NCBI RefSeq assembly: GCF_016820245.1
Contig: NZ_JAFCAR010000005.1
Location: 496,001-560,000, forward strand
Length of the DNA stretch: 64,000 nucleotides
Source: Jannaschia sp. Os4
GTDB taxonomy: Bacteria; Pseudomonadota; Alphaproteobacteria; Rhodobacterales; Rhodobacteraceae
Reading direction: 5' to 3'
The notes beneath the pieces are model-generated. The model was given only the letters and a program-made list of their open reading frames with translations. It was not told the DNA's origin and made no database searches. The position numbers and the translations under genes were made by a program. Shown here in pieces: positions 1-64,000 of the stretch; within the stretch, counting starts at the first letter, position 1; the number at the start of each line of letters is the position of its first letter.

Positions 1-1689
1 GTGGGCGAAGGTCTCGATGTCGTCGAGCGTGACGGTGCGGGGGCCGGCGTGGTGGGTCTCGCCGATCGCCATCTCGCCGTAGCGCTTGCGGAACGGATGC
101 ACGTCGGCGGCGGGCGTGGGCGCGCCGGGAAGGTGGCGGGCGGTCAGCGCGGAGAGCATCCGGGGGCTGCCCTGCACGGCCGTGCGCTGCATGAAGTGGA
201 GGACGGCGCGGATGCCGCCCAGCTCCTCGCCGCCGCCCGCGCGGCCGGGGCCGCCGTGGACGAGGTGGGGCATCGGCGCGCCGTGGCCCGTCGCCTCGGG
301 GGCGGAGTCGCGGTCGACGGAGTAGATGCGCCCGTTCCACGGGGCCACGCCGCGCACCACCGCGCCCAGCACGTCCGGGTCATGGGTGACGAGCGAGGTC
401 ACGAGGCTGCCGCCGCCGCGGTTGGCAAGGGCGATGGCGTGGTCGAGGTCGCGGTAGGGGAGGATCGTGGAGACGGGGCCGAACGCCTCGGTGTCGTGGA
501 CGCGCGAGGCGGCGTCGGCGTCCTTGGTCCGCAGCAGGAGGGGCGGGAGGAACGCGCCCGCCTCGGCGTCCGCGCCCGCGACGGCGAAGCCCTCGGTCGC
601 GCCGTGGACGAGGTCGGCCTCGGCGCGGAGCGTGGCGACCTTCTCCAGCACGTTGGCGCGCTGGGCCTGCGAGACGAGGGCGCCCATGCGCGTGCCCTCG
701 GCGCGGGGGTCGCCGACGGTGACCTCCGCGAGTCGGGCGGACAGCGCCTCCTGCAGGGCGTCGGCATGGGCCGCGGGCACGATGAGGCGCCGGGTGGCGG
801 TGCATTTCTGGCCCGCCTTGGCGGTCATCTCGCGCGCGGCCTCCTTCACGTAGAGGTCGAACTCGGGCGTGCCGGGGCCCGCGTCCGGGCCGAGGAGCGA
901 GGCGTTGAGGCTGTCCTGCTCGGCGGTGAAGCGGACGGCGTTGCGGAGCAGGTTGGCGTTGGCGCGCAGGTGCAGCGCGGTGGCCGCCGAGCCGGTGAAC
1001 GTCACGACGTCCTGGCAGCCGAGGCGGTCGAGCGTGTCGCCGAGGCCGCCCGCGACCATCTGGAGCGCGCCGGGCGGCAGGAGGCCCGATTCGTGGATCA
1101 GCCGGACGCAGAGCTCGGTCACCTGCGCCGTCGCCGTCGCGGGCTTCACGATGGCGGGCATCCCCGCGAGCAGTGTGGGGGCCAGCTTCTCCAGCATCCC
1201 CCAGACGGGGAAGTTGAAGGCGTTGATGTGGACCGCCGCGCCCGTGAGCGGGGTGCAGACGTGGAGGCCGCCGAAGGCGCCGGTGCGGCCCAGCGGCTCC
1301 CACCCGCCGTCGACGTGGAGGTCGTGGTCCGGCATCTCGCGCCGCCCCTTGGAGGCGAAGACGAGCATGGTGCCGATGCCGCCGTCCACGTCGATCCTGT
1401 GGTCCGCGAGCGTTCCGCCGGTGGCGTAGGACGCCTCGTAGAGGGCGTCGCGGTGGCCCCGCAGGTGGAGGGCCACGGCCTTCACCATGCGGGTGCGGTC
1501 GTGCAGGCCCATTGCGCGCAGCGCGGGGCCGCCCGTGCCGCGGGCGTGGGCGAGCATGGCATCCACGTCGAGCGGGCCGCCCGCGCGCCCGATCTGCGCG
1601 CCGGTCACCGCGTCGTGGACGGGGCGGGCCTCGGGGCCGGGGTCGATCCAGCGGTCCGCGATCAGGGAGCGGATGGGATGCACGGTCAT
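1..1689 (-). CDS. paaZ: PaaZ, oxepin-CoA hydrolase / 3-oxo-5,6-dehydrosuberyl-CoA semialdehyde dehydrogenase (3' end outside window)
   Basis: This bifunctional enzyme of aerobic phenylacetate catabolism opens the oxepin-CoA ring (C-terminal MaoC-type hydratase) and oxidises the resulting aldehyde (N-terminal aldehyde dehydrogenase). Reading the minus strand from the ATG at 1689 gives MTVHPIRSLIADRWI and 563 codons without a stop. The dehydrogenase shows the catalytic Glu in FTAEQDSLNAS (about residue 257) and the catalytic Cys in KAGQKCTATRR (residue 296). From about residue 545 the text (AIGETHHAGPRTVTLDD) is the start of the MaoC-like domain, cut by the window edge; the family is about 680 residues. 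A GGAGA ribosome site lies just upstream. It diverges from paaI and paaK, which belong to the same pathway. Confidence 0.93.
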   Translation of the reverse strand, partial: MTVHPIRSLIADRWIDPGPEARPVHDAVTGAQIGRAGGPLDVDAMLAHARGTGGPALRAMGLHDRTRMVKAVALHLRGHRDALYEASYATGGTLADHRIDVDGGIGTMLVFASKGRREMPDHDLHVDGGWEPLGRTGAFGGLHVCTPLTGAAVHINAFNFPVWGMLEKLAPTLLAGMPAIVKPATATAQVTELCVRLIHESGLLPPGALQMVAGGLGDTLDRLGCQDVVTFTGSAATALHLRANANLLRNAVRFTAEQDSLNASLLGPDAGPGTPEFDLYVKEAAREMTAKAGQKCTATRRLIVPAAHADALQEALSARLAEVTVGDPRAEGTRMGALVSQAQRANVLEKVATLRAEADLVHGATEGFAVAGADAEAGAFLPPLLLRTKDADAASRVHDTEAFGPVSTILPYRDLDHAIALANRGGGSLVTSLVTHDPDVLGAVVRGVAPWNGRIYSVDRDSAPEATGHGAPMPHLVHGGPGRAGGGEELGGIRAVLHFMQRTAVQGSPRMLSALTARHLPGAPTPAADVHPFRKRYGEMAIGETHHAGPRTVTLDDIETFAH

Positions 1690-1749
1690 GGGCGTCTCCT
1701 TCGGGTCGGAGGTTGACCGGGCGGCGCGGGGGCCGCAACCGTGCGCGCC

Positions 1750-2181
1750 ATGGACGAGGGGCGCACACGGGCGGAGCGGTCGGCGCGGGCGATGCTGTCG
1801 CGCGACGCGGCGTCGGCGTGGATGGGGTTCGAGCTGGTCTCGGTCGGCGAGGGCGCGGCGACGGTCCGCCTCGTGGTCGAGGCGCATCACTGCAACGGGC
1901 ACGGGACCTGCCACGGGGGCGTGATCTTCGCGCTGGCGGACACGGGTTTCGCGGTGGCTTGCAACTCGCGCAACCAAGCGACGGTGGCGATGCACGCGAC
2001 GGTCAGCTTCCTCGCGCCCGCGCGGGCGGGGGACGTGCTGACGGCCACGGCGCGGGAGACGCATCTGGCGGGGCGCAACGGGATCTACGACGTGGAGGTC
2101 GCGGGATCGGCGGGGCCGATCGCGCAGTTCAGGGGGATGAGCCGGGCCGTGCGCGGCGCGCTCTACGAGGAGGGTTCGTGA
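1750..2181 (+). CDS. paaI: PaaI, hydroxyphenylacetyl-CoA thioesterase (hotdog fold)
   Basis: A thioesterase that removes stalled CoA esters from the phenylacetate pathway. The protein of about 143 residues has the hotdog/PaaI motif HHCNGHGTCHGGVIFALAD, with the catalytic Asp in ALADTGF. The start is taken at the ATG at 1750; an in-frame GTG at 1741 would add three residues and cannot be excluded, since neither has a strong ribosome site. Its stop codon shares one base with the paaK start (TGATG), so the two are translationally coupled. Only 60 bases separate it from divergent paaZ, so the operators of both transcripts must lie there. Confidence 0.92.
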   Translation: MDEGRTRAERSARAMLSRDAASAWMGFELVSVGEGAATVRLVVEAHHCNGHGTCHGGVIFALADTGFAVACNSRNQATVAMHATVSFLAPARAGDVLTATARETHLAGRNGIYDVEVAGSAGPIAQFRGMSRAVRGALYEEGS

Positions 2182-3452
2182 TGGGGCAGGGGCTGGACGC
2201 GATCGAGACGGCGTCGCGCGACGAGATCGAGGCGCTGCAACTGGAGCGCCTGAAGGCGACGGTGGCGCGGGCCTACGGCGTGCCGACCTACCGCGCGAAA
2301 TGCGAGGCGGCGGGGGTGCATCCGGACGACCTGCGCGACCTGTCGGACCTGTCGCGGTTCCCCTTCACGACCAAGGCCGACCTGCGCGGGGCCTATCCGT
2401 TCGGGATGTTCGCGGTGCCGCGCGCGCAGGTGGCGCGGATCCACGCCTCGTCGGGGACGACGGGGCAGCCGACGGTGGTGGGCTACACGAAGGGCGACGT
2501 GGACCGCTGGGCCGGGCTGGTGGCGCGGTCGCTGCACGCGGCGGGGACGCGGGCGGGGGACGTGGTGCACGTGGCCTACGGCTACGGGCTCTTCACCGGG
2601 GGCCTCGGCGCGCATTACGGGGCGGAGCGGCTGGGCTGCACGGTGGTGCCGGTCTCGGGCGGGATGACCGAGCGGCAGGTGCGCCTGATCGAGGATTTTG
2701 GGGCGTCCACGATCATGGTGACGCCGTCCTACATGCTGAACCTCTTGGAGGAGTATGCCCGGCAGGGGCGCGACCCGGCGGCGTCGCCGCTGAAGGTGGG
2801 CGTGTTCGGGGCCGAGCCGTGGACCGAGGCGATGCGCGCCGAGGTGGAGGGCGCGTTCGGGATGGACGCGGTGGACATCTACGGCCTGTCGGAGGTGATG
2901 GGGCCGGGCGTGGCGCAGGAATGCGTGGAGACGAAGGACGGGCTGCACGTCTGGGAGGACCACTTCCTGCCGGAGGTGGTGGACCCGGAGACGGGCGCGC
3001 CGCTGCCCGACGGGACGCGCGGGGAGCTGGTGTTCACGACGCTGACCAAGGAGGCGATGCCGGTGGTGCGCTACCGCACCCGCGACCTGACGCGGCTGCT
3101 GCCGGGGACGGCGCGGACGATGCGGCGGATGGAGAAGGTGACGGGGCGGTCGGACGACATGATCATCCTGCGCGGCGTCAACGTGTTCCCGACGCAGATC
3201 GAGGAACAGGTGCTGGCGGTCGCGGGGCTGGCGCCGCACTTCCAGATCGAGTTGGTGCGCGAGGGGCGGATGGACGCGATGCGGGTGCTGGTGGAGCGCG
3301 CGCCGGGGGCATCCGCGGGGGTCGAGGCGCCGCTGGCGGGGCGGATCAAGGAGGTGGTCGGCGTGTCCTGCGTGGTGGAGTGCCGCGACCCCGGCGGTGT
3401 CGAGCGGTCGCAGGGCAAGGCGCGGCGGGTGGTGGACCTGCGCGGCGGGTAG
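2181..3452 (+). CDS. paaK: Phenylacetate-CoA ligase
   Basis: AMP-forming ligase that activates phenylacetate to phenylacetyl-CoA, the first step of the paa pathway. The 423-residue length is usual for the family. Visible motifs are the P-loop SSGTTGQPT (90-98), the adenylate motif YGLSEVMGPG (234-243) and YRTRD (298-302), followed by the small C-terminal domain with GRSDDMIILRGVNVFP. It starts inside the paaI stop (TGATG) and is followed after 30 bases by a DUF1330 gene on the same strand. Confidence 0.96.
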   Translation: MGQGLDAIETASRDEIEALQLERLKATVARAYGVPTYRAKCEAAGVHPDDLRDLSDLSRFPFTTKADLRGAYPFGMFAVPRAQVARIHASSGTTGQPTVVGYTKGDVDRWAGLVARSLHAAGTRAGDVVHVAYGYGLFTGGLGAHYGAERLGCTVVPVSGGMTERQVRLIEDFGASTIMVTPSYMLNLLEEYARQGRDPAASPLKVGVFGAEPWTEAMRAEVEGAFGMDAVDIYGLSEVMGPGVAQECVETKDGLHVWEDHFLPEVVDPETGAPLPDGTRGELVFTTLTKEAMPVVRYRTRDLTRLLPGTARTMRRMEKVTGRSDDMIILRGVNVFPTQIEEQVLAVAGLAPHFQIELVREGRMDAMRVLVERAPGASAGVEAPLAGRIKEVVGVSCVVECRDPGGVERSQGKARRVVDLRGG

Positions 3453-3482
3453 GGGCAAGGCTGGCGGCGAAGGAGACCGCCC

Positions 3483-3770
3483 ATGCCCAAGGCCTACTGG
3501 ATCGCCCATGTCACCGTGACGGACCCGGACCCCTACGCCCTCTACGCGGAGGGCGCGACGGCGGCCTTCGCGGCGCACGGGGCGAAGGTGCTCGCGCGGG
3601 GCGGGCGGGTCGAGGGGCTGGAGGGCGAGAGCCGTCCGCGCAACGTGGTCATCGAGTTCGAGTCGATGGAGGCGGCGCTGGCCTGCTACGAGTCGGCCGA
3701 GTACCAGGCCGCGAAGCGCTACCGCGTGGAGGCGGGCGAGGCGCAGATCATGATCCTCGAGGGGGTCTGA
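3483..3770 (+). CDS. DUF1330 family protein
   Basis: A 95-residue cytoplasmic protein with the dimeric alpha/beta-barrel DUF1330 pattern: the start KAYWIAHVTVTDPDPYALYAEG and the central RNVVIEFESMEAALACYESAEYQAAKRYR. Members are small ferredoxin-like-fold proteins with no settled enzymatic role. An AAGGAGA ribosome site precedes the ATG. It lies 30 bases after paaK and is probably the last gene of the paaI-paaK operon, but the family is not specific to phenylacetate breakdown. It converges with the next gene; the stops are 3 bases apart. Confidence 0.85.
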   Translation: MPKAYWIAHVTVTDPDPYALYAEGATAAFAAHGAKVLARGGRVEGLEGESRPRNVVIEFESMEAALACYESAEYQAAKRYRVEAGEAQIMILEGV

Positions 3771-3773
3771 GGG

Positions 3774-3989
3774 TCAGCCGAGCAGCACGCCCACCACGAC
3801 CATCATCAGGCCGATCCCCGAGAGCGCCAGCGCCCCGAGGTTGACCGCCACGAGGCGGCGCAGCCGGGCCTCCATCTCGGGGCCCTGCAGCCCGGCCCGC
3901 TTGGCGCCCACGGCCACCGCGATGCACCAGATCAGCAGCGCCACGCCCACCACGGCGAGCGCCGCGCCGATCCACACCAGTGCCGTCAT
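3774..3989 (-). CDS. Small two-helix membrane protein
   Basis: A 71-residue protein with two hydrophobic segments: residues about 5-27 (VWIGAALAVVGVALLIWCIAV) and about 48-70 (NLGALALSGIGLMMVVVGVLL). A charged loop (EMEARLRRL) joins them. I recognise no family with a known function. It is monocistronic, convergent with the DUF1330 gene and divergent from gapR. Confidence 0.7.
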   Translation of the reverse strand: MTALVWIGAALAVVGVALLIWCIAVAVGAKRAGLQGPEMEARLRRLVAVNLGALALSGIGLMMVVVGVLLG

Positions 3990-4114
3990 GCCGCGCTCCC
4001 CGTCCCGTGGCCGCGCGCCCGTTGCGCGGGGTCCGCGCGGGGGCTACCCCCGGCGGGTCCGGGGACACAAGGGCGCGGCGAACGCGCCCGGCCCCGCTTG
4101 GAGGGAGCAGAGAG

Positions 4115-4396
4115 ATGGCATTGACGGTGGTCGAGAACGACGGCGCGCCCAAGGGTGGCGACTACGCGGTGACGGCGGACGAGCTGCGCCAGTTGATCGA
4201 GCGGATCGAGCGGCTGGAGGCCGAGAAGGCCGACATCGCCGAGCAGGTCAAGGAGGTCTATGCCGAGGCGAAGGGGCGTGGCTACGACACGAAGGTGATG
4301 CGGAAGGTCATCGCGCTGCGCAAGCGCGAGGCGGACGACATCGCCGAGGAGGAGGCGATCCTCGACATGTACAAAGAAGCGCTGGGCATGCGCTGA
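4115..4396 (+). CDS. gapR: GapR-family (DUF2312) nucleoid-associated DNA-binding protein
   Basis: 93 residues. The core ADELRQLIERIERLEAEKADI, followed by EVYAEAKGRGYDTKVMRKVIALRKREADDI and ending in MYKEAL, is the DUF2312 signature. The family prototype is Caulobacter GapR, which binds AT-rich overtwisted DNA and helps replication and topoisomerases. Most of the protein is predicted helical, including a long coiled coil at about residues 17-45. The start is the ATG at 4115 behind a GGAGGGAGCAGAG ribosome site; an upstream extension would pass through poor coding sequence. A strong bidirectional hairpin follows the stop by six bases. Confidence 0.92.
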   Translation: MALTVVENDGAPKGGDYAVTADELRQLIERIERLEAEKADIAEQVKEVYAEAKGRGYDTKVMRKVIALRKREADDIAEEEAILDMYKEALGMR

Positions 4397-4402
4397 AGGC
4401 CG

Positions 4403-4432
4403 GGCCGCGCGGGGGACGCCCCCGGCGCGGCC
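4403..4432. terminator. Bidirectional terminator-like hairpin between gapR and ilvN
   Basis: GGCCGCGC plus GGGGG (4403-4415) pairs with CCCCC and GCGCGGCC (4419-4432) around an ACG loop: 13 pairs with one bulged G (4424). It fills the gap between two convergent stop codons (4396 and 4440). There is no clear T-run, as is usual in such GC-rich genomes. Confidence 0.75.
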
Positions 4433-4439
4433 GCCCGCC

Positions 4440-5003
4440 TCACTCGGCCCCGCGCGAGAGCGCCGCGACGCCGGTGCGCGCCATCTCGACCAGGCCGATG
4501 GGGCGCATCAGTTCGGCGAAGGCGTCGATCTTGCCGACGTCGCCCGTGATCTCGAACACGAAGCTGTCCAGCGTCGAGTCCACCACGTTGGCGCGGAAGA
4601 TCTCGGCCAGCCGCAGCGCCTCGATGCGGTGGTCGCCCGACCCGCGCACCTTGAACAGCGCCAGCTCCCGCTCGACCGGCTTGCCCTCGACGGTGAGGTC
4701 GTGGACCTCGTGCACGGGGACGATGCGGCCCAGCTGCGCCTTGATCTGCTCGATCACCTGCGGCGTGCCGGTGGTGACCACGGTGATGCGCGAGGTGTGG
4801 CCGTTGTGGTCGACCTCGGCCACGGTCAGGCTCTCGATGTTGTAGCCCCGGCCCGAGAACAGGCCGATCACGCGGGCGAGCACCCCCGCCTCGTTGTCCA
4901 CGATCACCGCCAGCGTGTGCCGCTCCTGCACGTCCGAGAAGGTCGGGCGGAGGTTGTAGGCCGAGTGCGAGTTCGACCCCTTCTTGATCTTCAGTGCAGC
5001 CAT
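4440..5003 (-). CDS. ilvN: Acetolactate synthase small (regulatory) subunit
   Basis: The regulatory subunit of acetohydroxyacid synthase binds valine through its ACT domain and stimulates the catalytic subunit. The 187-residue protein has the ACT domain from about residue 28 (RHTLAVIVDNEAGVLARVIGL, then FSGRGYNIESLTVAEVDHNGHTSRITVVT) and the C-terminal ACT-like half (IEALRLAEIFRANVVDSTLDSFVFEITGD). Its partner ilvB lies upstream on the same strand, but about 1.5 kb and three genes (two of them opposite-strand EF-hand genes) come between, so ilvN may have its own promoter. The start ATG follows a weak GGAAAGA site. Confidence 0.95.
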   Translation of the reverse strand: MAALKIKKGSNSHSAYNLRPTFSDVQERHTLAVIVDNEAGVLARVIGLFSGRGYNIESLTVAEVDHNGHTSRITVVTTGTPQVIEQIKAQLGRIVPVHEVHDLTVEGKPVERELALFKVRGSGDHRIEALRLAEIFRANVVDSTLDSFVFEITGDVGKIDAFAELMRPIGLVEMARTGVAALSRGAE

Positions 5004-5128
5004 GATGCGAGGTCTTTCCGTGGGTTACGCGTCGAGGTTGTATTTTGGGCGGATGTGGAACGGTCCCCGCCGGGGTCGTCGTTGAGGGGGCATCGCGTGT
5101 CCGAGGACACCACAGAAGGAGAACCGAC

Positions 5129-5551
5129 ATGAAGACGATGACCACGCTCGCCGCCGCCGCCGCCCTGCTCGCCGGGCCCGCCCTCGCCCAGACGCTGTCG
5201 CCCACCTACGACGTGGACGCCGACGGCATCATGACCTCGAACGAGTTCGACACCATGTTCGTCGAGTACGCCTCGCCGCTGACGCTCTACGATCGCGACG
5301 GCGACGACCTGCTCGACGCCTCCGAGTTCGCGGGCGAGCTGAATGGCGACCTGCCGCGCCTGATGGACGCCGACATGTTCGGCACCGTCGACACGGACGG
5401 CGACGCCTCGATCTCGATCCCCGAGTATCACGCCGCGCTCTTCGCGATGTTCGATGCCGACGGCGACGGCACGCTCGACCCGTCCGAGGCGGTCGCGATG
5501 GAGGCCGCTTTCGACTCGGTCGGCGTGCAGATCGACTTCATCGACGCCTGA
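5129..5551 (+). CDS. Secreted EF-hand protein
   Basis: A 140-residue exported protein. The signal peptide is MKTMTTLAAAAALLAGPALA, with cleavage after ALA. The mature part carries EF-hand-type loops DVDADGIMTSNEF (about 28-40), DRDGDDLLDASEF (about 55-67), DTDGDASISIPEY (about 88-100) and DADGDGTLDPSEA (about 106-118), so up to four calcium sites. The start is the ATG at 5129 after AGAAGGAGAA; longer upstream starts would bury the signal peptide. It diverges from ilvN and is followed by a terminator and a second EF-hand gene. Function unknown; periplasmic calcium binding is inferred. Confidence 0.88.
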   Translation: MKTMTTLAAAAALLAGPALAQTLSPTYDVDADGIMTSNEFDTMFVEYASPLTLYDRDGDDLLDASEFAGELNGDLPRLMDADMFGTVDTDGDASISIPEYHAALFAMFDADGDGTLDPSEAVAMEAAFDSVGVQIDFIDA

Positions 5552-5571
5552 TCGCAGGCCGTTCGATGCGC

Positions 5572-5602
5572 GGGCGTCCCCTCGGGGGCGCCCGTTTCGT
5601 TT
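5572..5602 (+). terminator. Rho-independent terminator after the EF-hand gene
   Basis: A GGGCGTCCC/GGGGCGCCC stem of nine pairs (one T-G), with a CTCG loop, is followed by TTTCGTTT (5594-5602). It ends the 5129-5551 transcript before the next EF-hand gene. Confidence 0.8.
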
Positions 5603-5656
5603 GGCGGGGGCGGGGCGCGGCCTAGGTCTCCCGGGGACACCAGAACGGAGACCGCC

Positions 5657-6022
5657 ATGCGCCCCCTGATGATCCTCGCCGCCCTGTCCCTCGCCGCGCC
5701 CGCATGGGGCCAGACCGAGGAGGCCGCCGAGGGCGCCCCCGGCGTGGAGGAGGCCGCGACGGTCGGCTGGGCGATGGGCCGCGCGCTCGTCGGGGTGGAC
5801 CGGGACGGCGACGGGCTGTTCGCGCCCGAGGAGCTCGGCGGATCGGCGCGGCGCATCCCGGAGGGGTTCGACCTCGACGGGGACGGGCTGTGGTCGGCGA
5901 CCGAGCTGAGCCAAGGCTACTTCGCCCTCTACGACGCCGACGACAGCGGGTATCTGGAGCCCGCCGAGATGCAGGCCATGCGTGGGCTGGCTGCGGCGGG
6001 GCTCTATCCGCTGGACATCTGA
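5657..6022 (+). CDS. Secreted EF-hand protein
   Basis: 121 residues with a signal peptide MRPLMILAALSLAAPAWG (cleaved before QTEEAAEG) and three EF-hand loops: DRDGDGLFAPEEL (about 48-60), DLDGDGLWSATEL (about 72-84) and DADDSGYLEPAEM (about 93-105). The ribosome site is ACGGAGA. It lies on the same strand as the EF-hand gene at 5129 but behind a terminator, so probably has its own promoter. The two are similar in layout and probably paralogous. Its 3' end is convergent with the hypothetical gene at 6058. Confidence 0.86.
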   Translation: MRPLMILAALSLAAPAWGQTEEAAEGAPGVEEAATVGWAMGRALVGVDRDGDGLFAPEELGGSARRIPEGFDLDGDGLWSATELSQGYFALYDADDSGYLEPAEMQAMRGLAAAGLYPLDI

Positions 6023-6057
6023 CGCAGCGCCGCCCCATCCGGCCGCGAGGTGGGGCG

Positions 6058-6549
6058 TCATGGCCGAAGCCGGGCGATGACGGCCTCGACCTCGGCGGCG
6101 AGCTCCGCGTCGGTGGCCTCGTCCCATCCCGCGTCCAGCAGGCTCCGGGCGACGTTCGCCGCCAACGCCGCCGGTTCGAGCCGGTCCCAGAACGCCGCCC
6201 GCGCGGCGGCTTGCACGGCCTTGCGCCCCCCCGCCTCGCGGTAGGCGCGCTGCCGCTCGGCCTGGGCGGCGCGGCGGTCGGCGGCGAGGTCGCTGCCCCA
6301 ATGGGTGACCCGCCGCCGGTCCGTGGCCGTCCGGTCGTCGGCGGACCCCTCGTAGTCGGTGCCCACCGCCAGCTTGTCTGCCCGGCGCACCGTCCGGTGG
6401 CCCATCGCCTTGATGCGCGGCGCGTTGCGGCGCGCCGCCTTGTCGGAGCCGTTCGACGCGATCTTGCGCTGGCGCCCGAGGTCGCGCGCCTTCTCGGCGG
6501 ACGGGTCGCGCGGGCGGGCGCGGCCGGGCTTGTCGGCCCCCTCGCTCAC
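6058..6549 (-). CDS. Conserved-looking charged hypothetical protein coupled to ilvB
   Basis: A 163-residue very basic and acidic soluble protein. The first 75 residues are lysine/arginine-rich (RKIASNGSDKAARRNAPRIK, then MGHRTVRRADKLAVGTDYEG) and the rest is a predicted helix bundle (ERQRAYREAGGRKAVQAAAR, then ending EAVIARLRP). No signal peptide or membrane segment. I do not recognise a family. It starts with GTG inside the ilvB stop (GTGA, four-base overlap), so it is translated from the ilvB message. Codon use matches its neighbours. Confidence 0.7.
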   Translation of the reverse strand: MSEGADKPGRARPRDPSAEKARDLGRQRKIASNGSDKAARRNAPRIKAMGHRTVRRADKLAVGTDYEGSADDRTATDRRRVTHWGSDLAADRRAAQAERQRAYREAGGRKAVQAAARAAFWDRLEPAALAANVARSLLDAGWDEATDAELAAEVEAVIARLRP

Positions 6550-8297
6550 ACCAGCACGGACCCTTTCGCGTCGATGGCGCCGTCGATCTCGCCGTCGGGG
6601 AGGAGCATGTCGTTGTGCGCCTTGCCGCTCGGGATCATCGGCAGGCAGTTCTCGTGCTTCTCGACGAGGCAGTCGAAGACGACGGGGCCGTCATGGGCGA
6701 GCATCTCGCGGATCGCGTCGTCGAGGTCGGCGGGGTCCGAGCAGACGATGCCCTTGGCCCCGAACGCCTCGGCCAGCTTGACGAAGTCGGGCAGCGCCTC
6801 GGACCACGACTGCGAGAAGCGCCCGCCGTGGAGCAGGTCCTGCCACTGGCGCACCATGCCGAGCCGCTCGTTGTTGAGGATGAACTGCTTGACCGGCAGG
6901 CGGTACTGCACCGCCGTGCCCAGCTCCTGCATGTTCATCAGCCACGACGCCTCGCCCGCGACGTTGATGACGCAGGCGTCGGGGTGCGCGATCTGGACCC
7001 CGATGGAGGCGGGGAAGCCGTAGCCCATCGTGCCGAGGCCCCCGGAGGTCATCCAGCGGTTCGGCGCCTCGAAGCCGAGATACTGCGCGGCCCACATCTG
7101 GTGCTGGCCGACCTCGGTGCAGATGTAGCGGTCGAGGTCCTTGGTCAGCGCCTCGAGCCGCTGGACGGCGTATTGCGGCTTGATGGTCTTCTCGGACGGC
7201 TTGTAGCGCAGGCAGTTCACGGCCTTCCACGCCTCGATCTGGACCCACCACGCCTGCAGCGCCTCGCGGTTGACCTTGCGGCCGCGCGCCTTCCACAGGT
7301 TCAGCACGTCCTCCAGCACGTGGCCCACGTCGCCGAGGACGGGGATGTCGGCCTTGACCACCTTGTTGATCGAGGACGGGTCGATGTCGACGTGGACCTT
7401 CCTCGACTTGGGCGAGAAGGCGTCCAGCACGCCGGTGATGCGGTCGTCGAAGCGCGCGCCGACGTTCAGCATCAGGTCGCAGCCGTGCATCGACATGTTG
7501 GCCTCGTAGGTGCCGTGCATGCCGAGCATGCCCAGCCACCGCTCCCCGCTCGCCGGGTAGGCGCCGAGGCCCATGAGCGTCGAGGTGATCGGGAAGCCGG
7601 TGGCGTCCACCAGTTCGCGCAGGAGCTGGCTGGCGGCGGGACCGGAGTTGATGACGCCGCCGCCGGTGTAGAAGCAGGGCCGCTCGGCGGTCTCGATGGC
7701 CTCGACCATCGCCTCGATCATCTCGGGGTCGCCCTTGAGGCGGGGGCGGTAGTGGCCGGTGTCGGCCTGCTTGGGGCCGACATAGGTGCCGGACGCGAAC
7801 TGCACGTCCTTGGGGATGTCGATCAGCACGGGGCCGGGGCGGCCCGAGGTGGCGACGTGGAACGCCTCGTGCAGCGTGGGCGACAGCTTGTCCGTCTCCT
7901 TCACCAGCCAGTTGTGCTTGGTGCAGGGGCGCGTGATGCCGACGGTGTCGGCCTCTTGGAAGGCGTCGGAGCCGATCATGAAGGTCGGCACCTGGCCCGT
8001 CAGGACGACGATCGGGATCGAGTCCATCAGCGCGTCGGTCAGGCCCGTGACGGCGTTGGTCGCGCCGGGGCCGGAGGTGACGAGCGCCACGCCCGGCTTG
8101 CCCGTCGAGCGGGCGTAGCCCTCGGCGGCGTGGACGGCGCCCTGCTCGTGGCGGACGAGGACGTGGCGGATCTCGTTCTGCTGGAAGATCTCGTCGTAGA
8201 TCGGCAGCACCGCGCCGCCGGGATAGCCGAACACCGTGTCGACCCCTTGGTCGATGAGGGCCTTCACGACCATCCGCGCGCCGGTCATCTGCTTCAT
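6546..8297 (-). CDS. ilvB: Acetolactate synthase large (catalytic) subunit
   Basis: The ThDP-dependent catalytic subunit of acetohydroxyacid synthase makes 2-acetolactate or 2-aceto-2-hydroxybutyrate, the first common step to Val, Leu and Ile. 583 residues. The N-terminal PYR domain has GYPGGAVLPIYDEI and the catalytic Glu in RHEQGAVHAAEGYAR. The central FAD region has the MLGMHGTYEAN motif. The C-terminal PP domain has GLGTMGYGFPASIG and the NNERLGMVRQW loop. The start at 8297 (MKQMTGARMVV) is favoured because upstream codons run into the attenuator hairpin. It overlaps the next gene by four bases. Expression is probably controlled by the leader peptide and terminator at 8341-8445. Confidence 0.96.
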   Translation of the reverse strand: MKQMTGARMVVKALIDQGVDTVFGYPGGAVLPIYDEIFQQNEIRHVLVRHEQGAVHAAEGYARSTGKPGVALVTSGPGATNAVTGLTDALMDSIPIVVLTGQVPTFMIGSDAFQEADTVGITRPCTKHNWLVKETDKLSPTLHEAFHVATSGRPGPVLIDIPKDVQFASGTYVGPKQADTGHYRPRLKGDPEMIEAMVEAIETAERPCFYTGGGVINSGPAASQLLRELVDATGFPITSTLMGLGAYPASGERWLGMLGMHGTYEANMSMHGCDLMLNVGARFDDRITGVLDAFSPKSRKVHVDIDPSSINKVVKADIPVLGDVGHVLEDVLNLWKARGRKVNREALQAWWVQIEAWKAVNCLRYKPSEKTIKPQYAVQRLEALTKDLDRYICTEVGQHQMWAAQYLGFEAPNRWMTSGGLGTMGYGFPASIGVQIAHPDACVINVAGEASWLMNMQELGTAVQYRLPVKQFILNNERLGMVRQWQDLLHGGRFSQSWSEALPDFVKLAEAFGAKGIVCSDPADLDDAIREMLAHDGPVVFDCLVEKHENCLPMIPSGKAHNDMLLPDGEIDGAIDAKGSVLV

Positions 8298-8340
8298 CTG
8301 TCGTCTCCCGAGTCGTCGTCCGCGTCGGTCGTCTGGCAAG

Positions 8341-8370
8341 AAAAAACCCCCGCAGGCGGTGCTGCGGGGG
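8341..8370 (-). terminator. ilvB attenuator terminator
   Basis: On the minus strand a perfect nine-pair stem CCCCCGCAG/CTGCGGGGG (8362-8370 with 8347-8355), with a six-base loop, is followed by six T (8346-8341). It lies between the leader peptide and ilvB, 44 bases before the ilvB start. Its 5' arm shares three bases (8368-8370) with a competing ten-pair helix formed by 8406-8415 and 8368-8377. This is the usual layout of ribosome-mediated attenuation. Confidence 0.9.
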
Positions 8371-8397
8371 CGCATGGTGGCCGGTCTGGCCGTCGCG

Positions 8398-8445
8398 TCA
8401 GCGACCCATGCACCCGTCCGATACGATTACGATAAGCGTGTTCAT
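8398..8445 (-). CDS. ilvL: ilvB leader peptide (attenuator control peptide)
   Basis: A 15-residue ORF, MNTLIVIVSDGCMGR, immediately upstream of the terminator at 8341-8370 and of ilvB. Residues 4-8 are Leu-Ile-Val-Ile-Val, exactly the end products of the pathway. Known leader peptides of ilv operons work by ribosome stalling at such codons when charged tRNA is scarce. There is no ribosome-binding sequence. The ATG lies seven bases after a probable -10 box, so the transcript may begin with the start codon itself (leaderless). Codons 11-14 hold one strand of the predicted antiterminator. Confidence 0.85.
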   Translation of the reverse strand: MNTLIVIVSDGCMGR

Positions 8446-8452
8446 GGGGGGC

Positions 8453-8480
8453 ACCATACGGACCGGGCCCGGCGGGTCAA
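8453..8480 (-). promoter_or_regulatory. Probable sigma-70 promoter of the ilv leader and ilvB
   Basis: On the minus strand: -35 TTGACC (8480-8475), a 16-base spacer, and -10 TATGGT (8458-8453). The base seven positions beyond the -10 box plus one is the A of the leader ATG (8445). It is the best-matching promoter in this gap and is placed correctly for the attenuator. Confidence 0.65.
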
Positions 8481-8581
8481 CCGGGCCGGAGGAAGTTTCA
8501 CGCGCGGGGGGAGATTTTTTGCGATTGTTGCGCGGGGTGCCCGGACGCCTGCGCCGGGGCAGCGCCGCGTCCGGGCGGGGC

Positions 8582-8601
8582 GGACGGCCCGAAGGCCGCC
8601 C
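8582..8601 (-). terminator. Hairpin terminator after the EF-hand gene
   Basis: On the minus strand GGGCGGCC pairs with GGCCGTCC around a TTCG tetraloop (eight pairs, one G-T), starting 15 bases after the stop of the EF-hand gene at 8617. It would insulate the ilv promoter from upstream transcription. Confidence 0.65.
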
Positions 8602-8616
8602 GCTGGGACGACCGGC

Positions 8617-8850
8617 TCAGCCGGGGAGGACGCCTGCGTCGATCGCCGCCTGCACCTCGGTGGCGTTCAGGACGCCGTCACCGTCGCTGTCGAGCGTGGT
8701 GAACACGTCCGTCGAGGTGTCGGGGTAGGCCACCTGGAACTCGTCCAGGGTGACGTTTCCATCCGCGTCGGCGTCGAGCGCCTCCTGCGCGGTGACGGGG
8801 AGCGCGAGGGCCATGAGGGCGGCCGTCGCGGCAAGGGTGATCTTGGTCAT
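8617..8850 (-). CDS. Small secreted EF-hand protein
   Basis: 77 residues. The signal peptide is MTKITLAATAALMALALPVTA, cleaved before QEALDADAD. Two EF-hand loops follow: DADADGNVTLDEF (about 25-37) and DSDGDGVLNATEV (about 54-66). The start is the ATG at 8850, preceded by AGGAGAAGAAAC, an unusually good ribosome site here; the longer open frame to 8892 would spoil the signal peptide. It is the third EF-hand exported protein around the ilv genes. The 296 bases upstream (8851-9146) hold its promoter region and nothing else I can name. Confidence 0.85.
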   Translation of the reverse strand: MTKITLAATAALMALALPVTAQEALDADADGNVTLDEFQVAYPDTSTDVFTTLDSDGDGVLNATEVQAAIDAGVLPG

Positions 8851-9146
8851 GTTTCTTCTCCTGTTGGGGGCGTCTCGATCGCCCACATCCATTCGAGCGC
8901 GTCGCGCCGGCCCCGTCGCGGGCCGCCGCCGCAGGGCCCCCGATCGTGCGGCGCGTCGCCGGTTCGCTCGGGGGCCGTGGGCGCCCGCCCGCGCGGCAAG
9001 GGCGGGTCTTCGCCGCGTGGCGGATCGAAGCGCAGGGGGGGAGGGGAAGGGGCGGGGCTTCGCCGGTTCCCACGCCGCCCGCGCATGCGCGAGACGTTGC
9101 CGCCGGGTCCGCGCCGCGTGTAGGCGACGGGCGGGAGGAGACCGTC

Positions 9147-9857
9147 ATGCTGAAGCAGCGCGTGCGCGCGGGAGAGGTGCTGCGGGGCCTGTGGCAGACC
9201 CTGCCGGGGCCGGTGGCGGCGGAGATCGCGGACGGGGCGGGGTTCGACTGGCTGATGCTCGACGGCGAGCACGGGCCGTGGGATCCGGCGGACCTGCGGG
9301 CGCGGGCGATCGCGTGCCGCCGGACCCCGACAATCGTGCGGGTGCCGGTGGCCGAGCCGTGGGTAATCAAGCAGGCGCTGGACCTCGGGATCGGGACGGT
9401 TCTGGCGCCGATGGTGCATTCGGCGGCGCAGGCGACGGAGGTGGTCGCCGCCTGCCGCTACGTGGGCGGCGGGAGGGGGCAGGGCAGCTTCATCGCGCGC
9501 GCCTCCGGCTGGGGCCGGGACGCCGGCTATGCCGCGCGGGCGGACGGTGAGGTCTCGGTTTGGGTGCAGGCGGAGAGCCGTGCGGCCTTAGCCGAGCTGG
9601 AGGGCATCTGCGCGGTGGAGGGGGTCGACTGCGTGTTCCTCGGGCCCGCCGACCTCGCGGGGGACATGGGGATGCCGGTGTCGGACCCGTCCGTGCAGGA
9701 CGCCCTGCGCGACGCCATCCGGCGCATCCGAGGCGCGGGAGTCGCGGCGGGCATCTACGCCGCCGACCCGGAGGGGTGGATCGCGGAAGGGGCGACGGTC
9801 GTGTCGATGGGCTGCGACGCGCCCCTGCTGGCAGCGGCGCTGGACGCGGCGCGATGA
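9147..9857 (+). CDS. HpcH/HpaI-family aldolase
   Basis: A class II (metal-dependent) pyruvate aldolase that cleaves or forms 2-keto-3-deoxy or 4-hydroxy-2-oxo acids. The protein has 236 residues, a little short of the family's about 250-265. Motifs: LRGLWQTLPGPVAAEIADGA, GFDWLMLDGEHGPWD with Glu41 and His42, APMVHSAAQA, and the metal-site region CVFLGPADLAGDMG. The substrate cannot be told from sequence (HpaI, GarL, RhmA and YfaU share these motifs). A GGGAGGAG site lies upstream. Its stop overlaps the yaiI start (ATGA). Confidence 0.88.
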   Translation: MLKQRVRAGEVLRGLWQTLPGPVAAEIADGAGFDWLMLDGEHGPWDPADLRARAIACRRTPTIVRVPVAEPWVIKQALDLGIGTVLAPMVHSAAQATEVVAACRYVGGGRGQGSFIARASGWGRDAGYAARADGEVSVWVQAESRAALAELEGICAVEGVDCVFLGPADLAGDMGMPVSDPSVQDALRDAIRRIRGAGVAAGIYAADPEGWIAEGATVVSMGCDAPLLAAALDAAR

Positions 9858-10318
9858 CGATCCTCGTGGACGCGGACGCCTGCCCAGTGAAGCGGGAGAT
9901 CACCGAGGCGGCGGTGCGGCGCGGGGTGCGCGCGATCTTCGTGAGCGGGCAGTACCTGCGCCTGCCGGAGCATCCGCTGGTGAAGCTCTACGTCGCGGGC
10001 GAGGGGTTCGACGCCGCGGACGACGCCATCGCCGCCGTAGTGAGGCCGGGGACCGTGACGATCACGTCGGACGTGCCGCTCGCCCACCGGGCGGTGGAGG
10101 CGGGAGGCGCGGTGCTGACCCCGCGCGGGCACGAGTTCGACGCCTCGAACGTCGGCGTGGCGCTGGCGCAGCGCGACCTGAAGGAGGCGCTGCGGGGTGG
10201 CGTGGAGGGCGGCGCGGGCGTGGACGTGGGACGCGGGCCGGCCCCATTCGACGCGGCGGCGCGGCGCCGGTTCGTGGACGCGCTGGACCGGGTGCTGACG
10301 CGGATCGCGAAGGGCTGA
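9854..10318 (+). CDS. yaiI: YaiI/YqxD family protein (DUF188, PIN-like)
   Basis: 154 residues with the DUF188 signature: MTILVDADACPVKREITEAA at the start, then ITSDVPLAHRAVEAGGAVLTPRG and the conserved F..SNVG region. The fold is PIN-like with conserved acidic residues, so a nuclease-type activity has been suggested for the family, but the function is not established. It is translationally coupled to the aldolase (ATGA). A strong hairpin follows 37 bases after the stop. Confidence 0.88.
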   Translation: MTILVDADACPVKREITEAAVRRGVRAIFVSGQYLRLPEHPLVKLYVAGEGFDAADDAIAAVVRPGTVTITSDVPLAHRAVEAGGAVLTPRGHEFDASNVGVALAQRDLKEALRGGVEGGAGVDVGRGPAPFDAAARRRFVDALDRVLTRIAKG

Positions 10319-10354
10319 GCGCCCGCGCGGAACGCGAGCGCTAGCGAGCCGCGC

Positions 10355-10383
10355 ATCGCCGGGCCGTCCCCCGGCCCGGCGAT
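10355..10383. terminator. Bidirectional terminator-like hairpin
   Basis: ATCGCCGGGCC (10355-10365) pairs perfectly with GGCCCGGCGAT (10373-10383) around a seven-base loop: 11 pairs between the convergent yaiI and lipase genes. A second, weaker dyad (GCATCGC/GCGATGC, near 10450-10477) lies closer to the lipase end. The rest of the 10319-10492 gap shows nothing else. Confidence 0.7.
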
Positions 10384-10492
10384 CCTTCTCCGTTGGCGCG
10401 CCGCTGGGGCGTCGTGCGGGGGTGAGGGATGAATCGCTCTTCGGTGACGTCGCATCGCCGCGCCACGGCCCTGCGATGCGCTCGGGTCGGGC

Positions 10493-11416
10493 CTAAAGCA
10501 CATTGCGGAGGAAGCGCGCCGCCCGCTCCAGCGACGCGCGGCCCGCGTCCCACCACGGCGCCCAGAGCTGGCCCATGTGCAGCAGGCCCGGCGCGACGTG
10601 GAGATGCGCCTCCCGCTCGGCGAGCCCGGCGCGCTCGGCGAGGAGGGTGGCGTCCGAGAGGAGCACCTCGGGCGTGCCCGCCTCGATCCATGTCGGCGGC
10701 AGGCGGGAGAGGTCGGCCAGCGCGGGCGAGACGTCCGGGTCGGCGTCCGGGCGGTCGCCGAAGCAGAGCCGCGCCAAGGCCCGGTCGTCCGCGTCGTCGT
10801 TCATCGGGTCCACCTCCGACATCGGGCCGCGCAGGCGGGCGAGGCCGGTGCGGTCGGTGTTGGGGGAGAGCAGCACCAGCGGCTTGGGTCGGCCCTCGGC
10901 GGCGAGGCGCAGCCCCGCGACGAGGGCGAGGTGGCCGCCCGCGCTGTCGCCGACGATCGCGTCGGCCTCGCGGCAGGCGTCCAGCACGTCCTCCAGCGGG
11001 GCGGGCCAGCGGTGCTCGGGGGCGAGGCGGTAGCGCGGCAGCACCACCGTCCCCGACAAGAGCCGGGCGAGATGGGCGGCGGCGCGCAGGTGCGTCTCGG
11101 GGGCGCCGAACACGTAGCCGCCGCCGTGGAGCCATGCGACGCGCGGGCCGGGGCCTGCGGCAACGGCGAGGGGGTCGTCCGTCACCTCGACCCCGTGCAG
11201 CGCGAGGGCGGGGTGGTCGGCGAGGGCGGGGTCCCAGCCGTCGGCCAAGGCGTCGCCCGCGTCGCCGAGCACGAGGCGGCAGAAGTCGCGGCGCATCGCC
11301 TCGGGCGTGTCGCCCAAGGGATGCGCCTCGATCCGCGCGACGATGGCCGCGCGGTCGATGGGGCCGTCGAAGAGGGGCGTCGTCACCACGGGGCGGGGGC
11401 GCGACCGCCCGTCCAT
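10493..11416 (-). CDS. Alpha/beta hydrolase of the hormone-sensitive lipase family
   Basis: A 307-residue serine esterase. The oxyanion-hole motif HGGGY (97-101) and nucleophile elbow GDSAGG (156-161, Ser158) define the HSL family. The acid is probably in DPMNDDADD or EAGTPEVLLSD, and the histidine is in APGLLHMGQLW. No signal peptide, so cytoplasmic. Its ATG shares one base with the stop of the upstream SDR gene (TGATG), so the two form an operon. The natural ester is unknown. The start at 11416 is chosen because of this coupling; the open frame extends further upstream. Confidence 0.88.
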   Translation of the reverse strand: MDGRSRPRPVVTTPLFDGPIDRAAIVARIEAHPLGDTPEAMRRDFCRLVLGDAGDALADGWDPALADHPALALHGVEVTDDPLAVAAGPGPRVAWLHGGGYVFGAPETHLRAAAHLARLLSGTVVLPRYRLAPEHRWPAPLEDVLDACREADAIVGDSAGGHLALVAGLRLAAEGRPKPLVLLSPNTDRTGLARLRGPMSEVDPMNDDADDRALARLCFGDRPDADPDVSPALADLSRLPPTWIEAGTPEVLLSDATLLAERAGLAEREAHLHVAPGLLHMGQLWAPWWDAGRASLERAARFLRNVL

Positions 11417-12219
11417 CACACGTTGATCGTCTGGACCGACCCGCCGTCCACGCGCCAGTTGGACCCGTTCACGAAGGAGGCCCGCTCGGAGCACAGGCAG
11501 GCGATGACGAAGGCCACCTCCTCGGGCTTGCCCCGCCGGTCGAGGACGAGGTGGGGCCGCTCCTCGTCGAGGAAGCTGTCGATCGCCTCCTCGAAGGAGA
11601 CGCCCTTCTCCTTCGCGCGCTTCTCCATCATGCCGTCGGTCATGTCGGTCTCGATGAAGGCGGGGGCCACGCAGTTAATCAGCGTGCCCTTCTGCGCGTA
11701 GACTTGGCTCATGCCCTTGGCGAAGGTCAGGGCGGCGGCCTTGGAGGCGTTGTAGACGACCTCGTCGGGATAGGGCTGGGCCACGTTCTCCGAGGTGACG
11801 AACACGACCCGGCCCCAGCCCCGCGCGTTCATGCCGGGGATGAAGGCCTTGGACATGCGGACCCCGGTCATGAAGTCCGTGTTCCACGCGTGCATCCAGT
11901 CGTCCTCGGTGATGTCCTCCAAGGGGTCGCCCTTGGCCCCGGTGACGCCCGCCGCGTGGACGAGGATGTCCGCCTCCCAGCCCGCGTCCGCGCAAGCGGC
12001 GGCGATCTTGTCGGCGCCCGCCTGCTCGGAGAGGTCGGCCACCACGGTGACGACGCCGTCGGAGGAGAGCTTGCCCGCCGCCTCCTTCAGCTCGTCTTCG
12101 TCGATGTCGGACAGGACGAGGTTGCAGCCCTCGCCCTGCAGGATCTTGGCGGTCTCCAGCGCCATGTCGCCCGCGGCGCCGGTGACGACGGCCGTGCGGC
12201 CCTTGATGAGCAGGTCCAT
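11416..12219 (-). CDS. Short-chain dehydrogenase/reductase
   Basis: A 267-residue NAD(P)-dependent SDR. The Rossmann motif is TGAAGDMA (13-20), where the last Gly of GxxxGxG is Ala. The catalytic residues are Ser143, Tyr156 and Lys160 (VTSENV, YNASK). Asp38-Ile39-Asp40 after beta-2 suggests NAD(H) preference (inference). There is an insertion at about 205-230 (GMMEKRAKEKGVSFEEAIDS) compared with the shortest SDRs. The C-terminal FVNGSNWRVDGGSVQTINV is typical of the classical family. The pairing with an esterase suggests a small catabolic module; substrate unknown. Confidence 0.92.
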   Translation of the reverse strand: MDLLIKGRTAVVTGAAGDMALETAKILQGEGCNLVLSDIDEDELKEAAGKLSSDGVVTVVADLSEQAGADKIAAACADAGWEADILVHAAGVTGAKGDPLEDITEDDWMHAWNTDFMTGVRMSKAFIPGMNARGWGRVVFVTSENVAQPYPDEVVYNASKAAALTFAKGMSQVYAQKGTLINCVAPAFIETDMTDGMMEKRAKEKGVSFEEAIDSFLDEERPHLVLDRRGKPEEVAFVIACLCSERASFVNGSNWRVDGGSVQTINV

Positions 12220-12299
12220 GGGATGTCCTTCGGATCGTGTCGGGTCGGTCGATCCGCCAACCGCCCGCCGCGCCGGGGGTTCCCCGCGGCGCGCCGCGC

Positions 12300-13019
12300 T
12301 CAGACGTGGAAGCCCGCCGCCTTGAGCGCGCGCATGGCCTTCCACGTGAGCCACGCCACCAGCGCCCCGAACGCCGCGAGGCCCGCGGCCATCACGCCGA
12401 TCTCCGCGCTCCCCCGCCCGAGGGCGGCGACCCCGCCGAGCGCGCCAATCCAGACCACCGCGAGCGTGCCGGGAAAGAGCCCGGCGACGGTGGCCCAGAC
12501 GTAGGGGAGGGGGCGGATCGGGGTCAGGCCGAGGAGCCAGTTCTGGAGCGTGAAGGGCAGGATCGGCGTGAGGCGCAGGAGCGTGACGAAGAGCGCGGGG
12601 TCGTCGCGCATCGCGCGCATCGCCGCGTCCACCCGCCCGTCGTCCACGCGCCGCATCACCCAGTCCCGCAGCCAATGGCGCCCGATCCAGTAGGGCACGA
12701 GCGCGCCCAGCAGGCTTCCGGTGAGCGAGAGCGGCAGGCCCCAGAGGCCGAAGACCAGCCCGCCTACGAGCGACATGGCCACGGCCGGGAGGGGCAGGAT
12801 CACGACCACGGCGTAGGCGAGCACGAAGGCCACCCAGCCCCACGCGCCCCGCGCCTCGACCCATTCGCGCATCGGGACCACGTAGTCGCGCCACGGGGTC
12901 AGCCACATCCCGACCGCGAGGGCTACGAGGATCGCGGGCCAGAGCCAGAGGCGCTTCTTCGGCGGCGGGCGGGGGTCGGACGCCTCGCCGGGCTCGGCAG
13001 GGGGAGGGCGGTGCGTCAT
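12300..13019 (-). CDS. TVP38/TMEM64-type (DedA-related) membrane protein
   Basis: 239 residues with a proline-rich charged cytoplasmic N-terminus (about 1-22) and then about five to six hydrophobic segments. The SNARE-associated domain runs through WGWVAFVLAYAVVVILPLPA, VGGLVFGLWGLPLSLTGSLLG and LLRLTPILPFTLQNWLLGLT, whose proline- and glycine-rich repeats are typical of this family. Members are thought to act in lipid or membrane homeostasis. The start at 13019 follows a GGGGGAGGG stretch. It is not obviously coupled to its neighbours. Confidence 0.87.
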   Translation of the reverse strand: MTHRPPPAEPGEASDPRPPPKKRLWLWPAILVALAVGMWLTPWRDYVVPMREWVEARGAWGWVAFVLAYAVVVILPLPAVAMSLVGGLVFGLWGLPLSLTGSLLGALVPYWIGRHWLRDWVMRRVDDGRVDAAMRAMRDDPALFVTLLRLTPILPFTLQNWLLGLTPIRPLPYVWATVAGLFPGTLAVVWIGALGGVAALGRGSAEIGVMAAGLAAFGALVAWLTWKAMRALKAAGFHV

Positions 13020-13068
13020 GGGACGCCTCTGCCCAAGCGTGGGCCGGGGGGCAAGCCTCCGGGCCGGG

Positions 13069-13572
13069 TCAGACGGGTTCGGCGGCGCGCCGCGCCCAGT
13101 CGAGGAGGGCGCCCGCGTCCGGGGCGATGCGTTCGCCGAGCCCGTCCGCGAACGCCTCGAGCGCGCCGACATTCGCGGCGCCCACCCCGACGATCACGGG
13201 AACCCCGCGGGCCAGCGCCTCGCCGATCAGGGGACGAAAGCCGCACCCCTCGGCCTCGGCCTTGCCGAACTTGTTGACGATCAGCAGGTCACAGGTGTCG
13301 AGCCGGGCCTGCGCCGCGCCCACGGCCCGCTCGAGGCCCTCCGGGTCGAGTCGGCAGCCGCGCGCGTGGGGCCCGAGCGACTGGCTTATCCGCACCTGCG
13401 GCCCGTCGGGCAGCACGCGCACGTCCATGTCGCAGCGCGCGCCGGGCCGCTCGCGGTTGACCTGCACCACCCCCGCGAGGCGCAGGCCCGCGCGGCCCGC
13501 CTCGTCGGCCAGCCGCGCGAGGAGCGGGTCGAGCGCGCCCCGCTCGGTCGTGGTGGTGTAGCCCAGCCGCAT
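13069..13572 (-). CDS. DUF2478 protein (P-loop-like, nucleoside-triphosphatase-related)
   Basis: A 167-residue protein. MRLGYTTTTERGALDPLLAR, RPGARCDMDVRVLPDGPQVR, the acidic-aromatic strand DTCDLLIVNKFGKAEAEGCG and the tail PVIVGVGAANVGALEAFADG match my memory of DUF2478, proteins often found near molybdate transport genes. A true Walker A is not visible; NKFGK resembles part of an NTPase strand. No molybdenum genes are nearby. It diverges from the 5-oxoprolinase operon, so any shared control would be in the 78 bases between. Confidence 0.7.
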   Translation of the reverse strand: MRLGYTTTTERGALDPLLARLADEAGRAGLRLAGVVQVNRERPGARCDMDVRVLPDGPQVRISQSLGPHARGCRLDPEGLERAVGAAQARLDTCDLLIVNKFGKAEAEGCGFRPLIGEALARGVPVIVGVGAANVGALEAFADGLGERIAPDAGALLDWARRAAEPV

Positions 13573-13650
13573 GGGCCGGGCGTGGCATGGCAGGGGTCCA
13601 TTCGCAAGCGCACGGTTGACGGGACGCGAGGGGCTTGCGACCCCGCAGGA

Positions 13651-14379
13651 ATGGGCTTTCCGCGCATCGACCCCCTCGGCCTCGACGCCCTCCTCGTGCG
13701 GTTCTCCGACCGGTTGGAGGACCGGGCCAACCGGGCCTGCGTGGCGTTCCGCGCCGCCTTGGAGGACGCGCCGCCCGGCGGGGTGGCGGAGACGGCACCG
13801 TCGCTCGGCTCTGTGCTCGTGCGCCTGTCCGATCCCGCGGCGGCGGAGGCGGTGGAGGCGGCGCTCCGGGAGCGGCTGGCCGCGCGGGACTGGGGCGGGG
13901 GCGACCCGCCGCCCCGGCGGCTGTGGCGCCTGCCCTGCGCCATCGGGGGCGCGGACGGGCCGCAGCTGGGCGAGGTCGCGCGCGCCGCGGGGCTGGACGA
14001 GCGGGCGGCGGCGGACGCCTTGGCGGCGGCGCCGATGCGGGTGCTCGCGCTCGGCTTCGCGCCGGGGATGCCCTATCTCGGCATCCTGCCGCCCGAGTGG
14101 GACCTGCCGCGGCAGACGGGGCTCACGCCCGAGGTGGAGCCGGGGGCGCTGGTGCTCGCCGTGCGCCAGATGGTGCTGTTCGGGACGCGCGCGCCGACCG
14201 GGTGGCGGCAGGTCGCGCGGACGGGGTTCCGGCCCTTCGACCTCGACCGCGAGGCGCCGGTCGCCTTGGCGGCGGGGGACGAGGTGCGGCTCTGGGCGAT
14301 GCCGCCGGACGAGGTGGACGCCCGGGCGGCGGAGGACGCGCGCCGCCTCGGCGGCGCCGAGGTGGAGGCCGTCGGGTGA
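13651..14379 (+). CDS. pxpB: 5-oxoprolinase subunit PxpB
   Basis: 242 residues. This is the KipI-like subunit of the three-part ATP-dependent 5-oxoprolinase, which opens pyroglutamate to glutamate. Recognisable family text: LRFSDRLEDRANRAC-like N-terminus, LGFAPGMPYLGILPPEWDLP (about 132-151), AVRQMVLFGTRAPTGWRQVARTG and PVALAAGDEVRLWAM. The ATG at 13651 follows a CAGGA site. Its stop overlaps the pxpC GTG (GTGA). The order pxpB-pxpC-pxpA is a standard arrangement. Confidence 0.92.
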   Translation: MGFPRIDPLGLDALLVRFSDRLEDRANRACVAFRAALEDAPPGGVAETAPSLGSVLVRLSDPAAAEAVEAALRERLAARDWGGGDPPPRRLWRLPCAIGGADGPQLGEVARAAGLDERAAADALAAAPMRVLALGFAPGMPYLGILPPEWDLPRQTGLTPEVEPGALVLAVRQMVLFGTRAPTGWRQVARTGFRPFDLDREAPVALAAGDEVRLWAMPPDEVDARAAEDARRLGGAEVEAVG

Positions 14380-15338
14380 TCGAGATCCTCGCCTCCGGCC
14401 CCTTGACGACGGTGCAGGACCGGGGCCGCCCCGGCCACCTCGCGCGGGGGCTGGCCGCCGGCGGGGCGGCGGACCTGCGGGCGCTGGACGAGGCGGAGGC
14501 GCTGGTCGGACCGGGGGCAGTGATCGAGAGCGCGCCCGCGCCGCTGACGGTGCGTCTCCATGCGGGAATGCGGGTCGCGGTGCTGGGCGCGCCGGCGGCG
14601 GTGACGGTGGAGGGCCGGGCGCTGGCGATGGAGGCGGCGCACGACCTGCCCGACGGGGCGGAGGTGCAGGTGCGGCCCACGGGGCGGGGCGCATGGACCT
14701 ATCTCGCCGTCGCGGGCGGGATCGCCGCGCCGGAGGTGATGGGCGGACGCGGCGCCCATCTGATCGCGGGGATCGGGCGCGCGCTCAATGCGGGGGACCG
14801 GCTGGAGGTCGGGACGGCCGCGCCCCGTCCGGCGGCGCGGCTGGCCGAGGGCGCGGCGGGCCGGCTCGGCGGGGGCGAGCTGCGGCTCCTGCCCGGACCG
14901 CAGACGGGGCTCTTCCCGCGCGAGGCGCGCGCGCGGCTGGAGGCCACGCCCTTCGTCCGCGACGCGCGCGGCAACCGGCAGGGGATCAAGCTTTCCGGCG
15001 GGGACGGCTTCGCCACGGAGGGGCAGCTCACGCTGCTGTCGGACTTCGTGCGCGCCGGGGACGTGCAGATGACCGGCGCGGGGGAGCCCTACGTCCTCGG
15101 GCCGGAATGCCAGACGACGGGGGGCTATCCCCGGATCGGGACGGTGATCCCCGCCGACCTGCCCCGCGCGATGCAGGCCGCGCCGGGCGCGCCGCTCCGC
15201 CTGCGGTTCGTCACCCGGGCCGAGGCGCTGGCCGCCACGCCCCCGCCGCCCCGCACCGAGCCGCTCGTCCGCGACCCCCGCGACATGCCCGACCTGCTGG
15301 GCTACCAACTCATCGACGGGGTGTGGGGGGAGCCATGA
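14376..15338 (+). CDS. pxpC: 5-oxoprolinase subunit PxpC (biotin-dependent carboxyltransferase-like)
   Basis: 320 residues. KipA/AHS2-type subunit: the N-terminal IEILASGPLTTVQDRGRPG is diagnostic, with YLAVAGGIAAPEVMGGRGAH and the C-terminal SDFVRAGDVQMTGAGEPYVLGPECQTTGGYPRIG. It works with PxpB and PxpA in pyroglutamate hydrolysis. It starts with GTG in the pxpB stop and ends in the pxpA start (ATGA), so all three subunits are made from one message in coupled fashion. Confidence 0.93.
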   Translation: MIEILASGPLTTVQDRGRPGHLARGLAAGGAADLRALDEAEALVGPGAVIESAPAPLTVRLHAGMRVAVLGAPAAVTVEGRALAMEAAHDLPDGAEVQVRPTGRGAWTYLAVAGGIAAPEVMGGRGAHLIAGIGRALNAGDRLEVGTAAPRPAARLAEGAAGRLGGGELRLLPGPQTGLFPREARARLEATPFVRDARGNRQGIKLSGGDGFATEGQLTLLSDFVRAGDVQMTGAGEPYVLGPECQTTGGYPRIGTVIPADLPRAMQAAPGAPLRLRFVTRAEALAATPPPPRTEPLVRDPRDMPDLLGYQLIDGVWGEP

Positions 15339-16114
15339 GGGTCGATCTGAACGCGGACATGGGCGAGGGGTTCGGCCCGTGGACTATGGGCGACGACGCC
15401 GCGATCCTCGGGGTCGTGACCTCGGCCAACATCGCCTGCGGCGCCCATGCGGGCGACCCGGACGTGATGGACCGGACCATGCGGATGGCCGTCGAGAAGG
15501 GGGTGGGCATCGGCGCGCACCCGGGCTTCGCGGACCTGCAGGGCTTCGGGCGGCGGCGCATCCCGCTCTCGCCGATGGAGGCGGGGCGGCTGGTGGCGTG
15601 GCAGGTCGGCGCGAGCGTCGGGGTCGCGGGCTGGGCGGGGGCGCAGGTGCGGCACGTCAAGCTGCACGGCGCGCTGGCGAACATGGCCTCGGAGGACGAG
15701 GAGCTTGCGATTCGCTGCTACGACGCGGCCGTCCACGCGGCGCCGCCGGAGGTCATCATGCTCGTCCTCGCGGGCACGGCGCAGCAGCGCGCGGTCGAGC
15801 GGCTGGGCCTGCCGTGGGCGGGCGAGATCTTCGCCGACAGGGGCTATGAAGATGATCTGACCCTCGTGCGGCGGGGCACCCCCGGCGCGATGGTCGAGGA
15901 TCCGGAGGAGGCGGCGGCGCGGATGGTGGAGTTCGTGTCGCGCGGCGGCGTCGTGACGCGGACGGGGGCGTTCGTCGAGGCGGCCTGCGATTCGATCTGC
16001 CTGCACGGCGACGGGCCGACGGCCTTGGCCATCGCGCGCAGCGTGCGGGCGGGGCTGGAGGCGGAGGGGGTCGTGCTGGCGCCGTTCGAGAGACGAGGGG
16101 TGAAATCCTCGTAG
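15335..16114 (+). CDS. pxpA: 5-oxoprolinase subunit PxpA (LamB/YcsF family)
   Basis: 259 residues with the LamB/YcsF signature MRVDLNADMGEGFGPWTMGD, TSANIACGAHAGDPDVM, GIGAHPGFADLQGFGRR and RHVKLHGALANMA. The PxpA subunit binds 5-oxoproline and releases glutamate. The last codons (KSS and the stop) lie inside an inverted repeat (16102-16120), so the transcript end of the operon overlaps the coding end. The ATG is inside the pxpC stop. Confidence 0.95.
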   Translation: MRVDLNADMGEGFGPWTMGDDAAILGVVTSANIACGAHAGDPDVMDRTMRMAVEKGVGIGAHPGFADLQGFGRRRIPLSPMEAGRLVAWQVGASVGVAGWAGAQVRHVKLHGALANMASEDEELAIRCYDAAVHAAPPEVIMLVLAGTAQQRAVERLGLPWAGEIFADRGYEDDLTLVRRGTPGAMVEDPEEAAARMVEFVSRGGVVTRTGAFVEAACDSICLHGDGPTALAIARSVRAGLEAEGVVLAPFERRGVKSS

Positions 16115-16120
16115 GATTTC
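16102..16120. terminator. Perfect inverted repeat over the pxpA stop codon
   Basis: GAAATCCT (16102-16109) pairs with AGGATTTC (16113-16120) around CGT. The pxpA stop (16112-16114) is in the loop and 3' arm. It is unusually AT-rich for this window and is the first of two tandem hairpins between the convergent pxpA and ccmG. Confidence 0.6.
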
Positions 16121-16125
16121 GGGAG

Positions 16126-16148
16126 GCGGACCCTTGGGAAGGGTCCGC
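16126..16148. terminator. Second hairpin between pxpA and ccmG
   Basis: GCGGACCC (16126-16133) pairs perfectly with GGGTCCGC (16141-16148) around a seven-base loop and touches the ccmG stop codon. It can terminate transcripts from both sides. Confidence 0.65.
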
Positions 16149-16672
16149 TACCGCGCGGCCTCGACCGCCGGGCGGATCGTGTCCTCGACCACGCTCTCGG
16201 TGATGGGCCCCGCGAAGCGCAGGCGGACCACCCCGTCGCCGTCCACCACGAAGGTCTCGGGCACGCCGTAGAGCCCCCACTCGATGCCCGTCCGCGCCGT
16301 GGCGTCCACGCCGATGGCGGCGAAGGGGTCGCCCAGCTCCTCGAGGAAGGCCACCGCGTCGGCGGGCGCGTCCTTGTAGTTCACGCCGTAGACCGGGACC
16401 TCGGCGGCCAGCGCCTCGAGCTGCGGGTGCTCGGCTCGGCAGGGCACGCACCACGACGCCCAGAAGTTCACGAGCTTCACCTCGCCGTCGGCCAGCACGG
16501 CGTCGGTCAGGGACGCGCGGCCCGGCAGCTCGGTCAGCGCCGCGACGGAGGGCGCGGGCGTCCCGATCAGCGCGGAGGGCAGGGCGTCGGGGTTCTCGCG
16601 GAACAGGCCCGACAGGAAGAACCCGGCCAGCCCCGCGAAGATCGCCAGCGGCAGGAGGGCGAGCCACCTCAT
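16148..16672 (-). CDS. ccmG: Cytochrome c biogenesis thiol:disulfide protein CcmG/DsbE (HelX)
   Basis: 174 residues. An N-terminal membrane anchor (about 3-23, LALLPLAIFAGLAGFFLSGL) is followed by a periplasmic thioredoxin fold with NFWASWCVPCRAEHPQLEAL (Cys75, Cys78) and the cis-proline in YGVPETFVVD. It reduces the CXXCH cysteines of apocytochrome c before heme attachment. It is the last gene of the ccmABCDG operon; its ATG overlaps the ccmD stop (ATGA). Confidence 0.95.
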   Translation of the reverse strand: MRWLALLPLAIFAGLAGFFLSGLFRENPDALPSALIGTPAPSVAALTELPGRASLTDAVLADGEVKLVNFWASWCVPCRAEHPQLEALAAEVPVYGVNYKDAPADAVAFLEELGDPFAAIGVDATARTGIEWGLYGVPETFVVDGDGVVRLRFAGPITESVVEDTIRPAVEAAR

Positions 16673-16806
16673 TCCTCGGCCTCCCCCAGGCGCCGCTTGA
16701 CCGCGCGGGCGCGCAGGACCGTCTGGACGACCAGGCCGCCCACGAGGCCCAGCGAGACCGCGTAGGCGAGCCAGACGTCGAAGGCGTACTTCCCGAGGTC
16801 GATCAT
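16669..16806 (-). CDS. ccmD: Heme exporter protein CcmD
   Basis: 45 residues: MIDLGKYAFDVWLAYAVSLG followed by LVGGLVVQTVL and a basic tail RARAVKRRLGEAEE. One membrane helix with a short periplasmic start and a positive cytoplasmic tail is the CcmD form; it helps release holo-CcmE from CcmABC. Its position between ccmC and ccmG, with ATGA overlaps on both sides, confirms the call. Confidence 0.92.
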   Translation of the reverse strand: MIDLGKYAFDVWLAYAVSLGLVGGLVVQTVLRARAVKRRLGEAEE

Positions 16807-17552
16807 GCGGGCGCCTCCGCCCGGGCGCGGGCCTTGAGCGAGTGCAGGCGGCGGACGCGGATCTCCGTGCGGGTGCGCTGCAGGACGAGCGCCACGAAGA
16901 GCGCGCCGAAGCCCACGAGCGTTAGGACGAGCGGCTGCCAGAACACGTCGGCCACGTTTTCCTCGGCATCCAGCGACAGCGACGCGCCTTGGTGCAGGCC
17001 TTGGTTCCAGAACTGCGCGGCGTAGCGCGACAGCACGGCGAAGACGCTGCCCACGAGGCACAGGACCGAGGTCAGGTCGGCGGCGGCGTCGGGGCTCTCC
17101 ACCGCCTCCCACAGCGCGATGTAGCCCACGTAGAACAGCGCGAGGATCAGGAAGGACGTCAGGCGCGGGTCCCATGCCCAGTAGGTGCCCCACATCGGCT
17201 TGCCCCAGATGGCGCCCGTGGCCAGCGCGGCCACGGTCATGACCAGGCCCACGGGGGCGGCGGCGCGGGCGGCCAGCGCGCTGACGTGGTGGCGGCGGAC
17301 CAGCCAGACGAGCGAGGCCAGCAGCATCATGAACCACGCGTTGATGGCGATGAAGGCGGTCGGGACGTGGACGTAGATGATCTTGACCGACGACCCCATG
17401 CGGAAGTCGTCGGGCGTGAAGGCGAAGCCCCAGATCAGGCCGACCCCGAGGCACAGGGCGGCGAGGCCCCATGCCCACGGCAGGATCGCCCCCGAAAGGG
17501 CCATGAACTTGCGCGGGTTGGCCCACGCCCAGATGCGATCGCTCAGGCTCAT
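16803..17552 (-). CDS. ccmC: Heme exporter / heme-handling protein CcmC
   Basis: 249 residues, six hydrophobic segments. The tryptophan-rich periplasmic motif GKPMWGTYWAWDPRLTS (about 128-144) is the heme-handling WWD signature. A family His is in YVHVPTAFIAINAW. CcmC loads heme onto CcmE. The start at 17552 (MSLSDRIWAWANP) is preferred over the long upstream frame. It is 47 bases downstream of ccmB and overlaps ccmD (ATGA). Confidence 0.95.
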   Translation of the reverse strand: MSLSDRIWAWANPRKFMALSGAILPWAWGLAALCLGVGLIWGFAFTPDDFRMGSSVKIIYVHVPTAFIAINAWFMMLLASLVWLVRRHHVSALAARAAAPVGLVMTVAALATGAIWGKPMWGTYWAWDPRLTSFLILALFYVGYIALWEAVESPDAAADLTSVLCLVGSVFAVLSRYAAQFWNQGLHQGASLSLDAEENVADVFWQPLVLTLVGFGALFVALVLQRTRTEIRVRRLHSLKARARAEAPA

Positions 17553-17599
17553 GCGCGGATGGATATGGGGGCGGGCCGGTGCCGTCCACCCGCGCCCGA

Positions 17600-18256
17600 T
17601 CACCGCAGGTTGATCCGGAGCGCGGCGGCCGTGGCGAAGGGCAGGAGCGCCACGCAGCCCAGCGAGATGGCCGCCGTCAGCAGGAGCGGCTGCGCCGGGT
17701 CCAGCCCCTGCGCCGCGCGGCGCACCGCGTCGGCGCCGAAGACGAGCGTGGGCACGTAGAGCGGCAGCACGAGGAGCGAGAGCAGCAGCGAGCCGCGCTT
17801 GAGGCCCACGGTCAGCGCCGCGCCGAAGGTGCCGATCCACGACAGCGCCGGAGTGCCGGCCAGCAGCGCCGCCGCGAGCCACGGCATCGCCTGCGCGGGC
17901 AGCGAGAGCAGCAGGCCCAGCCCCGGCGCGACGACGACGAGGGGAAGGGCGGTCGTCAGCCAGTGGGCGGCGGCCTTGGCGGTGGCGGCGGCCTCCAAGG
18001 GCAGAGGGGCGGGGACGAGGCCGTCGAGCGTGCCGTCCTCCCGGTCCAGCGCGAAGACCCGGTCGAGGGAGAGCAGGCAGGCCAGCAGCGCGCCGAGCCA
18101 GAGGATGCCGGGCGCCGTGGGGGCCAGCGTCGCGCGATCCGGGCCGACGCCGAGGGGGACGAGGGTGGCGACGATCAGGTAGAACCCGAGCGCCTGCCCG
18201 AACCCGCCGCCCGCGCGCAGCGCGAGGCGGAGGTCGCGGTGGAGGAGCGTCAGCAT
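17600..18256 (-). CDS. ccmB: Heme exporter protein CcmB
   Basis: 218 residues, integral membrane permease of the CcmAB ABC module that supplies energy for release of holo-CcmE. It starts [20 protein letters not shown], then has about six hydrophobic helices, and the family motif [20 protein letters not shown] (about 70-90). The start lies four bases after the ccmA stop. Confidence 0.94.
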
Positions 18257-18260
18257 GGGC

Positions 18261-18893
18261 TCACTCCACGGCCTCGGCGAAGGGGTCGTGCGCGACCGCG
18301 ACCGCGCGGCGGGCCGCGAAGGCGCTCACGTCCACTTCCCGCACGGCGCCCAGCCCGAGGTCGATATGCGTGGCGATCACCGCCGCGCCGCCCGCCTCCA
18401 GATGCGCGCGCACCGCCGCCGCGAACCGCGCGACCTGCGCGGCGTCCAGCGACACGGTGGGCTCGTCGAGCAGCCAGACGGGCCGCCCCGTGGCGACCAT
18501 GCGCGCGAGCGACGCGCGCCGCCGCTGCCCGGCGGACAGGTCGGCCGCCCGGCGCTCGGCGAGGGGGGCGAGATCGTAGGCCGCCGCCGCCCGTTCGGCC
18601 CCGTCCCGCCCGGTGCCGTAGAGGTCGGCCCAGACCCGCAGGTTCTCGGACACGGTGAGTTGGTCCTTCAGCCCGTCCGCATGGCCGCCATAGGCCACGA
18701 GGTCCGCCCCGAACCCCACCGTCCCCGCGACCGGCGGCGTCAGCCCCGCGAGCGTCCGCAGCAGCGTCGTCTTGCCCGAGCCGTTCGGGCCGCGCAGCAC
18801 GATCGCCTCGCCGGCACGGAGGGCGAGCGTAACGCGCTCCAGCACCACGGCCTCGCCCCGGCGGCAGGTAAGATCGTGGCAGCCCCATTCCAT
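18261..18893 (-). CDS. ccmA: Heme exporter ATP-binding protein CcmA
   Basis: 210-residue ABC ATPase: Walker [18 protein letters not shown] (about 36-52), signature motif [14 protein letters not shown], Walker [13 protein letters not shown] and switch His in [11 protein letters not shown]. First gene of ccmABCDG. The start at 18893 ([14 protein letters not shown]) is chosen by family length; the frame stays open into the acnA promoter region but that part is non-coding in character. It diverges from acnA. Confidence 0.95.
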
Positions 18894-18948
18894 GCGCGCC
18901 TTGTGACGCGGCGGATCGGTCGGGGCCAGCCCGCGACGATCCGCGCGC

Positions 18949-18968
18949 CGGTATGCCACCGCATACCG
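18949..18968. promoter_or_regulatory. Perfect 20-bp palindrome between ccmA and acnA (probable operator)
   Basis: CGGTATGC (18949-18956), a CACC centre and GCATACCG (18961-18968) form a perfect eight-base-arm dyad. It directly abuts the predicted -35 box of acnA (18969-18974) and is 56 bases from the ccmA start codon. A dimeric transcription factor could control acnA, ccmA or both. The regulator is unknown. Confidence 0.6.
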
Positions 18969-18997
18969 TTGCGTCGCGGGCGCGACGGGCGTAGGGA
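18969..18997 (+). promoter_or_regulatory. Probable acnA promoter
   Basis: -35 TTGCGT (18969-18974), 17-base spacer, -10 TAGGGA (18992-18997), giving transcription from about 19004 and a 5' UTR of about 28 bases before the ATG at 19032. Confidence 0.5.
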
Positions 18998-19031
18998 CGG
19001 CGCAGCCAGACCCCATTCGCGGAGAAGCCCC

Positions 19032-21824
<2,793 letters not shown>

Positions 21825-21845
21825 CCACCGCGTAGGCGGGGCGAG

Positions 21846-21874
21846 GGGGGCGGGACCGTCTGGGTTCCGCCCCC
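21846..21874 (+). terminator. Terminator-like hairpin after acnA
   Basis: GGGGGCGGGA (21846-21855) pairs with TTCCGCCCCC (21865-21874), ten pairs with one G-T, nine-base loop, 22 bases after the acnA stop. The rest of the gap to 22108 shows a hydrophobic open frame on the minus strand that lacks any start codon and is not called. Confidence 0.65.
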
Positions 21875-22108
21875 GTCCCGTTCGGCCTCACGGTCCCCAC
21901 GCGACCGCGTTCGGGATCGGGAGGCGCAACGCGTTCCGATGCCGCGGGGCCATGCCGGGGATCAGGAAGGCGTCGACGACCACCTCCACGGCCAGCGCCG
22001 CGAGGAGCAGGTGCCCGATCCCGGCTCCGGCCGTCCGACCCAGTGCAGAGGCGGCTCGCCCGGAGAGGGTCGCCGGTCTATGTCTGGCCCAGCCGAACGG
22101 AAGCCCCG

Positions 22109-22717
22109 ATGATCACCACCCGCCGCACCGCCCTGCTCTCCCTCGCCGCCCTGCCGATGGCCGCCTGCGTGAACTCCGCCCGAGGCGGGCCGCCGCCGCG
22201 CGGGACGGCGCGGGACGTGGCCACGCTGTCGCTTGCCCTCGCGGCGCTGGGCCCGGGCGTCGATCCCGCCGAGGCGCGCCGGGTCGCCGACCTCGCCATC
22301 GCGGAGACCCACCGCCTCGCGCTCGCCTACGGGATCGAGGATGCCGCCCTCGTCCACAACGCGAAGGTCAATACCGGCCGCAAGCCGCGCGGCCTGTGCT
22401 GGCACTGGGCGGAGGATCTCGAGACCGCCTTGGAGCGGCTGGACCTCCGGTCGATGACCCTCCACCGCGGCATCGCCAACTACGACCGCGCCTTCCGCAT
22501 CGAGCACTCCTCGGTGATCGTCTCGGCGCGCGGGGCCGCCATGATGGAGGGCCTCGTGCTCGACCCGTGGCGCAAGGGAGGGGTGCTGACGTGGATTCCC
22601 GCCGCCGAGGATCGCCAGTACCCGTGGGAGCCGCAGCTCGCCGTCCACCGGGCCCGCTACGAGGAGCGGGTCGCGCGGGGCGAGGCCCCGGCGGGCTACG
22701 CGATCGTGAAGCCCTGA
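22109..22717 (+). CDS. Putative lipoprotein (Tat-like signal, lipobox)
   Basis: 202 residues. The signal MITTRRTALLSLAALPMAAC has a twin arginine (positions 5-6) and a lipobox ending in Cys20, so a lipidated periplasmic protein, perhaps exported by Tat. The mature part has GLCWHWAEDLETALERLDL and NYDRAFRIEHSSVIVSARG, features I recall from conserved Rhodobacteraceae hypotheticals of unknown role. The start at 22109 is set by the signal. The next gene begins four bases after its stop. Confidence 0.78.
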   Translation: MITTRRTALLSLAALPMAACVNSARGGPPPRGTARDVATLSLALAALGPGVDPAEARRVADLAIAETHRLALAYGIEDAALVHNAKVNTGRKPRGLCWHWAEDLETALERLDLRSMTLHRGIANYDRAFRIEHSSVIVSARGAAMMEGLVLDPWRKGGVLTWIPAAEDRQYPWEPQLAVHRARYEERVARGEAPAGYAIVKP

Positions 22718-22721
22718 GTCC

Positions 22722-23186
22722 GTGGCCCTCGCGGACCACCTGCGCGGCTTCCCGGACCTCCCGCCGCTCTGGACGCTGGGGACGATGGCCATGTCCGCGC
22801 TCCTCGCGCGCCTGCTGCCGGCCGCCGACCTCGGCGCGGCCGGGCGCGTGCTCGGCGCGCTGGAGGTCGCGTTCGCGCTGGGCCTGATCGCGTGGGCGGC
22901 GCTGCCGTTCCTCCGGCTGCGCACGCCCATCGAGCCGCACCACCGGCCCACCGCGCTCATCACCGGCGGGCCGTACGCCTTCACGCGCAACCCGATCTAC
23001 CTCGGCCTGATGGGCCTCGCGCTGGGCTACGCGCTCTGGCTCGGCCCGCTCGCGGCGACGCTGCCGGTCGCGGCGCTCGCCTACGTCCTCGACCGGCGCT
23101 TCGCCGCCCCCGAGGAGGCGCTCCTGATCGACGCGTTCGGGGCCGAGGGCCGCGCCTATGTCGACCGGGTCGGGCGCTGGGCCTGA
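22722..23186 (+). CDS. Isoprenylcysteine methyltransferase-like (ICMT/PEMT family) membrane protein
   Basis: 154 residues with about four hydrophobic helices. The family core is PHHRPTALITGGPYAFTRNPIYLGLMG (about 73-99), with RNP-Y as the SAM-binding signature, and a C-terminal EEALLIDAFGAEGRAYVDRVGRW with the conserved Glu. Such bacterial proteins are small SAM-dependent membrane methyltransferases whose substrates are mostly unknown. Starts with GTG at 22722, four bases after the lipoprotein, so probably co-transcribed. Confidence 0.85.
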   Translation: MALADHLRGFPDLPPLWTLGTMAMSALLARLLPAADLGAAGRVLGALEVAFALGLIAWAALPFLRLRTPIEPHHRPTALITGGPYAFTRNPIYLGLMGLALGYALWLGPLAATLPVAALAYVLDRRFAAPEEALLIDAFGAEGRAYVDRVGRWA

Positions 23187-23275
23187 CGCGAGGTCGTCCG
23201 GCTCTCACCCGGAGGTGATTGGAACCGCGGGGCGGCCGCGACTAGGTGCAGGGGGCAGACCGACAAAGGCCATCC

Positions 23276-23956
23276 ATGCGACCGACCCTCCTCGCCCTCG
23301 CGCTCGCCGCCCTCGCCGGCGCGGCCCCCGCCCTCGCCGATCCGGTGGTGGTCGAGCTCTTCACCTCGCAGGGCTGCTCGTCCTGCCCGCCCGCGGACGC
23401 GCTGATGGGCGAGATCGCGGATCGGGACGACGTCGTCGCGCTGGCCTTCCACGTCGACTACTGGGACTGGATCGGCTGGGCCGACACCTTCGCCGACCCC
23501 GCCTTCTCCGATCGCCAGCGCGCCTACGCGGCTGCCTTCGACTCGAACATGGTGTTCACGCCCCAGTTCGTGATCGGCGGGTCGGACACGGTGGCGGGGC
23601 CGGACGGGATGGGTCTGGCCGACACGATCGTCGCGCATTCGGGCGCGACCCCCGACCTCCTCTCGGCCGAGGGCGACCGCCTCACCGTCCAGCCGGCCGA
23701 GGGCGGGGGGCGGCTGACCCTCTACGAGGTGCGCCCCTCCGCCGAGGTGGCCATCCTCCACGGCGAGAACGCCGGGCGCGACATGACCTACCACCGGATC
23801 GTGCGCGGGATCGTCGATCTCGGCGCGTGGGACGGGGAGGGGGGCACGATGGATTTGCCGCCCGCGCGCGACGGGCTCGCGCGCGTCGTCGTCGCCCAAG
23901 CCGTCGGTCCGGACGGCGCGCCGGGCGCGGTGCTGGGCGCCGTGGCGGTCGACTGA
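23276..23956 (+). CDS. DUF1223 secreted thioredoxin-like protein
   Basis: 226 residues. Signal peptide MRPTLLALALAALAGAAPALA, cleaved before DPVVVELFTS. A CSSC motif (Cys34, Cys37) in VELFTSQGCSSCPPADALMG, FHVDYWDWIGWADTFADP and VFTPQFVIGGSDTVAG are diagnostic of DUF1223. The fold is thioredoxin-like and redox function in the periplasm is likely but unproven. The start at 23276 is preferred to a GTG ten codons upstream because it gives a clean signal. Confidence 0.88.
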   Translation: MRPTLLALALAALAGAAPALADPVVVELFTSQGCSSCPPADALMGEIADRDDVVALAFHVDYWDWIGWADTFADPAFSDRQRAYAAAFDSNMVFTPQFVIGGSDTVAGPDGMGLADTIVAHSGATPDLLSAEGDRLTVQPAEGGGRLTLYEVRPSAEVAILHGENAGRDMTYHRIVRGIVDLGAWDGEGGTMDLPPARDGLARVVVAQAVGPDGAPGAVLGAVAVD

Positions 23957-23993
23957 CTTCCCCCCGGCGGCCGGGCCTGTCACCACCCGCCCC

Positions 23994-24680
23994 ATGATCC
24001 GCGCGATTCTCTTCGACAAGGACGGGACGCTCACCGACTTCCGCGCGACGTGGACCGACTGGCTGCGCGACGCCGTCCACGCCCTCGCCGACGATGCGGG
24101 GACCGCGCCGCAGGCCGTGGCCGAGGCGCTGGGCTACGACCTCGCCCGCGACCGCATCGACGACCACGGCCCCTTCGTCACCCAGTCGAACGCGCAGCAC
24201 GTCCAGCGCCTCGCGCCCCGCGTGGGATGGTCCGCCGACCGCCTCGCCGAATGGGTGGAGGACCGGGCCCGTGCGGTGGAGCAGGTGCGCGTCCCCGGCG
24301 CCGACGCCGCCCTCGCCGCGCTGCACGCCGATGGCTGGACCATGGGCATCCTGACCAACGCCACCACCGCCGAGGCCGCGCACCACCTCGGCCACATGGG
24401 CCTGCGCGACCTGTTCGTCCGGATCGTCGGCTACGACGTCGCGGGGCCGAAGCCCGACCCCGCGGGCGCGCTGACCTTCGCGCGCGAGCGGCGCCTCGAT
24501 CCGTCAGAGATCCTCGTCGTGGGCGACGGCATGACCGACATGGAGGCCGCGCGCCGCGCGGGCATGCCCGCCGTGGGCGTCCTCACCGGCACACTGTCGC
24601 GCGCGGACCTCGAGCCCCACGCCCGCGCGGTGCTCGACGACGTGACCGCGCTGCCCGGCTGGCTCTCCGCCAACGCCTGA
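23994..24680 (+). CDS. HAD-family phosphatase (phosphoglycolate phosphatase-like)
   Basis: 228 residues. HAD motif I FDKDGTLTD (Asp8 nucleophile, Asp10), a helical cap, motif II ILTNATT, motif III Lys in GPKPDP and motif IV VGDGMTDMEAARRAG. The Gph/PGP-type cap suggests a small phosphorylated substrate such as phosphoglycolate, but HAD specificity cannot be read from sequence. Stands alone between the DUF1223 and mttB-like genes. Confidence 0.9.
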   Translation: MIRAILFDKDGTLTDFRATWTDWLRDAVHALADDAGTAPQAVAEALGYDLARDRIDDHGPFVTQSNAQHVQRLAPRVGWSADRLAEWVEDRARAVEQVRVPGADAALAALHADGWTMGILTNATTAEAAHHLGHMGLRDLFVRIVGYDVAGPKPDPAGALTFARERRLDPSEILVVGDGMTDMEAARRAGMPAVGVLTGTLSRADLEPHARAVLDDVTALPGWLSANA

Positions 24681-24755
24681 AAGCGACCTCTCCGGTCGTC
24701 TCCCGCCATCTACAGGTGCCCGCCGCCCCGCACTCTGGGCGCGAGGGAGGCGCCC

Positions 24756-26318
24756 ATGAAGGACACCGACGACACCCCCCGCCGCCGCCGCGCGGGCGGA
24801 CGCCGCGGCCACGCCGAACGGGCGGGCACCGCCGTGCACGAGCAGATGCCGTGGTCCCAGCCCCGCAACCCCGACCGCCCGGCCGAGCCGCTGGACGCCG
24901 ACGGCGTGCAGGCGATCCATGCGGGCGTGGTCCGCATCCTGCAGGAGATCGGGATTGAGTTCCTGAACCCCGAGGCCTGCGACGTGCTGCGCCGCGCGGG
25001 ATGCCGGGTGGAGGGGACCAACGTCCGCATGGACGAGGACTTCCTGATGGCGCAGCTCGCCCATTGCCCGGCGGAGTTCACGATCACGCCGCGCAACCCC
25101 GAGCGCGCCCTGCGGATCGGCGGGAACTGGATGGCCTTCGGCAACGTGTCGAGCCCGCCCAACTACTGGGACGTCCACACGCCCAAGCAATCCGGCTCGA
25201 TGGAGCGCTACGTCGACCTCATCAAGCTGACGCAGCACTTCAACTGCATCCACTTCGCGGGCGGCTACCCGGTCGAGCCGATCGACGTCCACGCCTCCGT
25301 CCGCCACCTCGACTGCCTGTTCGAGAAGCTGACGCTGACCGACAAGGTCGTGCATGCCTACTCGCTGGGCCGCGAGCGGGTGGAGGACGTGATGGAGATG
25401 ACCCGCATCGCGGGCGGCCTCACGCGGGAGGAGTTCGACTCCGAGCCGCACATGTACACCAACATCAACTCCGTCTCGCCGCTCAAGCACGACTTCCCGA
25501 TGCTGGAGGGCGCGATGATCCACGCCCGCCGCAACCAGCCGGTGATCGTGACGCCCTTCACGCTGGCCGGCGCGATGGCGCCCGTCACCATGTCGGGCGC
25601 CGTCACGCTCTCGCTGGCCGAGGGGCTGGCCGCCATCGCGCTGCTGCAATGCGTGAACCCCGGCGCGCCGGTGGTCATCGGGACGTTCACCTCCAACGTC
25701 GACATGAAGTCCGGCGCCCCCGCCTTCGGCACGCCCGAGTACATGCGCGCCACCCAGATGACCGGCCAGATGGCGCGGTTCTACGGCCTGCCGGTCCGCT
25801 CCTCGGGCGTGTGCGCGGCCAACGTGCCGGACGGGCAGGCGATGTGGGAGACCGGCCACTCGCTCTGGGCCGCCGTGCAGTCGGGGACCAACGTCGTCTA
25901 CCACGCGGCGGGCTGGCTGGAGGGCGGGCTGATCGCGAGCCCCGAGAAGTTCGTCATGGACTGCGAGGTGATCCAGCAGATCCAGCGCTACTTCGAGCCC
26001 GCGACATGGGCCACGACGCCGGACGACATCGCCATCGACGCGATCCGCGACGTCGGGCCGGACGGCCACTACTTCGGCACGCAGCACACCCAGGAGCGGT
26101 ACCAGACGGCCTTCTACCAGCCGTTCGTGTCGGACTGGCGCAACTGGGAGGCGTGGGACGCGGCGGGCGGCGTCTGGACCGCCGAGCGGGCCTACGCCCT
26201 GTCGCGCCGCATCCTCGAGGCCTTCGAGCCGCCCGCGATGGACGCGGCCGTCCGCGAGGAGCTGGCCGCCTTCGTCGCCAAGCGCAAGGAGGAGGGCGGG
26301 GCACCGACCGACTTTTAG
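24756..26318 (+). CDS. MttB-family (trimethylamine methyltransferase-like) protein without pyrrolysine
   Basis: 520 residues, about the size of MttB/MtgB. After a basic N-terminus (PRRRRAGGRRGHAERAG) the family text includes LQEIGIEFLNPEACDVLRRAGCRVEG, FGNVSSPPNYWDV, HYHT-region replacement and LEGAMIHARRNQPVIVTPF. No in-frame amber codon is present, so it belongs to the non-Pyl members, whose characterised example demethylates glycine betaine to a corrinoid protein. No corrinoid protein or reactivase gene is adjacent. A GAGGGAGG site precedes the ATG. It may be co-transcribed with the H-NOX-like gene 64 bases downstream. Confidence 0.88.
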   Translation: MKDTDDTPRRRRAGGRRGHAERAGTAVHEQMPWSQPRNPDRPAEPLDADGVQAIHAGVVRILQEIGIEFLNPEACDVLRRAGCRVEGTNVRMDEDFLMAQLAHCPAEFTITPRNPERALRIGGNWMAFGNVSSPPNYWDVHTPKQSGSMERYVDLIKLTQHFNCIHFAGGYPVEPIDVHASVRHLDCLFEKLTLTDKVVHAYSLGRERVEDVMEMTRIAGGLTREEFDSEPHMYTNINSVSPLKHDFPMLEGAMIHARRNQPVIVTPFTLAGAMAPVTMSGAVTLSLAEGLAAIALLQCVNPGAPVVIGTFTSNVDMKSGAPAFGTPEYMRATQMTGQMARFYGLPVRSSGVCAANVPDGQAMWETGHSLWAAVQSGTNVVYHAAGWLEGGLIASPEKFVMDCEVIQQIQRYFEPATWATTPDDIAIDAIRDVGPDGHYFGTQHTQERYQTAFYQPFVSDWRNWEAWDAAGGVWTAERAYALSRRILEAFEPPAMDAAVREELAAFVAKRKEEGGAPTDF

Positions 26319-26382
26319 CGTTCACGTCCCGGTAAGCTTTGGCTGCGAGGGAGGGTCCGACAGCAACGAGTCGGGGCCTCCG

Positions 26383-26979
26383 ATGCACGGCACCATCCTC
26401 AAGACCGCCGAGGGGTACCTCCGCGCCACCCGCGGGGCCGACGGCTGGGCCGCGATCGCCGCGGCGGCCAACCTCCCGCCCGACGGCATCATCGCCATGC
26501 GGCCCTATCCGGACCGGGTGATGACCGCGCTCCTCGCGGCGGCGGCCTCCCATACCGGCCGCGCGCCCTCCGACCTCCTGGAGGACATGGGGACGTGGCT
26601 CTGCACCGACCCCGCGAACGAGGCGGTGCGCCGCCTCTTCCGCTTCACCGGCCCGACCTTCCCCGACCTCCTCTACTCGCTCGACGACGTGCCCGAGCGC
26701 GCGCGCATGGCCGTGCCCGACCTCGACCTGCCCGAACTCTCCTTGGTCGAGCAGGGGGAGGGGCGCTACCGCGTCGCGTCGACTTGGCCGCTCAAGGGGG
26801 CGGGATCGGTCATCGTCGGCGTGCTGCGCGCCTTGGCGGACGACTACGGCGCCCTCGCGGTCGTCGCCCACGAGGGGCGGCGCGAGGCGCGGGGCTTCTG
26901 GGTCGAGATGCTCTCGATCCGCCTGCTCGACGAGGGATTCCAAGACCCGAAGGGCTTCGCACTGGGAGGTGCTGCATGA
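26383..26979 (+). CDS. H-NOX (HNOB) domain-like protein lacking the proximal heme histidine
   Basis: 198 residues spanning one H-NOX domain: MHGTILKTAEGYLRATRGAD, the LLEDMGTWLC helix, AVRRLFRFTGPTFPDLLYSL then DDVPERARMAVPDLDLPEL, and GVLRALADDYGALAVVAHEG. In heme-binding H-NOX the proximal ligand is a His in the helix that here reads SLDDVPERAR; the position holds Pro104. The only histidines are at 2, 57 and 163. The Y-x-S-x-R motif that contacts heme propionates reads V131-A-S133-T-W135. Heme-based NO/O2 sensing is therefore unlikely. Its stop overlaps the next gene (ATGA), which carries the partner HNOBA domain. Confidence 0.82.
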   Translation: MHGTILKTAEGYLRATRGADGWAAIAAAANLPPDGIIAMRPYPDRVMTALLAAAASHTGRAPSDLLEDMGTWLCTDPANEAVRRLFRFTGPTFPDLLYSLDDVPERARMAVPDLDLPELSLVEQGEGRYRVASTWPLKGAGSVIVGVLRALADDYGALAVVAHEGRREARGFWVEMLSIRLLDEGFQDPKGFALGGAA

Positions 26980-27905
26980 GCATGATGGGGTTGCGGCTCG
27001 GCCGCGCGGGCGCGGACCGGCTGATGCCGATGCACCTCGTCCTCGACGAGGAGGGCGACGTGCTCCACGCCGGGCCCGCCCTCGAGAAGATCGCGGGGCG
27101 ATCCCTCGCCAAGCGCCCGATGGAGGAGGTGCTGCGCTTCTGTCGCCCCTACGCGGCCTCCACGCCCGACTCCTTCGCGCCGCTTGCGGGTCGCGCCCTG
27201 CAGGTGGAGCTGCTGGGCGCGGGCGAGGGGCGGCGCCCGGTCCCGCTGCGCGCGGTGCTGGTGACCCTGCCGCAGGGCGGCGCCCTGCTGCACCTGTCGC
27301 CGGGCGTGCGCCTCGCCCGCACGGTGCGCGACCACGGCCTCGACGCGACCGACTTCTCGCCCGTCGACCCGTCCGTCGAGCTGCTCTTCATGTGCGAGGC
27401 GCAGGCCCTCGTCCGCGGCGAGCTGGAGCGGCTCGCCACCGGGGGCACGCGCGCGTCCGACTGGACCTCGCGCAAGCCCGCCGCGCCCGGGGAGGCGTCC
27501 GCCATCGCCGCCGCGCTCACGGGGGCGATGGACTCCACCGCCTTCGGGTTCGTGCGCATCTCCACCGCCGAGCCGGGCGCCCAGACGCGGGAGCGGCTGC
27601 GCGAGATGGCCGCCCGCAGCCTCCGGGACCGGGACACGATCCTTGACACGCCCGATGGGCTGCTCCTCGTCGTCGCCGACGGCGAGGACGGCGCCGTCGC
27701 CACCGTCGCCGCCCGCCTCCGGGGCAGGCTGCACCGCCTCGCCGAGGACGGCCTGCTGTCGCAGGTGGAGGTCGCGGCATGGGGCGCCGCGCGCTGCGAC
27801 GAGGAGGAGGAGGGCGACCTCCCCGCCGCCGCGCCCGACGGCTACGCCTACGGCGCGCGCGCCGCGTCCCTGCCGCGCGCGGGATCCGCAGCGGTCGGCG
27901 GGTAG
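26976..27905 (+). CDS. HNOBA (heme-NO-binding-associated) protein with degenerate GGDEF domain
   Basis: 309 residues. The HNOBA (PAS-like) domain is at about 15-135: MPMHLVLDEEGDVLHAGPAL, GGALLHLSPGVRLARTVRDH, then GLDATDFSPVDPSVELLFMCEAQ leading into a short signalling helix (about 133-155). The rest aligns by eye to a GGDEF domain: LTGAMDSTAFGFVRI recalls D-x-LTGLxNR, and TILDTPDGLLLVVADGE sits where R-x-GGDEF should be. The catalytic GG(D/E)EF is gone, so cyclic-di-GMP synthesis is not expected. Translationally coupled to the H-NOX-like gene. Confidence 0.8.
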   Translation: MSMMGLRLGRAGADRLMPMHLVLDEEGDVLHAGPALEKIAGRSLAKRPMEEVLRFCRPYAASTPDSFAPLAGRALQVELLGAGEGRRPVPLRAVLVTLPQGGALLHLSPGVRLARTVRDHGLDATDFSPVDPSVELLFMCEAQALVRGELERLATGGTRASDWTSRKPAAPGEASAIAAALTGAMDSTAFGFVRISTAEPGAQTRERLREMAARSLRDRDTILDTPDGLLLVVADGEDGAVATVAARLRGRLHRLAEDGLLSQVEVAAWGAARCDEEEEGDLPAAAPDGYAYGARAASLPRAGSAAVGG

Positions 27906-28236
27906 GGCGGATTGCCTACGGGTCGGATGACGATGCCCCGCCCCCCGATCCATCCACGCCGGACCGCAGGCGATGGCCGGGGCGTTCGGCGTTCCGAGGC
28001 GCGAGGTGCAGGCGACCGTCCCGTCGTGGACCTAGGGGACGGGCTTCCGCCGGATGCGGGCCCTGTCTCCAATCATCCCGAACGATCACGGACCGCGGCG
28101 GCGTCGGGTCCATCGCGGTGGCGACGCGTCCCGGACGGGGTGCCGACGCACGGACGCAAGGTCCGCCCGCCCCTCGGCAGCGTCCCCTGCGAGGGGGAAC
28201 CGGCGTGCCGCAAGCACCTGTCTCTGCTGTGGAAGA
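27906..28236. other. Gene-free stretch of about 330 bases before tRNA-Glu
   Basis: No frame here has both a plausible start and family-like protein text. There is no clear T-run terminator, although CGGGAC/GTCCCG-type short dyads occur. It separates the HNOBA gene (+) from the converging tRNA-Glu (-). I see nothing specific in it. Confidence 0.5.
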
Positions 28237-28311
28237 TGGTACCCCGTAGGGGAATCGAACCCCTCTTTCCAGGTTGAAAACCTGGCGTCCTAACCGATAG
28301 ACGAACGGGGC
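28237..28311 (-). tRNA. tRNA-Glu (anticodon TTC), CCA encoded
   Basis: The minus strand folds to a full cloverleaf. Acceptor GCCCCGT/ACGGGGT has a 1-72 G-U. The D arm is GTC...GAC, the anticodon stem CCAGG/CCTGG with loop TTTTCAA (anticodon TTC), and the T arm AGGGG-TTCGATT-CCCCT. The discriminator is A and the 3' CCA is encoded (28239-28237). It lies downstream of recJ on the same strand but has its own promoter. Confidence 0.97.
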
Positions 28312-28326
28312 CCGCCGGTGAGGCGC

Positions 28327-28355
28327 TCTCTAGGGCAGGGGGCCAGAGGCCGCAA
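28327..28355 (-). promoter_or_regulatory. tRNA-Glu promoter
   Basis: On the minus strand: -35 TTGCGG (28355-28350), 17-base spacer, -10 TAGAGA (28332-28327). Transcription would start about nine bases before the mature tRNA 5' end. A GC-rich stretch lies between the -10 box and the tRNA. Confidence 0.65.
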
Positions 28356-28384
28356 CCGGTTTTTTACCCCCCGGCCGCACCCCG

Positions 28385-30130
28385 TCAGGCGGCCCCGTCG
28401 CCCGGCAGGGCGACGTCCTCGACGCTGACCTGGACGGTCTCGCGCCCCTGCCACCGGTTGATCTCCAGCCGACCGGCGACGTGGAGCGGCGCCCCCGCCG
28501 CCCGCTCCACCATCGCGGCGATCCCGTTGCCCCCGGCGCGGAACGCGATCCCCTCCAGCCGCGCCGCGCCGTCCGTCAGGTCCAGCTTCAGGTGCCCGTC
28601 CCCGACGGCGCGGTGATGACGGACCCGCAGGGCCGGGAAGGCGAAGCGCGGCGCGGAGGCGCCCTGCCCGAACGGCCCCGCCGCCTGCAGGGCCGCCACG
28701 AGGTCGCGGGTCGCCGCCCGGGGCATCAGCGTCGCGTCGACCGCCAGCGCGGGACCGTCCGACGGCCCCTGCCGCGCGACGAGCGCCTCGAGCCGCGCCA
28801 TCGCCGCCCCCACGCCCGCGACGGGGACCGACAGGCCCGCCGCCATCCTGTGGCCCCCACCCTTCGCCAAGAGCCCCTCGGCCGCGAGACGCTGCACCGC
28901 AGCACCGATGTCGACGCCCGCCACCGACCGCGCCGACCCCGTCGCCATGCCCTCGGTGCCGAGGCCGATCACGACGGACGGCTTGCCGGTCCGCTCCTTC
29001 ATCCGGGACGCGACGATGCCGACGACGCCGGGGTGCCAGCCCTCGCCCGCGGCCCAAGCCAGCGGACCCTCCCGCGCCTCCGCCTGCGCCAGCGCCTCCT
29101 CGGTGATCCGCGCCTCCATCGCGCGCCGCTCCCGGTTCAGGCCGTCGAGCCGTGCCGCCAGCGCCGCCGCCTCGGACGCGTCCGCGGTCGAGAGCAGCCG
29201 GGCCCCGAGGTCGCTCGCCCCGATGCGCCCGCCCGCGTTGATGCGCGGCCCCAAGAGGTAGCCGAGGTGGTAGGCCGACGGAGGCCCGTCCATCCGCGCC
29301 ACGTCCGCCAGCGCGACCAGCCCCGGCCGCGCCCGCCGCCCCAGCACCTGCAGCCCCGCGCGCACCAGCGCCCGGTTCACCCCCACCAACGGCGCCACGT
29401 CCGCGACCGTCGCCAAGGCAACGAGGTCCAGCATCGCCATCGGATCCGGCCCCGCCATGCCGTCGTCGCGCAGCCGCCGGTTGGCTTGCACGAGGCAGAG
29501 GAACACCACGGCGGCGGCACAGAGATGCGCGTGCTCGCCGCCCTCGTCGACGCGGCACGGGTTCACCACGGCGTGGACGTCCGGCAGCGTCTCCTGCCCG
29601 AGATGGTGGTCCAGCACGATCACGTCCGCGCCCGCGGCGGCGGCCAGCGCCTCGTGGGCGACGGTCCCGCAGTCGACGCAGAGGATCAGGTCGTGCGCGG
29701 AAGCCAGCCCGGCCATCGCGGGCGCGTTGGGGCCGTATCCCTCCGACAGCCGGTCGGGCACGTAGAGCGTGGCCTCCCGCCCGAAGTGCCGCAGCCACCA
29801 GATCAGAAGCGCGGCCGAGGCGCCGCCGTCCACGTCATAGTCGGCGAACACCGCGATCCGCTCGCGCCGGGTCACCGCCGCCACCAGCCGGGCCGCGGCG
29901 CGGTCCATGTCGAGGAAGGTGGTCGGGTCGGGCAGCAGGTCGCGCAGCTTCGGATCGAGGAAGCCCGCGGCCCCCTCCGCCGTCACGCCACGCCGGGCGA
30001 GGTGGCGGGCGAGCACATGGGGATGGCCGCCTTGCGCGATCGCCTCGGCCAGCCGCTCCTGCGCGGGGTCCAGCCCCACCCACGCCCGGCCCGTGGCCGA
30101 GCGCGTCACCCCGAGATACGCGTCCCCCAT
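28385..30130 (-). CDS. recJ: Single-stranded-DNA-specific exonuclease RecJ
   Basis: 581 residues, a 5'-3' ssDNA exonuclease for recombination and mismatch repair. DHH-family motifs: IAVFADYDVDGGASAALLIW (motif I), CVDCGTVAHEAL, IVLDHHLGQETLPDVHAVVNP (motif III DHH), then DHHA1 with GGHRMAAGLSV-like GGGHRMAAG and a C-terminal OB fold. It is the last protein gene of the hom-AKR-glpX-recJ series, 40 bases after glpX. Confidence 0.95.
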   Translation of the reverse strand: MGDAYLGVTRSATGRAWVGLDPAQERLAEAIAQGGHPHVLARHLARRGVTAEGAAGFLDPKLRDLLPDPTTFLDMDRAAARLVAAVTRRERIAVFADYDVDGGASAALLIWWLRHFGREATLYVPDRLSEGYGPNAPAMAGLASAHDLILCVDCGTVAHEALAAAAGADVIVLDHHLGQETLPDVHAVVNPCRVDEGGEHAHLCAAAVVFLCLVQANRRLRDDGMAGPDPMAMLDLVALATVADVAPLVGVNRALVRAGLQVLGRRARPGLVALADVARMDGPPSAYHLGYLLGPRINAGGRIGASDLGARLLSTADASEAAALAARLDGLNRERRAMEARITEEALAQAEAREGPLAWAAGEGWHPGVVGIVASRMKERTGKPSVVIGLGTEGMATGSARSVAGVDIGAAVQRLAAEGLLAKGGGHRMAAGLSVPVAGVGAAMARLEALVARQGPSDGPALAVDATLMPRAATRDLVAALQAAGPFGQGASAPRFAFPALRVRHHRAVGDGHLKLDLTDGAARLEGIAFRAGGNGIAAMVERAAGAPLHVAGRLEINRWQGRETVQVSVEDVALPGDGAA

Positions 30131-30170
30131 GCGCCGCCCCTAGCCGGGCGGCGGCGGGGGCGGCAAGGCG

Positions 30171-31142
30171 TCAGGTCGGGTTGCGGTAGGTCATGCGCCG
30201 GACGCTGCCGGTCTTGGAGCGCATCAGGATGGTCTCGGCGGTCAGGTAGCCCGGCTCGCGCCGGATGCCCGGCAGGATCGAGCCGTCCGTGACGCCCGTC
30301 GCCGCGAAGATCACGTCCGAGGTCACCATGTCGTCGCGGGTGTAGACCCGGTCGAGGTTGGTGATGCCCGCCTTGGCGGCACGCCCGCGCTCGTCGTCGT
30401 CGCGGAAGGTCAGGCGCCCCCACATCTGCCCGCCCATGCACTTGAGCGCCGCCGCCGCGAGCACGCCCTCGGGCGCCCCGCCGGAGCCCATGTACATGTC
30501 GATCCCGGTCTTCTGCGCCTCGGCGCAGTGGATCACGCCCGCCACGTCCCCGTCCGTGATCAGGCGAATGGCGCAGTCGGTGGTGCGCAACTCCTCGATC
30601 ATCGCCTCGTGGCGCGGGCGCTCCAGCACGCAGACGGTGATGTCGTGGGTCGAGCAGCCCTTTGCGGCGGCGAGCGCGTTGACCCGCTCAGCGGGATCCA
30701 TGTCCATCGTCACGACGCCGGGACGGTAGCCGGGGCCGATGGCGAGCTTGTCCATGTAGACGTCAGGGGCGTGGAGCAGCGAATGGCGCGGGGCCATGGC
30801 GATCACGGTGAGCGCGTTCGGCATGTCCTTGGCCGTGAGCGTCGTGCCCTCCAGCGGGTCGAGCGCGATGTCGACCTCCGGGGCCGTGTCGCCGCCATGC
30901 CCGCCGCCCACCTCCTCGCCGATGTAGAGCATGGGCGCCTCGTCGCGCTCCCCCTCGCCGATGACGACGGTGCCGCGGATGTCGAGCAGGTTGAGCTGGT
31001 CGCGCATCGCGTTGACCGCCGCTTGGTCCGCCGCCTTCTCGTCGCCGCGCCCGATCAGCGAGGCCGAGGCGAGCGCCGCCGCCTCCGACACGCGGGCGAG
31101 GCCCAGCGACAGCATCCGGTCGTTGAAGTCGGTCTTGGCCAT
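30171..31142 (-). CDS. glpX: Fructose-1,6-bisphosphatase class II
   Basis: 323 residues, the GlpX-type phosphatase of gluconeogenesis and the Calvin cycle. Family motifs: VVIGEGERDEAPMLYIGEEVG (metal ligands), DIALDPLEGTTLTAKDMPNALTV, YMDKLAIGPGYRPGVVTMDM and GSGGAPEGVLAAAALKC. MAKTDFNDRMLSLGLARVSE is the usual N-terminus. Lies between an aldo/keto reductase and recJ on the same strand. Confidence 0.96.
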   Translation of the reverse strand: MAKTDFNDRMLSLGLARVSEAAALASASLIGRGDEKAADQAAVNAMRDQLNLLDIRGTVVIGEGERDEAPMLYIGEEVGGGHGGDTAPEVDIALDPLEGTTLTAKDMPNALTVIAMAPRHSLLHAPDVYMDKLAIGPGYRPGVVTMDMDPAERVNALAAAKGCSTHDITVCVLERPRHEAMIEELRTTDCAIRLITDGDVAGVIHCAEAQKTGIDMYMGSGGAPEGVLAAAALKCMGGQMWGRLTFRDDDERGRAAKAGITNLDRVYTRDDMVTSDVIFAATGVTDGSILPGIRREPGYLTAETILMRSKTGSVRRMTYRNPT

Positions 31143-31227
31143 GTCGCTCTCCGGACGCCGTGGGGGATCGCCGTCGGCCTAGACGCCGGGGGGAGGGGGG
31201 GCAACCGGCGGTTGCGCTAACGTGCCC

Positions 31228-32274
31228 TCACACCCCCTCGGAGGACGTGGCCCAGAGGTTCAGCCCCGACTCGCACGTCAGCGCGTCGATCCGCGCCAGC
31301 TCGTCCTCGGAGAACGCGAGCTTGGCCGTCGCGCCCGCGCAGTCCGTCACCTGCTCGGGACGCGACGCGCCGATCAGGGCGGAGGTCACGCGCCCGCCGC
31401 GCAGCACCCACGCGATGGCCATCTGCGCCAGCGTCTGCCCCCGGTCCGACGCCAGCGCGTCGAGGCCGCGCAGCGCCTCGATCATCCCGTCCATCACCGT
31501 GCGCGGGTCGAGCGACTTGTTCTGCGCCGCCCGGCTGCCCTCGGGGATGCCGCCGAGGTACTTCTTGGTCAGCAGGCCCTGCGCGAGAGGCGTGAAGGCG
31601 ATCGAGCCGATCCCCGCCTCGTCCAGCGTGTCGAGCAGCGCGTCGCGCTCCACCCACCGGTTGAGCATGTTGTAGGACGGCTGATGGATCACGCAGGGCG
31701 TGCCGAGGTCCCGCAGGATCGCCGCCGCCTCCCGCGTCCGCCGGGCGTTGTAGCTTGAGATGCCGACGTAGAGCGCCTTGCCCGACCGGACGATCGCGTC
31801 GAGCGCGCCCATCGTCTCCTCCAAGGGCGTGTCGGGGTCGAAGCGGTGGGAGTAGAAGATGTCGACGTAGTCCACGCCCAGCCGCCGCAGCGAGGCGTCG
31901 CAGGACGCGATCAGGTACTTGCGGCTCCCCATCTCGCCGTAGGGTCCGGGCCACATGCGGTAGCCCGCCTTGGACGAGATGACGAGCTCGTCCCGGTGCC
32001 CGCGGAAGTCGGTGCGGAGGATCTCGCCGAAGGCGCGCTCGGCGCTGCCCGGCTCGGGGCCGTAGTTGTTGGCGAGGTCGAAATGGGTGATGCCCGCGTC
32101 GAAGGCGGTCCGGCAGATCGCGCGCTTGGTCGCGTGGGGCGCGTCGTCCCCGAAGTTGTGCCACAGCCCCAGCGAGACCGCGGGCAGGGTCAGGCCCGAG
32201 CGCCCGCAGCGCCGGTAGGGCATCGTGTCGTAGCGGGTCGGGGCGGGGGCGTAGGGGATGGCGGGATCGGCCAT
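31228..32274 (-). CDS. Aldo/keto reductase, YghZ (glyceraldehyde 3-phosphate reductase)-like
   Basis: 348-residue NADPH-dependent TIM-barrel oxidoreductase of the Kv-beta/YghZ branch. Catalytic tetrad: Asp in HFDLANNYGPEPGSAE, Tyr in NNYGP, Lys in VISSKAGYRMWPGPYGEMGS, and His in DIFYSHRFDPDTPLEETM. The tail ALIGASRPEQV binds NADPH. The start MADPAIPYAPAPTRYD at 32274 is one base after the hom stop and uses a ribosome site inside the hom 3' end, so it is likely coupled to hom. Substrate not determinable. Confidence 0.93.
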   Translation of the reverse strand: MADPAIPYAPAPTRYDTMPYRRCGRSGLTLPAVSLGLWHNFGDDAPHATKRAICRTAFDAGITHFDLANNYGPEPGSAERAFGEILRTDFRGHRDELVISSKAGYRMWPGPYGEMGSRKYLIASCDASLRRLGVDYVDIFYSHRFDPDTPLEETMGALDAIVRSGKALYVGISSYNARRTREAAAILRDLGTPCVIHQPSYNMLNRWVERDALLDTLDEAGIGSIAFTPLAQGLLTKKYLGGIPEGSRAAQNKSLDPRTVMDGMIEALRGLDALASDRGQTLAQMAIAWVLRGGRVTSALIGASRPEQVTDCAGATAKLAFSEDELARIDALTCESGLNLWATSSEGV

Positions 32275-32275
32275 C

Positions 32276-33559
32276 TCAGACCTCTTGGATCTGCAGCGCG
32301 ACGGGCGCCTCGGTGACGACGCCGGTCCCCTCCAGCCCCGCCAGCGCACGGGCCAGCGCGTCGGCCGCGCAGGGATGGGTGACGATCAGGACGGGCGCGT
32401 CGGCGCCGGGGTGGTCGTACTGGCGCATCCGGTCGATGGAGATGCCCGCCTCCCCCAGCACCGTGGCCACGCGCGCCAGCGCCCCCGGCTCGTCGCGCAG
32501 CGAGAGGCGCAGGTAGTGCGCGTGATCCGTCCCGCCGACCGCCCGGCTCGCAGCGGCCAATCCGGCCGCGGGCTGGCCGAAGGGCGGAAGCGCGTGGCCC
32601 CGCGCGACGTCCATCACGTCCGCCATCACCGCGCTGGCCGTCGGCCCCGCGCCCGCCCCCGCCCCGCGCAGGACGATCTGGCCGGCCGCGTCGCCCTCGA
32701 TCACCACCATGTTGGTCGCGCCTTCCAAGGCCCCCAAGGGCGAGTCGGCGGGCACCAGCGTCGGGCGCATCGACTGCGCGACCCCGTCGCCCACCGCCTC
32801 CGCCACGCCGAGCAGCTTGATGCGGTAGCCCATGTCGCGCGCGCGGCGGATGTCGTCGATCGAGACGCGCTCGATCCCCTGCAGCTCCACCCCGTCGAAA
32901 TCGACCCGCGTCCCGAATGCGATGGCCGACAGCAGCGCCAGCTTGTGGCCCGCGTCGATCCCTCCCACGTCGAGCGTGGGGTCCGCCTCGAGGTAGCCCA
33001 GCGCGCGGGCCTCCTCGAACACCTCGTCGTAGGGCAGGCCTTCGGCCTCCATGCGGGTCAGGATGTAGTTGCAGGTGCCGTTCATCACGCCCATCACCCG
33101 CGTGACCCGGTTGCCCGCCATCCCCTCGGCCAACGCCTTCACGCAGGGGATGGCCCCCGCCACGGCCGCCTCGAAGCGCAGCGGGACGCCCGCCGCCTCC
33201 GCCGCCTCCGCCAGCGCCTGCCCGTGCAGCGCCAGCATCGCCTTGTTCGCCGTGACCACGGGCTTGCCGGCCGCGAGGGCCGCCTCGACGGAGGCCTTCG
33301 CCGGTCCGTCCGATCCGCCCATCAGCTCGACGAACACGTCCACGTCGCCGCGCTTTGCGAGCGCGACCGGGTCGTCCTCCCAGGCGTAGCCGGACAGGTC
33401 CACGCCCCGGTCGCGGTCGCGCGAGCGCGCCGAGACGGCGGCGATCTCGATCCGCCGCCCGCAGCGCGCCGCCAGCAGGTCGCCCCGCGCCTGCACGATC
33501 AGCACGACGCCCGCGCCGACGGTCCCGAGCCCGGCGATCCCCAGTCGAAGCGTGGTCAT
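32276..33559 (-). CDS. hom: Homoserine dehydrogenase
   Basis: 427 residues. NAD(P) motif GIAGLGTVGAGVVLI at the N-terminus, GGSDGPAKASVEAALAAGKPVVTANKAMLA, the catalytic region FEAAVAGAIPCVKALAEGMAGN with MGVMNGTCNYILTRME, and a C-terminal ACT domain (HYLRLSLRDEPGALARVATVLGEAGISIDRM) for feedback by threonine. It reduces aspartate semialdehyde to homoserine for Thr and Met. First gene of the hom-AKR-glpX-recJ series. Confidence 0.96.
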   Translation of the reverse strand: MTTLRLGIAGLGTVGAGVVLIVQARGDLLAARCGRRIEIAAVSARSRDRDRGVDLSGYAWEDDPVALAKRGDVDVFVELMGGSDGPAKASVEAALAAGKPVVTANKAMLALHGQALAEAAEAAGVPLRFEAAVAGAIPCVKALAEGMAGNRVTRVMGVMNGTCNYILTRMEAEGLPYDEVFEEARALGYLEADPTLDVGGIDAGHKLALLSAIAFGTRVDFDGVELQGIERVSIDDIRRARDMGYRIKLLGVAEAVGDGVAQSMRPTLVPADSPLGALEGATNMVVIEGDAAGQIVLRGAGAGAGPTASAVMADVMDVARGHALPPFGQPAAGLAAASRAVGGTDHAHYLRLSLRDEPGALARVATVLGEAGISIDRMRQYDHPGADAPVLIVTHPCAADALARALAGLEGTGVVTEAPVALQIQEV

Positions 33560-33635
33560 GGCGTGGTCCCCCGTGATGGCCCGGACGGGCTATCGCGGGG
33601 GCGGGGCGGGCGCAACGCGCGCCCCGCCGCGTGGG

Positions 33636-33675
33636 GGCGGCACGGGACGAGCGCGGAGGCCGCGGTCGTGCCGCC
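33636..33675. terminator. Inverted repeat downstream of the lipoprotein gene
   Basis: GGCGGCACG (33636-33644) is complementary to CGTGCCGCC (33667-33675), with a 22-base loop that can itself fold. It lies between the stop of the lipoprotein gene at 33712 and the hom start region. No T-run. Confidence 0.4.
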
Positions 33676-33711
33676 GCGAAGGGGCGGGGGCTCCCCGTCC
33701 CCCGGTCGTCG

Positions 33712-34068
33712 TCAGAGCGGCGCGGCCCGCAACGCGTCCGCCCGCGCGCGCAGCCGTTCGCCGCGCGCGGCGAGGTCGCTCTCGGGGGGCAAGGGGGGCA
33801 GGCGGCGCTGCAGCCTGACCGCCCGGCGGACCAGGTCGGCGTTGCGCGGCGCCTGCGGCGCGCGCGCCTTCACCCGCGCGACGCGGGCGTCGAGCTCCGC
33901 CCCCACGGAGGCCGCGCGGATCGGCCGGTCGGCGGCGCCGAGGACGTCGTCCAGCGGCACGAGCGACGGCGGCGGGCCGGCCAAGGCGGCGGAATCGGCG
34001 GGGATCGACGGCGGCGGGAGGTCCGAGCAGGCGGCGAGCGGGAGCAGGAGGAGGGCGAGGGCGCGCAT
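33712..34068 (-). CDS. Small putative lipoprotein
   Basis: 118 residues. A short signal MRALALLLLPLAAC has a lipobox (LAAC, Cys14), followed by a proline-rich linker SDLPPPSIPADSAALAGPPP and a mostly helical arginine-rich domain (ARVARVKARAPQAPRNADLV, then RLQRRLPPLP). No family recognised. Sits between glyA and hom on the same strand. Confidence 0.72.
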   Translation of the reverse strand: MRALALLLLPLAACSDLPPPSIPADSAALAGPPPSLVPLDDVLGAADRPIRAASVGAELDARVARVKARAPQAPRNADLVRRAVRLQRRLPPLPPESDLAARGERLRARADALRAAPL

Positions 34069-34111
34069 CGGGCGCGACCCTAGGGCCGCGCCCGCGCGCC
34101 GTCCATCCGGC

Positions 34112-35407
34112 TCAGAGATCCGGGTAGATCGGGAAGCGGCGGCAGAGCGCCGTCGCCCGCTCGCGCACGGAGGCCTCGACGTCGGCGTTCCCCTCGGCCC
34201 CGTTCGCGGCCAGCCCGTCCACGACCTCGCAGATCAGGCGCCCCACCTCGCGGAACTCCTCTTCCCCGAACCCGCGCGTCGTGCCGGCGGGGGTGCCCAG
34301 CCGGATGCCAGAGGTGACGGTCGGCTTCTCGTCGTCGAAGGGGATGCCGTTCTTGTTGCAGGTGATGTGGGCGCGCCCGAGGGCGGCCTCGGTCGCGTTG
34401 CCCTTCACGCCCTTGGGGCGCAGGTCCACCAGCATCACGTGGCAGTCGGTGCCGCCGGTGACGATGTCGAGCCCGCCCTGCATGAGCTCGTCCGCCAGCG
34501 CTTGGGCGTTGGAGATGACCTGCGCCTGATAGTCCCTGAACTCGGGCGCCAGCCCCTCGCCGAAGGCCACCGCCTTGGCGGCGATGACGTGCATCAGGGG
34601 GCCGCCTTGGATTCCGGGGAAGATGGCCGAGTTGAACTTCTTCGCCAGCGCCTCGTCGTCGGTCAGGATCATGCCACCGCGCGGGCCGCGCAGCGTCTTG
34701 TGGGTCGTCGTGGTCACCGCGTGGGCGTGGGGGAAGGGCGAGGGGTAGTGGCCCGCCGCGATCAGCCCCGCGAAATGCGCCACGTCCGCCAGCAGGTAGG
34801 CGCCCACCGAATCGGCGATCTCGCGCATCCGGGCGAAGTCGATCTGCCGCGGGATGGCCGAGCCGCCCGCGATGATCATCTGCGGCCTGTGCTCGGCGGC
34901 CAGCGCGGCGACCTGGTCGTAGTCGAGGCGCAGGTCGTCCTCGCGCACCCCGTACTGCACCGCGTTGAACCACTTACCCGACTGGTTCGGCCGCGCCCCG
35001 TGGGTCAGGTGCCCGCCCGCGTCGAGCGACATGCCGAGGATGGTGTCGCCCGGCTTCAGCAGCGCGGTGAACACGCCTTGGTTCGCTTGGGAGCCGGAGT
35101 TCGGCTGCACGTTGGCGTAGCCGCAGCCGAAGAGCGTCTTGGCCCGCTCGATCGCCAACTCCTCGGCCACGTCGACGTATTGGCACCCGCCGTAGTAGCG
35201 CCGCCCCGGATACCCTTCGGCGTACTTGTTGGTCATCACGCCGCCCTGCGCCTCCATCACGGCGCGGGAGACGATGTTCTCGGACGCGATCAGTTCGATC
35301 TCGTCGCGCTGGCGCTCCAGCTCCTGCGCCGTGGCGCGGGCGATCTCGGGATCGGTCTCGGCGAGCGAGCGGGTGAAGAAGCCGGGCTGGCGGTGGGGGG
35401 CGTTCAT
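34112..35407 (-). CDS. glyA: Serine hydroxymethyltransferase
   Basis: 431-residue PLP enzyme that interconverts serine and glycine with tetrahydrofolate. Motifs: [74 protein letters not shown], and the PLP lysine in [14 protein letters not shown]. The C-terminus [16 protein letters not shown] is typical. Start at 35407 ([13 protein letters not shown]). Diverges from nadK with a 154-base gap in which I see no recognised riboswitch. Confidence 0.97.
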
Positions 35408-35561
35408 GGCGGGCCTCCGGGGGGCAGGGGTCGGCGCCCCATACGCCCCGCACCGCCGGACGAAAAGCGGCGAAACCGACGCAGGCGTGGGGCGGCGCGA
35501 CTCGGCTTGCCATCCCGGGACGCCCCCGTCACCGTCGCGCGCAGACCACGCCGGAGGCCGA

Positions 35562-36326
35562 ATGCCCCACCGCCGCATCGCCTTCGTCGCCTCCCGCGCC
35601 CCCGCCGCGCAGGTGGCTTTAACGCGCCTCTCCAACCGCTACGGCCAGTGCGCCCCCGAAGAAGCGGACATCGTCGTGGCGCTCGGCGGCGACGGCTTCA
35701 TGCTCGAGACGCTGCACGCGACGCAGGCGCTCGACGCGCCGACCTACGGCATGAACCGCGGCACCGTCGGCTTCCTGATGAACGAGTATGCCGAGGACGA
35801 CCTGCTCTGGCGGCTCGACGCGGCCGAGGAGGCGGTGACCAACCCGCTCAAGATGCACGCCACCCGCACCGACGGCACCGAGGTCGAGGCGCTGGCCATC
35901 AACGAGGTGAACCTGCTGCGGACCGGGCCGCAGGCCGCGCGCCTGCGGATCGCGGTGGACGGCAAGGTCCGCATGGAGGAACTGGTCTGCGACGGCGCGC
36001 TGGTGGCGACGCCGGCCGGCTCCACCGCCTACAACTACTCGGCCCACGGCCCAATCCTGCCCATCGGCTCGGAGGTGCTGGCCCTGACGGCGGTGGCGGC
36101 CTTCCGCCCCCGCCGCTGGCGCGGCGCGCTGCTGCCCCGCGCCGCGCGCGTCCGGTTCGACGTGCTGGACGTGGAGAAGCGCCCGATGATGGCCGAGGCG
36201 GACGGCACGAGCGTGCGCGACGTGGTGCGGGTGGAGGTGGCGACCGAGCCTGCCGTCTGCCACCGCCTGCTCTTCGATCCGGGCCACGGGCTGGAGGAGC
36301 GGCTGTTGCGCGAGCAGTTCACCTGA
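35562..36326 (+). CDS. nadK: NAD kinase
   Basis: 254 residues. The NAD kinase motif GGDG is in [19 protein letters not shown], with the family NE/D region [18 protein letters not shown] and the glycine-rich region [25 protein letters not shown]. It phosphorylates NAD to NADP with ATP. The start at 35562 ([15 protein letters not shown]) follows GGAGGCCGA. A strong hairpin and an intergenic repeat separate it from metG. Confidence 0.95.
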
Positions 36327-36330
36327 CGGG

Positions 36331-36354
36331 GTCGGACGCCTGACGGCGTCCGAC
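36331..36354 (+). terminator. Terminator-like hairpin after nadK
   Basis: GTCGGACGCC (36331-36340) pairs perfectly with GGCGTCCGAC (36345-36354) around TGAC: ten pairs, four bases after the nadK stop. Confidence 0.7.
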
Positions 36355-36375
36355 CGGCGGGTGCGCCGCCCCCGC

Positions 36376-36406
36376 ACCCCCGAGGTATTTCCGCCAAGAT
36401 GAGGGA
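36376..36406 (+). repeat. Dispersed intergenic repeat, copy A
   Basis: A 31-base stretch carrying ACCCCCG, TATTT and CAAGA at fixed spacing. The same words at the same spacing occur on the minus strand at 51067-51097. From memory, related stretches are common after genes in Rhodobacteraceae chromosomes. Both copies sit beside terminator hairpins. Confidence 0.55.
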
Positions 36407-36465
36407 GGCGGTTGCGCGTCCTCGCGTGGGGGGCCTATCTGCGCGCCGACCGCCCGGAGACCGCC

Positions 36466-38184
36466 ATGCCCCGCACCCTCATCACCAGCGCGATCCCCTA
36501 CATCAACGGGATCAAGCATCTCGGGAACCTCGTGGGCAGCCAACTGCCCGCCGACCTCTACGCGCGCTACCGCCGGGCCCGGGGGGACGAGGTGCTGTTC
36601 CTGTGCGCCACGGACGAGCACGGTACGCCCGCCGAGCTGGCCGCCGCCAAGGCGGGCGAGCCGGTGGCCGATTACTGCGCGCGGATGTGGGCGGTGCAGA
36701 AGGAACTGGCGGACGGGTTCCGGCTGTCCTTCGACCATTTCGGGCGGTCGTCCAGCCCCCAGAACCACGCGCTGACGCAGCACTTCGCGGGCGCGCTCGA
36801 CGCCAACGGATACATCGAGGAGCGCAGCGAGCGGCAGGTCTACTCCAACGCCGACGGGCGCTTCCTGCCCGACCGCTACGTCGAGGGGACGTGCCCCAAC
36901 TGCGGCTACGACCGCGCACGCGGCGACCAGTGCGAGAACTGCACCAAGCAGCTCGACCCCACCGACCTGATCGAGCCGCGCTCGGCCATCTCGGGCTCGA
37001 CCGACCTCGAGGTGCGCGAGACGAAGCACCTCCACCTGCTCCAGTCCAAGCTGCGCGGCGAGCTGGAGGCGTGGATCGATGGGCAGGAGGAGTGGCCGGT
37101 GCTGACCACCTCCATCGCCAAGAAGTGGCTCAACGACGGCGAAGGGCTGCAGGACCGGGGCATCACCCGCGACCTCGACTGGGGCATCCCGGTCAAGCGG
37201 GGCGAGGCGGACTGGCCCGGCATGGAGGGCAAGGTCTTCTACGTCTGGTTCGACGCGCCCATCGAGTACATCGCCTGCGCGGGCGAATGGGCCGAGGCGA
37301 ACGGGCTGGCGGAGGCCGACTGGCGCCGCTGGTGGCGCACGGACGCGGGCGCGGACGACGTCCGCTACGTGCAGTTCATGGGCAAGGACAACGTGCCGTT
37401 CCACACGCTCTCCTTCCCCGCCACGCTGATCGGGTCGGGCGAGCCGTGGAAGCGCGTCGACTACCTCAAGTCGTTCAACTACCTCAACTACGACGGCGGC
37501 CAGTTCTCCACCTCGCAGGGGCGCGGCGTCTTCATGGACCAAGCGCTGTCCATCCTGCCTGCCGACTACTGGCGCTGGTGGCTGCTGTCCCACGCGCCCG
37601 AGTCGTCCGACAGCGAGTTCACGTGGGAGGACTTCCAAGCCTCCGTGAACAGCGACCTCGCCAACGTGCTGGGCAACTTCGTTAGCCGGATCACCAAGTT
37701 CACCCGTTCCAAGTTCGGCGACGGCGATGCGGCGGCCCTGCCCGAGGGCGGGACGCCGGGCGACGCGGAGGCCGCGTTGGTGGAGCGCCTGACCACCGGC
37801 GTCGCGGAGTATCAGCGCCACATGGACGCGATCGAGATCCGCAAGGCGGCGACGGCGCTGCGCGGCCTCTGGGTCGCGGGCAACGAGTACCTCCAGCAGA
37901 CCGCCCCGTGGACGGCCTTCAAGACCGACCCGGCGGCCGCCGCCATGCACGCGCGCACGGCGCTCAACCTCATCCCGCTCTACGCGACCCTTTCGGCGCC
38001 CTTCATCCCCGACGCCGCCGCTTCCATGCATGCGGCGATGGGGACGGAGCCCGCGTGGCCCGACGCCATCGACCTCGAAGCGCTGAAGCCCGGCCACGGA
38101 TTCACGGTGCCCGACGTCCTCTTCGCAAAGATCGACGACGCGCAGCGCGAGGAATGGCAGGCGCGGTTCGCGGGCACGCGGTGA
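36466..38184 (+). CDS. metG: Methionyl-tRNA synthetase
   Basis: 572-residue class I aminoacyl-tRNA synthetase. The HIGH-like motif is in [19 protein letters not shown] (K-H-L-G), and a four-cysteine zinc knuckle lies in [17 protein letters not shown]. The KMSKS position reads QFSTS in [17 protein letters not shown]. Helical anticodon-binding domain from about residue 400. Lacks the C-terminal tRNA-binding EMAP domain found in longer MetRS. Start at 36466 behind GGAGA. Its stop overlaps the next gene (GTGA). Confidence 0.96.
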
Positions 38185-38552
38185 GGCTCGCCCTCGTCGC
38201 GCTGCTCGTCCCCGACTACGACGAGGCGCTGCGCTTCTTCGTCGATGGCCTCGGCTGGACCTGCACGGCGGACGAGGAGCAAGGGCGCAAGCGCTGGGTC
38301 ACCGTCCGGCCCGAGGGGGGCTCGGACCTCCTGTTCGCCCGCGCCGAGGGGGACCAGCGGGCCGCCATCGGCAACCAGTTCGGCGGGCGCGTCGGCCTGT
38401 TCCTCCAGACTGACGACTTCGCCCGCGACGCCATGCGGATCGAGGCGGCGGGCGGCACCTTCGAGGAGGTTCCGCGCCGCGAGGCCTACGGCACCGTCGC
38501 CGTGTGGCGCGACCCGTGGGGCAACCGCTGGGACCTGATCCAGCCGGCCTAG
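38181..38552 (+). CDS. VOC (glyoxalase/bleomycin-resistance) superfamily protein
   Basis: 123 residues, one VOC domain of beta-alpha-beta-beta-beta repeats: [20 protein letters not shown] at the start, then [23 protein letters not shown], and the C-terminal [19 protein letters not shown]. Metal and substrate are unknown. It starts with GTG inside the metG stop, so it is coupled to metG. Its stop codon overlaps that of a 23-codon ORF on the other strand. Confidence 0.88.
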
Positions 38553-38620
38553 GCGACCACGCCCACGGCCAACGCGCCGCCCAAGGTCATCGCGAGGAAG
38601 AAAATTGTCATATGGGCCAT
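38549..38620 (-). CDS. 23-residue putative single-helix membrane micro-protein
   Basis: ATG to TAG on the minus strand encodes MAHMTIFFLAMTLGGALAVG and then VVA: one hydrophobic helix with almost no soluble part. A good ribosome site (GGGAGG, six bases before the ATG) precedes it. The bases over the start are noticeably more AT-rich than the surroundings (AAAATTGTCATATG on the + strand). Not recognised; called because start, ribosome site, stop and helix agree. Confidence 0.5.
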   Translation of the reverse strand: MAHMTIFFLAMTLGGALAVGVVA

Positions 38621-38703
38621 GTTCGCCTCCCGTTCGTGTGAACATGAGGGGAACATCCGGAATGCGGCGAAGTTGTGGCATCATGGACCGAAAGGGGAAC
38701 ACC

Positions 38704-38919
38704 ATGACCATCGACACGCCGAAGCAGGACGCACCGGGCAACGCCGACAAGGATCCCGACGACTGGACGACAGGCGACGAGGCCATGACCGGCGCGCAGG
38801 CGTCCTACCTCAAGACCCTGAGCGAGGAGGCGGGCGAGCCGTTCGACCCCGACCTCACCAAGGCGGAGGCGTCGAAGCGCATCGACACGCTGCAGGCCGA
38901 GACCGGGCGCGGGGCTTGA
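38704..38919 (+). CDS. DUF3072 family small protein
   Basis: 71 residues, hydrophilic: an N-terminal disordered part (PKQDAPGNADKDPDDWTTGD) and the DUF3072 core MTGAQASYLKTLSEEAGEPF followed by DPDLTKAEASKRIDTLQ. Function unknown. The start at 38704 has AAAGGGG upstream; an in-frame ATG seven codons earlier (38683) is possible but would place that ribosome site inside the coding part. Confidence 0.8.
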   Translation: MTIDTPKQDAPGNADKDPDDWTTGDEAMTGAQASYLKTLSEEAGEPFDPDLTKAEASKRIDTLQAETGRGA

Positions 38920-38950
38920 CCGGGCGGGCGGGGGACGCACCATCCCGCCC

Positions 38951-39541
38951 ATGCGTCGCCTCGCCCTCCTCCTCGTCCTCGCCGCCCCCGCAGGGGCCGA
39001 CTGCCCCCCGGCCGCCGACCTCTCGGCGGCGGACCCGATCTACGACGACCTCGCCCTCGCGCCCAACGCTGCGGCGGCGCGGGACGGGTCGGGGCGCCTC
39101 TGGGCGCTCTGGCTGCAGGCCCCCGACGAGCGGGCGCAGGCGCTCCTCGACCGGGGGATGCGGCAGCGCGAGGCCTTCGACCTGCTGGGCAGCCGCGCGA
39201 CGCTGGGGATGCTGACGGACTACTGCCCCGACTACGCGGAGGGCTGGAACCAGCGGGCCTTCGCCGCCTTCCTCGCCGGGCTGCACGAGGCGGCGCTCGA
39301 GGACCTCGACCGCGCCCTCGCGCTGGACCCCCGCCACCTCGGCGCGCTCACCGGGCGTGCGCTGACCTTGGTCGAGCTCGAGCGGTTCGAGGAGGCGCAG
39401 GCCGACGTCCGGCGCGCGCTCGACCTCAACCCGTGGCTCGCGGAGCGGGGCATCCTGTCGCTCGACCCAGAGACGGGGCTGTTCGATCCCGACCGTGATC
39501 CGGGACGGCCGGGCGAGCGCCCCTCCGGCATCGAACTCTAG
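38951..39541 (+). CDS. Secreted TPR-repeat protein
   Basis: 196 residues. Signal peptide MRRLALLLVLAAPAGA, cleaved before DCPPAADLS. From about residue 90 there are two to three tetratricopeptide units: YAEGWNQRAFAAFLAGLHEA, ALEDLDRALALDPRHLGALT and LVELERFEEAQADVRRALDL. Periplasmic, probably an interaction scaffold. Its coding end is 35 bases before tRNA-Leu on the same strand. Confidence 0.85.
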   Translation: MRRLALLLVLAAPAGADCPPAADLSAADPIYDDLALAPNAAAARDGSGRLWALWLQAPDERAQALLDRGMRQREAFDLLGSRATLGMLTDYCPDYAEGWNQRAFAAFLAGLHEAALEDLDRALALDPRHLGALTGRALTLVELERFEEAQADVRRALDLNPWLAERGILSLDPETGLFDPDRDPGRPGERPSGIEL

Positions 39542-39576
39542 ACCTCGGACGGCGCGCGCCGTAGCCACGCCCTCAT

Positions 39577-39659
39577 GCGGGCGTGGCGGAACCGGTAGAC
39601 GCAGGCGACTTAAAATCGCCCGGCCCAGTGCCTTGCGGGTTCGAGTCCCGCCGCCCGTA
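39577..39659 (+). tRNA. tRNA-Leu (anticodon TAA), CCA not encoded
   Basis: Acceptor GCGGGCG/CGCCCGT (1-72 G-U, as in other tRNA-Leu), anticodon stem GGCGA/TCGCC with loop CTTAAAA (anticodon TAA), a long variable arm (CGGCCCAGTGCCTT region) as in class II tRNAs, and T arm GCGGG-TTCGAGT-CCCGC. Discriminator A at 39659, then CGC, so the CCA is added after transcription. A weak promoter (TAGACC at 39540, 17 bases, TAGCCA) overlaps the end of the TPR gene. Confidence 0.96.
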
Positions 39660-39705
39660 CGCGACCCTTTGGCCTCCCGCCCTGCGGGCTACTCGAGGTC
39701 GGGTC

Positions 39706-39730
39706 AGCCCATCGCTTCGGGCGATGGGCT
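39706..39730. terminator. Bidirectional hairpin between tRNA-Leu and the transglycosylase gene
   Basis: AGCCCATCGC (39706-39715) pairs perfectly with GCGATGGGCT (39721-39730) around TTCGG. A smaller CCCGC/GCGGG hairpin lies just before it. It serves the convergent tRNA-Leu and mltB-like transcripts. Confidence 0.75.
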
Positions 39731-39738
39731 CGCTGTCC

Positions 39739-40527
39739 TCAGCGGATGCGCTCGGCCGCCAAGGCGATGGCCTGCTGGTAGACCGTGGCCGCGTTCCACT
39801 CGTTCAGGACGCGGAAGTTGCGCGTCCCCTGACCGAAGGGCTGCCCCGGCTGCCAGCCCTTCTGGCGCAGGAAGTTGGCCGTCGAGGCCAGCGCGTCCGC
39901 CGCGTCGTAGAAGTTGACGCCGCCCCCGTTGATGTCCTGCCCGTAGCGCATCGCGTTGCCCGGCAGGAACTGCGTGTGGCCCAGCTCGCCGTGGAACGCG
40001 CCCCGCTGGTTGGCCGAGAGCATCCCGCGATCGACCATCTGCAGCGCGGCCAAGGCGTGCGGGGTGAAGAACCCCGAGCGGCGGCAGTCGTAGGCGACCG
40101 TCGTGATCGACGAGACCACGGGCGTCGAGCCCATGTTGTTGCCGAAGCCCGTCTCCATTCCCCAGATCGAGGCGAGGATGCCGGCGGGCACGCCGTAGCG
40201 CTGCTCCAGCGCGTTGAAGAGGTTGCGGTTCTGGTCGACCCGGCGCTGCGCCTGCGCGGCGAAGCTGTCGAGCGAGCCGAGGCGGATGCGGATGAAGTCG
40301 TTCAGCGCGTAGCGCACGCCGCGCTGGTTGCGGTCGGCGTTGATCGTGCCTTGGCTGTAGGAGGCGTTGGCCAGCGCCTGCAGGCCGCGCTGCCCGATCC
40401 CCGCCCGCTGCGCCTCCGCGGCGAACTCCTGCTTCCAGCGCTCGAACCCGGAGGCGTCGTTGCCGCAGGTGGCGGCGAGGGCGGGCGTGGCGAAGAGGAA
40501 CGGCAGGGCGAGAAGCAGACGGCGCAT
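39739..40527 (-). CDS. Lytic murein transglycosylase (MltB family, SLT_2)
   Basis: 262 residues. Signal peptide MRRLLLALPFLFATPALA, cleaved before ATCGNDASG. The SLT_2 domain has GVPAGILASIWGMETGFGNN (about 105-124) with the catalytic Glu in MET, then FFTPHALAALQMVD and GHTQFLPGNAMRYGQDINGGGVNF. It cleaves glycan strands in peptidoglycan to 1,6-anhydro ends. There is no C-terminal peptidoglycan-binding domain, so it is a short form. Confidence 0.92.
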   Translation of the reverse strand: MRRLLLALPFLFATPALAATCGNDASGFERWKQEFAAEAQRAGIGQRGLQALANASYSQGTINADRNQRGVRYALNDFIRIRLGSLDSFAAQAQRRVDQNRNLFNALEQRYGVPAGILASIWGMETGFGNNMGSTPVVSSITTVAYDCRRSGFFTPHALAALQMVDRGMLSANQRGAFHGELGHTQFLPGNAMRYGQDINGGGVNFYDAADALASTANFLRQKGWQPGQPFGQGTRNFRVLNEWNAATVYQQAIALAAERIR

Positions 40528-40604
40528 GGTGAAGACCCCCAGATGTGCGATGGGCGTCAGGCTAGCAGGGCGGGGCGGGCGCGCAACCAGCGGATGTGTC
40601 GCGG

Positions 40605-42059
40605 TTATCGGATGACGGGCGCGCGCGCGATCCCGCCGAGCGCGTCGAGGTCCAGCGCCGCCGCGAGATGGTCGGCCAGCGCGTCCAGCGTCCGCTCGAC
40701 GGAGGCGCCGTGATCGAACGCCGTCGCCGCCGCCCCGAGCCGCGCGAGGTAGGCCTGCCGGAACCCGTCCGCCCCGAACAGCCCGTGCAGGTAGCACCCC
40801 CGCACCCGCCCGTCCGGCGACGCGGCCGCGTCGCCCACGTCGGCCCATGCCCGCGCCCGGTCCGGCCCGGTCGTCGCGCCGAGATGGATCTCGTAGCCCG
40901 AGACGGGGCGGCCGTCCGCGTGCCCGTCCGACAGCCGCACCCGCTTCTCGGGCCGCATCACCGTCTCGACGTCGAGCAGGCCGAGGCCGGGCGCGGAAGC
41001 GGGCGGTCCCTCGATCCCGTCCGGGTCCGACACCGTCCGGCCCAGCATCTGGTAGCCGCCGCACAGCCCCATGACATGACCGCCCCGGCGCACGTGCCCC
41101 GCGAGGTCGACGTCCCAGCCCTCCGCCCGGAACGCTGCGAGGTCGGCGAGGGTGGACTTGCTGCCGGGGATCAGGACGAGGTCGCAGACCGGGAGGGGGC
41201 GCCCCGGCTCGACGATCTCGACCGAGACGGCGGGGTCGGCGGAGAGCGGGTCGAGGTCGTCGAAGTTGGCGATCCGGCCCAGCCGGGGGACGACGACCCG
41301 GAACGCGCCGTCCCGCCGCGTGGACGCGATGTCGAGCCCGTCCTCGGCGGGCAGGCGCCATGCGTCCGCGAACCACGGCACCGTCCCGAGGTCGTGCCAG
41401 CCGGTGCGCCCGGCGATGGCCGCCGCGCCGTCCGCGAAGAGCGAGACGTCGCCGCGGAACTTGTTGACGAGGAACGCCTCGATCCGGTCCCGGTCCCGCG
41501 GCGGGAGCACCGCGTGCGTCCCGACGAGCTGCGCGATCACGCCGCCGCGGTCGATGTCGCCCGCCAGCACGACGGGCAGGTCGGCGGCCTCGGCGAAGCC
41601 CATGTTCGCGATGTCGCCCGCGCGCAGGTTGATCTCGGCCGGGCTGCCCGCCCCCTCGACGATCACGAGGTCGGCGCCGGCGCAGAGGCGCGAGAAGGAT
41701 TGCAACGCGGCATCAAGGAGTTGCGGCTTCATCTTGAAGTAGTTCCGCGCCCGCACGGTCGCCACGCGGCGGCCCTGCACGATCACTTGGCTGCCGGTCT
41801 CGGTCTCGGGCTTGAGCAGCACGGGGTTCATGTCCGTGACCGGCGGAACGCCGCAGGCCAGCGCCTGCGTCGCCTGCGCCCGCCCGATCTCGCCACCGTC
41901 CGCGGTGACGGCGGCGTTGTTGGACATGTTCTGCGGCTTGAAAGGGCGCACCCGCAGCCCGGCCCGCGCGAAATGGCGGCACAGACCGGCCACGAGGACG
42001 GACTTGCCGACGTTGGAGCCGGCGCCTTGGATCATGATCGCGCGGGCCACGGGCGTCAC
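40605..42059 (-). CDS. cobQ: Cobyric acid synthase
   Basis: 484 residues. It amidates adenosylcobyrinic acid a,c-diamide at four positions in cobalamin synthesis. N-terminal ATPase [54 protein letters not shown], and the C-terminal class I glutamine amidotransferase with [24 protein letters not shown] (nucleophile Cys) and [12 protein letters not shown]. The GTG at 42059 overlaps the ispG stop (GTGA). No other cobalamin genes are in the window. Confidence 0.95.
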
Positions 42060-43189
42060 TCGGCGGCGGTCTTCTCCGCGGCCTGCTCGGCCTCCAGGGC
42101 GGCGGCCTTGGCCTCCACCTGCTCGACGATGTGGTCGACCATCTGCTCGTTCGACATGCGGTGCGACTGCTTGCCGGCCAGATAGACCATCCCGTTGCCG
42201 TTGCCGCCGCCGGTGAAGCCGACGTCGGTCATCAGCGCCTCGCCCGGCCCGTTCACCACGCAGCCGATGATCGAGAGCGACATCGGCGTCTTGATGTGCT
42301 CCAGCCGCTTCTCCAGCGTCTCGACGGTCTTGATGACGTCGAAGCCCTGACGGGCGCAGGAGGGGCAGGAGATGATGTTGACGCCCCGGTGGCGCAGGCC
42401 CAACGACTTCAGGATCTCGTAGCCGACCTTCACCTCCTCGACCGGATCGGCCGAGAGCGAGACGCGGATCGTGTCGCCGATCCCCATCCAGAGCAGGTTG
42501 CCCAACCCGATGGCCGACTTGATCGTGCCGGAGGTCAGGCCCCCCGCCTCGGTGATGCCGAGGTGAATGGGCGCGTCCGTCGCCTCGGCCAGCCCTTGGT
42601 AGGCGGCGGCCGCGAGGAACACGTCGCTGGCCTTGCAGGAGATCTTGAACTCGTGGAAGTCGTTGTCCTGCAGGATGCGGATGTGATCGAGGCCGGACTC
42701 GATCATCGCCTCGGGGCAGGGCTCGCCGTACTTCTCAAGCAGGTGCTTCTCCAGCGAGCCAGCGTTGACGCCGATGCGGATGGAGCAGCCGTGGTCGCGG
42801 GCAGCGGCGATCACTTCCTTCACCCGGTCCGCCGAGCCGATGTTGCCGGGGTTGATCCGCAGGCAGGCCGCGCCCGCCTCCGCCGCCTCGATGCCGCGGC
42901 GGTAGTGAAAGTGGATGTCGGCCACGATCGGCACGGACACCTCGGGCACGATCTCCTTCAGGGCGGCCGAGGACGCCTCGTCGGGGACGGAGATGCGGAC
43001 GATGTCGGCGCCCGCCTCGGCGCAGGCGTTCACCTGCGCGATCGTCCCGGCCACGTCGGTGGTGACCGTGTTCGTCATGGTCTGCACGGAGATCGGAGCG
43101 TCGCCGCCCACGGGCACGTCGCCGACCATGATCTTGCGCGAGGGGCGGCGGTCGATCTGGCGCCAAGGGCGGATGGCGTGGAGCGACAT
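42056..43189 (-). CDS. ispG: 4-hydroxy-3-methylbut-2-en-1-yl diphosphate synthase (flavodoxin)
   Basis: 377-residue [4Fe-4S] enzyme of the MEP isoprenoid pathway. N-terminus [20 protein letters not shown] then [21 protein letters not shown]. Cluster ligands are in [21 protein letters not shown] and [21 protein letters not shown]. An extended C-terminal tail ([13 protein letters not shown]) is disordered. It follows rodZ on the same strand after 72 bases, an arrangement seen in related bacteria. Confidence 0.96.
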
Positions 43190-43261
43190 GGGAACCTCCG
43201 GTGCTGCGCCCTCGACCTAGGCCGGGGGCGCGGGGCTTACAACCGGAGCTTCAGGGAGCCG

Positions 43262-44599
43262 TCACTCGGTCGGGGCGACCTCGGCCCCGGGCAGGGCGGG
43301 GGCGGGCGCGAGCTCGGCCACCACGCGCTCGAGGTCGGCGTCGGAGGCGAGGTCGGCGACCGCGAAGTCCGCCTGCACCGTGTCGGCGGCCAAGGCCACG
43401 TTCGAGACGACCTGCGGGCCGGGGGCGACGGGACCGTAGGTCTGGCCCGCGACGGACATGTAGAGCGCGCCGGAGTTGCCGGTGCGCAGCGTCGGCGGCG
43501 TCTCCTCGACGGGGACGTCGAACGTGTCGCCTGCCTGCATCACCCCTTCGAACAGGGTCGCGCCGCCCGCGTCGCGGACGCGGACCCACGTCTCGCGCAC
43601 GGCCACGAGGACCACCTGCTCGGGGCGGGTGGAGAGCACGGGCTGCGCGGGGCCCTCGGTCGCCGGGGCCTCGACGCCCAGCGCGGCGGCCAAGGCGGCG
43701 TCCACGGAGGACGCGAGGTCGGGCGCGGCGTTCGCCTCGCCGACGGCGGCGATCTGCGCCTCGGCCCCGGTGCGGGGATCGGCGGGGTCGGGGCGCGGCA
43801 CGGCGGAGGCGAGGGCGCCGATCGTGCCCGGCGTGATGGTCGAGATCGGCGCGTCGCGCTCGGTCAGGATCGGCGTCTCGAGGACGCGGGGCCGGTAGAG
43901 CCGCGCCAGCGCGTCGTCCGTCGGCGGGGTCACGCCCGCCGAATCGGCGGTCTCGGCGGAGGCGGGCTGCAGCGGGTCGAGCTCGGCTACGAGGGTCGGC
44001 GCGGTCTCGACGGGGGCGACGGAGACGCGCTGCACCTGCTGCACCACGGTCCAGCCGCCGTAGCCGATGCCGCCGATCAGCAGCGCCATCACGGCCAGCG
44101 AGCCGAGCGCGCCCGGCTCGAACCCGGCGAACACGGGGGTGGCGCGGCGGGCGAAGGGGTTGCCGACGCCGCCCAAGGGGTCGGCGGCGGGGCGGCTGCC
44201 CGCGGCGGCCTTGACGAAGGACGGCGTGGCCATGACGCCGAACGGGTCCTCCTTGACGCGCACCTCGCGCTCCATCGGCTTGAGCGAGCGGATGCCGTCG
44301 AAGCCCGACTCCTCGCAGAAGCGGGCGAAGACGATCTCTTGGTCGAGGCCGAGGTAGCGTGCGTAGGACCGCACGTAGCCCGCGATGAAGGAGGGGGAGT
44401 CGAAGGCCGAGAGGTCCGTGTTCTCGATGGCGGCGATGTAGGACGCCTTGATCCGGAGCTCGCGCTGCACGTCCATGAGCGACTTGCCCAAGGTGGCGCG
44501 CTCGCCGCGCAGCTCGTCGCCGAGGCGCATCGCGTAGCTGTCGTAGCCGCGCTCCGTCGACGTCGGTTCGTTTGTGCGAATCTTTCCGCGTCCGAACAT
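43262..44599 (-). CDS. rodZ: RodZ-like cell-shape protein (HTH_25 + membrane helix + DUF4115)
   Basis: 445 residues. After MFGRGKIRTNEPTSTERGYD a cytoplasmic helix-turn-helix follows: LGDELRGERATLGKSLMDVQ, LRIKASYIAAIENTDLSAFD and FIAGYVRSYARYLGL. A membrane helix lies at about 178-200 (LGSLAVMALLIGGIGYGGWTV), then a long acidic proline/alanine-rich periplasmic linker and a C-terminal DUF4115 domain (VVLVAVRETWVRVRDAGGAT, then LFEGVMQAGDTFDVP). RodZ ties MreB to the elongation machinery. Start at 44599. The 210 bases before it hold its promoter region. Confidence 0.88.
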   Translation of the reverse strand: MFGRGKIRTNEPTSTERGYDSYAMRLGDELRGERATLGKSLMDVQRELRIKASYIAAIENTDLSAFDSPSFIAGYVRSYARYLGLDQEIVFARFCEESGFDGIRSLKPMEREVRVKEDPFGVMATPSFVKAAAGSRPAADPLGGVGNPFARRATPVFAGFEPGALGSLAVMALLIGGIGYGGWTVVQQVQRVSVAPVETAPTLVAELDPLQPASAETADSAGVTPPTDDALARLYRPRVLETPILTERDAPISTITPGTIGALASAVPRPDPADPRTGAEAQIAAVGEANAAPDLASSVDAALAAALGVEAPATEGPAQPVLSTRPEQVVLVAVRETWVRVRDAGGATLFEGVMQAGDTFDVPVEETPPTLRTGNSGALYMSVAGQTYGPVAPGPQVVSNVALAADTVQADFAVADLASDADLERVVAELAPAPALPGAEVAPTE

Positions 44600-44809
44600 G
44601 GACCTGCCCCGTCCTTTCCCCGCCGCGTGCCCCGGTTTCCGGGTGCGCCCGTCGGATTCGAACCCCGCTTCCCCCACGGCGTTCCACTGCCTTGGCGCTA
44701 CGCTAGCATCGCGGCGGCCACAATGCACGGAAAGATGCTACGGGGGGTTAAGGCGGGAATTGGCGCGAATCCGCGCGGCCCGGCCCGCGCCGCGGGCGCG
44801 GGGGGCGGG

Positions 44810-46036
44810 TCAGCCCGCGAGCTCGGCCCGGTTGATGCCGCAGTGGCTCCAGAGCGAATCCATCGCGCGGACCAGCCCGTCGATCATCTGCGGGCCGTGC
44901 ACGGGCGAAGGCGTGAATCGCAGGCGCTCGGTCCCGCGGGGCACGGTGGGGTAGTTGATCGGCTGCACGTAGATGCCATGATCCTCGAGCAGCATGTCCG
45001 AGATGCGCTTGGTGTGGACCGGGTCGCCCACCATCACGGGGACGATGTGGCTTCCGTGGTCGATCACGGGCAGGCCCAGCATCTTGAACCGGGTTTTCAG
45101 CACGGACGCCCGCTCCTGATGCAGGTCGCGCAGGGTCTGGTCGGACTTGAGGTGCCGCACGCTCGCCGCCGCGCCCGCCGCGACGGCGGGGGGGAGCGAC
45201 GTCGTGAAGATGAAGCCCGGCGCGTAACTCCTGATGGCGTCGCACATCTTGGCGCTCGCGGCCACGTAGCCGCCCATCACGCCGTAGGCCTTGGCGAGCG
45301 TCCCGTTGATCAGGTCGATCCGGTGGGTGAGGCGGTCGCGCTCTGTCACGCCGCCGCCGCGCGGGCCGTACATGCCGACCGCGTGGACCTCGTCGATGTA
45401 GGTCAGCGCGCCGAACTCCTCCGCCGCGTCGCAGATCGCCTCGATCGGGCCGAAGTCGCCGTCCATCGAGTAGACCGATTCGAAGGCGACCAGCTTGGGC
45501 GCGGCGGGGTCGTCGGCGGCCATCAGCTCGCGCAGGTGGGCCACGTCGTTGTGCCGGAACACCCGCTTGGCGCCGCCGTTGCGGCGCACGCCCTCGATCA
45601 TCGAGGCGTGGTTGAGCGCGTCGGAGTAGATGATGAGGCCGGGGAAGAGCTTGGGCAGCGTGCTCAGCGTCGCGTCGTTGGCGATGTAGGCCGAGGTGAA
45701 CAGCAGCGCCGCCTCCTTGTCGTGGAGGTCGGCCAGCTCAACCTCCAGCGCCTTGTGGAAGACGGTCGTGCCCGAGATGTTCCGCGTCCCCCCCGAGCCC
45801 GCGCCGGTCGCGTCGAGCGCGTCGTGCATCGCCCCCAGCACGACGGGGTGCTGGCCCATCCCGAGGTAGTCGTTCCCGCACCAGACGGTGATCTCGCGCT
45901 CGGTCCCGTCGGGGCGCGTCCACGTCGCGTGGGGGAACTGGCCGCGCCGCCGCTCGATGTCGATGAAGGTCCGGTAGCGGCCTTCGTCGTGCAGCCGCTG
46001 GAGGGCGGCGTCGAGCGCGGCGGTGCGGTCCGTCAT
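44810..46036 (-). CDS. hemA: 5-aminolevulinate synthase
   Basis: 408-residue PLP enzyme that condenses glycine and succinyl-CoA, the first step of heme synthesis in alphaproteobacteria. Motifs: [98 protein letters not shown], and the PLP lysine in [18 protein letters not shown]. Diverges from the M20 peptidase. No clear FnrL or PpsR site is visible upstream. Confidence 0.97.
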
Positions 46037-46194
46037 GGGGCGTCCTTCGTCGTGGCGTGCCGGGCAAATAGGTCGGGCGACGCGCATGTCACAGGGGCCG
46101 TTATGTCGCAAGGATCGGCGGAAGGGGAGTCGGGGCGGCGCGGCTGGACGCCGGGCGCGGCGCGGGCCACCGTGGCGGCAAAGCAGGAGATCCC

Positions 46195-47568
46195 ATGACC
46201 GACCGCGCCGCCCCCGTCCTCGACCGCCTCGACGACCAGATGCCCGCCGCCCTCGAGCGTCTGTCGGAGCTGCTCCGCATCCCCTCGATCTCGACCGATC
46301 CCGCCTATGCCGACGCCTGCACGGCCGCCGCCGACTGGATGGTGGCCGACCTCGCCTCGATGGGGCTGGACGCCTCGCGCCGGGACACACCGGGACGCCC
46401 GATGGTGGTGGCCCATGCGGACGGGCCGCCGGGCGGGGAGGGACCGCACCTGCTGTTCTACGGGCACTACGACGTGCAGCCGGTGGACCCGCTCGACCTG
46501 TGGCGCCGCGACCCGTTCGACCCGGTGGTGGAGGACGGGGCGATCCGGGCGCGCGGCGCGTCGGACGACAAGGGCCAGTTGATGACCTTCGTCGAGGCGC
46601 TGCGGGCGTGGATCGCGGTGCACGGCGCGCCGCCCTGCAGGCTGACGATCCTCCTGGAGGGCGAGGAGGAGTCGGGCTCGCCCTCGCTGGTGCCGTTCCT
46701 GCGGGAGAACGCCGCCGAGCTGCGCGCCGACCTCGCCCTCATCTGCGACACCGGCCTCTACGACGACCGGGTGCCCGCGATCGCGACGTCCCTGCGCGGG
46801 CTGCTGGGCGAGGAGATCGTGATCCACGGGGCGAACCGCGACCTGCACTCGGGCAGCTACGGCGGGATCGCGATGAACCCGATCCGCGTGCTGACGCGGA
46901 TCCTCGGCGGGCTGCACGACGCGGAAGGGCGCGTGCGGGTGCCGGGCTTCTACGACGGCGTCCCCGAACTGGAGCCGGAGCGGAAGAAGGCGTGGCAGGA
47001 TCTCGGCTTCGCGGCGGAGGCGTTCCTCGGCGAGGTGGGCCTCGCCGATCCGGCGGGGGAGCGGGGGCGGATGCCGCTGGAGATGATCTGGTCGCGGCCC
47101 ACGGCGGAGATCAACGGCATCCTCGGCGGCTACACCGGCGCGGGGTTCAAGACGGTGCTGCCCGCGCAGGCGTCGGCCAAGGTGTCGTTCCGCCTCGTGG
47201 CGGGACAGGATCCGCACCGCCTGCGCGAGTCGTTCCGCGACTGGGTGATGGCGCAGATCCCGGCCGACTGCCGGGTGGAGTTCCACGGGCACGGCGCCTC
47301 GCCCGCCTCGGCGATGGACACCTCGCACCCGCTCTTCGACGCGGCGCGCGAGGCCTTGTCGGAGGAGTGGGGCGACGCGGCGGTGTTCACCGGTATGGGT
47401 GGCTCGATCCCCATCGCGGGGCACTTCCGCGAGGAGTTGGGGATGGAATCGATGCTGGCTGGCTGGGCCAAGGACGACGACCGCATCCACTCGCCCAACG
47501 AGAAGTACGACCTCGACAGCTTCCACAAGGGGATGCGGTCGTGGGCGCGGGTGCTGGCACGGGTGTGA
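46195..47568 (+). CDS. M20-family metallopeptidase (dipeptidase/ArgE-DapE type)
   Basis: 457 residues. Di-zinc site: [18 protein letters not shown] (His, Asp), [39 protein letters not shown] (catalytic Glu) and [20 protein letters not shown]. The carboxypeptidase/CNDP-like branch with the dimerisation insert ([19 protein letters not shown]). Cytoplasmic, probably cleaves dipeptides or N-acyl amino acids. CAGGAGA precedes the ATG. Confidence 0.92.
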
Positions 47569-47849
47569 TCCTCGGGCGGGGCGCGCGGGCGCGTCCCTCG
47601 CTCTCTCGGTCCCCCGTGGGGGAAGGAAGATCGGCGCCGCGTCCCGTCCCGTTGTCCGGGGTGGGGACGGACGAACCTTGCTGCCCTGCCACGCTGAGGT
47701 GGCCTGGTCGTCTTCGAGGCCGGCCGACGAGGCGACATCTCTCGATGCTCGTCGGGGTCCGTCATGATCCTGTCCGGGGTCTCCCCCGGTGCGCGCAGGA
47801 AGGGTGATCAGGGCGAGCGGTTAAGGAAGCGTGAAGGGCGGGGGGGCGG
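47569..47849. other. Intergenic region with several hairpins between the M20 gene and dgt
   Basis: 281 bases between convergent genes. It contains CCGGGG/CCCCGG around TCTC (47774-47789) and CCGACGAG...CTCGTCGG with a 16-base loop (about 47728-47759). Neither is followed by a T-run. They may be terminators for both genes or part of a structured RNA; no known RNA family (SRP, 6S, tmRNA, RNase P) is recognisable. Confidence 0.4.
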
Positions 47850-49091
47850 TCAGGCGTCGAACCCCTCGATCCCGCCGATCAGCCGCTCGTGCGTCTGGAT
47901 CGCGAAGCGGTCCGTCATCCCGGCGATGTAGTCCGACACCAGCCGCGCGATGGCCGTGTCGCCGTCGGCGGCGTCGATGTCCTTGCGCCACTGCTTCGGC
48001 AGGTCGGCGGGATGGGCGCAGAGATAGGGGAAGAGCTCGTCCACCACGCGCGTCGCCCGCTTGCGCATCGCCACGACGTCGGGCGCGCGGTACATGCGCT
48101 CGAACAGGAAGCGGCGGATGACGTGAAGGTCGGCCCACAGCCCGTCGGAGAACCGTGCCATCGCGCGGCCCGCATGGCGCACGTCCTCGGCCGAGCCGGG
48201 GGCGAGGGCCGCGAGGTTCCGCTCGGTCACCGCGATCACGTCCTCGACCAGCACCCCGAAGAAGCGGCGCAGCGCCTCGTGGCGGCGGCGGTAGAGGTCG
48301 AGGCCGGGATAGGTGCGGTCCACCTCGGCGAAGCAGCGGTCGAGGACGGGCAGCTCCGACAGCTCGGCCGTGGAGAACAGCTCGGCGCGCAGCCCGTCGT
48401 GGAGGTCGTGGTGGTTGTAGGCGATGTCGTCCGACAGCGCGGCGACCTGCGCCTCGGCGGAGGCATGGGTCGAGAGTTCGAGGTCGTGCCACGCCGCGTA
48501 GTCCTGCAGCGCGTAGTGCGCGGGCTCGGGGACGGGGCCGTTGTGCTTGGCGATGCCCTCGAGCGTCTCCCACGTGAGGTTCAGCCCGTCGAAGCTGGCG
48601 TAGTGCCGCTCCAGCGATGTGACGATGCGGATGGCCTGCGCGTTGTGGTCGAAGCCGCCATGGGGCTGCATCAGCCGGTCCAGCGCCTCCTCGCCCGTGT
48701 GGCCGAAGGGCGGGTGGCCGAGGTCGTGGGCCAGCGCCACGGCCTCGGCCAGGGCGACGTTGAGGCCCAGGTGCCCCGCGATGGTCCGCGCGACCTGCGC
48801 CACCTCGATGGAGTGGGTCAGGCGGGTGCGGAAGTAGTCGCCCTCGTGCTCGATGAAGACCTGCGTCTTGTGCTTGAGGCGGCGGAACGCGCTGGAATGG
48901 ATGATCCGGTCGCGGTCGCGCTGGAACGGGGAGCGGTGGCGGCTCTCCTCCTCGGGGTGCAGGCGGCCGCGGGTGGCCAAGGGGTCGCAGGCGTAGGGCG
49001 CGAAGGACGGCGAGGGCGCGGGCGCGGCGCCGGGCACGCGCGTGCCGGACCGGACGTCCGTCCGTGCGTCGCTGCGGGGGGCGGTGGTCAT
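47850..49091 (-). CDS. dgt: Deoxyguanosinetriphosphate triphosphohydrolase-like protein
   Basis: 413 residues, HD superfamily. Motifs: RDRDRIIHSSAFRRLKHKTQ, FRTRLTHSIEVAQVARTIAG (His), ALAHDLGHPPFGHTGEEAL (the HD pair), and LSDDIAYNHHDLHDGLRA. It hydrolyses dNTPs to nucleosides and triphosphate; the alphaproteobacterial type is often called dGTPase type 2. Divergent from erpA with 80 bases between, a pairing I recall from other Rhodobacteraceae. Confidence 0.94.
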   Translation of the reverse strand: MTTAPRSDARTDVRSGTRVPGAAPAPSPSFAPYACDPLATRGRLHPEEESRHRSPFQRDRDRIIHSSAFRRLKHKTQVFIEHEGDYFRTRLTHSIEVAQVARTIAGHLGLNVALAEAVALAHDLGHPPFGHTGEEALDRLMQPHGGFDHNAQAIRIVTSLERHYASFDGLNLTWETLEGIAKHNGPVPEPAHYALQDYAAWHDLELSTHASAEAQVAALSDDIAYNHHDLHDGLRAELFSTAELSELPVLDRCFAEVDRTYPGLDLYRRRHEALRRFFGVLVEDVIAVTERNLAALAPGSAEDVRHAGRAMARFSDGLWADLHVIRRFLFERMYRAPDVVAMRKRATRVVDELFPYLCAHPADLPKQWRKDIDAADGDTAIARLVSDYIAGMTDRFAIQTHERLIGGIEGFDA

Positions 49092-49101
49092 GTGCGCTCC
49101 C

Positions 49102-49130
49102 TTGGCGGTCGGCCCTCTCCTCCATATATC
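49102..49130 (+). promoter_or_regulatory. Probable erpA promoter
   Basis: -35 TTGGCG (49102-49107), 17-base spacer, -10 TATATC (49125-49130). The AT-rich CATATATC stands out in the divergent dgt/erpA gap. The start codon is at 49172. Confidence 0.5.
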
Positions 49131-49171
49131 GACGCCACGCCGGAATGTTACCCCGTGCCCGGAGACCCGTC

Positions 49172-49504
49172 ATGGACCTGTCCACGCTGCCCCCCAAGGT
49201 CACTCCCCGCGCCTTCGAGCGCCTGTCCGAGATCGGCGCGGCCGCGCAGGGCAAGGCCCTGCGCGTCGCGGTGGAGGGCGGGGGCTGCTCGGGCTTCCAG
49301 TACAGCATCGACCTCGGCGAGCCGGAGACGACGGACCTCAGGCTGGAGGGGCAGGGCGAGTGCGTGGTGATCGACGAGGTGTCGCTGCCGTTCCTCGGCG
49401 GCGCGACGATCGACTTCACCGAGGAGCTGATCGGCGCGCGCTTCACCATCGAGAACCCGAACGCTTCGTCCTCCTGCGGCTGCGGGGTGTCCTTCTCGCT
49501 CTGA
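49172..49504 (+). CDS. erpA: HesB/IscA/ErpA-type iron-sulfur cluster assembly protein
   Basis: 110 residues of the A-type carrier family, with the three conserved cysteines Cys39 (EGGGCSGFQY), Cys102 and Cys104 (SSCGCGVSFSL). It accepts Fe-S clusters and passes them to target enzymes. ErpA is the likeliest member because it stands alone, away from isc/suf genes, but IscA cannot be excluded. Start at 49172 behind GGAGA. Confidence 0.9.
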   Translation: MDLSTLPPKVTPRAFERLSEIGAAAQGKALRVAVEGGGCSGFQYSIDLGEPETTDLRLEGQGECVVIDEVSLPFLGGATIDFTEELIGARFTIENPNASSSCGCGVSFSL

Positions 49505-49597
49505 GCCGAGGCGGCGATTCCACGCGAATGCGCGAGGGCCGCCCCATATCCGCCATCTGAAGGCGGCAGGTGTCCGGCAACCGATCCGGAGGCCCCC

Positions 49598-50206
49598 ATG
49601 TCCGACCCCGTCACCGAAGCCGACATCCGCGCCGACCTCCGCCGCCTCGTGGGGCGCGGGCGCCGCGCGGCGGTCGCCGCGCGGGCGGGCCTCGCCGCGC
49701 GGCCCGGCCCGGCCCGCCTCGCGCCGCTGCGGATGGCGGGGCTCGGCGCGATGGCGCTGCAGCTCGGCATGGTCGCGGCGTGGTCCGTCCTGCCGGAGCC
49801 GGACGGGCGCGTCGTGCTGGAGAACATCGAGATGACCGCGGGCGAGACCCGCTTCGCGCCGCGTCCGGTGATCGTGCGCGCCGCGCCGCCCGCGGAGGCG
49901 GGCGAGGTGCCCGGCCGCTGGCACCGTTGGGTGCCCATCGCGCGCGACGCCGCCGCGTGGGCCGCCGCGCTGGAGGTGGCCGCCACGCGCCCCTCCGACG
50001 ACCTGCGCGCGGAGGCGGACCGCATGGCCGACCTGCTCCGCTCGCTCCGCGCCAGCCGGGCGCCCGCCGACGCGGAGGTGCTGGACTGGGCGGCGGACGA
50101 GGCGGCGCTGCTGCTCGCCGCGCTGGAGGCGCAGCGCGCCGCGCCGCCCGCGCGCGGGGCCGACCTCGCCGGGATGCTGGCGCTCTTGGCGGTCGAGCGG
50201 GGCTGA
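49598..50206 (+). CDS. Hypothetical membrane-anchored protein
   Basis: 202 residues. A basic N-terminus (RRLVGRGRRAAVAARAGLAA) is followed by one hydrophobic segment (about 44-62, LRMAGLGAMALQLGMVAAWS) and a mainly helical alanine/arginine-rich C-terminal part (ALEVAATRPSDDLRAEADRM, ending GMLALLAVERG). No family recognised. Codon use is normal and GGAGG precedes the ATG. Lies between erpA and xthA on the same strand. Confidence 0.68.
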   Translation: MSDPVTEADIRADLRRLVGRGRRAAVAARAGLAARPGPARLAPLRMAGLGAMALQLGMVAAWSVLPEPDGRVVLENIEMTAGETRFAPRPVIVRAAPPAEAGEVPGRWHRWVPIARDAAAWAAALEVAATRPSDDLRAEADRMADLLRSLRASRAPADAEVLDWAADEAALLLAALEAQRAAPPARGADLAGMLALLAVERG

Positions 50207-50277
50207 CATCGCGGCGCGCGCTCCGTAGGGGAGGGGGATGACCCCGACCGCGCGCCCCGCCCGATGAAGACCGCCCC

Positions 50278-51063
50278 ATGAAGATCGCGACGTGGAACGT
50301 GAACGGGATCAAGGCCCGTCTCCAGACCGTGCGCCGCTGGCTGGAGGAGGACGCGCCCGACGTGGCCGTCCTGCAGGAGATCAAGTCCACCGACGAGGCC
50401 TTCCCGACCGAGGAGCTGATCGACGGGACGGGCTACTCGATCCACACCCACGGGCAGAAGGGCTTCAACGGGGTCGCGCTCCTGTCCCGCGTGGAGCTGG
50501 ACGACGTGACGCGCGGCCTGCCGGGCGACGACGCGGACGAGCAGGCGCGCTACATCGAGGCGACGGCGATCGGCGAGCGCGACGCGGTGCGGGTCTGCGG
50601 GCTCTACCTGCCCAACGGCAACCCGGCGCCGGGGCCGAAATACGACTACAAGCTGGGCTGGATGGCGCGGCTGGAGGCGCGCGCGCGCGAACTGTTGGCC
50701 GAGGAGACGCCGTTCCTGATGACCGGCGACTTCAACGTCATCCCCGACGACCGCGACGCGCTGCAGCCCGCGCGCTGGCACGACGACGCGCTGGCCCTGC
50801 CGCAGACGCGCGGCGCCTATCGGCGGATCGTGAACCTCGGGCTGACGGACGCGCTGCGGGCGCGCACGCCCGCGCCGCACCACTTCACCTTCTGGGACTA
50901 CACCAAGGGCGCGTGGGAGCGGAACGACGGCATCCGCATCGACCACTTCCTGCTCTCGCCCGCCGTGGCGGACCGGATGCGCGACGTGACGATCCAAGCG
51001 GAGCTGCGCGGGCGCGACAAGCCGTCGGACCACGTGCCCGTCTGGCTGACGCTGGACCTCTGA
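50278..51063 (+). CDS. xthA: Exodeoxyribonuclease III
   Basis: 261-residue AP endonuclease / 3'-5' exonuclease of base excision repair. MKIATWNVNGIKARLQTVRR, VAVLQEIKSTDEAFP (metal Glu), LYLPNGNPAPGPKYDYKLGW, LMTGDFNVIPDDRDAL, and the C-terminal RIDHFLLSPAVADRM with KPSDHVPVWLTLDL (catalytic His). A five-codon ORF (ATG AAG ACC GCC CCA TGA) ends across the xthA start and might couple translation. A hairpin follows. Confidence 0.95.
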   Translation: MKIATWNVNGIKARLQTVRRWLEEDAPDVAVLQEIKSTDEAFPTEELIDGTGYSIHTHGQKGFNGVALLSRVELDDVTRGLPGDDADEQARYIEATAIGERDAVRVCGLYLPNGNPAPGPKYDYKLGWMARLEARARELLAEETPFLMTGDFNVIPDDRDALQPARWHDDALALPQTRGAYRRIVNLGLTDALRARTPAPHHFTFWDYTKGAWERNDGIRIDHFLLSPAVADRMRDVTIQAELRGRDKPSDHVPVWLTLDL

Positions 51064-51066
51064 CGC

Positions 51067-51097
51067 CCCTTCCTCTTGCCGCAAATATCCCGGGGGT
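51067..51097 (-). repeat. Dispersed intergenic repeat, copy B
   Basis: The reverse complement of this stretch carries ACCCCCG, TATTT and CAAGA at the same spacing as copy A at 36376-36406; about three quarters of the positions agree. It lies directly after xthA and next to the hairpin at 51098-51116. Confidence 0.5.
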
Positions 51098-51116
51098 CCG
51101 GGGGCAGAGCCCCCGG
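51098..51116. terminator. Terminator-like hairpin after xthA
   Basis: CCGGGGGC (51098-51105) pairs perfectly with GCCCCCGG (51109-51116) around AGA, 35 bases after the xthA stop and 25 before the next gene. Confidence 0.65.
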
Positions 51117-51140
51117 CGCCCGCCACCAAGGAGCCGCGAC

Positions 51141-52181
51141 ATGCGCACCGTTCCCCTCGGCCGCCACGACACGATCACCGAGATCATGCTCGGCACCATG
51201 ACCTACGGCGCCCAGACCCCGCCCGAGGACGCCCACGCGCAGATGGACCTCGCCGTGGAGGCGGGGGTCACGTGGCTCGACGCGGCCGAGGTCTATCCGG
51301 TCAACCCGATGCTGGCCGAGACGGCGGGCCGGACCGAGGAGATCATCGGCGACTGGGTCGCGGCGGGGAACGCGGGCAAGCTGCGCATCGCGACCAAGCA
51401 CGCGGGCGAGGGCGGCGTGGTGCGCGGGGGGGAGGCGATCACCGCCGAGACGATCCCCGGCGCGATCGAGGGGTCTCTGAAGCGGCTGCAGGTCGAGGCG
51501 ATCGACCTCTACCAGTTCCACTGGCCCAACCGGGGCTCCTACATGTTCCGCAAGAACTGGACCTACGCGCCGACCGGGGACGGCGCCTCGCGAAAGGCGG
51601 AGGTCGTCCAGAACCTTGCGGACTGCGTGGGCGCGTTGGAGCGGGAGGTCGAGCGCGGCACGATCCGGGCCTTCGGCACGTCCAACGAATCCGCATGGGG
51701 CATGGCGCGCTGGTGCGACGCCGCCGGGGACGGGCCCGCGCGTCCCGTGTCGATCCAGAACGAGTACTCGCTGCTCTGCCGCCTCGCGGACACGGACCTC
51801 GCGGAATGCATGGTCCACGAGGAGATCACCATGCTCGCCTTCTCGCCGCTGGCGGCGGGCCTGCTGACGGGCAAGTACCAAGGCGGCGCGGTGCCCGAGG
51901 GGTCGCGCCGCTCGATCAACGGCGGCTTGGGCGGACGCATGTCCGACCGGGTCGAGGGGGCCGTGGACGCCTACCTGCGGCTCGCGGCGGACCACGGGGT
52001 CGATCCGGTGCACCTGTCGCTGGCGTGGCTGCGGCACCGCCCCTTCGCCTGCTCGGCCATCCTCGGGGCGACGACGCTGGCGCAGTTGCAGCACGGGCTG
52101 AAGGCGGTGGATGTCGACCTGTCCGACGAGACCGTCGCGGCGGTGGACGAGGTGCACAAGGCGTGGCCGCTGCCGTACTGA
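51141..52181 (+). CDS. Aldo/keto reductase (Tas-like)
   Basis: 346 residues, NADPH-dependent TIM barrel. N-terminus MRTVPLGRHDTITEIMLGTM, the catalytic Asp/Tyr in WLDAAEVYPVNPMLAETAGR, Lys in RIATKHAGEGG, His in DLYQFHWPNRGSYMFRKNWT, and the C-terminal CSAILGATTLAQLQHGLKAV. The YPVNP-type motif and long loop match the E. coli Tas branch, whose substrate is not established. AAGGAG precedes the ATG. Confidence 0.93.
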   Translation: MRTVPLGRHDTITEIMLGTMTYGAQTPPEDAHAQMDLAVEAGVTWLDAAEVYPVNPMLAETAGRTEEIIGDWVAAGNAGKLRIATKHAGEGGVVRGGEAITAETIPGAIEGSLKRLQVEAIDLYQFHWPNRGSYMFRKNWTYAPTGDGASRKAEVVQNLADCVGALEREVERGTIRAFGTSNESAWGMARWCDAAGDGPARPVSIQNEYSLLCRLADTDLAECMVHEEITMLAFSPLAAGLLTGKYQGGAVPEGSRRSINGGLGGRMSDRVEGAVDAYLRLAADHGVDPVHLSLAWLRHRPFACSAILGATTLAQLQHGLKAVDVDLSDETVAAVDEVHKAWPLPY

Positions 52182-52212
52182 CGCGACGGCGGACGCCCGA
52201 AGAGGCAGGGGG

Positions 52213-53397
52213 CTAGACCGCCTGTCCCGCCGCCCAGCCCGAGGCCCACGCCCACTGGAAGTTGTAGCCCCCCAGCCAGCCGGTCACGTCCACCACCTCG
52301 CCCACGAAGTGCAGGCCGGGCACGGACCGCGCCTCCAGCGTCCGCGGGTCCAGCGCGTCCGTCGCCACGCCGCCCCGCATGACCTCCGCCGTGCGGTAGC
52401 CCTCCGACCCCGACGGCTGGACGGTCCACGCCCGCGCCGCGCGCTCCAACGCGGAGAGCTTGGCGTTCGACTGGTCGGCGAGGTTGCCGGCGATGCCGGC
52501 CCGCGCGATCACGGCCTTCGCCAACCGCTCCGGCATGTGCCGCGCCAGCGCGGTCGCCACCCCCATGCGCCCCCCCGCCTGCCGCTGGGCGGCCAGCGCG
52601 TCCGCGAGGTCGGTCCCGTGGGCGAGGTCCACCTCCACCGGCGCCCCCTCGCGCCAGTAGGACGACGCCTGCAGCACGGACGGCCCCGACAGGCCCCGGT
52701 GCGTGAAGAGCAGCCCGTCCGCGAAGGCCGGCCCGTCCGCGCGCACCGCGCCCTCCACGGACGCGCCCGCCAAGGCCGCCATCTCTTCGCGCAGGCCGCC
52801 CTCGAAGGTGAGCGGGACGAGGGCCGCGCGGGTGTCGACGACGGGCAGGCCGAACGCCCGCGCGATCCGCAGGCCACGGTCCGTCGCGCCCATCTTGGGG
52901 ATCGGCTTGCCGCCCAAGGCCACGATCACCTTGGCCGCGCGCTCGGTCCCGCCGGACGTCGCGACGGCGAACCCGCCCTCGGCGCGCGTCACGTCCCCGA
53001 CCGTCGTGGACGGGCGCAGTTCCGCGCCCGCGCCCCGCAGGTCGGACACCAGCCAGTCAACCACCTCTCGCGCCGAGCCCGCGCAGAACAGCTGGCCGAG
53101 CGCCTTCTCCGTCCATTCGATGCCCGCGGCCTCCAGCCGGTCGAGGAAGGCGCGCGCCGGGTGCCGCGACAGCGCCGAGAGCGCGAAGCGGGGGTTCTCC
53201 GACAGGAACCTCTCCGAGATCGTCGCGCGCGAGATCCCGAGATTCGTGAAGTTGCAGCGCCCCCCGCCGGAGATGCGGATCTTCTCGCCGGGATGCCGGT
53301 TGCCCTCGATCACGAGCACCCGCCGCCCGCGTCGCGCCGCCTCGATCCCGGCGTAGAGCCCGGCGGCCCCGCCGCCCAGAACGATCACGTCCCACAT
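52213..53397 (-). CDS. NAD(P)/FAD-dependent flavoprotein (HI0933/BaiN-like family)
   Basis: 394 residues. FAD Rossmann motif VIVLGGGAAGLYAGIEAARR at the N-terminus and the family signature GEKIRISGGGRCNFTNLGIS. C-terminal AEVMRGGVATDALDPRTLEA followed by GLHFVGEVVDVTGWLGGYNFQWAWASG closes the FAD site. Members include BaiN and RdsA; most, like this one, have no assigned substrate. Convergent with the aldo/keto reductase. Confidence 0.9.
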   Translation of the reverse strand: MWDVIVLGGGAAGLYAGIEAARRGRRVLVIEGNRHPGEKIRISGGGRCNFTNLGISRATISERFLSENPRFALSALSRHPARAFLDRLEAAGIEWTEKALGQLFCAGSAREVVDWLVSDLRGAGAELRPSTTVGDVTRAEGGFAVATSGGTERAAKVIVALGGKPIPKMGATDRGLRIARAFGLPVVDTRAALVPLTFEGGLREEMAALAGASVEGAVRADGPAFADGLLFTHRGLSGPSVLQASSYWREGAPVEVDLAHGTDLADALAAQRQAGGRMGVATALARHMPERLAKAVIARAGIAGNLADQSNAKLSALERAARAWTVQPSGSEGYRTAEVMRGGVATDALDPRTLEARSVPGLHFVGEVVDVTGWLGGYNFQWAWASGWAAGQAV

Positions 53398-53437
53398 GGG
53401 CCCGCCCTAGCCGGTCGCGGGAGGGGCCGCGAGGGGC

Positions 53438-53466
53438 TTGCGCCCCGCCGCGCCCCCGTCTATCCC
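53438..53466 (+). promoter_or_regulatory. tRNA-Gln promoter
   Basis: -35 TTGCGC (53438-53443), 17-base spacer, -10 TATCCC (53461-53466). The tRNA 5' end is 12 bases downstream. Confidence 0.6.
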
Positions 53467-53477
53467 GCACCCCGCGT

Positions 53478-53552
53478 TGGGGTGTAGCCAAGCGGTAAGG
53501 CAGCGGTTTTTGGTACCGTGTACCGTAGGTTCGAATCCTACCACCCCAGCCA
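53478..53552 (+). tRNA. tRNA-Gln (anticodon TTG), CCA encoded
   Basis: Acceptor TGGGGTG/CACCCCA (U1-A72, typical of tRNA-Gln), D arm with AAGCGGTAAGGC, anticodon arm with TTTTGGT giving TTG, T arm GTAGG-TTCGAAT-CCTAC, discriminator G and encoded CCA (53550-53552). Confidence 0.97.
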
Positions 53553-53621
53553 TTTTCCCCTCTTCCGGTCTTCCGCCGCCGCCTCCGGGCGGGCAGGGTA
53601 CGCGCGATCCGAGGAGGCTCC

Positions 53622-55568
53622 ATGACCGTCACCATCGAGCGCGCCGGCCGCATCGCGCGGGTCACCATCGACAACCCCCCGATCAACGCCGCCTCGCACG
53701 CGGTGCGGCGCGGGCTGGTGGAGGCCGTGGCGGCGACGGAGGCGGACGGCGCGGTCGCCGCCGTCGTGCTGCGCGCGGCGGGCCGGACGTTCACGGCCGG
53801 GGCCGACGTCCGCGAGTTCGGCCAGCCGCCCCGGGAGCCGCACCTCCCCGACGTGGTCCTCGCGCTGGAGGGGGCGGCGAAGCCGTGGGTCGCCGCGCTG
53901 CACGGCACGGTGCTGGGCGGGGGGCTGGAGATCGCACTCGGCTGCGCCCATCGGATCGCGGCGCCGGGCACCAAGCTCGGGTTCCCCGAGGTGAACCTCG
54001 GGCTGATCCCCGGGGCGGGCGGCACGGTGCGCGCGCCGCGCCTGATCGACCCCGCCGCCGCCCTCGGCCTCTGCGCGGGCGGGCGGCCGGTGGACGCGAC
54101 GGAGGCCGCGGCGCTGGGCCTCGTGGACGCGGTGGCCGAGGGCGACCTCGACGCGGCGGCGACCGCGATGGCCGAGCGCGCCGCCGATGCCCCGCGCCCC
54201 GTCCCGTTGGCCGCGCGCGCGCCCCTGCCGGCGTCCGACGACTGGCCGGATCGGGTGGCGCGGGCTGTGGCCGAGGCCGGCCCCGTCCATGCCCCCCGCG
54301 CCGCAGCCGAGGCGGTGGACCGGGCGGTGCGGCTCGGGGCGGACGACGCCCTTGCCGCCGAGCGCGCCGCCTTCGTCCGCCTGAGGGACGATCCGCAGAG
54401 CGCCGCGCTGCGCCACGTGTTCTTAGCCGAGCGCGCGGCGTCGAAGCTGCCCGAGCTGAAGGGCGTGGACCCCCGCCCCGTGGACCGGGTGGGCGTCGTC
54501 GGCGGCGGGACGATGGGCGCGGGCATCGCGAGCGCCTGCCTGCTGCGCGGCCTGCACGTGACGCTGCTCGAGCGCGACGACGCGGCGGCGGAGGCGGGGC
54601 GGGGCCGGATCGAGGGCATCCTCGCGGACAGCCACCGGCGGGGCCTCGTCGACGCGGCGCGCCACGCCGCGCTCCGCGACGCGCTCGCGGTGGCGACCGA
54701 TCCTGCGGCCCTCGCCCCCGCCGACCTCGTGATCGAGGCGGTGTTCGAGGACATGGAGGTGAAGGCCGGGGTGCTGTCGAGCGTCGAGGCCGTGGTCCGC
54801 GACGACGCCATCCTCGCCTCCAACACCTCCTATCTCGACCTCGACGCGCTGGCGGCGCGTGCCCGCGTGCCCGAACGCGTCATCGGCCTTCACTTCTTCT
54901 CGCCCGCCCACGTCATGAAGCTGCTGGAGGTCGTCATCCCCGACGGCTGCGCCCCGGACGTGGTCGCCACCGGGTTCGCCTTGGCCAAGCGGCTGGGCAA
55001 GATCGCGGTGCCCGCCGGGGTCTGCGACGGGTTCGTCGGCAACCGCATCATGGCGGCCTACCGCCGGGCCGCGGAGTTCATGGTCGCCGACGGGGCGGCG
55101 CCCGCGCAGGTCGACGCGGCGATGCGCGGTCACGGATGGCGGATGGGCCTCTTCGAGGTGCAGGACCTCGCCGGGCTCGACATCGCATGGGCCATGCGGA
55201 AGCGCCGCGCGGCGACGCGCGATCCGGGGGAGCGGTACTTCGACGGGCCGGACCGGCTCTGCGAGATGGGCCGCCTCGGGCGCAAGGCGGGGGCGGGGTG
55301 GTACGACTACGCCGAGGGCAGGGCCGTGGAATCCGAGACCGTCGCGCGCGTCCTCGACGCGGCGCGGGCGGACGCGGGCCTCACGCCGCGCCGCTTCACG
55401 GACGCGGAGATCGTCGACGGCCTGCTCGCCGCCATGCGCGCCGAGGCCGAGGCGGTGCTGGCCGAGGGCATCGCGCGGTCGGCGGACGACATCGACGTGG
55501 TGATGATCAACGGCTACGGCTTCCCCCGCTGGCGCGGCGGGCCGATGTTCTCCGGGAGGGCGGGATGA
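53622..55568 (+). CDS. Bifunctional enoyl-CoA hydratase / 3-hydroxyacyl-CoA dehydrogenase
   Basis: 648 residues, FadB-like but shorter than the about 700-730 usual. The N-terminal crotonase domain has TFTAGADVREFG and both catalytic Glu residues, in LGGGLEIALGCAHRIAA and LGFPEVNLGLIPGAGGT. The C-terminal dehydrogenase has VGVVGGGTMGAGIASACLLR, SNTSYLDLDALAARA and the catalytic His in RVIGLHFFSPAHVMKLLEVV. It hydrates and oxidises an acyl-CoA. GAGGAGG precedes the start. Overlaps the BKACE gene (ATGA). No thiolase gene follows, which fits a special substrate. Confidence 0.93.
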   Translation: MTVTIERAGRIARVTIDNPPINAASHAVRRGLVEAVAATEADGAVAAVVLRAAGRTFTAGADVREFGQPPREPHLPDVVLALEGAAKPWVAALHGTVLGGGLEIALGCAHRIAAPGTKLGFPEVNLGLIPGAGGTVRAPRLIDPAAALGLCAGGRPVDATEAAALGLVDAVAEGDLDAAATAMAERAADAPRPVPLAARAPLPASDDWPDRVARAVAEAGPVHAPRAAAEAVDRAVRLGADDALAAERAAFVRLRDDPQSAALRHVFLAERAASKLPELKGVDPRPVDRVGVVGGGTMGAGIASACLLRGLHVTLLERDDAAAEAGRGRIEGILADSHRRGLVDAARHAALRDALAVATDPAALAPADLVIEAVFEDMEVKAGVLSSVEAVVRDDAILASNTSYLDLDALAARARVPERVIGLHFFSPAHVMKLLEVVIPDGCAPDVVATGFALAKRLGKIAVPAGVCDGFVGNRIMAAYRRAAEFMVADGAAPAQVDAAMRGHGWRMGLFEVQDLAGLDIAWAMRKRRAATRDPGERYFDGPDRLCEMGRLGRKAGAGWYDYAEGRAVESETVARVLDAARADAGLTPRRFTDAEIVDGLLAAMRAEAEAVLAEGIARSADDIDVVMINGYGFPRWRGGPMFSGRAG

Positions 55569-56389
55569 CACCCGCGATCGTCTGCGTGGCGATCACCGGA
55601 TCCCTGCCGCGGAAGTCCGACAATCCGGCGGTCCCCATCACCGTGGCCGAGCAGATCGATAGCACGGTCGAGGCCTTCGAGGCGGGCGCGGCCATCGCCC
55701 ATTGCCACGTCCGCGACGACGACGGCGCGCCAACCGCCGATCCGGGCCGGTTCGCCGACCTCAAGGCGGGCATCGAGGAGGCCTGCCCCGGCATGGTGGT
55801 GCAGCTCTCGACCGGCGGGCGCACGGGGGCGGGGCGGGAACGGGGCGGGATGATCCCGCTGCGCCCGGACATGTGCTCGCTGTCGGTGGGGTCGAACAAT
55901 TTCCCGACCCGCGTCTACGAGAACCCGCCCGATCTCGTGGACTGGCTGGCCGCTGAGATGGTCGCCCACGACGTCGTGCCCGAGATCGAGTGCTTCGACC
56001 TCTCCCACCTCTATCAGGCGGCCGCGATGCACGCGGACGGGCGCCTGCCCGCGCGACCCTACTGCCAGTTCGTCATGGGCGTTCGGAACGCCATGCCGGT
56101 GGACCGGGTGGCCTTCGACGCGATGCTGACGGCCAAGCGGCACCTGTTCGGCGACGCGCCTTGGTGCGCCGCGGGGATCGGGGCGGGGCAGGCCGTGCTG
56201 AACGACTGGGCGGCGGAGGCGGGCGGGCATCTGCGGACGGGGCTGGAGGACAACGTGCGCATGGACCGCGAGACGCTGGCACCGTCGAACGCGGCGCTCG
56301 TGGAGCGGGCGGTCGGGATCGCCGCCCGGCACGGGCGGCGGCCCGCGACGACGGACGAGGCGCGGGCGATCCTGGGGCTCCGCCCGTGA
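55565..56389 (+). CDS. BKACE family (DUF849) beta-keto acid cleavage enzyme
   Basis: 274 residues. Zinc-dependent enzymes that react a beta-keto acid with acetyl-CoA to give acetoacetate and a CoA ester. Motifs: IVCVAITGSLPRKSDNPAVP, AAIAHCHVRDDDG with His46 and His48, VVQLSTGGRTGAGRERGG, LSVGSNNFPTRVYENPP, VVPEIECFDLSHL (Glu) and HLRTGLEDNVRMDR. Known substrates in the family include 3-keto-5-aminohexanoate and dehydrocarnitine. Coupled to the upstream dehydrogenase and the downstream kinase. Confidence 0.92.
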   Translation: MTPAIVCVAITGSLPRKSDNPAVPITVAEQIDSTVEAFEAGAAIAHCHVRDDDGAPTADPGRFADLKAGIEEACPGMVVQLSTGGRTGAGRERGGMIPLRPDMCSLSVGSNNFPTRVYENPPDLVDWLAAEMVAHDVVPEIECFDLSHLYQAAAMHADGRLPARPYCQFVMGVRNAMPVDRVAFDAMLTAKRHLFGDAPWCAAGIGAGQAVLNDWAAEAGGHLRTGLEDNVRMDRETLAPSNAALVERAVGIAARHGRRPATTDEARAILGLRP

Positions 56390-57258
56390 TCCTCTGCGTC
56401 GGGGAGTGCATGGTCGAGCTGTCCCCCGACGGGCCGGGCCGCCTGCGCGAGGGCTTCGCGGGGGACACCTTCAACACGGCGTGGTACCTCGCCCGGCTGG
56501 ACGAGCCGGTGGGCTTCGTCTCGGCGGTCGGGCGGGACGCGCTGTCGGACGACATGCTGGCCTTCATGGCGGCGGCGGGGGTCGGGACCGCCCATGTCCT
56601 GCGCCGCGACGATGCGACGGTGGGCCTCTATCGCATCGCGCTCCGCGACGGGGAGCGGTCCTTCACCTACTGGCGCGGCCAGTCCGCCGCCCGCCGCCTC
56701 GCCGACGATCCGGCCCGGCTGCGCGTCGCCTTCGCCGGGGCCGACGTGCTCTACCTCTCGGGGATCACGCTGGGCATCCTCGCAGGCGCGGCCCGCGCCG
56801 CCCTGCTGGCGGAGGTCGCCCGCGCCCGCGCGGGGGGCGCGCGCGTGGCGTTCGACCCGAACCTGCGGCCCGCGCTCTGGCCCTCGTCCGACGCGATGCG
56901 CGCCGCGGTCTCCGAGGCGGCGGAGGTCTCGGACGTCGTGCTGCCGTCGCACGAGGACGAGGCGACGTGGTTCGGCGACGCCAACCCCGCCGCGACGCTC
57001 GCCCGCTACCGGTCCCTCGGCGCGGGGGAGGTGGTGGTGAAGGACGGTGGCGCGCCGGTGCTGGCCTACGTGGACGGGGCGGACCTGACCGTTCCGTGCC
57101 CCCCGGCGGAGGTCGTCGACAGCACGGCGGCGGGGGACAGCTTCAACGCGGGCTACCTCGCGGCGCGGCGCGCGGGGCAGGGGGCCGCGCCCGCCATCCG
57201 CGCCGGGGCGGCCCTCGCCGCCCGCGTCATCGGCGCGAAGGGCGCGCTCGTCGACTGA
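56386..57258 (+). CDS. PfkB-family sugar kinase (2-keto-3-deoxygluconate kinase-like)
   Basis: 290 residues. ILCVGECMVELSPDGPGRLR, FAGDTFNTAWYLARLDEPVG (substrate-binding), PNLRPALWPSSDAMR, and the catalytic/anion-hole motif DSTAAGDSFNAGYLAARRAG (Asp). GDTFN and the N-terminal MVE are close to KdgK, which phosphorylates 2-keto-3-deoxygluconate. The start is GTG at 56386 in the BKACE stop (GTGA). Why a sugar-acid kinase is in an acyl-CoA cassette is unclear. Confidence 0.88.
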   Translation: MILCVGECMVELSPDGPGRLREGFAGDTFNTAWYLARLDEPVGFVSAVGRDALSDDMLAFMAAAGVGTAHVLRRDDATVGLYRIALRDGERSFTYWRGQSAARRLADDPARLRVAFAGADVLYLSGITLGILAGAARAALLAEVARARAGGARVAFDPNLRPALWPSSDAMRAAVSEAAEVSDVVLPSHEDEATWFGDANPAATLARYRSLGAGEVVVKDGGAPVLAYVDGADLTVPCPPAEVVDSTAAGDSFNAGYLAARRAGQGAAPAIRAGAALAARVIGAKGALVD

Positions 57259-57327
57259 CCGCCGGCCTCTTCCCTTCCGTCCCGGCCCGTCGCACAAACC
57301 CGCGAGGGACAGAGGGAGGGACGACCC

Positions 57328-58458
57328 ATGACGCGATTCCTGTGCGCGACGGCGCTCGCCGCGCTGGCGGCCACGGCGGCCGCCGCCGACACCAAGGTCG
57401 GCATGATCACCACGCTGTCGGGCGGGGGCGCGGGCCTCGGGATCGACGTGCGCGACGGCTTCATGCTCGCCATCGAGCGGTCGGGGCGCGACGACGTGGA
57501 GGTCGTGATCCGCGACGACCAGCGCAAGCCGGACGTGGCGGTGCAGCTCGCCGACGAGATGATCCAGTCCGAGCGCGTCGACGTGCTGACCGGCATCATC
57601 TTCTCGAACCTCGCGATGGCGGTGATCCCGTCGGCCACCGCGCAGGGCAAGTTCTACCTGTCGCCCAACGCCGGGCCGTCCGCGATGGCGGGGCGGGGCT
57701 GCCACGAGAACTACTTCAACGTCGCGTGGCAGAACGACAACCTGCACGAGGCGGCGGGCGCCTACGCCAACGAGGCGGGCTACGCCAACTCCTTCATCCT
57801 CGCGCCGAACTACCCCGCGGGGCAGGACGCGCTCACGGGCTACAAGCGCTTCTTCGAGGGCGGGATCGCGGACGAGGTCTATACGCAGCTGGGCCAGACC
57901 GACTACGCCGCCGAGATCGCGCAGATCAGGGCGTCGGGCGCCGACAGCGTGTTCTTCTTCCTGCCGGGCGGGATGGGGATCAGCTTCCTGAAGCAATACG
58001 CCGACTCGGGCGTGGACATCCCCGTGGTGGGGCCCGCCTTCTCCTTCGACCAGGGCATCCTGCAGGCCGTGGGCGAGGCCGCGTTGGGCGTGGTGAACAC
58101 GTCCCAGTGGAACAAGGACCTCGACGTGCCCGGCAACGCCGAGTTCGTGGAGGCGTTCGAGGCCGCCTACGGGCGCCTGCCGTCGCTCTACGCCTCCCAA
58201 GGCTACGACACCGCGAACCTCCTGCTGTCGGCTCTGGACGCGGCGGACGTCTCGGACGCCGACGCCTTCCGCGAGGCGCTGCGCGCCGCCGACTTCCAGA
58301 GTGTGCGCGGCGACTTCGCCTTCGGCCCGAACCACCACCCGGTCCAGACGATCTACGCCCGCGAGGTGGTGCAGGAGGGCGACGTGTTCACCAACCGCCT
58401 GATCGGCCCCGCGCTGGAGGACCATTCCGACGCCTACGCCGCCGAGTGCGGGATGTGA
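57328..58458 (+). CDS. ABC transporter periplasmic substrate-binding protein (LivK/Peripla_BP_6 family)
   Basis: 376 residues. Signal peptide MTRFLCATALAALAATAAAA, cleaved before DTKVGMITTLSGGGAGLGID. Type I periplasmic-binding fold: AIERSGRDDVEVVIRDDQRK, FYLSPNAGPSAMAGRGCHEN, and TAANLLLSAL-like DTANLLLSALDAADVSDADA. Ligands of the family include branched amino acids, amides and aromatic acids. First gene of the transporter, 69 bases after the kinase, behind AGGGAGGGA. A strong hairpin separates it from the permease genes. Confidence 0.9.
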   Translation: MTRFLCATALAALAATAAAADTKVGMITTLSGGGAGLGIDVRDGFMLAIERSGRDDVEVVIRDDQRKPDVAVQLADEMIQSERVDVLTGIIFSNLAMAVIPSATAQGKFYLSPNAGPSAMAGRGCHENYFNVAWQNDNLHEAAGAYANEAGYANSFILAPNYPAGQDALTGYKRFFEGGIADEVYTQLGQTDYAAEIAQIRASGADSVFFFLPGGMGISFLKQYADSGVDIPVVGPAFSFDQGILQAVGEAALGVVNTSQWNKDLDVPGNAEFVEAFEAAYGRLPSLYASQGYDTANLLLSALDAADVSDADAFREALRAADFQSVRGDFAFGPNHHPVQTIYAREVVQEGDVFTNRLIGPALEDHSDAYAAECGM

Positions 58459-58463
58459 TCTCC

Positions 58464-58487
58464 GGCCCCCGCCTCCGGGCGGGGGCC
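58464..58487 (+). other. Intercistronic hairpin between the binding-protein and permease genes
   Basis: GGCCCCCGCC (58464-58473) pairs perfectly with GGCGGGGGCC (58478-58487) around TCCG: ten pairs in the 40-base gap. Such hairpins in transporter operons commonly protect or end the binding-protein message so that it is made in excess (inference). Confidence 0.7.
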
Positions 58488-58498
58488 CCGCCGGCCCC

Positions 58499-59419
58499 GT
58501 GACCCCCATCCTCCTCATCGAGCAGGTCCTCAACGGCCTGCAGTTCGGCGTCATGCTGTTCCTGATGGCGGCCGGGCTCACGCTCATCTTCGGGGTGATG
58601 GGCCTCATCAACCTCGCGCACGGCTCGCTCTACATGATCGGGGCCTTCGCCGCCGCCGCCGTGGCGGGCGCGACGGGCAGCTTCGCCCTCGGCCTCGCAG
58701 CCGCCCTCGCCGCCGCCGCCGCGGCGGGCGCGCTGGTGGAGGTCGCGGTGATCCGCCGCCTCTACCGCGCGGCCCATCTCGACCAGGTGCTCGCCACCTT
58801 CGCCCTCATCCTCATCTTCTCCGAGGGCACGCGCTGGGCCTTCGGCTCCTTCCCGCTCTTCCTCGACATCCCCGCCGCGCTCTCCGGTCCCGTCACGCTG
58901 CCCGGCGGTATCGAATACCCGCGCTACCGGCTCGCCCTCATCGGGGCGGGCCTCGCCGTCGCGGTCGGCCTCTGGTGGCTGACGACGCGGACCCGCCTCG
59001 GCCTCCGGATCAGGGCGGGTGCCGAGGACCGCGAGATGGTCGCCGCCTTGGGCGTCGACATCCGCACCCTCTACACGGTGGTCTTCGCGCTGGGCGCGGC
59101 GCTCGCGGGGCTCGCGGGCGCCCTCGTCGGGGCGATCCAGTCGGTGCAGGTCGGGATGGGCGAGCCGGTCCTCATCCTCGCCTTCGTGGTGATCGTCATC
59201 GGCGGCATCGGCTCGATCCGGGGCGCCTTCGTCGGCGCCCTGCTGGTGGGGCTGACCGACACGCTGGGCGGCCTGCTGCTGCCGGACCTCCTGGCCCTCT
59301 TCATGGAGAACGGCGCCGCGACCCAAGCGGGCTCGGCCCTCGCCTCGATGTCCGTCTACCTCCTGATGGCCGCCGTGCTGATCTGGCGTCCCGCCGGCCT
59401 GTTCGGGCGCCCCGCATGA
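58499..59419 (+). CDS. livH: Branched-chain-type ABC transporter permease LivH
   Basis: 306 residues, about eight membrane helices. LIEQVLNGLQFGVMLFLMAA, LTLIFGVMGLINLAHGSLYM and the cytoplasmic loop GLRIRAGAEDREMVAALGVD (the EAA-like contact with the ATPase) are typical of LivH. Starts with GTG at 58499. Overlaps livM (ATGA). Confidence 0.93.
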   Translation: MTPILLIEQVLNGLQFGVMLFLMAAGLTLIFGVMGLINLAHGSLYMIGAFAAAAVAGATGSFALGLAAALAAAAAAGALVEVAVIRRLYRAAHLDQVLATFALILIFSEGTRWAFGSFPLFLDIPAALSGPVTLPGGIEYPRYRLALIGAGLAVAVGLWWLTTRTRLGLRIRAGAEDREMVAALGVDIRTLYTVVFALGAALAGLAGALVGAIQSVQVGMGEPVLILAFVVIVIGGIGSIRGAFVGALLVGLTDTLGGLLLPDLLALFMENGAATQAGSALASMSVYLLMAAVLIWRPAGLFGRPA

Positions 59420-60402
59420 GGCTTCCGGAGGGATGGGTCACCGCGGCGGCGCTCGCGCTCCTGCCCGCCGTGGCGCTGTGGGCGTGGGCGGCGGACGAGC
59501 CCTTCACGATCACGCTCGCCACCCGGGCCGCGATCCTCGCGCTGGCCGCGGTGGGCCTCAACGTCGCGCTGGGCATCGGCGGGCTGGTGTCCCTCGGACA
59601 CGCGGTGTTCTTCGGCATCGGCGGATACGCGATGGGCATCCTCGCGTTCCACGCCCAGACCTACGCCCCCTTGGAGATCGGCCCGCTCACCATCGCGGGC
59701 ACCCGGTCGATGCCCCTCATCTGGCTGGTCGCCACCGCCGCGTCGGCCCTCGTCGCGTGGCTGATCGGCCTGCTCAGCCTGCGCACGAGCGGCATCTACT
59801 TCATCATGATCACCTTGGCCTTCGGGCAGATGGCCTTCTACTTCGCGATCTCGTGGACGGCCTACGGGGGGGAGGACGGCCTCTCGATCTACGTCCGCAA
59901 CGGCTTCCCCGGCCTGAACACCTTGGTCCCGATCCAGTTCTTCGCGCTCTGCTGCGCGGTCCTCCTCCTCGCGGTCGCCCTGCAGTGGCGCCTGCGCGCG
60001 AGCGGCTTCGGCCTCGCCCTCGACGCCGCCCGCCAAGCCCCCGCCCGCGTCGAGGCGGCGGGCCTTTCCCCGCGCCGCCTCAAGCTCGCGGCCTTCGTGT
60101 TGTCCGGGGCGCTGACGGGCCTCGCGGGCGCGCTCTTCGCCGACCTCAACCGCTTCGTGTCGCCCAGCATGTTCTCGTGGCAGCTCTCCGGCGAGCTGAT
60201 CGTGCTGATCGTGCTGGGCGGCACCGGCCGCTTGGCGGGGCCGGTGATCGGCGCGGCGCTCTTCGTCGCGCTGGAGCACTGGCTCGGCGGCCTCACCGAG
60301 TTCTGGCTGGTCTGGCTGGGCGCGATCCTGCTCGGCATCGTGCTCTTCGCGCGGGGCGGGGTGGTCGGCCTCCTGACGGGCCGGGCGGGGCCGCATGTCT
60401 GA
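59416..60402 (+). CDS. livM: Branched-chain-type ABC transporter permease LivM
   Basis: 328 residues, about nine to ten membrane helices. LNVALGIGGLVSLGHAVFFG, FGQMAFYFAISWTAYGGEDGL, RRLKLAAFVLSGALTGLAGAL and VLIVLGGTGRLAGPVIGAAL are LivM-type. The ATG is within the livH stop. Its last eight bases overlap livG. Confidence 0.93.
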   Translation: MRLPEGWVTAAALALLPAVALWAWAADEPFTITLATRAAILALAAVGLNVALGIGGLVSLGHAVFFGIGGYAMGILAFHAQTYAPLEIGPLTIAGTRSMPLIWLVATAASALVAWLIGLLSLRTSGIYFIMITLAFGQMAFYFAISWTAYGGEDGLSIYVRNGFPGLNTLVPIQFFALCCAVLLLAVALQWRLRASGFGLALDAARQAPARVEAAGLSPRRLKLAAFVLSGALTGLAGALFADLNRFVSPSMFSWQLSGELIVLIVLGGTGRLAGPVIGAALFVALEHWLGGLTEFWLVWLGAILLGIVLFARGGVVGLLTGRAGPHV

Positions 60403-61126
60403 GGTGCTCGCCGCCGACGGGCTGACCAAGCGGTTCGGCGCGCTCCTCGCCTCGGACGGCGTGTCGATCGACGTCAGGGCGGGCGAGATCCACGCGGTCA
60501 TCGGGCCGAACGGCGCGGGCAAGTCGACCCTCATCGCCCAGATCTCCGGCGCGCTCGCGCCCGACGCGGGCACCGTCCGCCTGAACGGCGCGGACGTCAC
60601 CCGCTGGTCCGTCGCGCGCCGCGCCAAGGCGGGGCTGGCCCGCACGTTCCAAGTCTCCGCGCTCGCCCTTGAGGCCACGGCGGAGGAGAACGTCATGCTT
60701 GGCGCGCTCGGCCGGGACGGGGGCCTCCGGCACCGCACCGCCCGCAACGCGGCGCTGCGCGACGCGGCCCGCGCCGCCCTCGACCGGGTGGGCCTTGCGG
60801 CGCGCGGCACCCCCGCCTCCGACCTGTCCCACGGCCAGCGCCGCCAGCTCGAGGTGGCCGTGGCCCTCGCGCAGCGCCCGCGGCTCTTCCTCATGGACGA
60901 GCCGATGGCGGGCCTCGGCGCGGAGGGCACCCGCCGCCTCACCCCTCTGCTCGACGGGCTGCGCGCCGAGGCGCCCATCCTCCTCGTCGAGCACGACATG
61001 GACGCGGTCTTCGCCCTCGCCGACCGCATCACCGTGCTCGTCGCGGGCCGCGCGATCGCCACCGGGACGCCGTCCGCCATCCGCGCCGACGCGGACGTGC
61101 GCGCGGCCTATCTCGGGGACGGCTGA
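60395..61126 (+). CDS. livG: Branched-chain-type ABC transporter ATPase LivG
   Basis: 243 residues. Walker A GPNGAGKSTLIAQISG, signature DLSHGQRRQLEVAVALAQRP, Walker B LFLMDEPMAGLG, switch His in ILLVEHDMDAVFALADR. The LARTFQVSAL region is LivG-specific. Overlaps livM by eight bases and shares one base with livF (TGATG). Confidence 0.94.
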   Translation: MSEVLAADGLTKRFGALLASDGVSIDVRAGEIHAVIGPNGAGKSTLIAQISGALAPDAGTVRLNGADVTRWSVARRAKAGLARTFQVSALALEATAEENVMLGALGRDGGLRHRTARNAALRDAARAALDRVGLAARGTPASDLSHGQRRQLEVAVALAQRPRLFLMDEPMAGLGAEGTRRLTPLLDGLRAEAPILLVEHDMDAVFALADRITVLVAGRAIATGTPSAIRADADVRAAYLGDG

Positions 61127-61803
61127 TGCTCGCGGTCGAGGGCCTCACCGCCGCCTACGGGCCGGTCCCCGCGCTCTTCGGCGTCACCCTCGCGGTGGCC
61201 GAGGGCGAGGCCGTCGCCCTCATGGGCCGCAACGGCATGGGCAAGACGACCACCATCCGCGCGATCTGCCGGATGATGCCGTCGCGGGGGCGGCTGGCGT
61301 TCGCCGGGCGCGACCTCCACCGGCTGCCCTCGCACCGGGCGGCGCGGCTCGGCCTCGGGCTGGTGCCCGAGGGGCGGCGCTGCTTCGGCGGCCTGACGGT
61401 GGCGGAGAACCTCCGCTGCGTGGCCCGCCCCGGCCCGTGGGACGCGGACGCGGTGGCCGACCTGTTCCCCCGCCTCGGCGAGCGCATGGGCCAGCGCGCG
61501 GGGACGCTGTCGGGCGGGGAGCAGCAGATGCTCGCCATCGGGCGCGCCTTGGCGACGAACCCGCGCCTCCTCGTCCTCGACGAGGCGACGGAGGGGCTGG
61601 CCCCGCTCGTCCGGGCCGAGATCTGGGACGCGGTGGCCCGGCTGCGCGGCGAGGGCCTGGCGATCCTCCTCGTGGACAAGTCGCTGAAGGAGCTGTCGCG
61701 GGTGGCCGACCGCGCGGTGGTGCTCGAGCGGGGGCGCGACGTCTGGACCGGTGCGATGGCCGATCTCGACGGCGACACGGCCGCGCGGCTGATCGGGGTC
61801 TAG
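61126..61803 (+). CDS. livF: Branched-chain-type ABC transporter ATPase LivF
   Basis: 225 residues. Walker A GRNGMGKTTTIRAICRM, LGLVPEGRRCFGGLTVAENL (LivF signature), LSGGEQQMLAIGRALATNP, Walker B LLVLDEATEGLAP, and ILLVDKSLKELSRVADRAVV, where the usual switch His (VEQ/H region) is replaced by the VDKS wording typical of some LivF proteins. Last gene of the operon; converges with kpsC, stops 15 bases apart. Confidence 0.94.
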   Translation: MLAVEGLTAAYGPVPALFGVTLAVAEGEAVALMGRNGMGKTTTIRAICRMMPSRGRLAFAGRDLHRLPSHRAARLGLGLVPEGRRCFGGLTVAENLRCVARPGPWDADAVADLFPRLGERMGQRAGTLSGGEQQMLAIGRALATNPRLLVLDEATEGLAPLVRAEIWDAVARLRGEGLAILLVDKSLKELSRVADRAVVLERGRDVWTGAMADLDGDTAARLIGV

Positions 61804-61818
61804 GGACGGGCGCTGCGG

Positions 61819-63738
61819 CTATCGCCAGAAGGGCACGCTCGCGAACGCCCCCTGCAGCTTCGCGAGCCCGCGGTTCGCCGGACCCGGACAGGGCAGGGGG
61901 CCATGCGCGAGGCGGTCGACCGCCACCTCGGGCGGGCAGGCCGTCCGCGTCACAGGATCGAAGTAGCGCGGGTAAGCGATCAGCGCCGCGTGAACCAAGG
62001 CGTCCAAGGACGGCCGCGCCGCCCGCCGCCGCGCGGGCACCGGACCGCGGTCGTCCGTGAGCCCCCAGCCCGCGTAGAACGGCGTGCCGACGCACGACAC
62101 CGGCACGCCGCGCATCAGGGCCTCGAACCCCATCAGCGACGTGGCCGTCCACACCCGCGCCGCGCCGGCGATCAGCGGAACGGCGGGCGCGCCCGCCGCC
62201 ACGAGGTCCGCGTCGCCCGCGTCGATGGCCCCGTCGCGCAGGCCCGCCTCGACGTCCGGATGCGGCTTGTAGACGAGCACGGCCTCGGGGAACGCGGCCC
62301 GCGCCGCCCGCAGCAGCCCCTCGTTCGTGGTCCCCGGCGCGCCGTGCCGCATGGACGCGTCGTCCGCGACCTGCCCGGGCACGAGGATGTAGTCCGCCGG
62401 CAGATCGGGCACGTCCCCCGCGAGGTTGTACTTGGACAGGCCCGCCTTGATTACCGCCGACCGCAGGGCCCGCGCCCGCGCCAGCGCCTCCGGCGGTCGC
62501 TTGGAGGCGGCGATCACGCAGGCCTCGAGGTCCGAGCCCCGCGTCGGGTCGTAGTACATCCCGGCCCCGTCCAGCACGAGCGACAGCGGCGGCACGAGGT
62601 CTGCTCCCAGCCCCTTGGACCGCAGGAAGCCGTCCTCCATCCGCACGGCCCCGTCCGGCCCGTCCCGGTCGCCCCAGACCAATGGCCGACGCCCCGCGCC
62701 GAACGACACCCGCCCCGACAGGAACCGCTTCACGTGGGGCCGCTTCCACAGGCGCGTCCCCGGCGCGGACCAGCCGTCGCGGTCCTCGCGCCACGCCCGC
62801 GCCCGCGCCTCCAGCGCGCGCACCGCCTCCACCGGGCCGCAGAGCTCGTCGCGGTGGGCGTCGTACCATTTCGGGTAGAGGACCATCGCCCCGGCGAAGA
62901 GCTGCGCGCGGGTGAGGTGGCGCGTGCGCCGGTCGACCGGCCTGCGGTCGTCCGTGAGGCCCCAGCCCGCGTAGAAGGGCTGGCCGAGCACCACCGGCCT
63001 GTGACCGTGCAGGATCGCCTCGAATCCGAGTTGCGACGTCACGCAATAGACCGCGACCGCCCCCGCGAAGAGGTCGGCGGGCGCCGTCGGCGCGTCCCAG
63101 AGCTCGACGTCCGGAGGCAGGGGGGCCGCGAAGTGCCCCGCGCGGTGGCCGCGCGCCGTCTCCGGGTGGGTCTTGATCAGCAGCCGGGCGTGGGGATGCT
63201 CCTCCCGCGCGGTGGCGAGCATCGTGCCGAAGGTCGCGGCGGACGCGCCGCCGAGCGCGATCGACGCGTCCCCGCTCGTCTGGTCGATCAGCAGCACGTA
63301 GCCGGGCGCGGGGGCTTCGCCGGCGGTGGCCGCGTATTTCGTGACCTTGGCGCGCACCATCTCGTCCATGGCCGCGCGGGCGCGCCCGATCAGGTCGCCG
63401 TCGTCGAACGGGTGGTGGGCGAGCAGGTCCTCGAGGTCGGACGGCCCCCGCGCGTCGAAGTGGCAGCGCCGGTCGACCAAGAGGCCGAGCGTCGGCTCCT
63501 TCGGGCGCGCGCGGCCCGGATGCAGGGAGCGCAGCCAAGCGTCCTCGAACCGCAGGATCTCCGCGCCCGTCCGCGCGGCGACCGCCTCGGCCCGGCGGGA
63601 GGTGCCGGCATGGCCCCACGCGGCGACGGCCTCGCCCGTACGCGGGAGGCCGGTGCGAAGGTCGATGCCCGAGAGCCACGCGATGCGGCGGATGCGCGTG
63701 TCGAGGAATCCGCCCGAAACGAAGCGGGCGGTGCGCAT
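61819..63738 (-). CDS. kpsC: Capsular polysaccharide Kdo transferase/export protein KpsC
   Basis: 639 residues made of two related halves. Each half has the LxDxxGxYFDxxxPSDLE wording (VDRRCHFDARGPSDLEDLL near residue 90; VLDGAGMYYDPTRGSDLEAC near 400) and a copy of PFYAGWGLTDDR (near residues 256 and 557). KpsC adds the beta-Kdo linker to phosphatidylglycerol on which group 2 capsules are built. The start at 63738 is one base after the stop of the upstream export gene, so both are in one operon that continues beyond the window. Confidence 0.93.
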   Translation of the reverse strand: MRTARFVSGGFLDTRIRRIAWLSGIDLRTGLPRTGEAVAAWGHAGTSRRAEAVAARTGAEILRFEDAWLRSLHPGRARPKEPTLGLLVDRRCHFDARGPSDLEDLLAHHPFDDGDLIGRARAAMDEMVRAKVTKYAATAGEAPAPGYVLLIDQTSGDASIALGGASAATFGTMLATAREEHPHARLLIKTHPETARGHRAGHFAAPLPPDVELWDAPTAPADLFAGAVAVYCVTSQLGFEAILHGHRPVVLGQPFYAGWGLTDDRRPVDRRTRHLTRAQLFAGAMVLYPKWYDAHRDELCGPVEAVRALEARARAWREDRDGWSAPGTRLWKRPHVKRFLSGRVSFGAGRRPLVWGDRDGPDGAVRMEDGFLRSKGLGADLVPPLSLVLDGAGMYYDPTRGSDLEACVIAASKRPPEALARARALRSAVIKAGLSKYNLAGDVPDLPADYILVPGQVADDASMRHGAPGTTNEGLLRAARAAFPEAVLVYKPHPDVEAGLRDGAIDAGDADLVAAGAPAVPLIAGAARVWTATSLMGFEALMRGVPVSCVGTPFYAGWGLTDDRGPVPARRRAARPSLDALVHAALIAYPRYFDPVTRTACPPEVAVDRLAHGPLPCPGPANRGLAKLQGAFASVPFWR

Positions 63739-63739
63739 G

Positions 63740-64000
63740 TCAGCGCACGCCGAGCGCCGCCGCCCCCTGCGTCGCGCCGCCCAGCGTGCCGAGCGCGGCC
63801 GAAACGGTGCGGTTGAACGCGACGATCGGCGCCTCGGTGACGTAGAGGGTGTCGCCGTCGCGGATCAGGAAGTCGCGCGCCTCGAACATGCCGTTGGGCT
63901 CGGTCAGGTCGAGCACGTAGACGACGCGCTGCGTGCCGATCAGGTCGTCGCGGCCCATCACCCGGCGGGCCACCGCCTCCGGCTCGTTGCGGAAGACGAA
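63740..64000 (-). CDS. Polysaccharide export outer-membrane protein (Wza/KpsD type), C-terminal part
   Basis: 86 residues visible; the 5' part lies outside the window. FVFRNEPEAVARRVMGRDDL and VVYVLDLTEPNGMFEARDFL, then IRDGDTLYVTEAPIVAFNRT, are the SLBB/C-terminal region of Wza- or KpsD-like exporters (F..R....VYVLDL.dP...F.A..F...dGD.vyv). The C-terminus ATQGAAALGVR is short. It is upstream of kpsC by one base, consistent with a capsule export operon. Confidence 0.85.
   Translation of the reverse strand, partial: FVFRNEPEAVARRVMGRDDLIGTQRVVYVLDLTEPNGMFEARDFLIRDGDTLYVTEAPIVAFNRTVSAALGTLGGATQGAAALGVR

Follow-up and report, generated by a model that had tools for sequence, protein, structure and literature searches.

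Group 5 of the H-NOX proteins has been described as a "very large" group in a network seeded with the Paracoccus denitrificans protein (Lee-Lopez and Yukl 2022, PMC8738867). According to the Group 5 description in this review, the proximal histidine is found in less than 10% of the members and is mostly replaced by proline, there is no conserved cysteine, and the signal that is sensed is given as an open question. Both the P. denitrificans protein and its R. sphaeroides counterpart are without the axial histidine, according to Kumar and Spiro (2017, PMC5588039). The H-NOX gene of P. denitrificans (Pden_3719, Group 5) overlaps a GGDEF gene; an hnoX mutant was partly biofilm-deficient, whereas a dgcAB mutant over-produced biofilm (PMC5588039). 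NO still acted on the biofilm in both mutants, and the same authors also propose a route for NO through H-NOX. In a 2025 paper (PMC12582929), deletion of hnox was tied to metabolism and quorum sensing, with c-di-GMP below detection. The H-NOX of Dinoroseobacter shibae has been listed among the heme-based NO sensors, as an inhibitor of Dgc1 (PMC8846402; PMC7232146), and this protein may be a member of the Group 5 clade.

Signalling that requires no heme, or no activation by NO, is reported for the H-NOX redox switches of Vibrio cholerae and Caulobacter (PMC7108781, PMC12329717). These have kept the proximal histidine and use a zinc site with three cysteines, whereas the protein studied here has one cysteine. 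The heme-binding H-NOX proteins (Nostoc Alr2278, 2o09; those of Shewanella and Thermoanaerobacter; the beta-1 subunit of soluble guanylate cyclase) differ from it by the presence of the proximal histidine and the Y-x-S-x-R motif. On the side of the output domain, degenerate GGDEF proteins of the PopA and PelD type act as c-di-GMP receptors.

Here we analyse an H-NOX gene of Jannaschia sp. Os4 and its partner gene, located in a stretch of 64,000 nucleotides (the window; contig NZ_JAFCAR010000005.1, positions 496,001 to 560,000). The loss of the histidine in Group 5 H-NOX proteins is already in print; the present locus is distinguished by an HNOBA partner whose GGDEF domain is lost, next to conserved H-NOX and HNOBA domains.

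Results and Discussion

The H-NOX protein lacks the proximal histidine

The features of the locus are collected in Table 1. The H-NOX protein is full-length and, in the predicted model, has a complete H-NOX fold, which agrees with its initial annotation as H-NOX-like. In the alignment to H-NOX proteins the place of the proximal, iron-ligating histidine is taken by Pro104, as had been claimed, and the propionate motif is indeed lost: in the aligned register residues 133–137 read S-x-W-x-L instead of Y-x-S-x-R. His57 and His163 were considered as replacement ligands and rejected on the basis of the alignment and the predicted fold. A frame artefact as the origin of the missing histidine was rejected in view of the open reading frame and the orthologues throughout the genus. 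The protein retains P117, G70 and G146; we take P117, by its position, to be the heme-distorting proline and the two glycines to be those of the hinge. The roles of these residues in H-NOX proteins are treated in PMC7108781.

Table 1. Features of the H-NOX locus, in window positions.
Feature	Position	Strand	Remark
MttB-type methyltransferase homologue, upstream of H-NOX	24756..26318	+	Pfam MTTB 711 bits
Predicted H-NOX-fold protein, 198 aa, Group 5 type by clade placement	26383..26979	+	orthologue in 20/20 genus genomes
His2 of the H-NOX	26386..26388	+	
Cys74, sole cysteine of the H-NOX	26602..26604	+	20/20 in genus, 1/168 distinct sequences outside
Pro104 codon (CCC), column of the proximal heme histidine	26692..26694	+	
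S133-T-W135-P-L137, in place of Y-x-S-x-R of heme H-NOX proteins	26779..26793	+	
Partner protein, 309 aa, overlaps the H-NOX stop by 4 nt	26976..27905	+	
HNOBA (H-NOXA/PAS-like) domain of partner, residues 1 to about 150	26976..27425	+	
Degenerate, truncated GGDEF-like region of partner, residues about 172–272, without catalytic motif	27489..27791	+	
R-D-R-D, five residues ahead of the GGDEF place; would match the RxxD inhibitory (I-) site	27624..27635	+	
P-D-G-L-L in place of G-G-D-E-F	27651..27665	+	
tRNA-Glu(ttc), between the H-NOX/HNOBA pair and recJ	28237..28311	-	
recJ	28385..30130	-	

The ligand residue in the clade and in the genus

Relatives were collected from 394 genomes of the family Rhodobacteraceae, 296 of which gave an HNOB match. 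The genus profile matched 287 genomes, and these matches include some ordinary His-bearing H-NOX proteins (e.g. in G023, G313 and G378). The 207 loci above 100 bits yielded 188 distinct sequences; hits below 100 bits were left out, and L001, L132, L133, L162–L169 and L189 were removed before the count. At the proximal position of the 188 sequences we found P (118), H (22), R (9), G (9), A (7), E (6), S (6), Q (5), D (3), N (2) and T (1). With one sequence per genus the histidine was present in 10 out of 107; this set combines 28 loci with 79 regions picked from the higher-scoring rows of the 287 matching genomes, and distant members are under-sampled in it. The profile also aligned 19 ordinary H-NOX sequences with low scores, and the histidine is present in every one of them. 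The initial annotation had presented the loss as an oddity of this gene, whereas a His-less H-NOX is the usual and published state of the clade; Group 5 H-NOX proteins are common in the sampled family.

The propionate triad is missing throughout: at most one of its three residues is present in any of the 188 sequences, the His-bearing ones included. Pro117 and Gly146 are invariant (188/188) and Gly70 is nearly so (187/188), and R83 (187/188), R84 and R87 (188/188 each) form a signature of the clade. By the clade placement of these sequences the window protein is of the Group 5 type; the set is separate from the P. denitrificans protein, and the network of the review was taken as published. No cysteine is found among the clade-wide conserved columns, as described for Group 5 in PMC8738867, but the genus of the window differs in that Cys74 is present in all of its members.

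Within the genus (20 genomes) the orthologues align without gaps, and the ligand residue is H (8 genomes), R (4), E (3), P or D (2 each) or Q (1). The genus thus offers a ready natural series for heme titration. At least 14 changes between the His and non-His states were counted on the tree, irrespective of direction. The dN/dS values were 0.05–0.29 in 36 close pairs of the clade with a His-less member. These come from the 40 closest of the 98 pairs with more than 72% identity, of which two gave no value and two were His-His pairs; values with dS above 1 are unreliable. Selection for something besides ordinary heme/NO sensing, as suggested in the initial annotation, is therefore reasonable for the clade; for the lineage of the window itself the suggestion carries less far, as its closest relative in the set has 54% identity.

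E67, D68, R83, R84, R87 and R149 are near-invariant in the clade (186–188 of 188); the Nostoc protein has Gly and Glu at the positions of R83 and R84, respectively. These residues could possibly form buried ion pairs or an anion site in place of the lost heme chemistry. Position 2 is His in 183 of the 188 relatives, Tyr in the Nostoc protein, and Lys, Tyr or Leu in ordinary H-NOX proteins of the family.

To relate the histidine to NO production, its occurrence was compared with that of the nitrite reductase NirK in a search that covered 80 of 127 genomes. In the genus, four of the eight His-bearing genomes and two of the twelve His-less ones had a match over the cut-off (Fisher p 0.16). The corresponding figures for the other genomes were 1 of 10 and 6 of 50, and neither comparison showed an association. 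The genome of the window contains a 41-bit match only, which is below the cut-off.

The partner protein has lost its GGDEF motif

The HNOBA domain of the partner scored 139.8 bits against the genus profile and gave a fold match to 2p04_A, with a Pfam match under the cut-off. For the region that follows, neither Pfam nor the profile gave a GGDEF match. In 187 of the 188 loci a GGDEF (diguanylate cyclase) ORF begins no more than 60 nt from the H-NOX stop (with a 4-nt overlap in 134), and the window is the sole exception. The coupling to an HNOBA partner, as initially annotated, is a conserved property of the locus; the annotation was incomplete in that the partner of the relatives carries a GGDEF domain, which is gone here. 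No such case is given in the Group 5 section of PMC8738867. Likewise, no GGDEF-less partner of an H-NOX of this clade was described in the literature searched on H-NOX histidine loss, HNOB/HNOBA, Dinoroseobacter, Rhodobacteraceae and Jannaschia, a search that left most subscription papers outside.

We considered and rejected the possibility that a different frame conceals the GGDEF domain or that it has been split off downstream. In a tblastn search of the 19 relatives against window positions 26900–28400, the matches in other frames had E-values of 1e-4 or weaker. They were G+C-rich stretches, either antisense or from the tail, and none was a good match to the GGDEF domain. The main alignments of five of the 19 relatives (L005, L011, L016, L020 and L021) extend in frame into the C-terminal part of the partner, which fits erosion in place. 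A C-terminus borrowed from another gene was rejected, as its best match elsewhere in the 20 genomes of the genus (its own included) had an E-value of 0.004. A match of the partner to HTH_63 (15.1 bits, cut-off 23.9) was taken as chance. When shuffled partner C-termini were scored with the profile, 753 of 1000 shuffles received a score.

In the other partners of the genus the GGDEF motif is preceded at a spacing of five residues by RxxD (19 of 19). The same arrangement is seen in 106 of the 108 remaining partner rows, counted with duplicates. The RDRD of the window partner stands at this canonical I-site spacing; the MAFFT alignment gives another register, so that its assignment is ambiguous.

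Possible roles of the H-NOX/HNOBA pair

We propose, as the probable explanation, that a Group 5 H-NOX regulates its HNOBA-GGDEF partner without a His-ligated heme, and that the pair in this species is a non-enzymatic signalling or scaffold module without c-di-GMP synthesis. In this group the H-NOX fold is maintained, along with the hinge glycines and the proline that faces the heme, but the heme ligand is mostly missing from its members, and we infer that they act on the adjoining HNOBA-GGDEF cyclase as protein regulators for which a His-ligated heme is unneeded. The H-NOX would then either be constitutively in a "NO-on"-like state that inhibits the cyclase or be switched by a signal that does not involve heme. 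Such an H-NOX, held in or switched to the inhibiting state by a cause other than heme-bound NO, fits the retention of the hinge residues and the genetics of P. denitrificans. A different cofactor or ligand, among the options named in the initial annotation, is conceivable. The H103G variant of the Shewanella H-NOX reportedly mimics the activated state. The structure of this variant has been solved (2kil, according to the entry title). A further step was taken in the species of the window, where the cyclase domain has eroded to a truncated GGDEF-like region. As the catalytic motif of the partner is lost, the pair should work without making c-di-GMP. If it continues to function, it would do so as a protein-protein module, for instance as a scaffold, a decoy subunit or a c-di-GMP-responsive pseudo-cyclase.

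As the main alternative, the locus might simply be decaying in this species, the H-NOX and HNOBA domains being passengers that have not yet been broken after loss of the cyclase; we regard this as unlikely, although it would account for the unique absence of a coupled GGDEF ORF. Relaxed selection would also be consistent with the mean identity of both remaining domains, which is the lowest in the genus (0.444 for H-NOX, others 0.447–0.519; 0.365 for HNOBA, others 0.369–0.443), and the near-invariant H-NOX positions Ile36, Ile37, Asp76 and Ala78 are altered. However, the GGDEF domain has gone past profile recognition, with 13 of 57 genus-invariant residues left, while 25 of the 26 such residues remain in H-NOX and 7 of the 8 in HNOBA, which is within the range of the other 19 members (0.86–1.00 and 0.88–1.00, respectively). 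In these 19 members GGDEF is the best conserved domain (mean identity 0.60, compared to 0.48 for H-NOX and 0.40 for HNOBA). The best-conserved domain has thus been eroded and the two less conserved ones have been held, which argues for continued use over plain decay. Moreover, both frames are open, with a GC3 of 0.94–0.97 including the eroded part, and the 4-nt overlap is intact.

In principle, binding of heme does not require this histidine and may use another residue. It is nevertheless improbable that heme is still bound and NO sensed through a different ligation, for example by His2 from helix A or by a ligand supplied by the partner. His2 is the only one of the three histidines of the window protein that lies in a column conserved at 93% or more, yet two orthologues of the genus have Tyr or Leu at this position, and no sequence of the clade offers more than one propionate residue. 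For the homologous system of D. shibae, dependence on heme and NO is listed (PMC8846402, PMC7232146), whereas the P. denitrificans biofilm responds to NO also without hnoX (PMC5588039).

A specific form of the non-enzymatic module, which we put forward as speculation and consider doubtful, is that the pair has turned from sensor and enzyme into receptor and scaffold, with an H-NOX devoid of His-ligated heme and an I-site pseudo-cyclase that reads c-di-GMP and no longer makes it. The partner resembles the PopA- and PelD-type receptors in the loss of the catalytic motif and in the possible RxxD I-site at canonical spacing; it differs from them in being too eroded for recognition by a GGDEF profile, and binding of c-di-GMP is putative. 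Should this hold, the H-NOX pair would have exchanged its chemistry at the input as well as at the output, with the protein-protein switch kept.

The locus is a natural case that separates the two roles, as the cyclase is lost and H-NOX and HNOBA are conserved. Any phenotype that the pair may still confer on this species cannot arise through c-di-GMP synthesis by its partner.

Genomic neighbourhood

MTTB is named among the neighbour families of H-NOX groups in the legend to Figure 6 of PMC8738867, the group being unspecified in the text. Of the 80 best-scoring loci, out of at least 500, 47 have an MttB homologue on the same strand in the flank (up to 5 kb), but only one of the six Jannaschia loci among them does. 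Within a flank of 1.5 kb an MttB homologue is present at 5 of the 20 loci of the genus.
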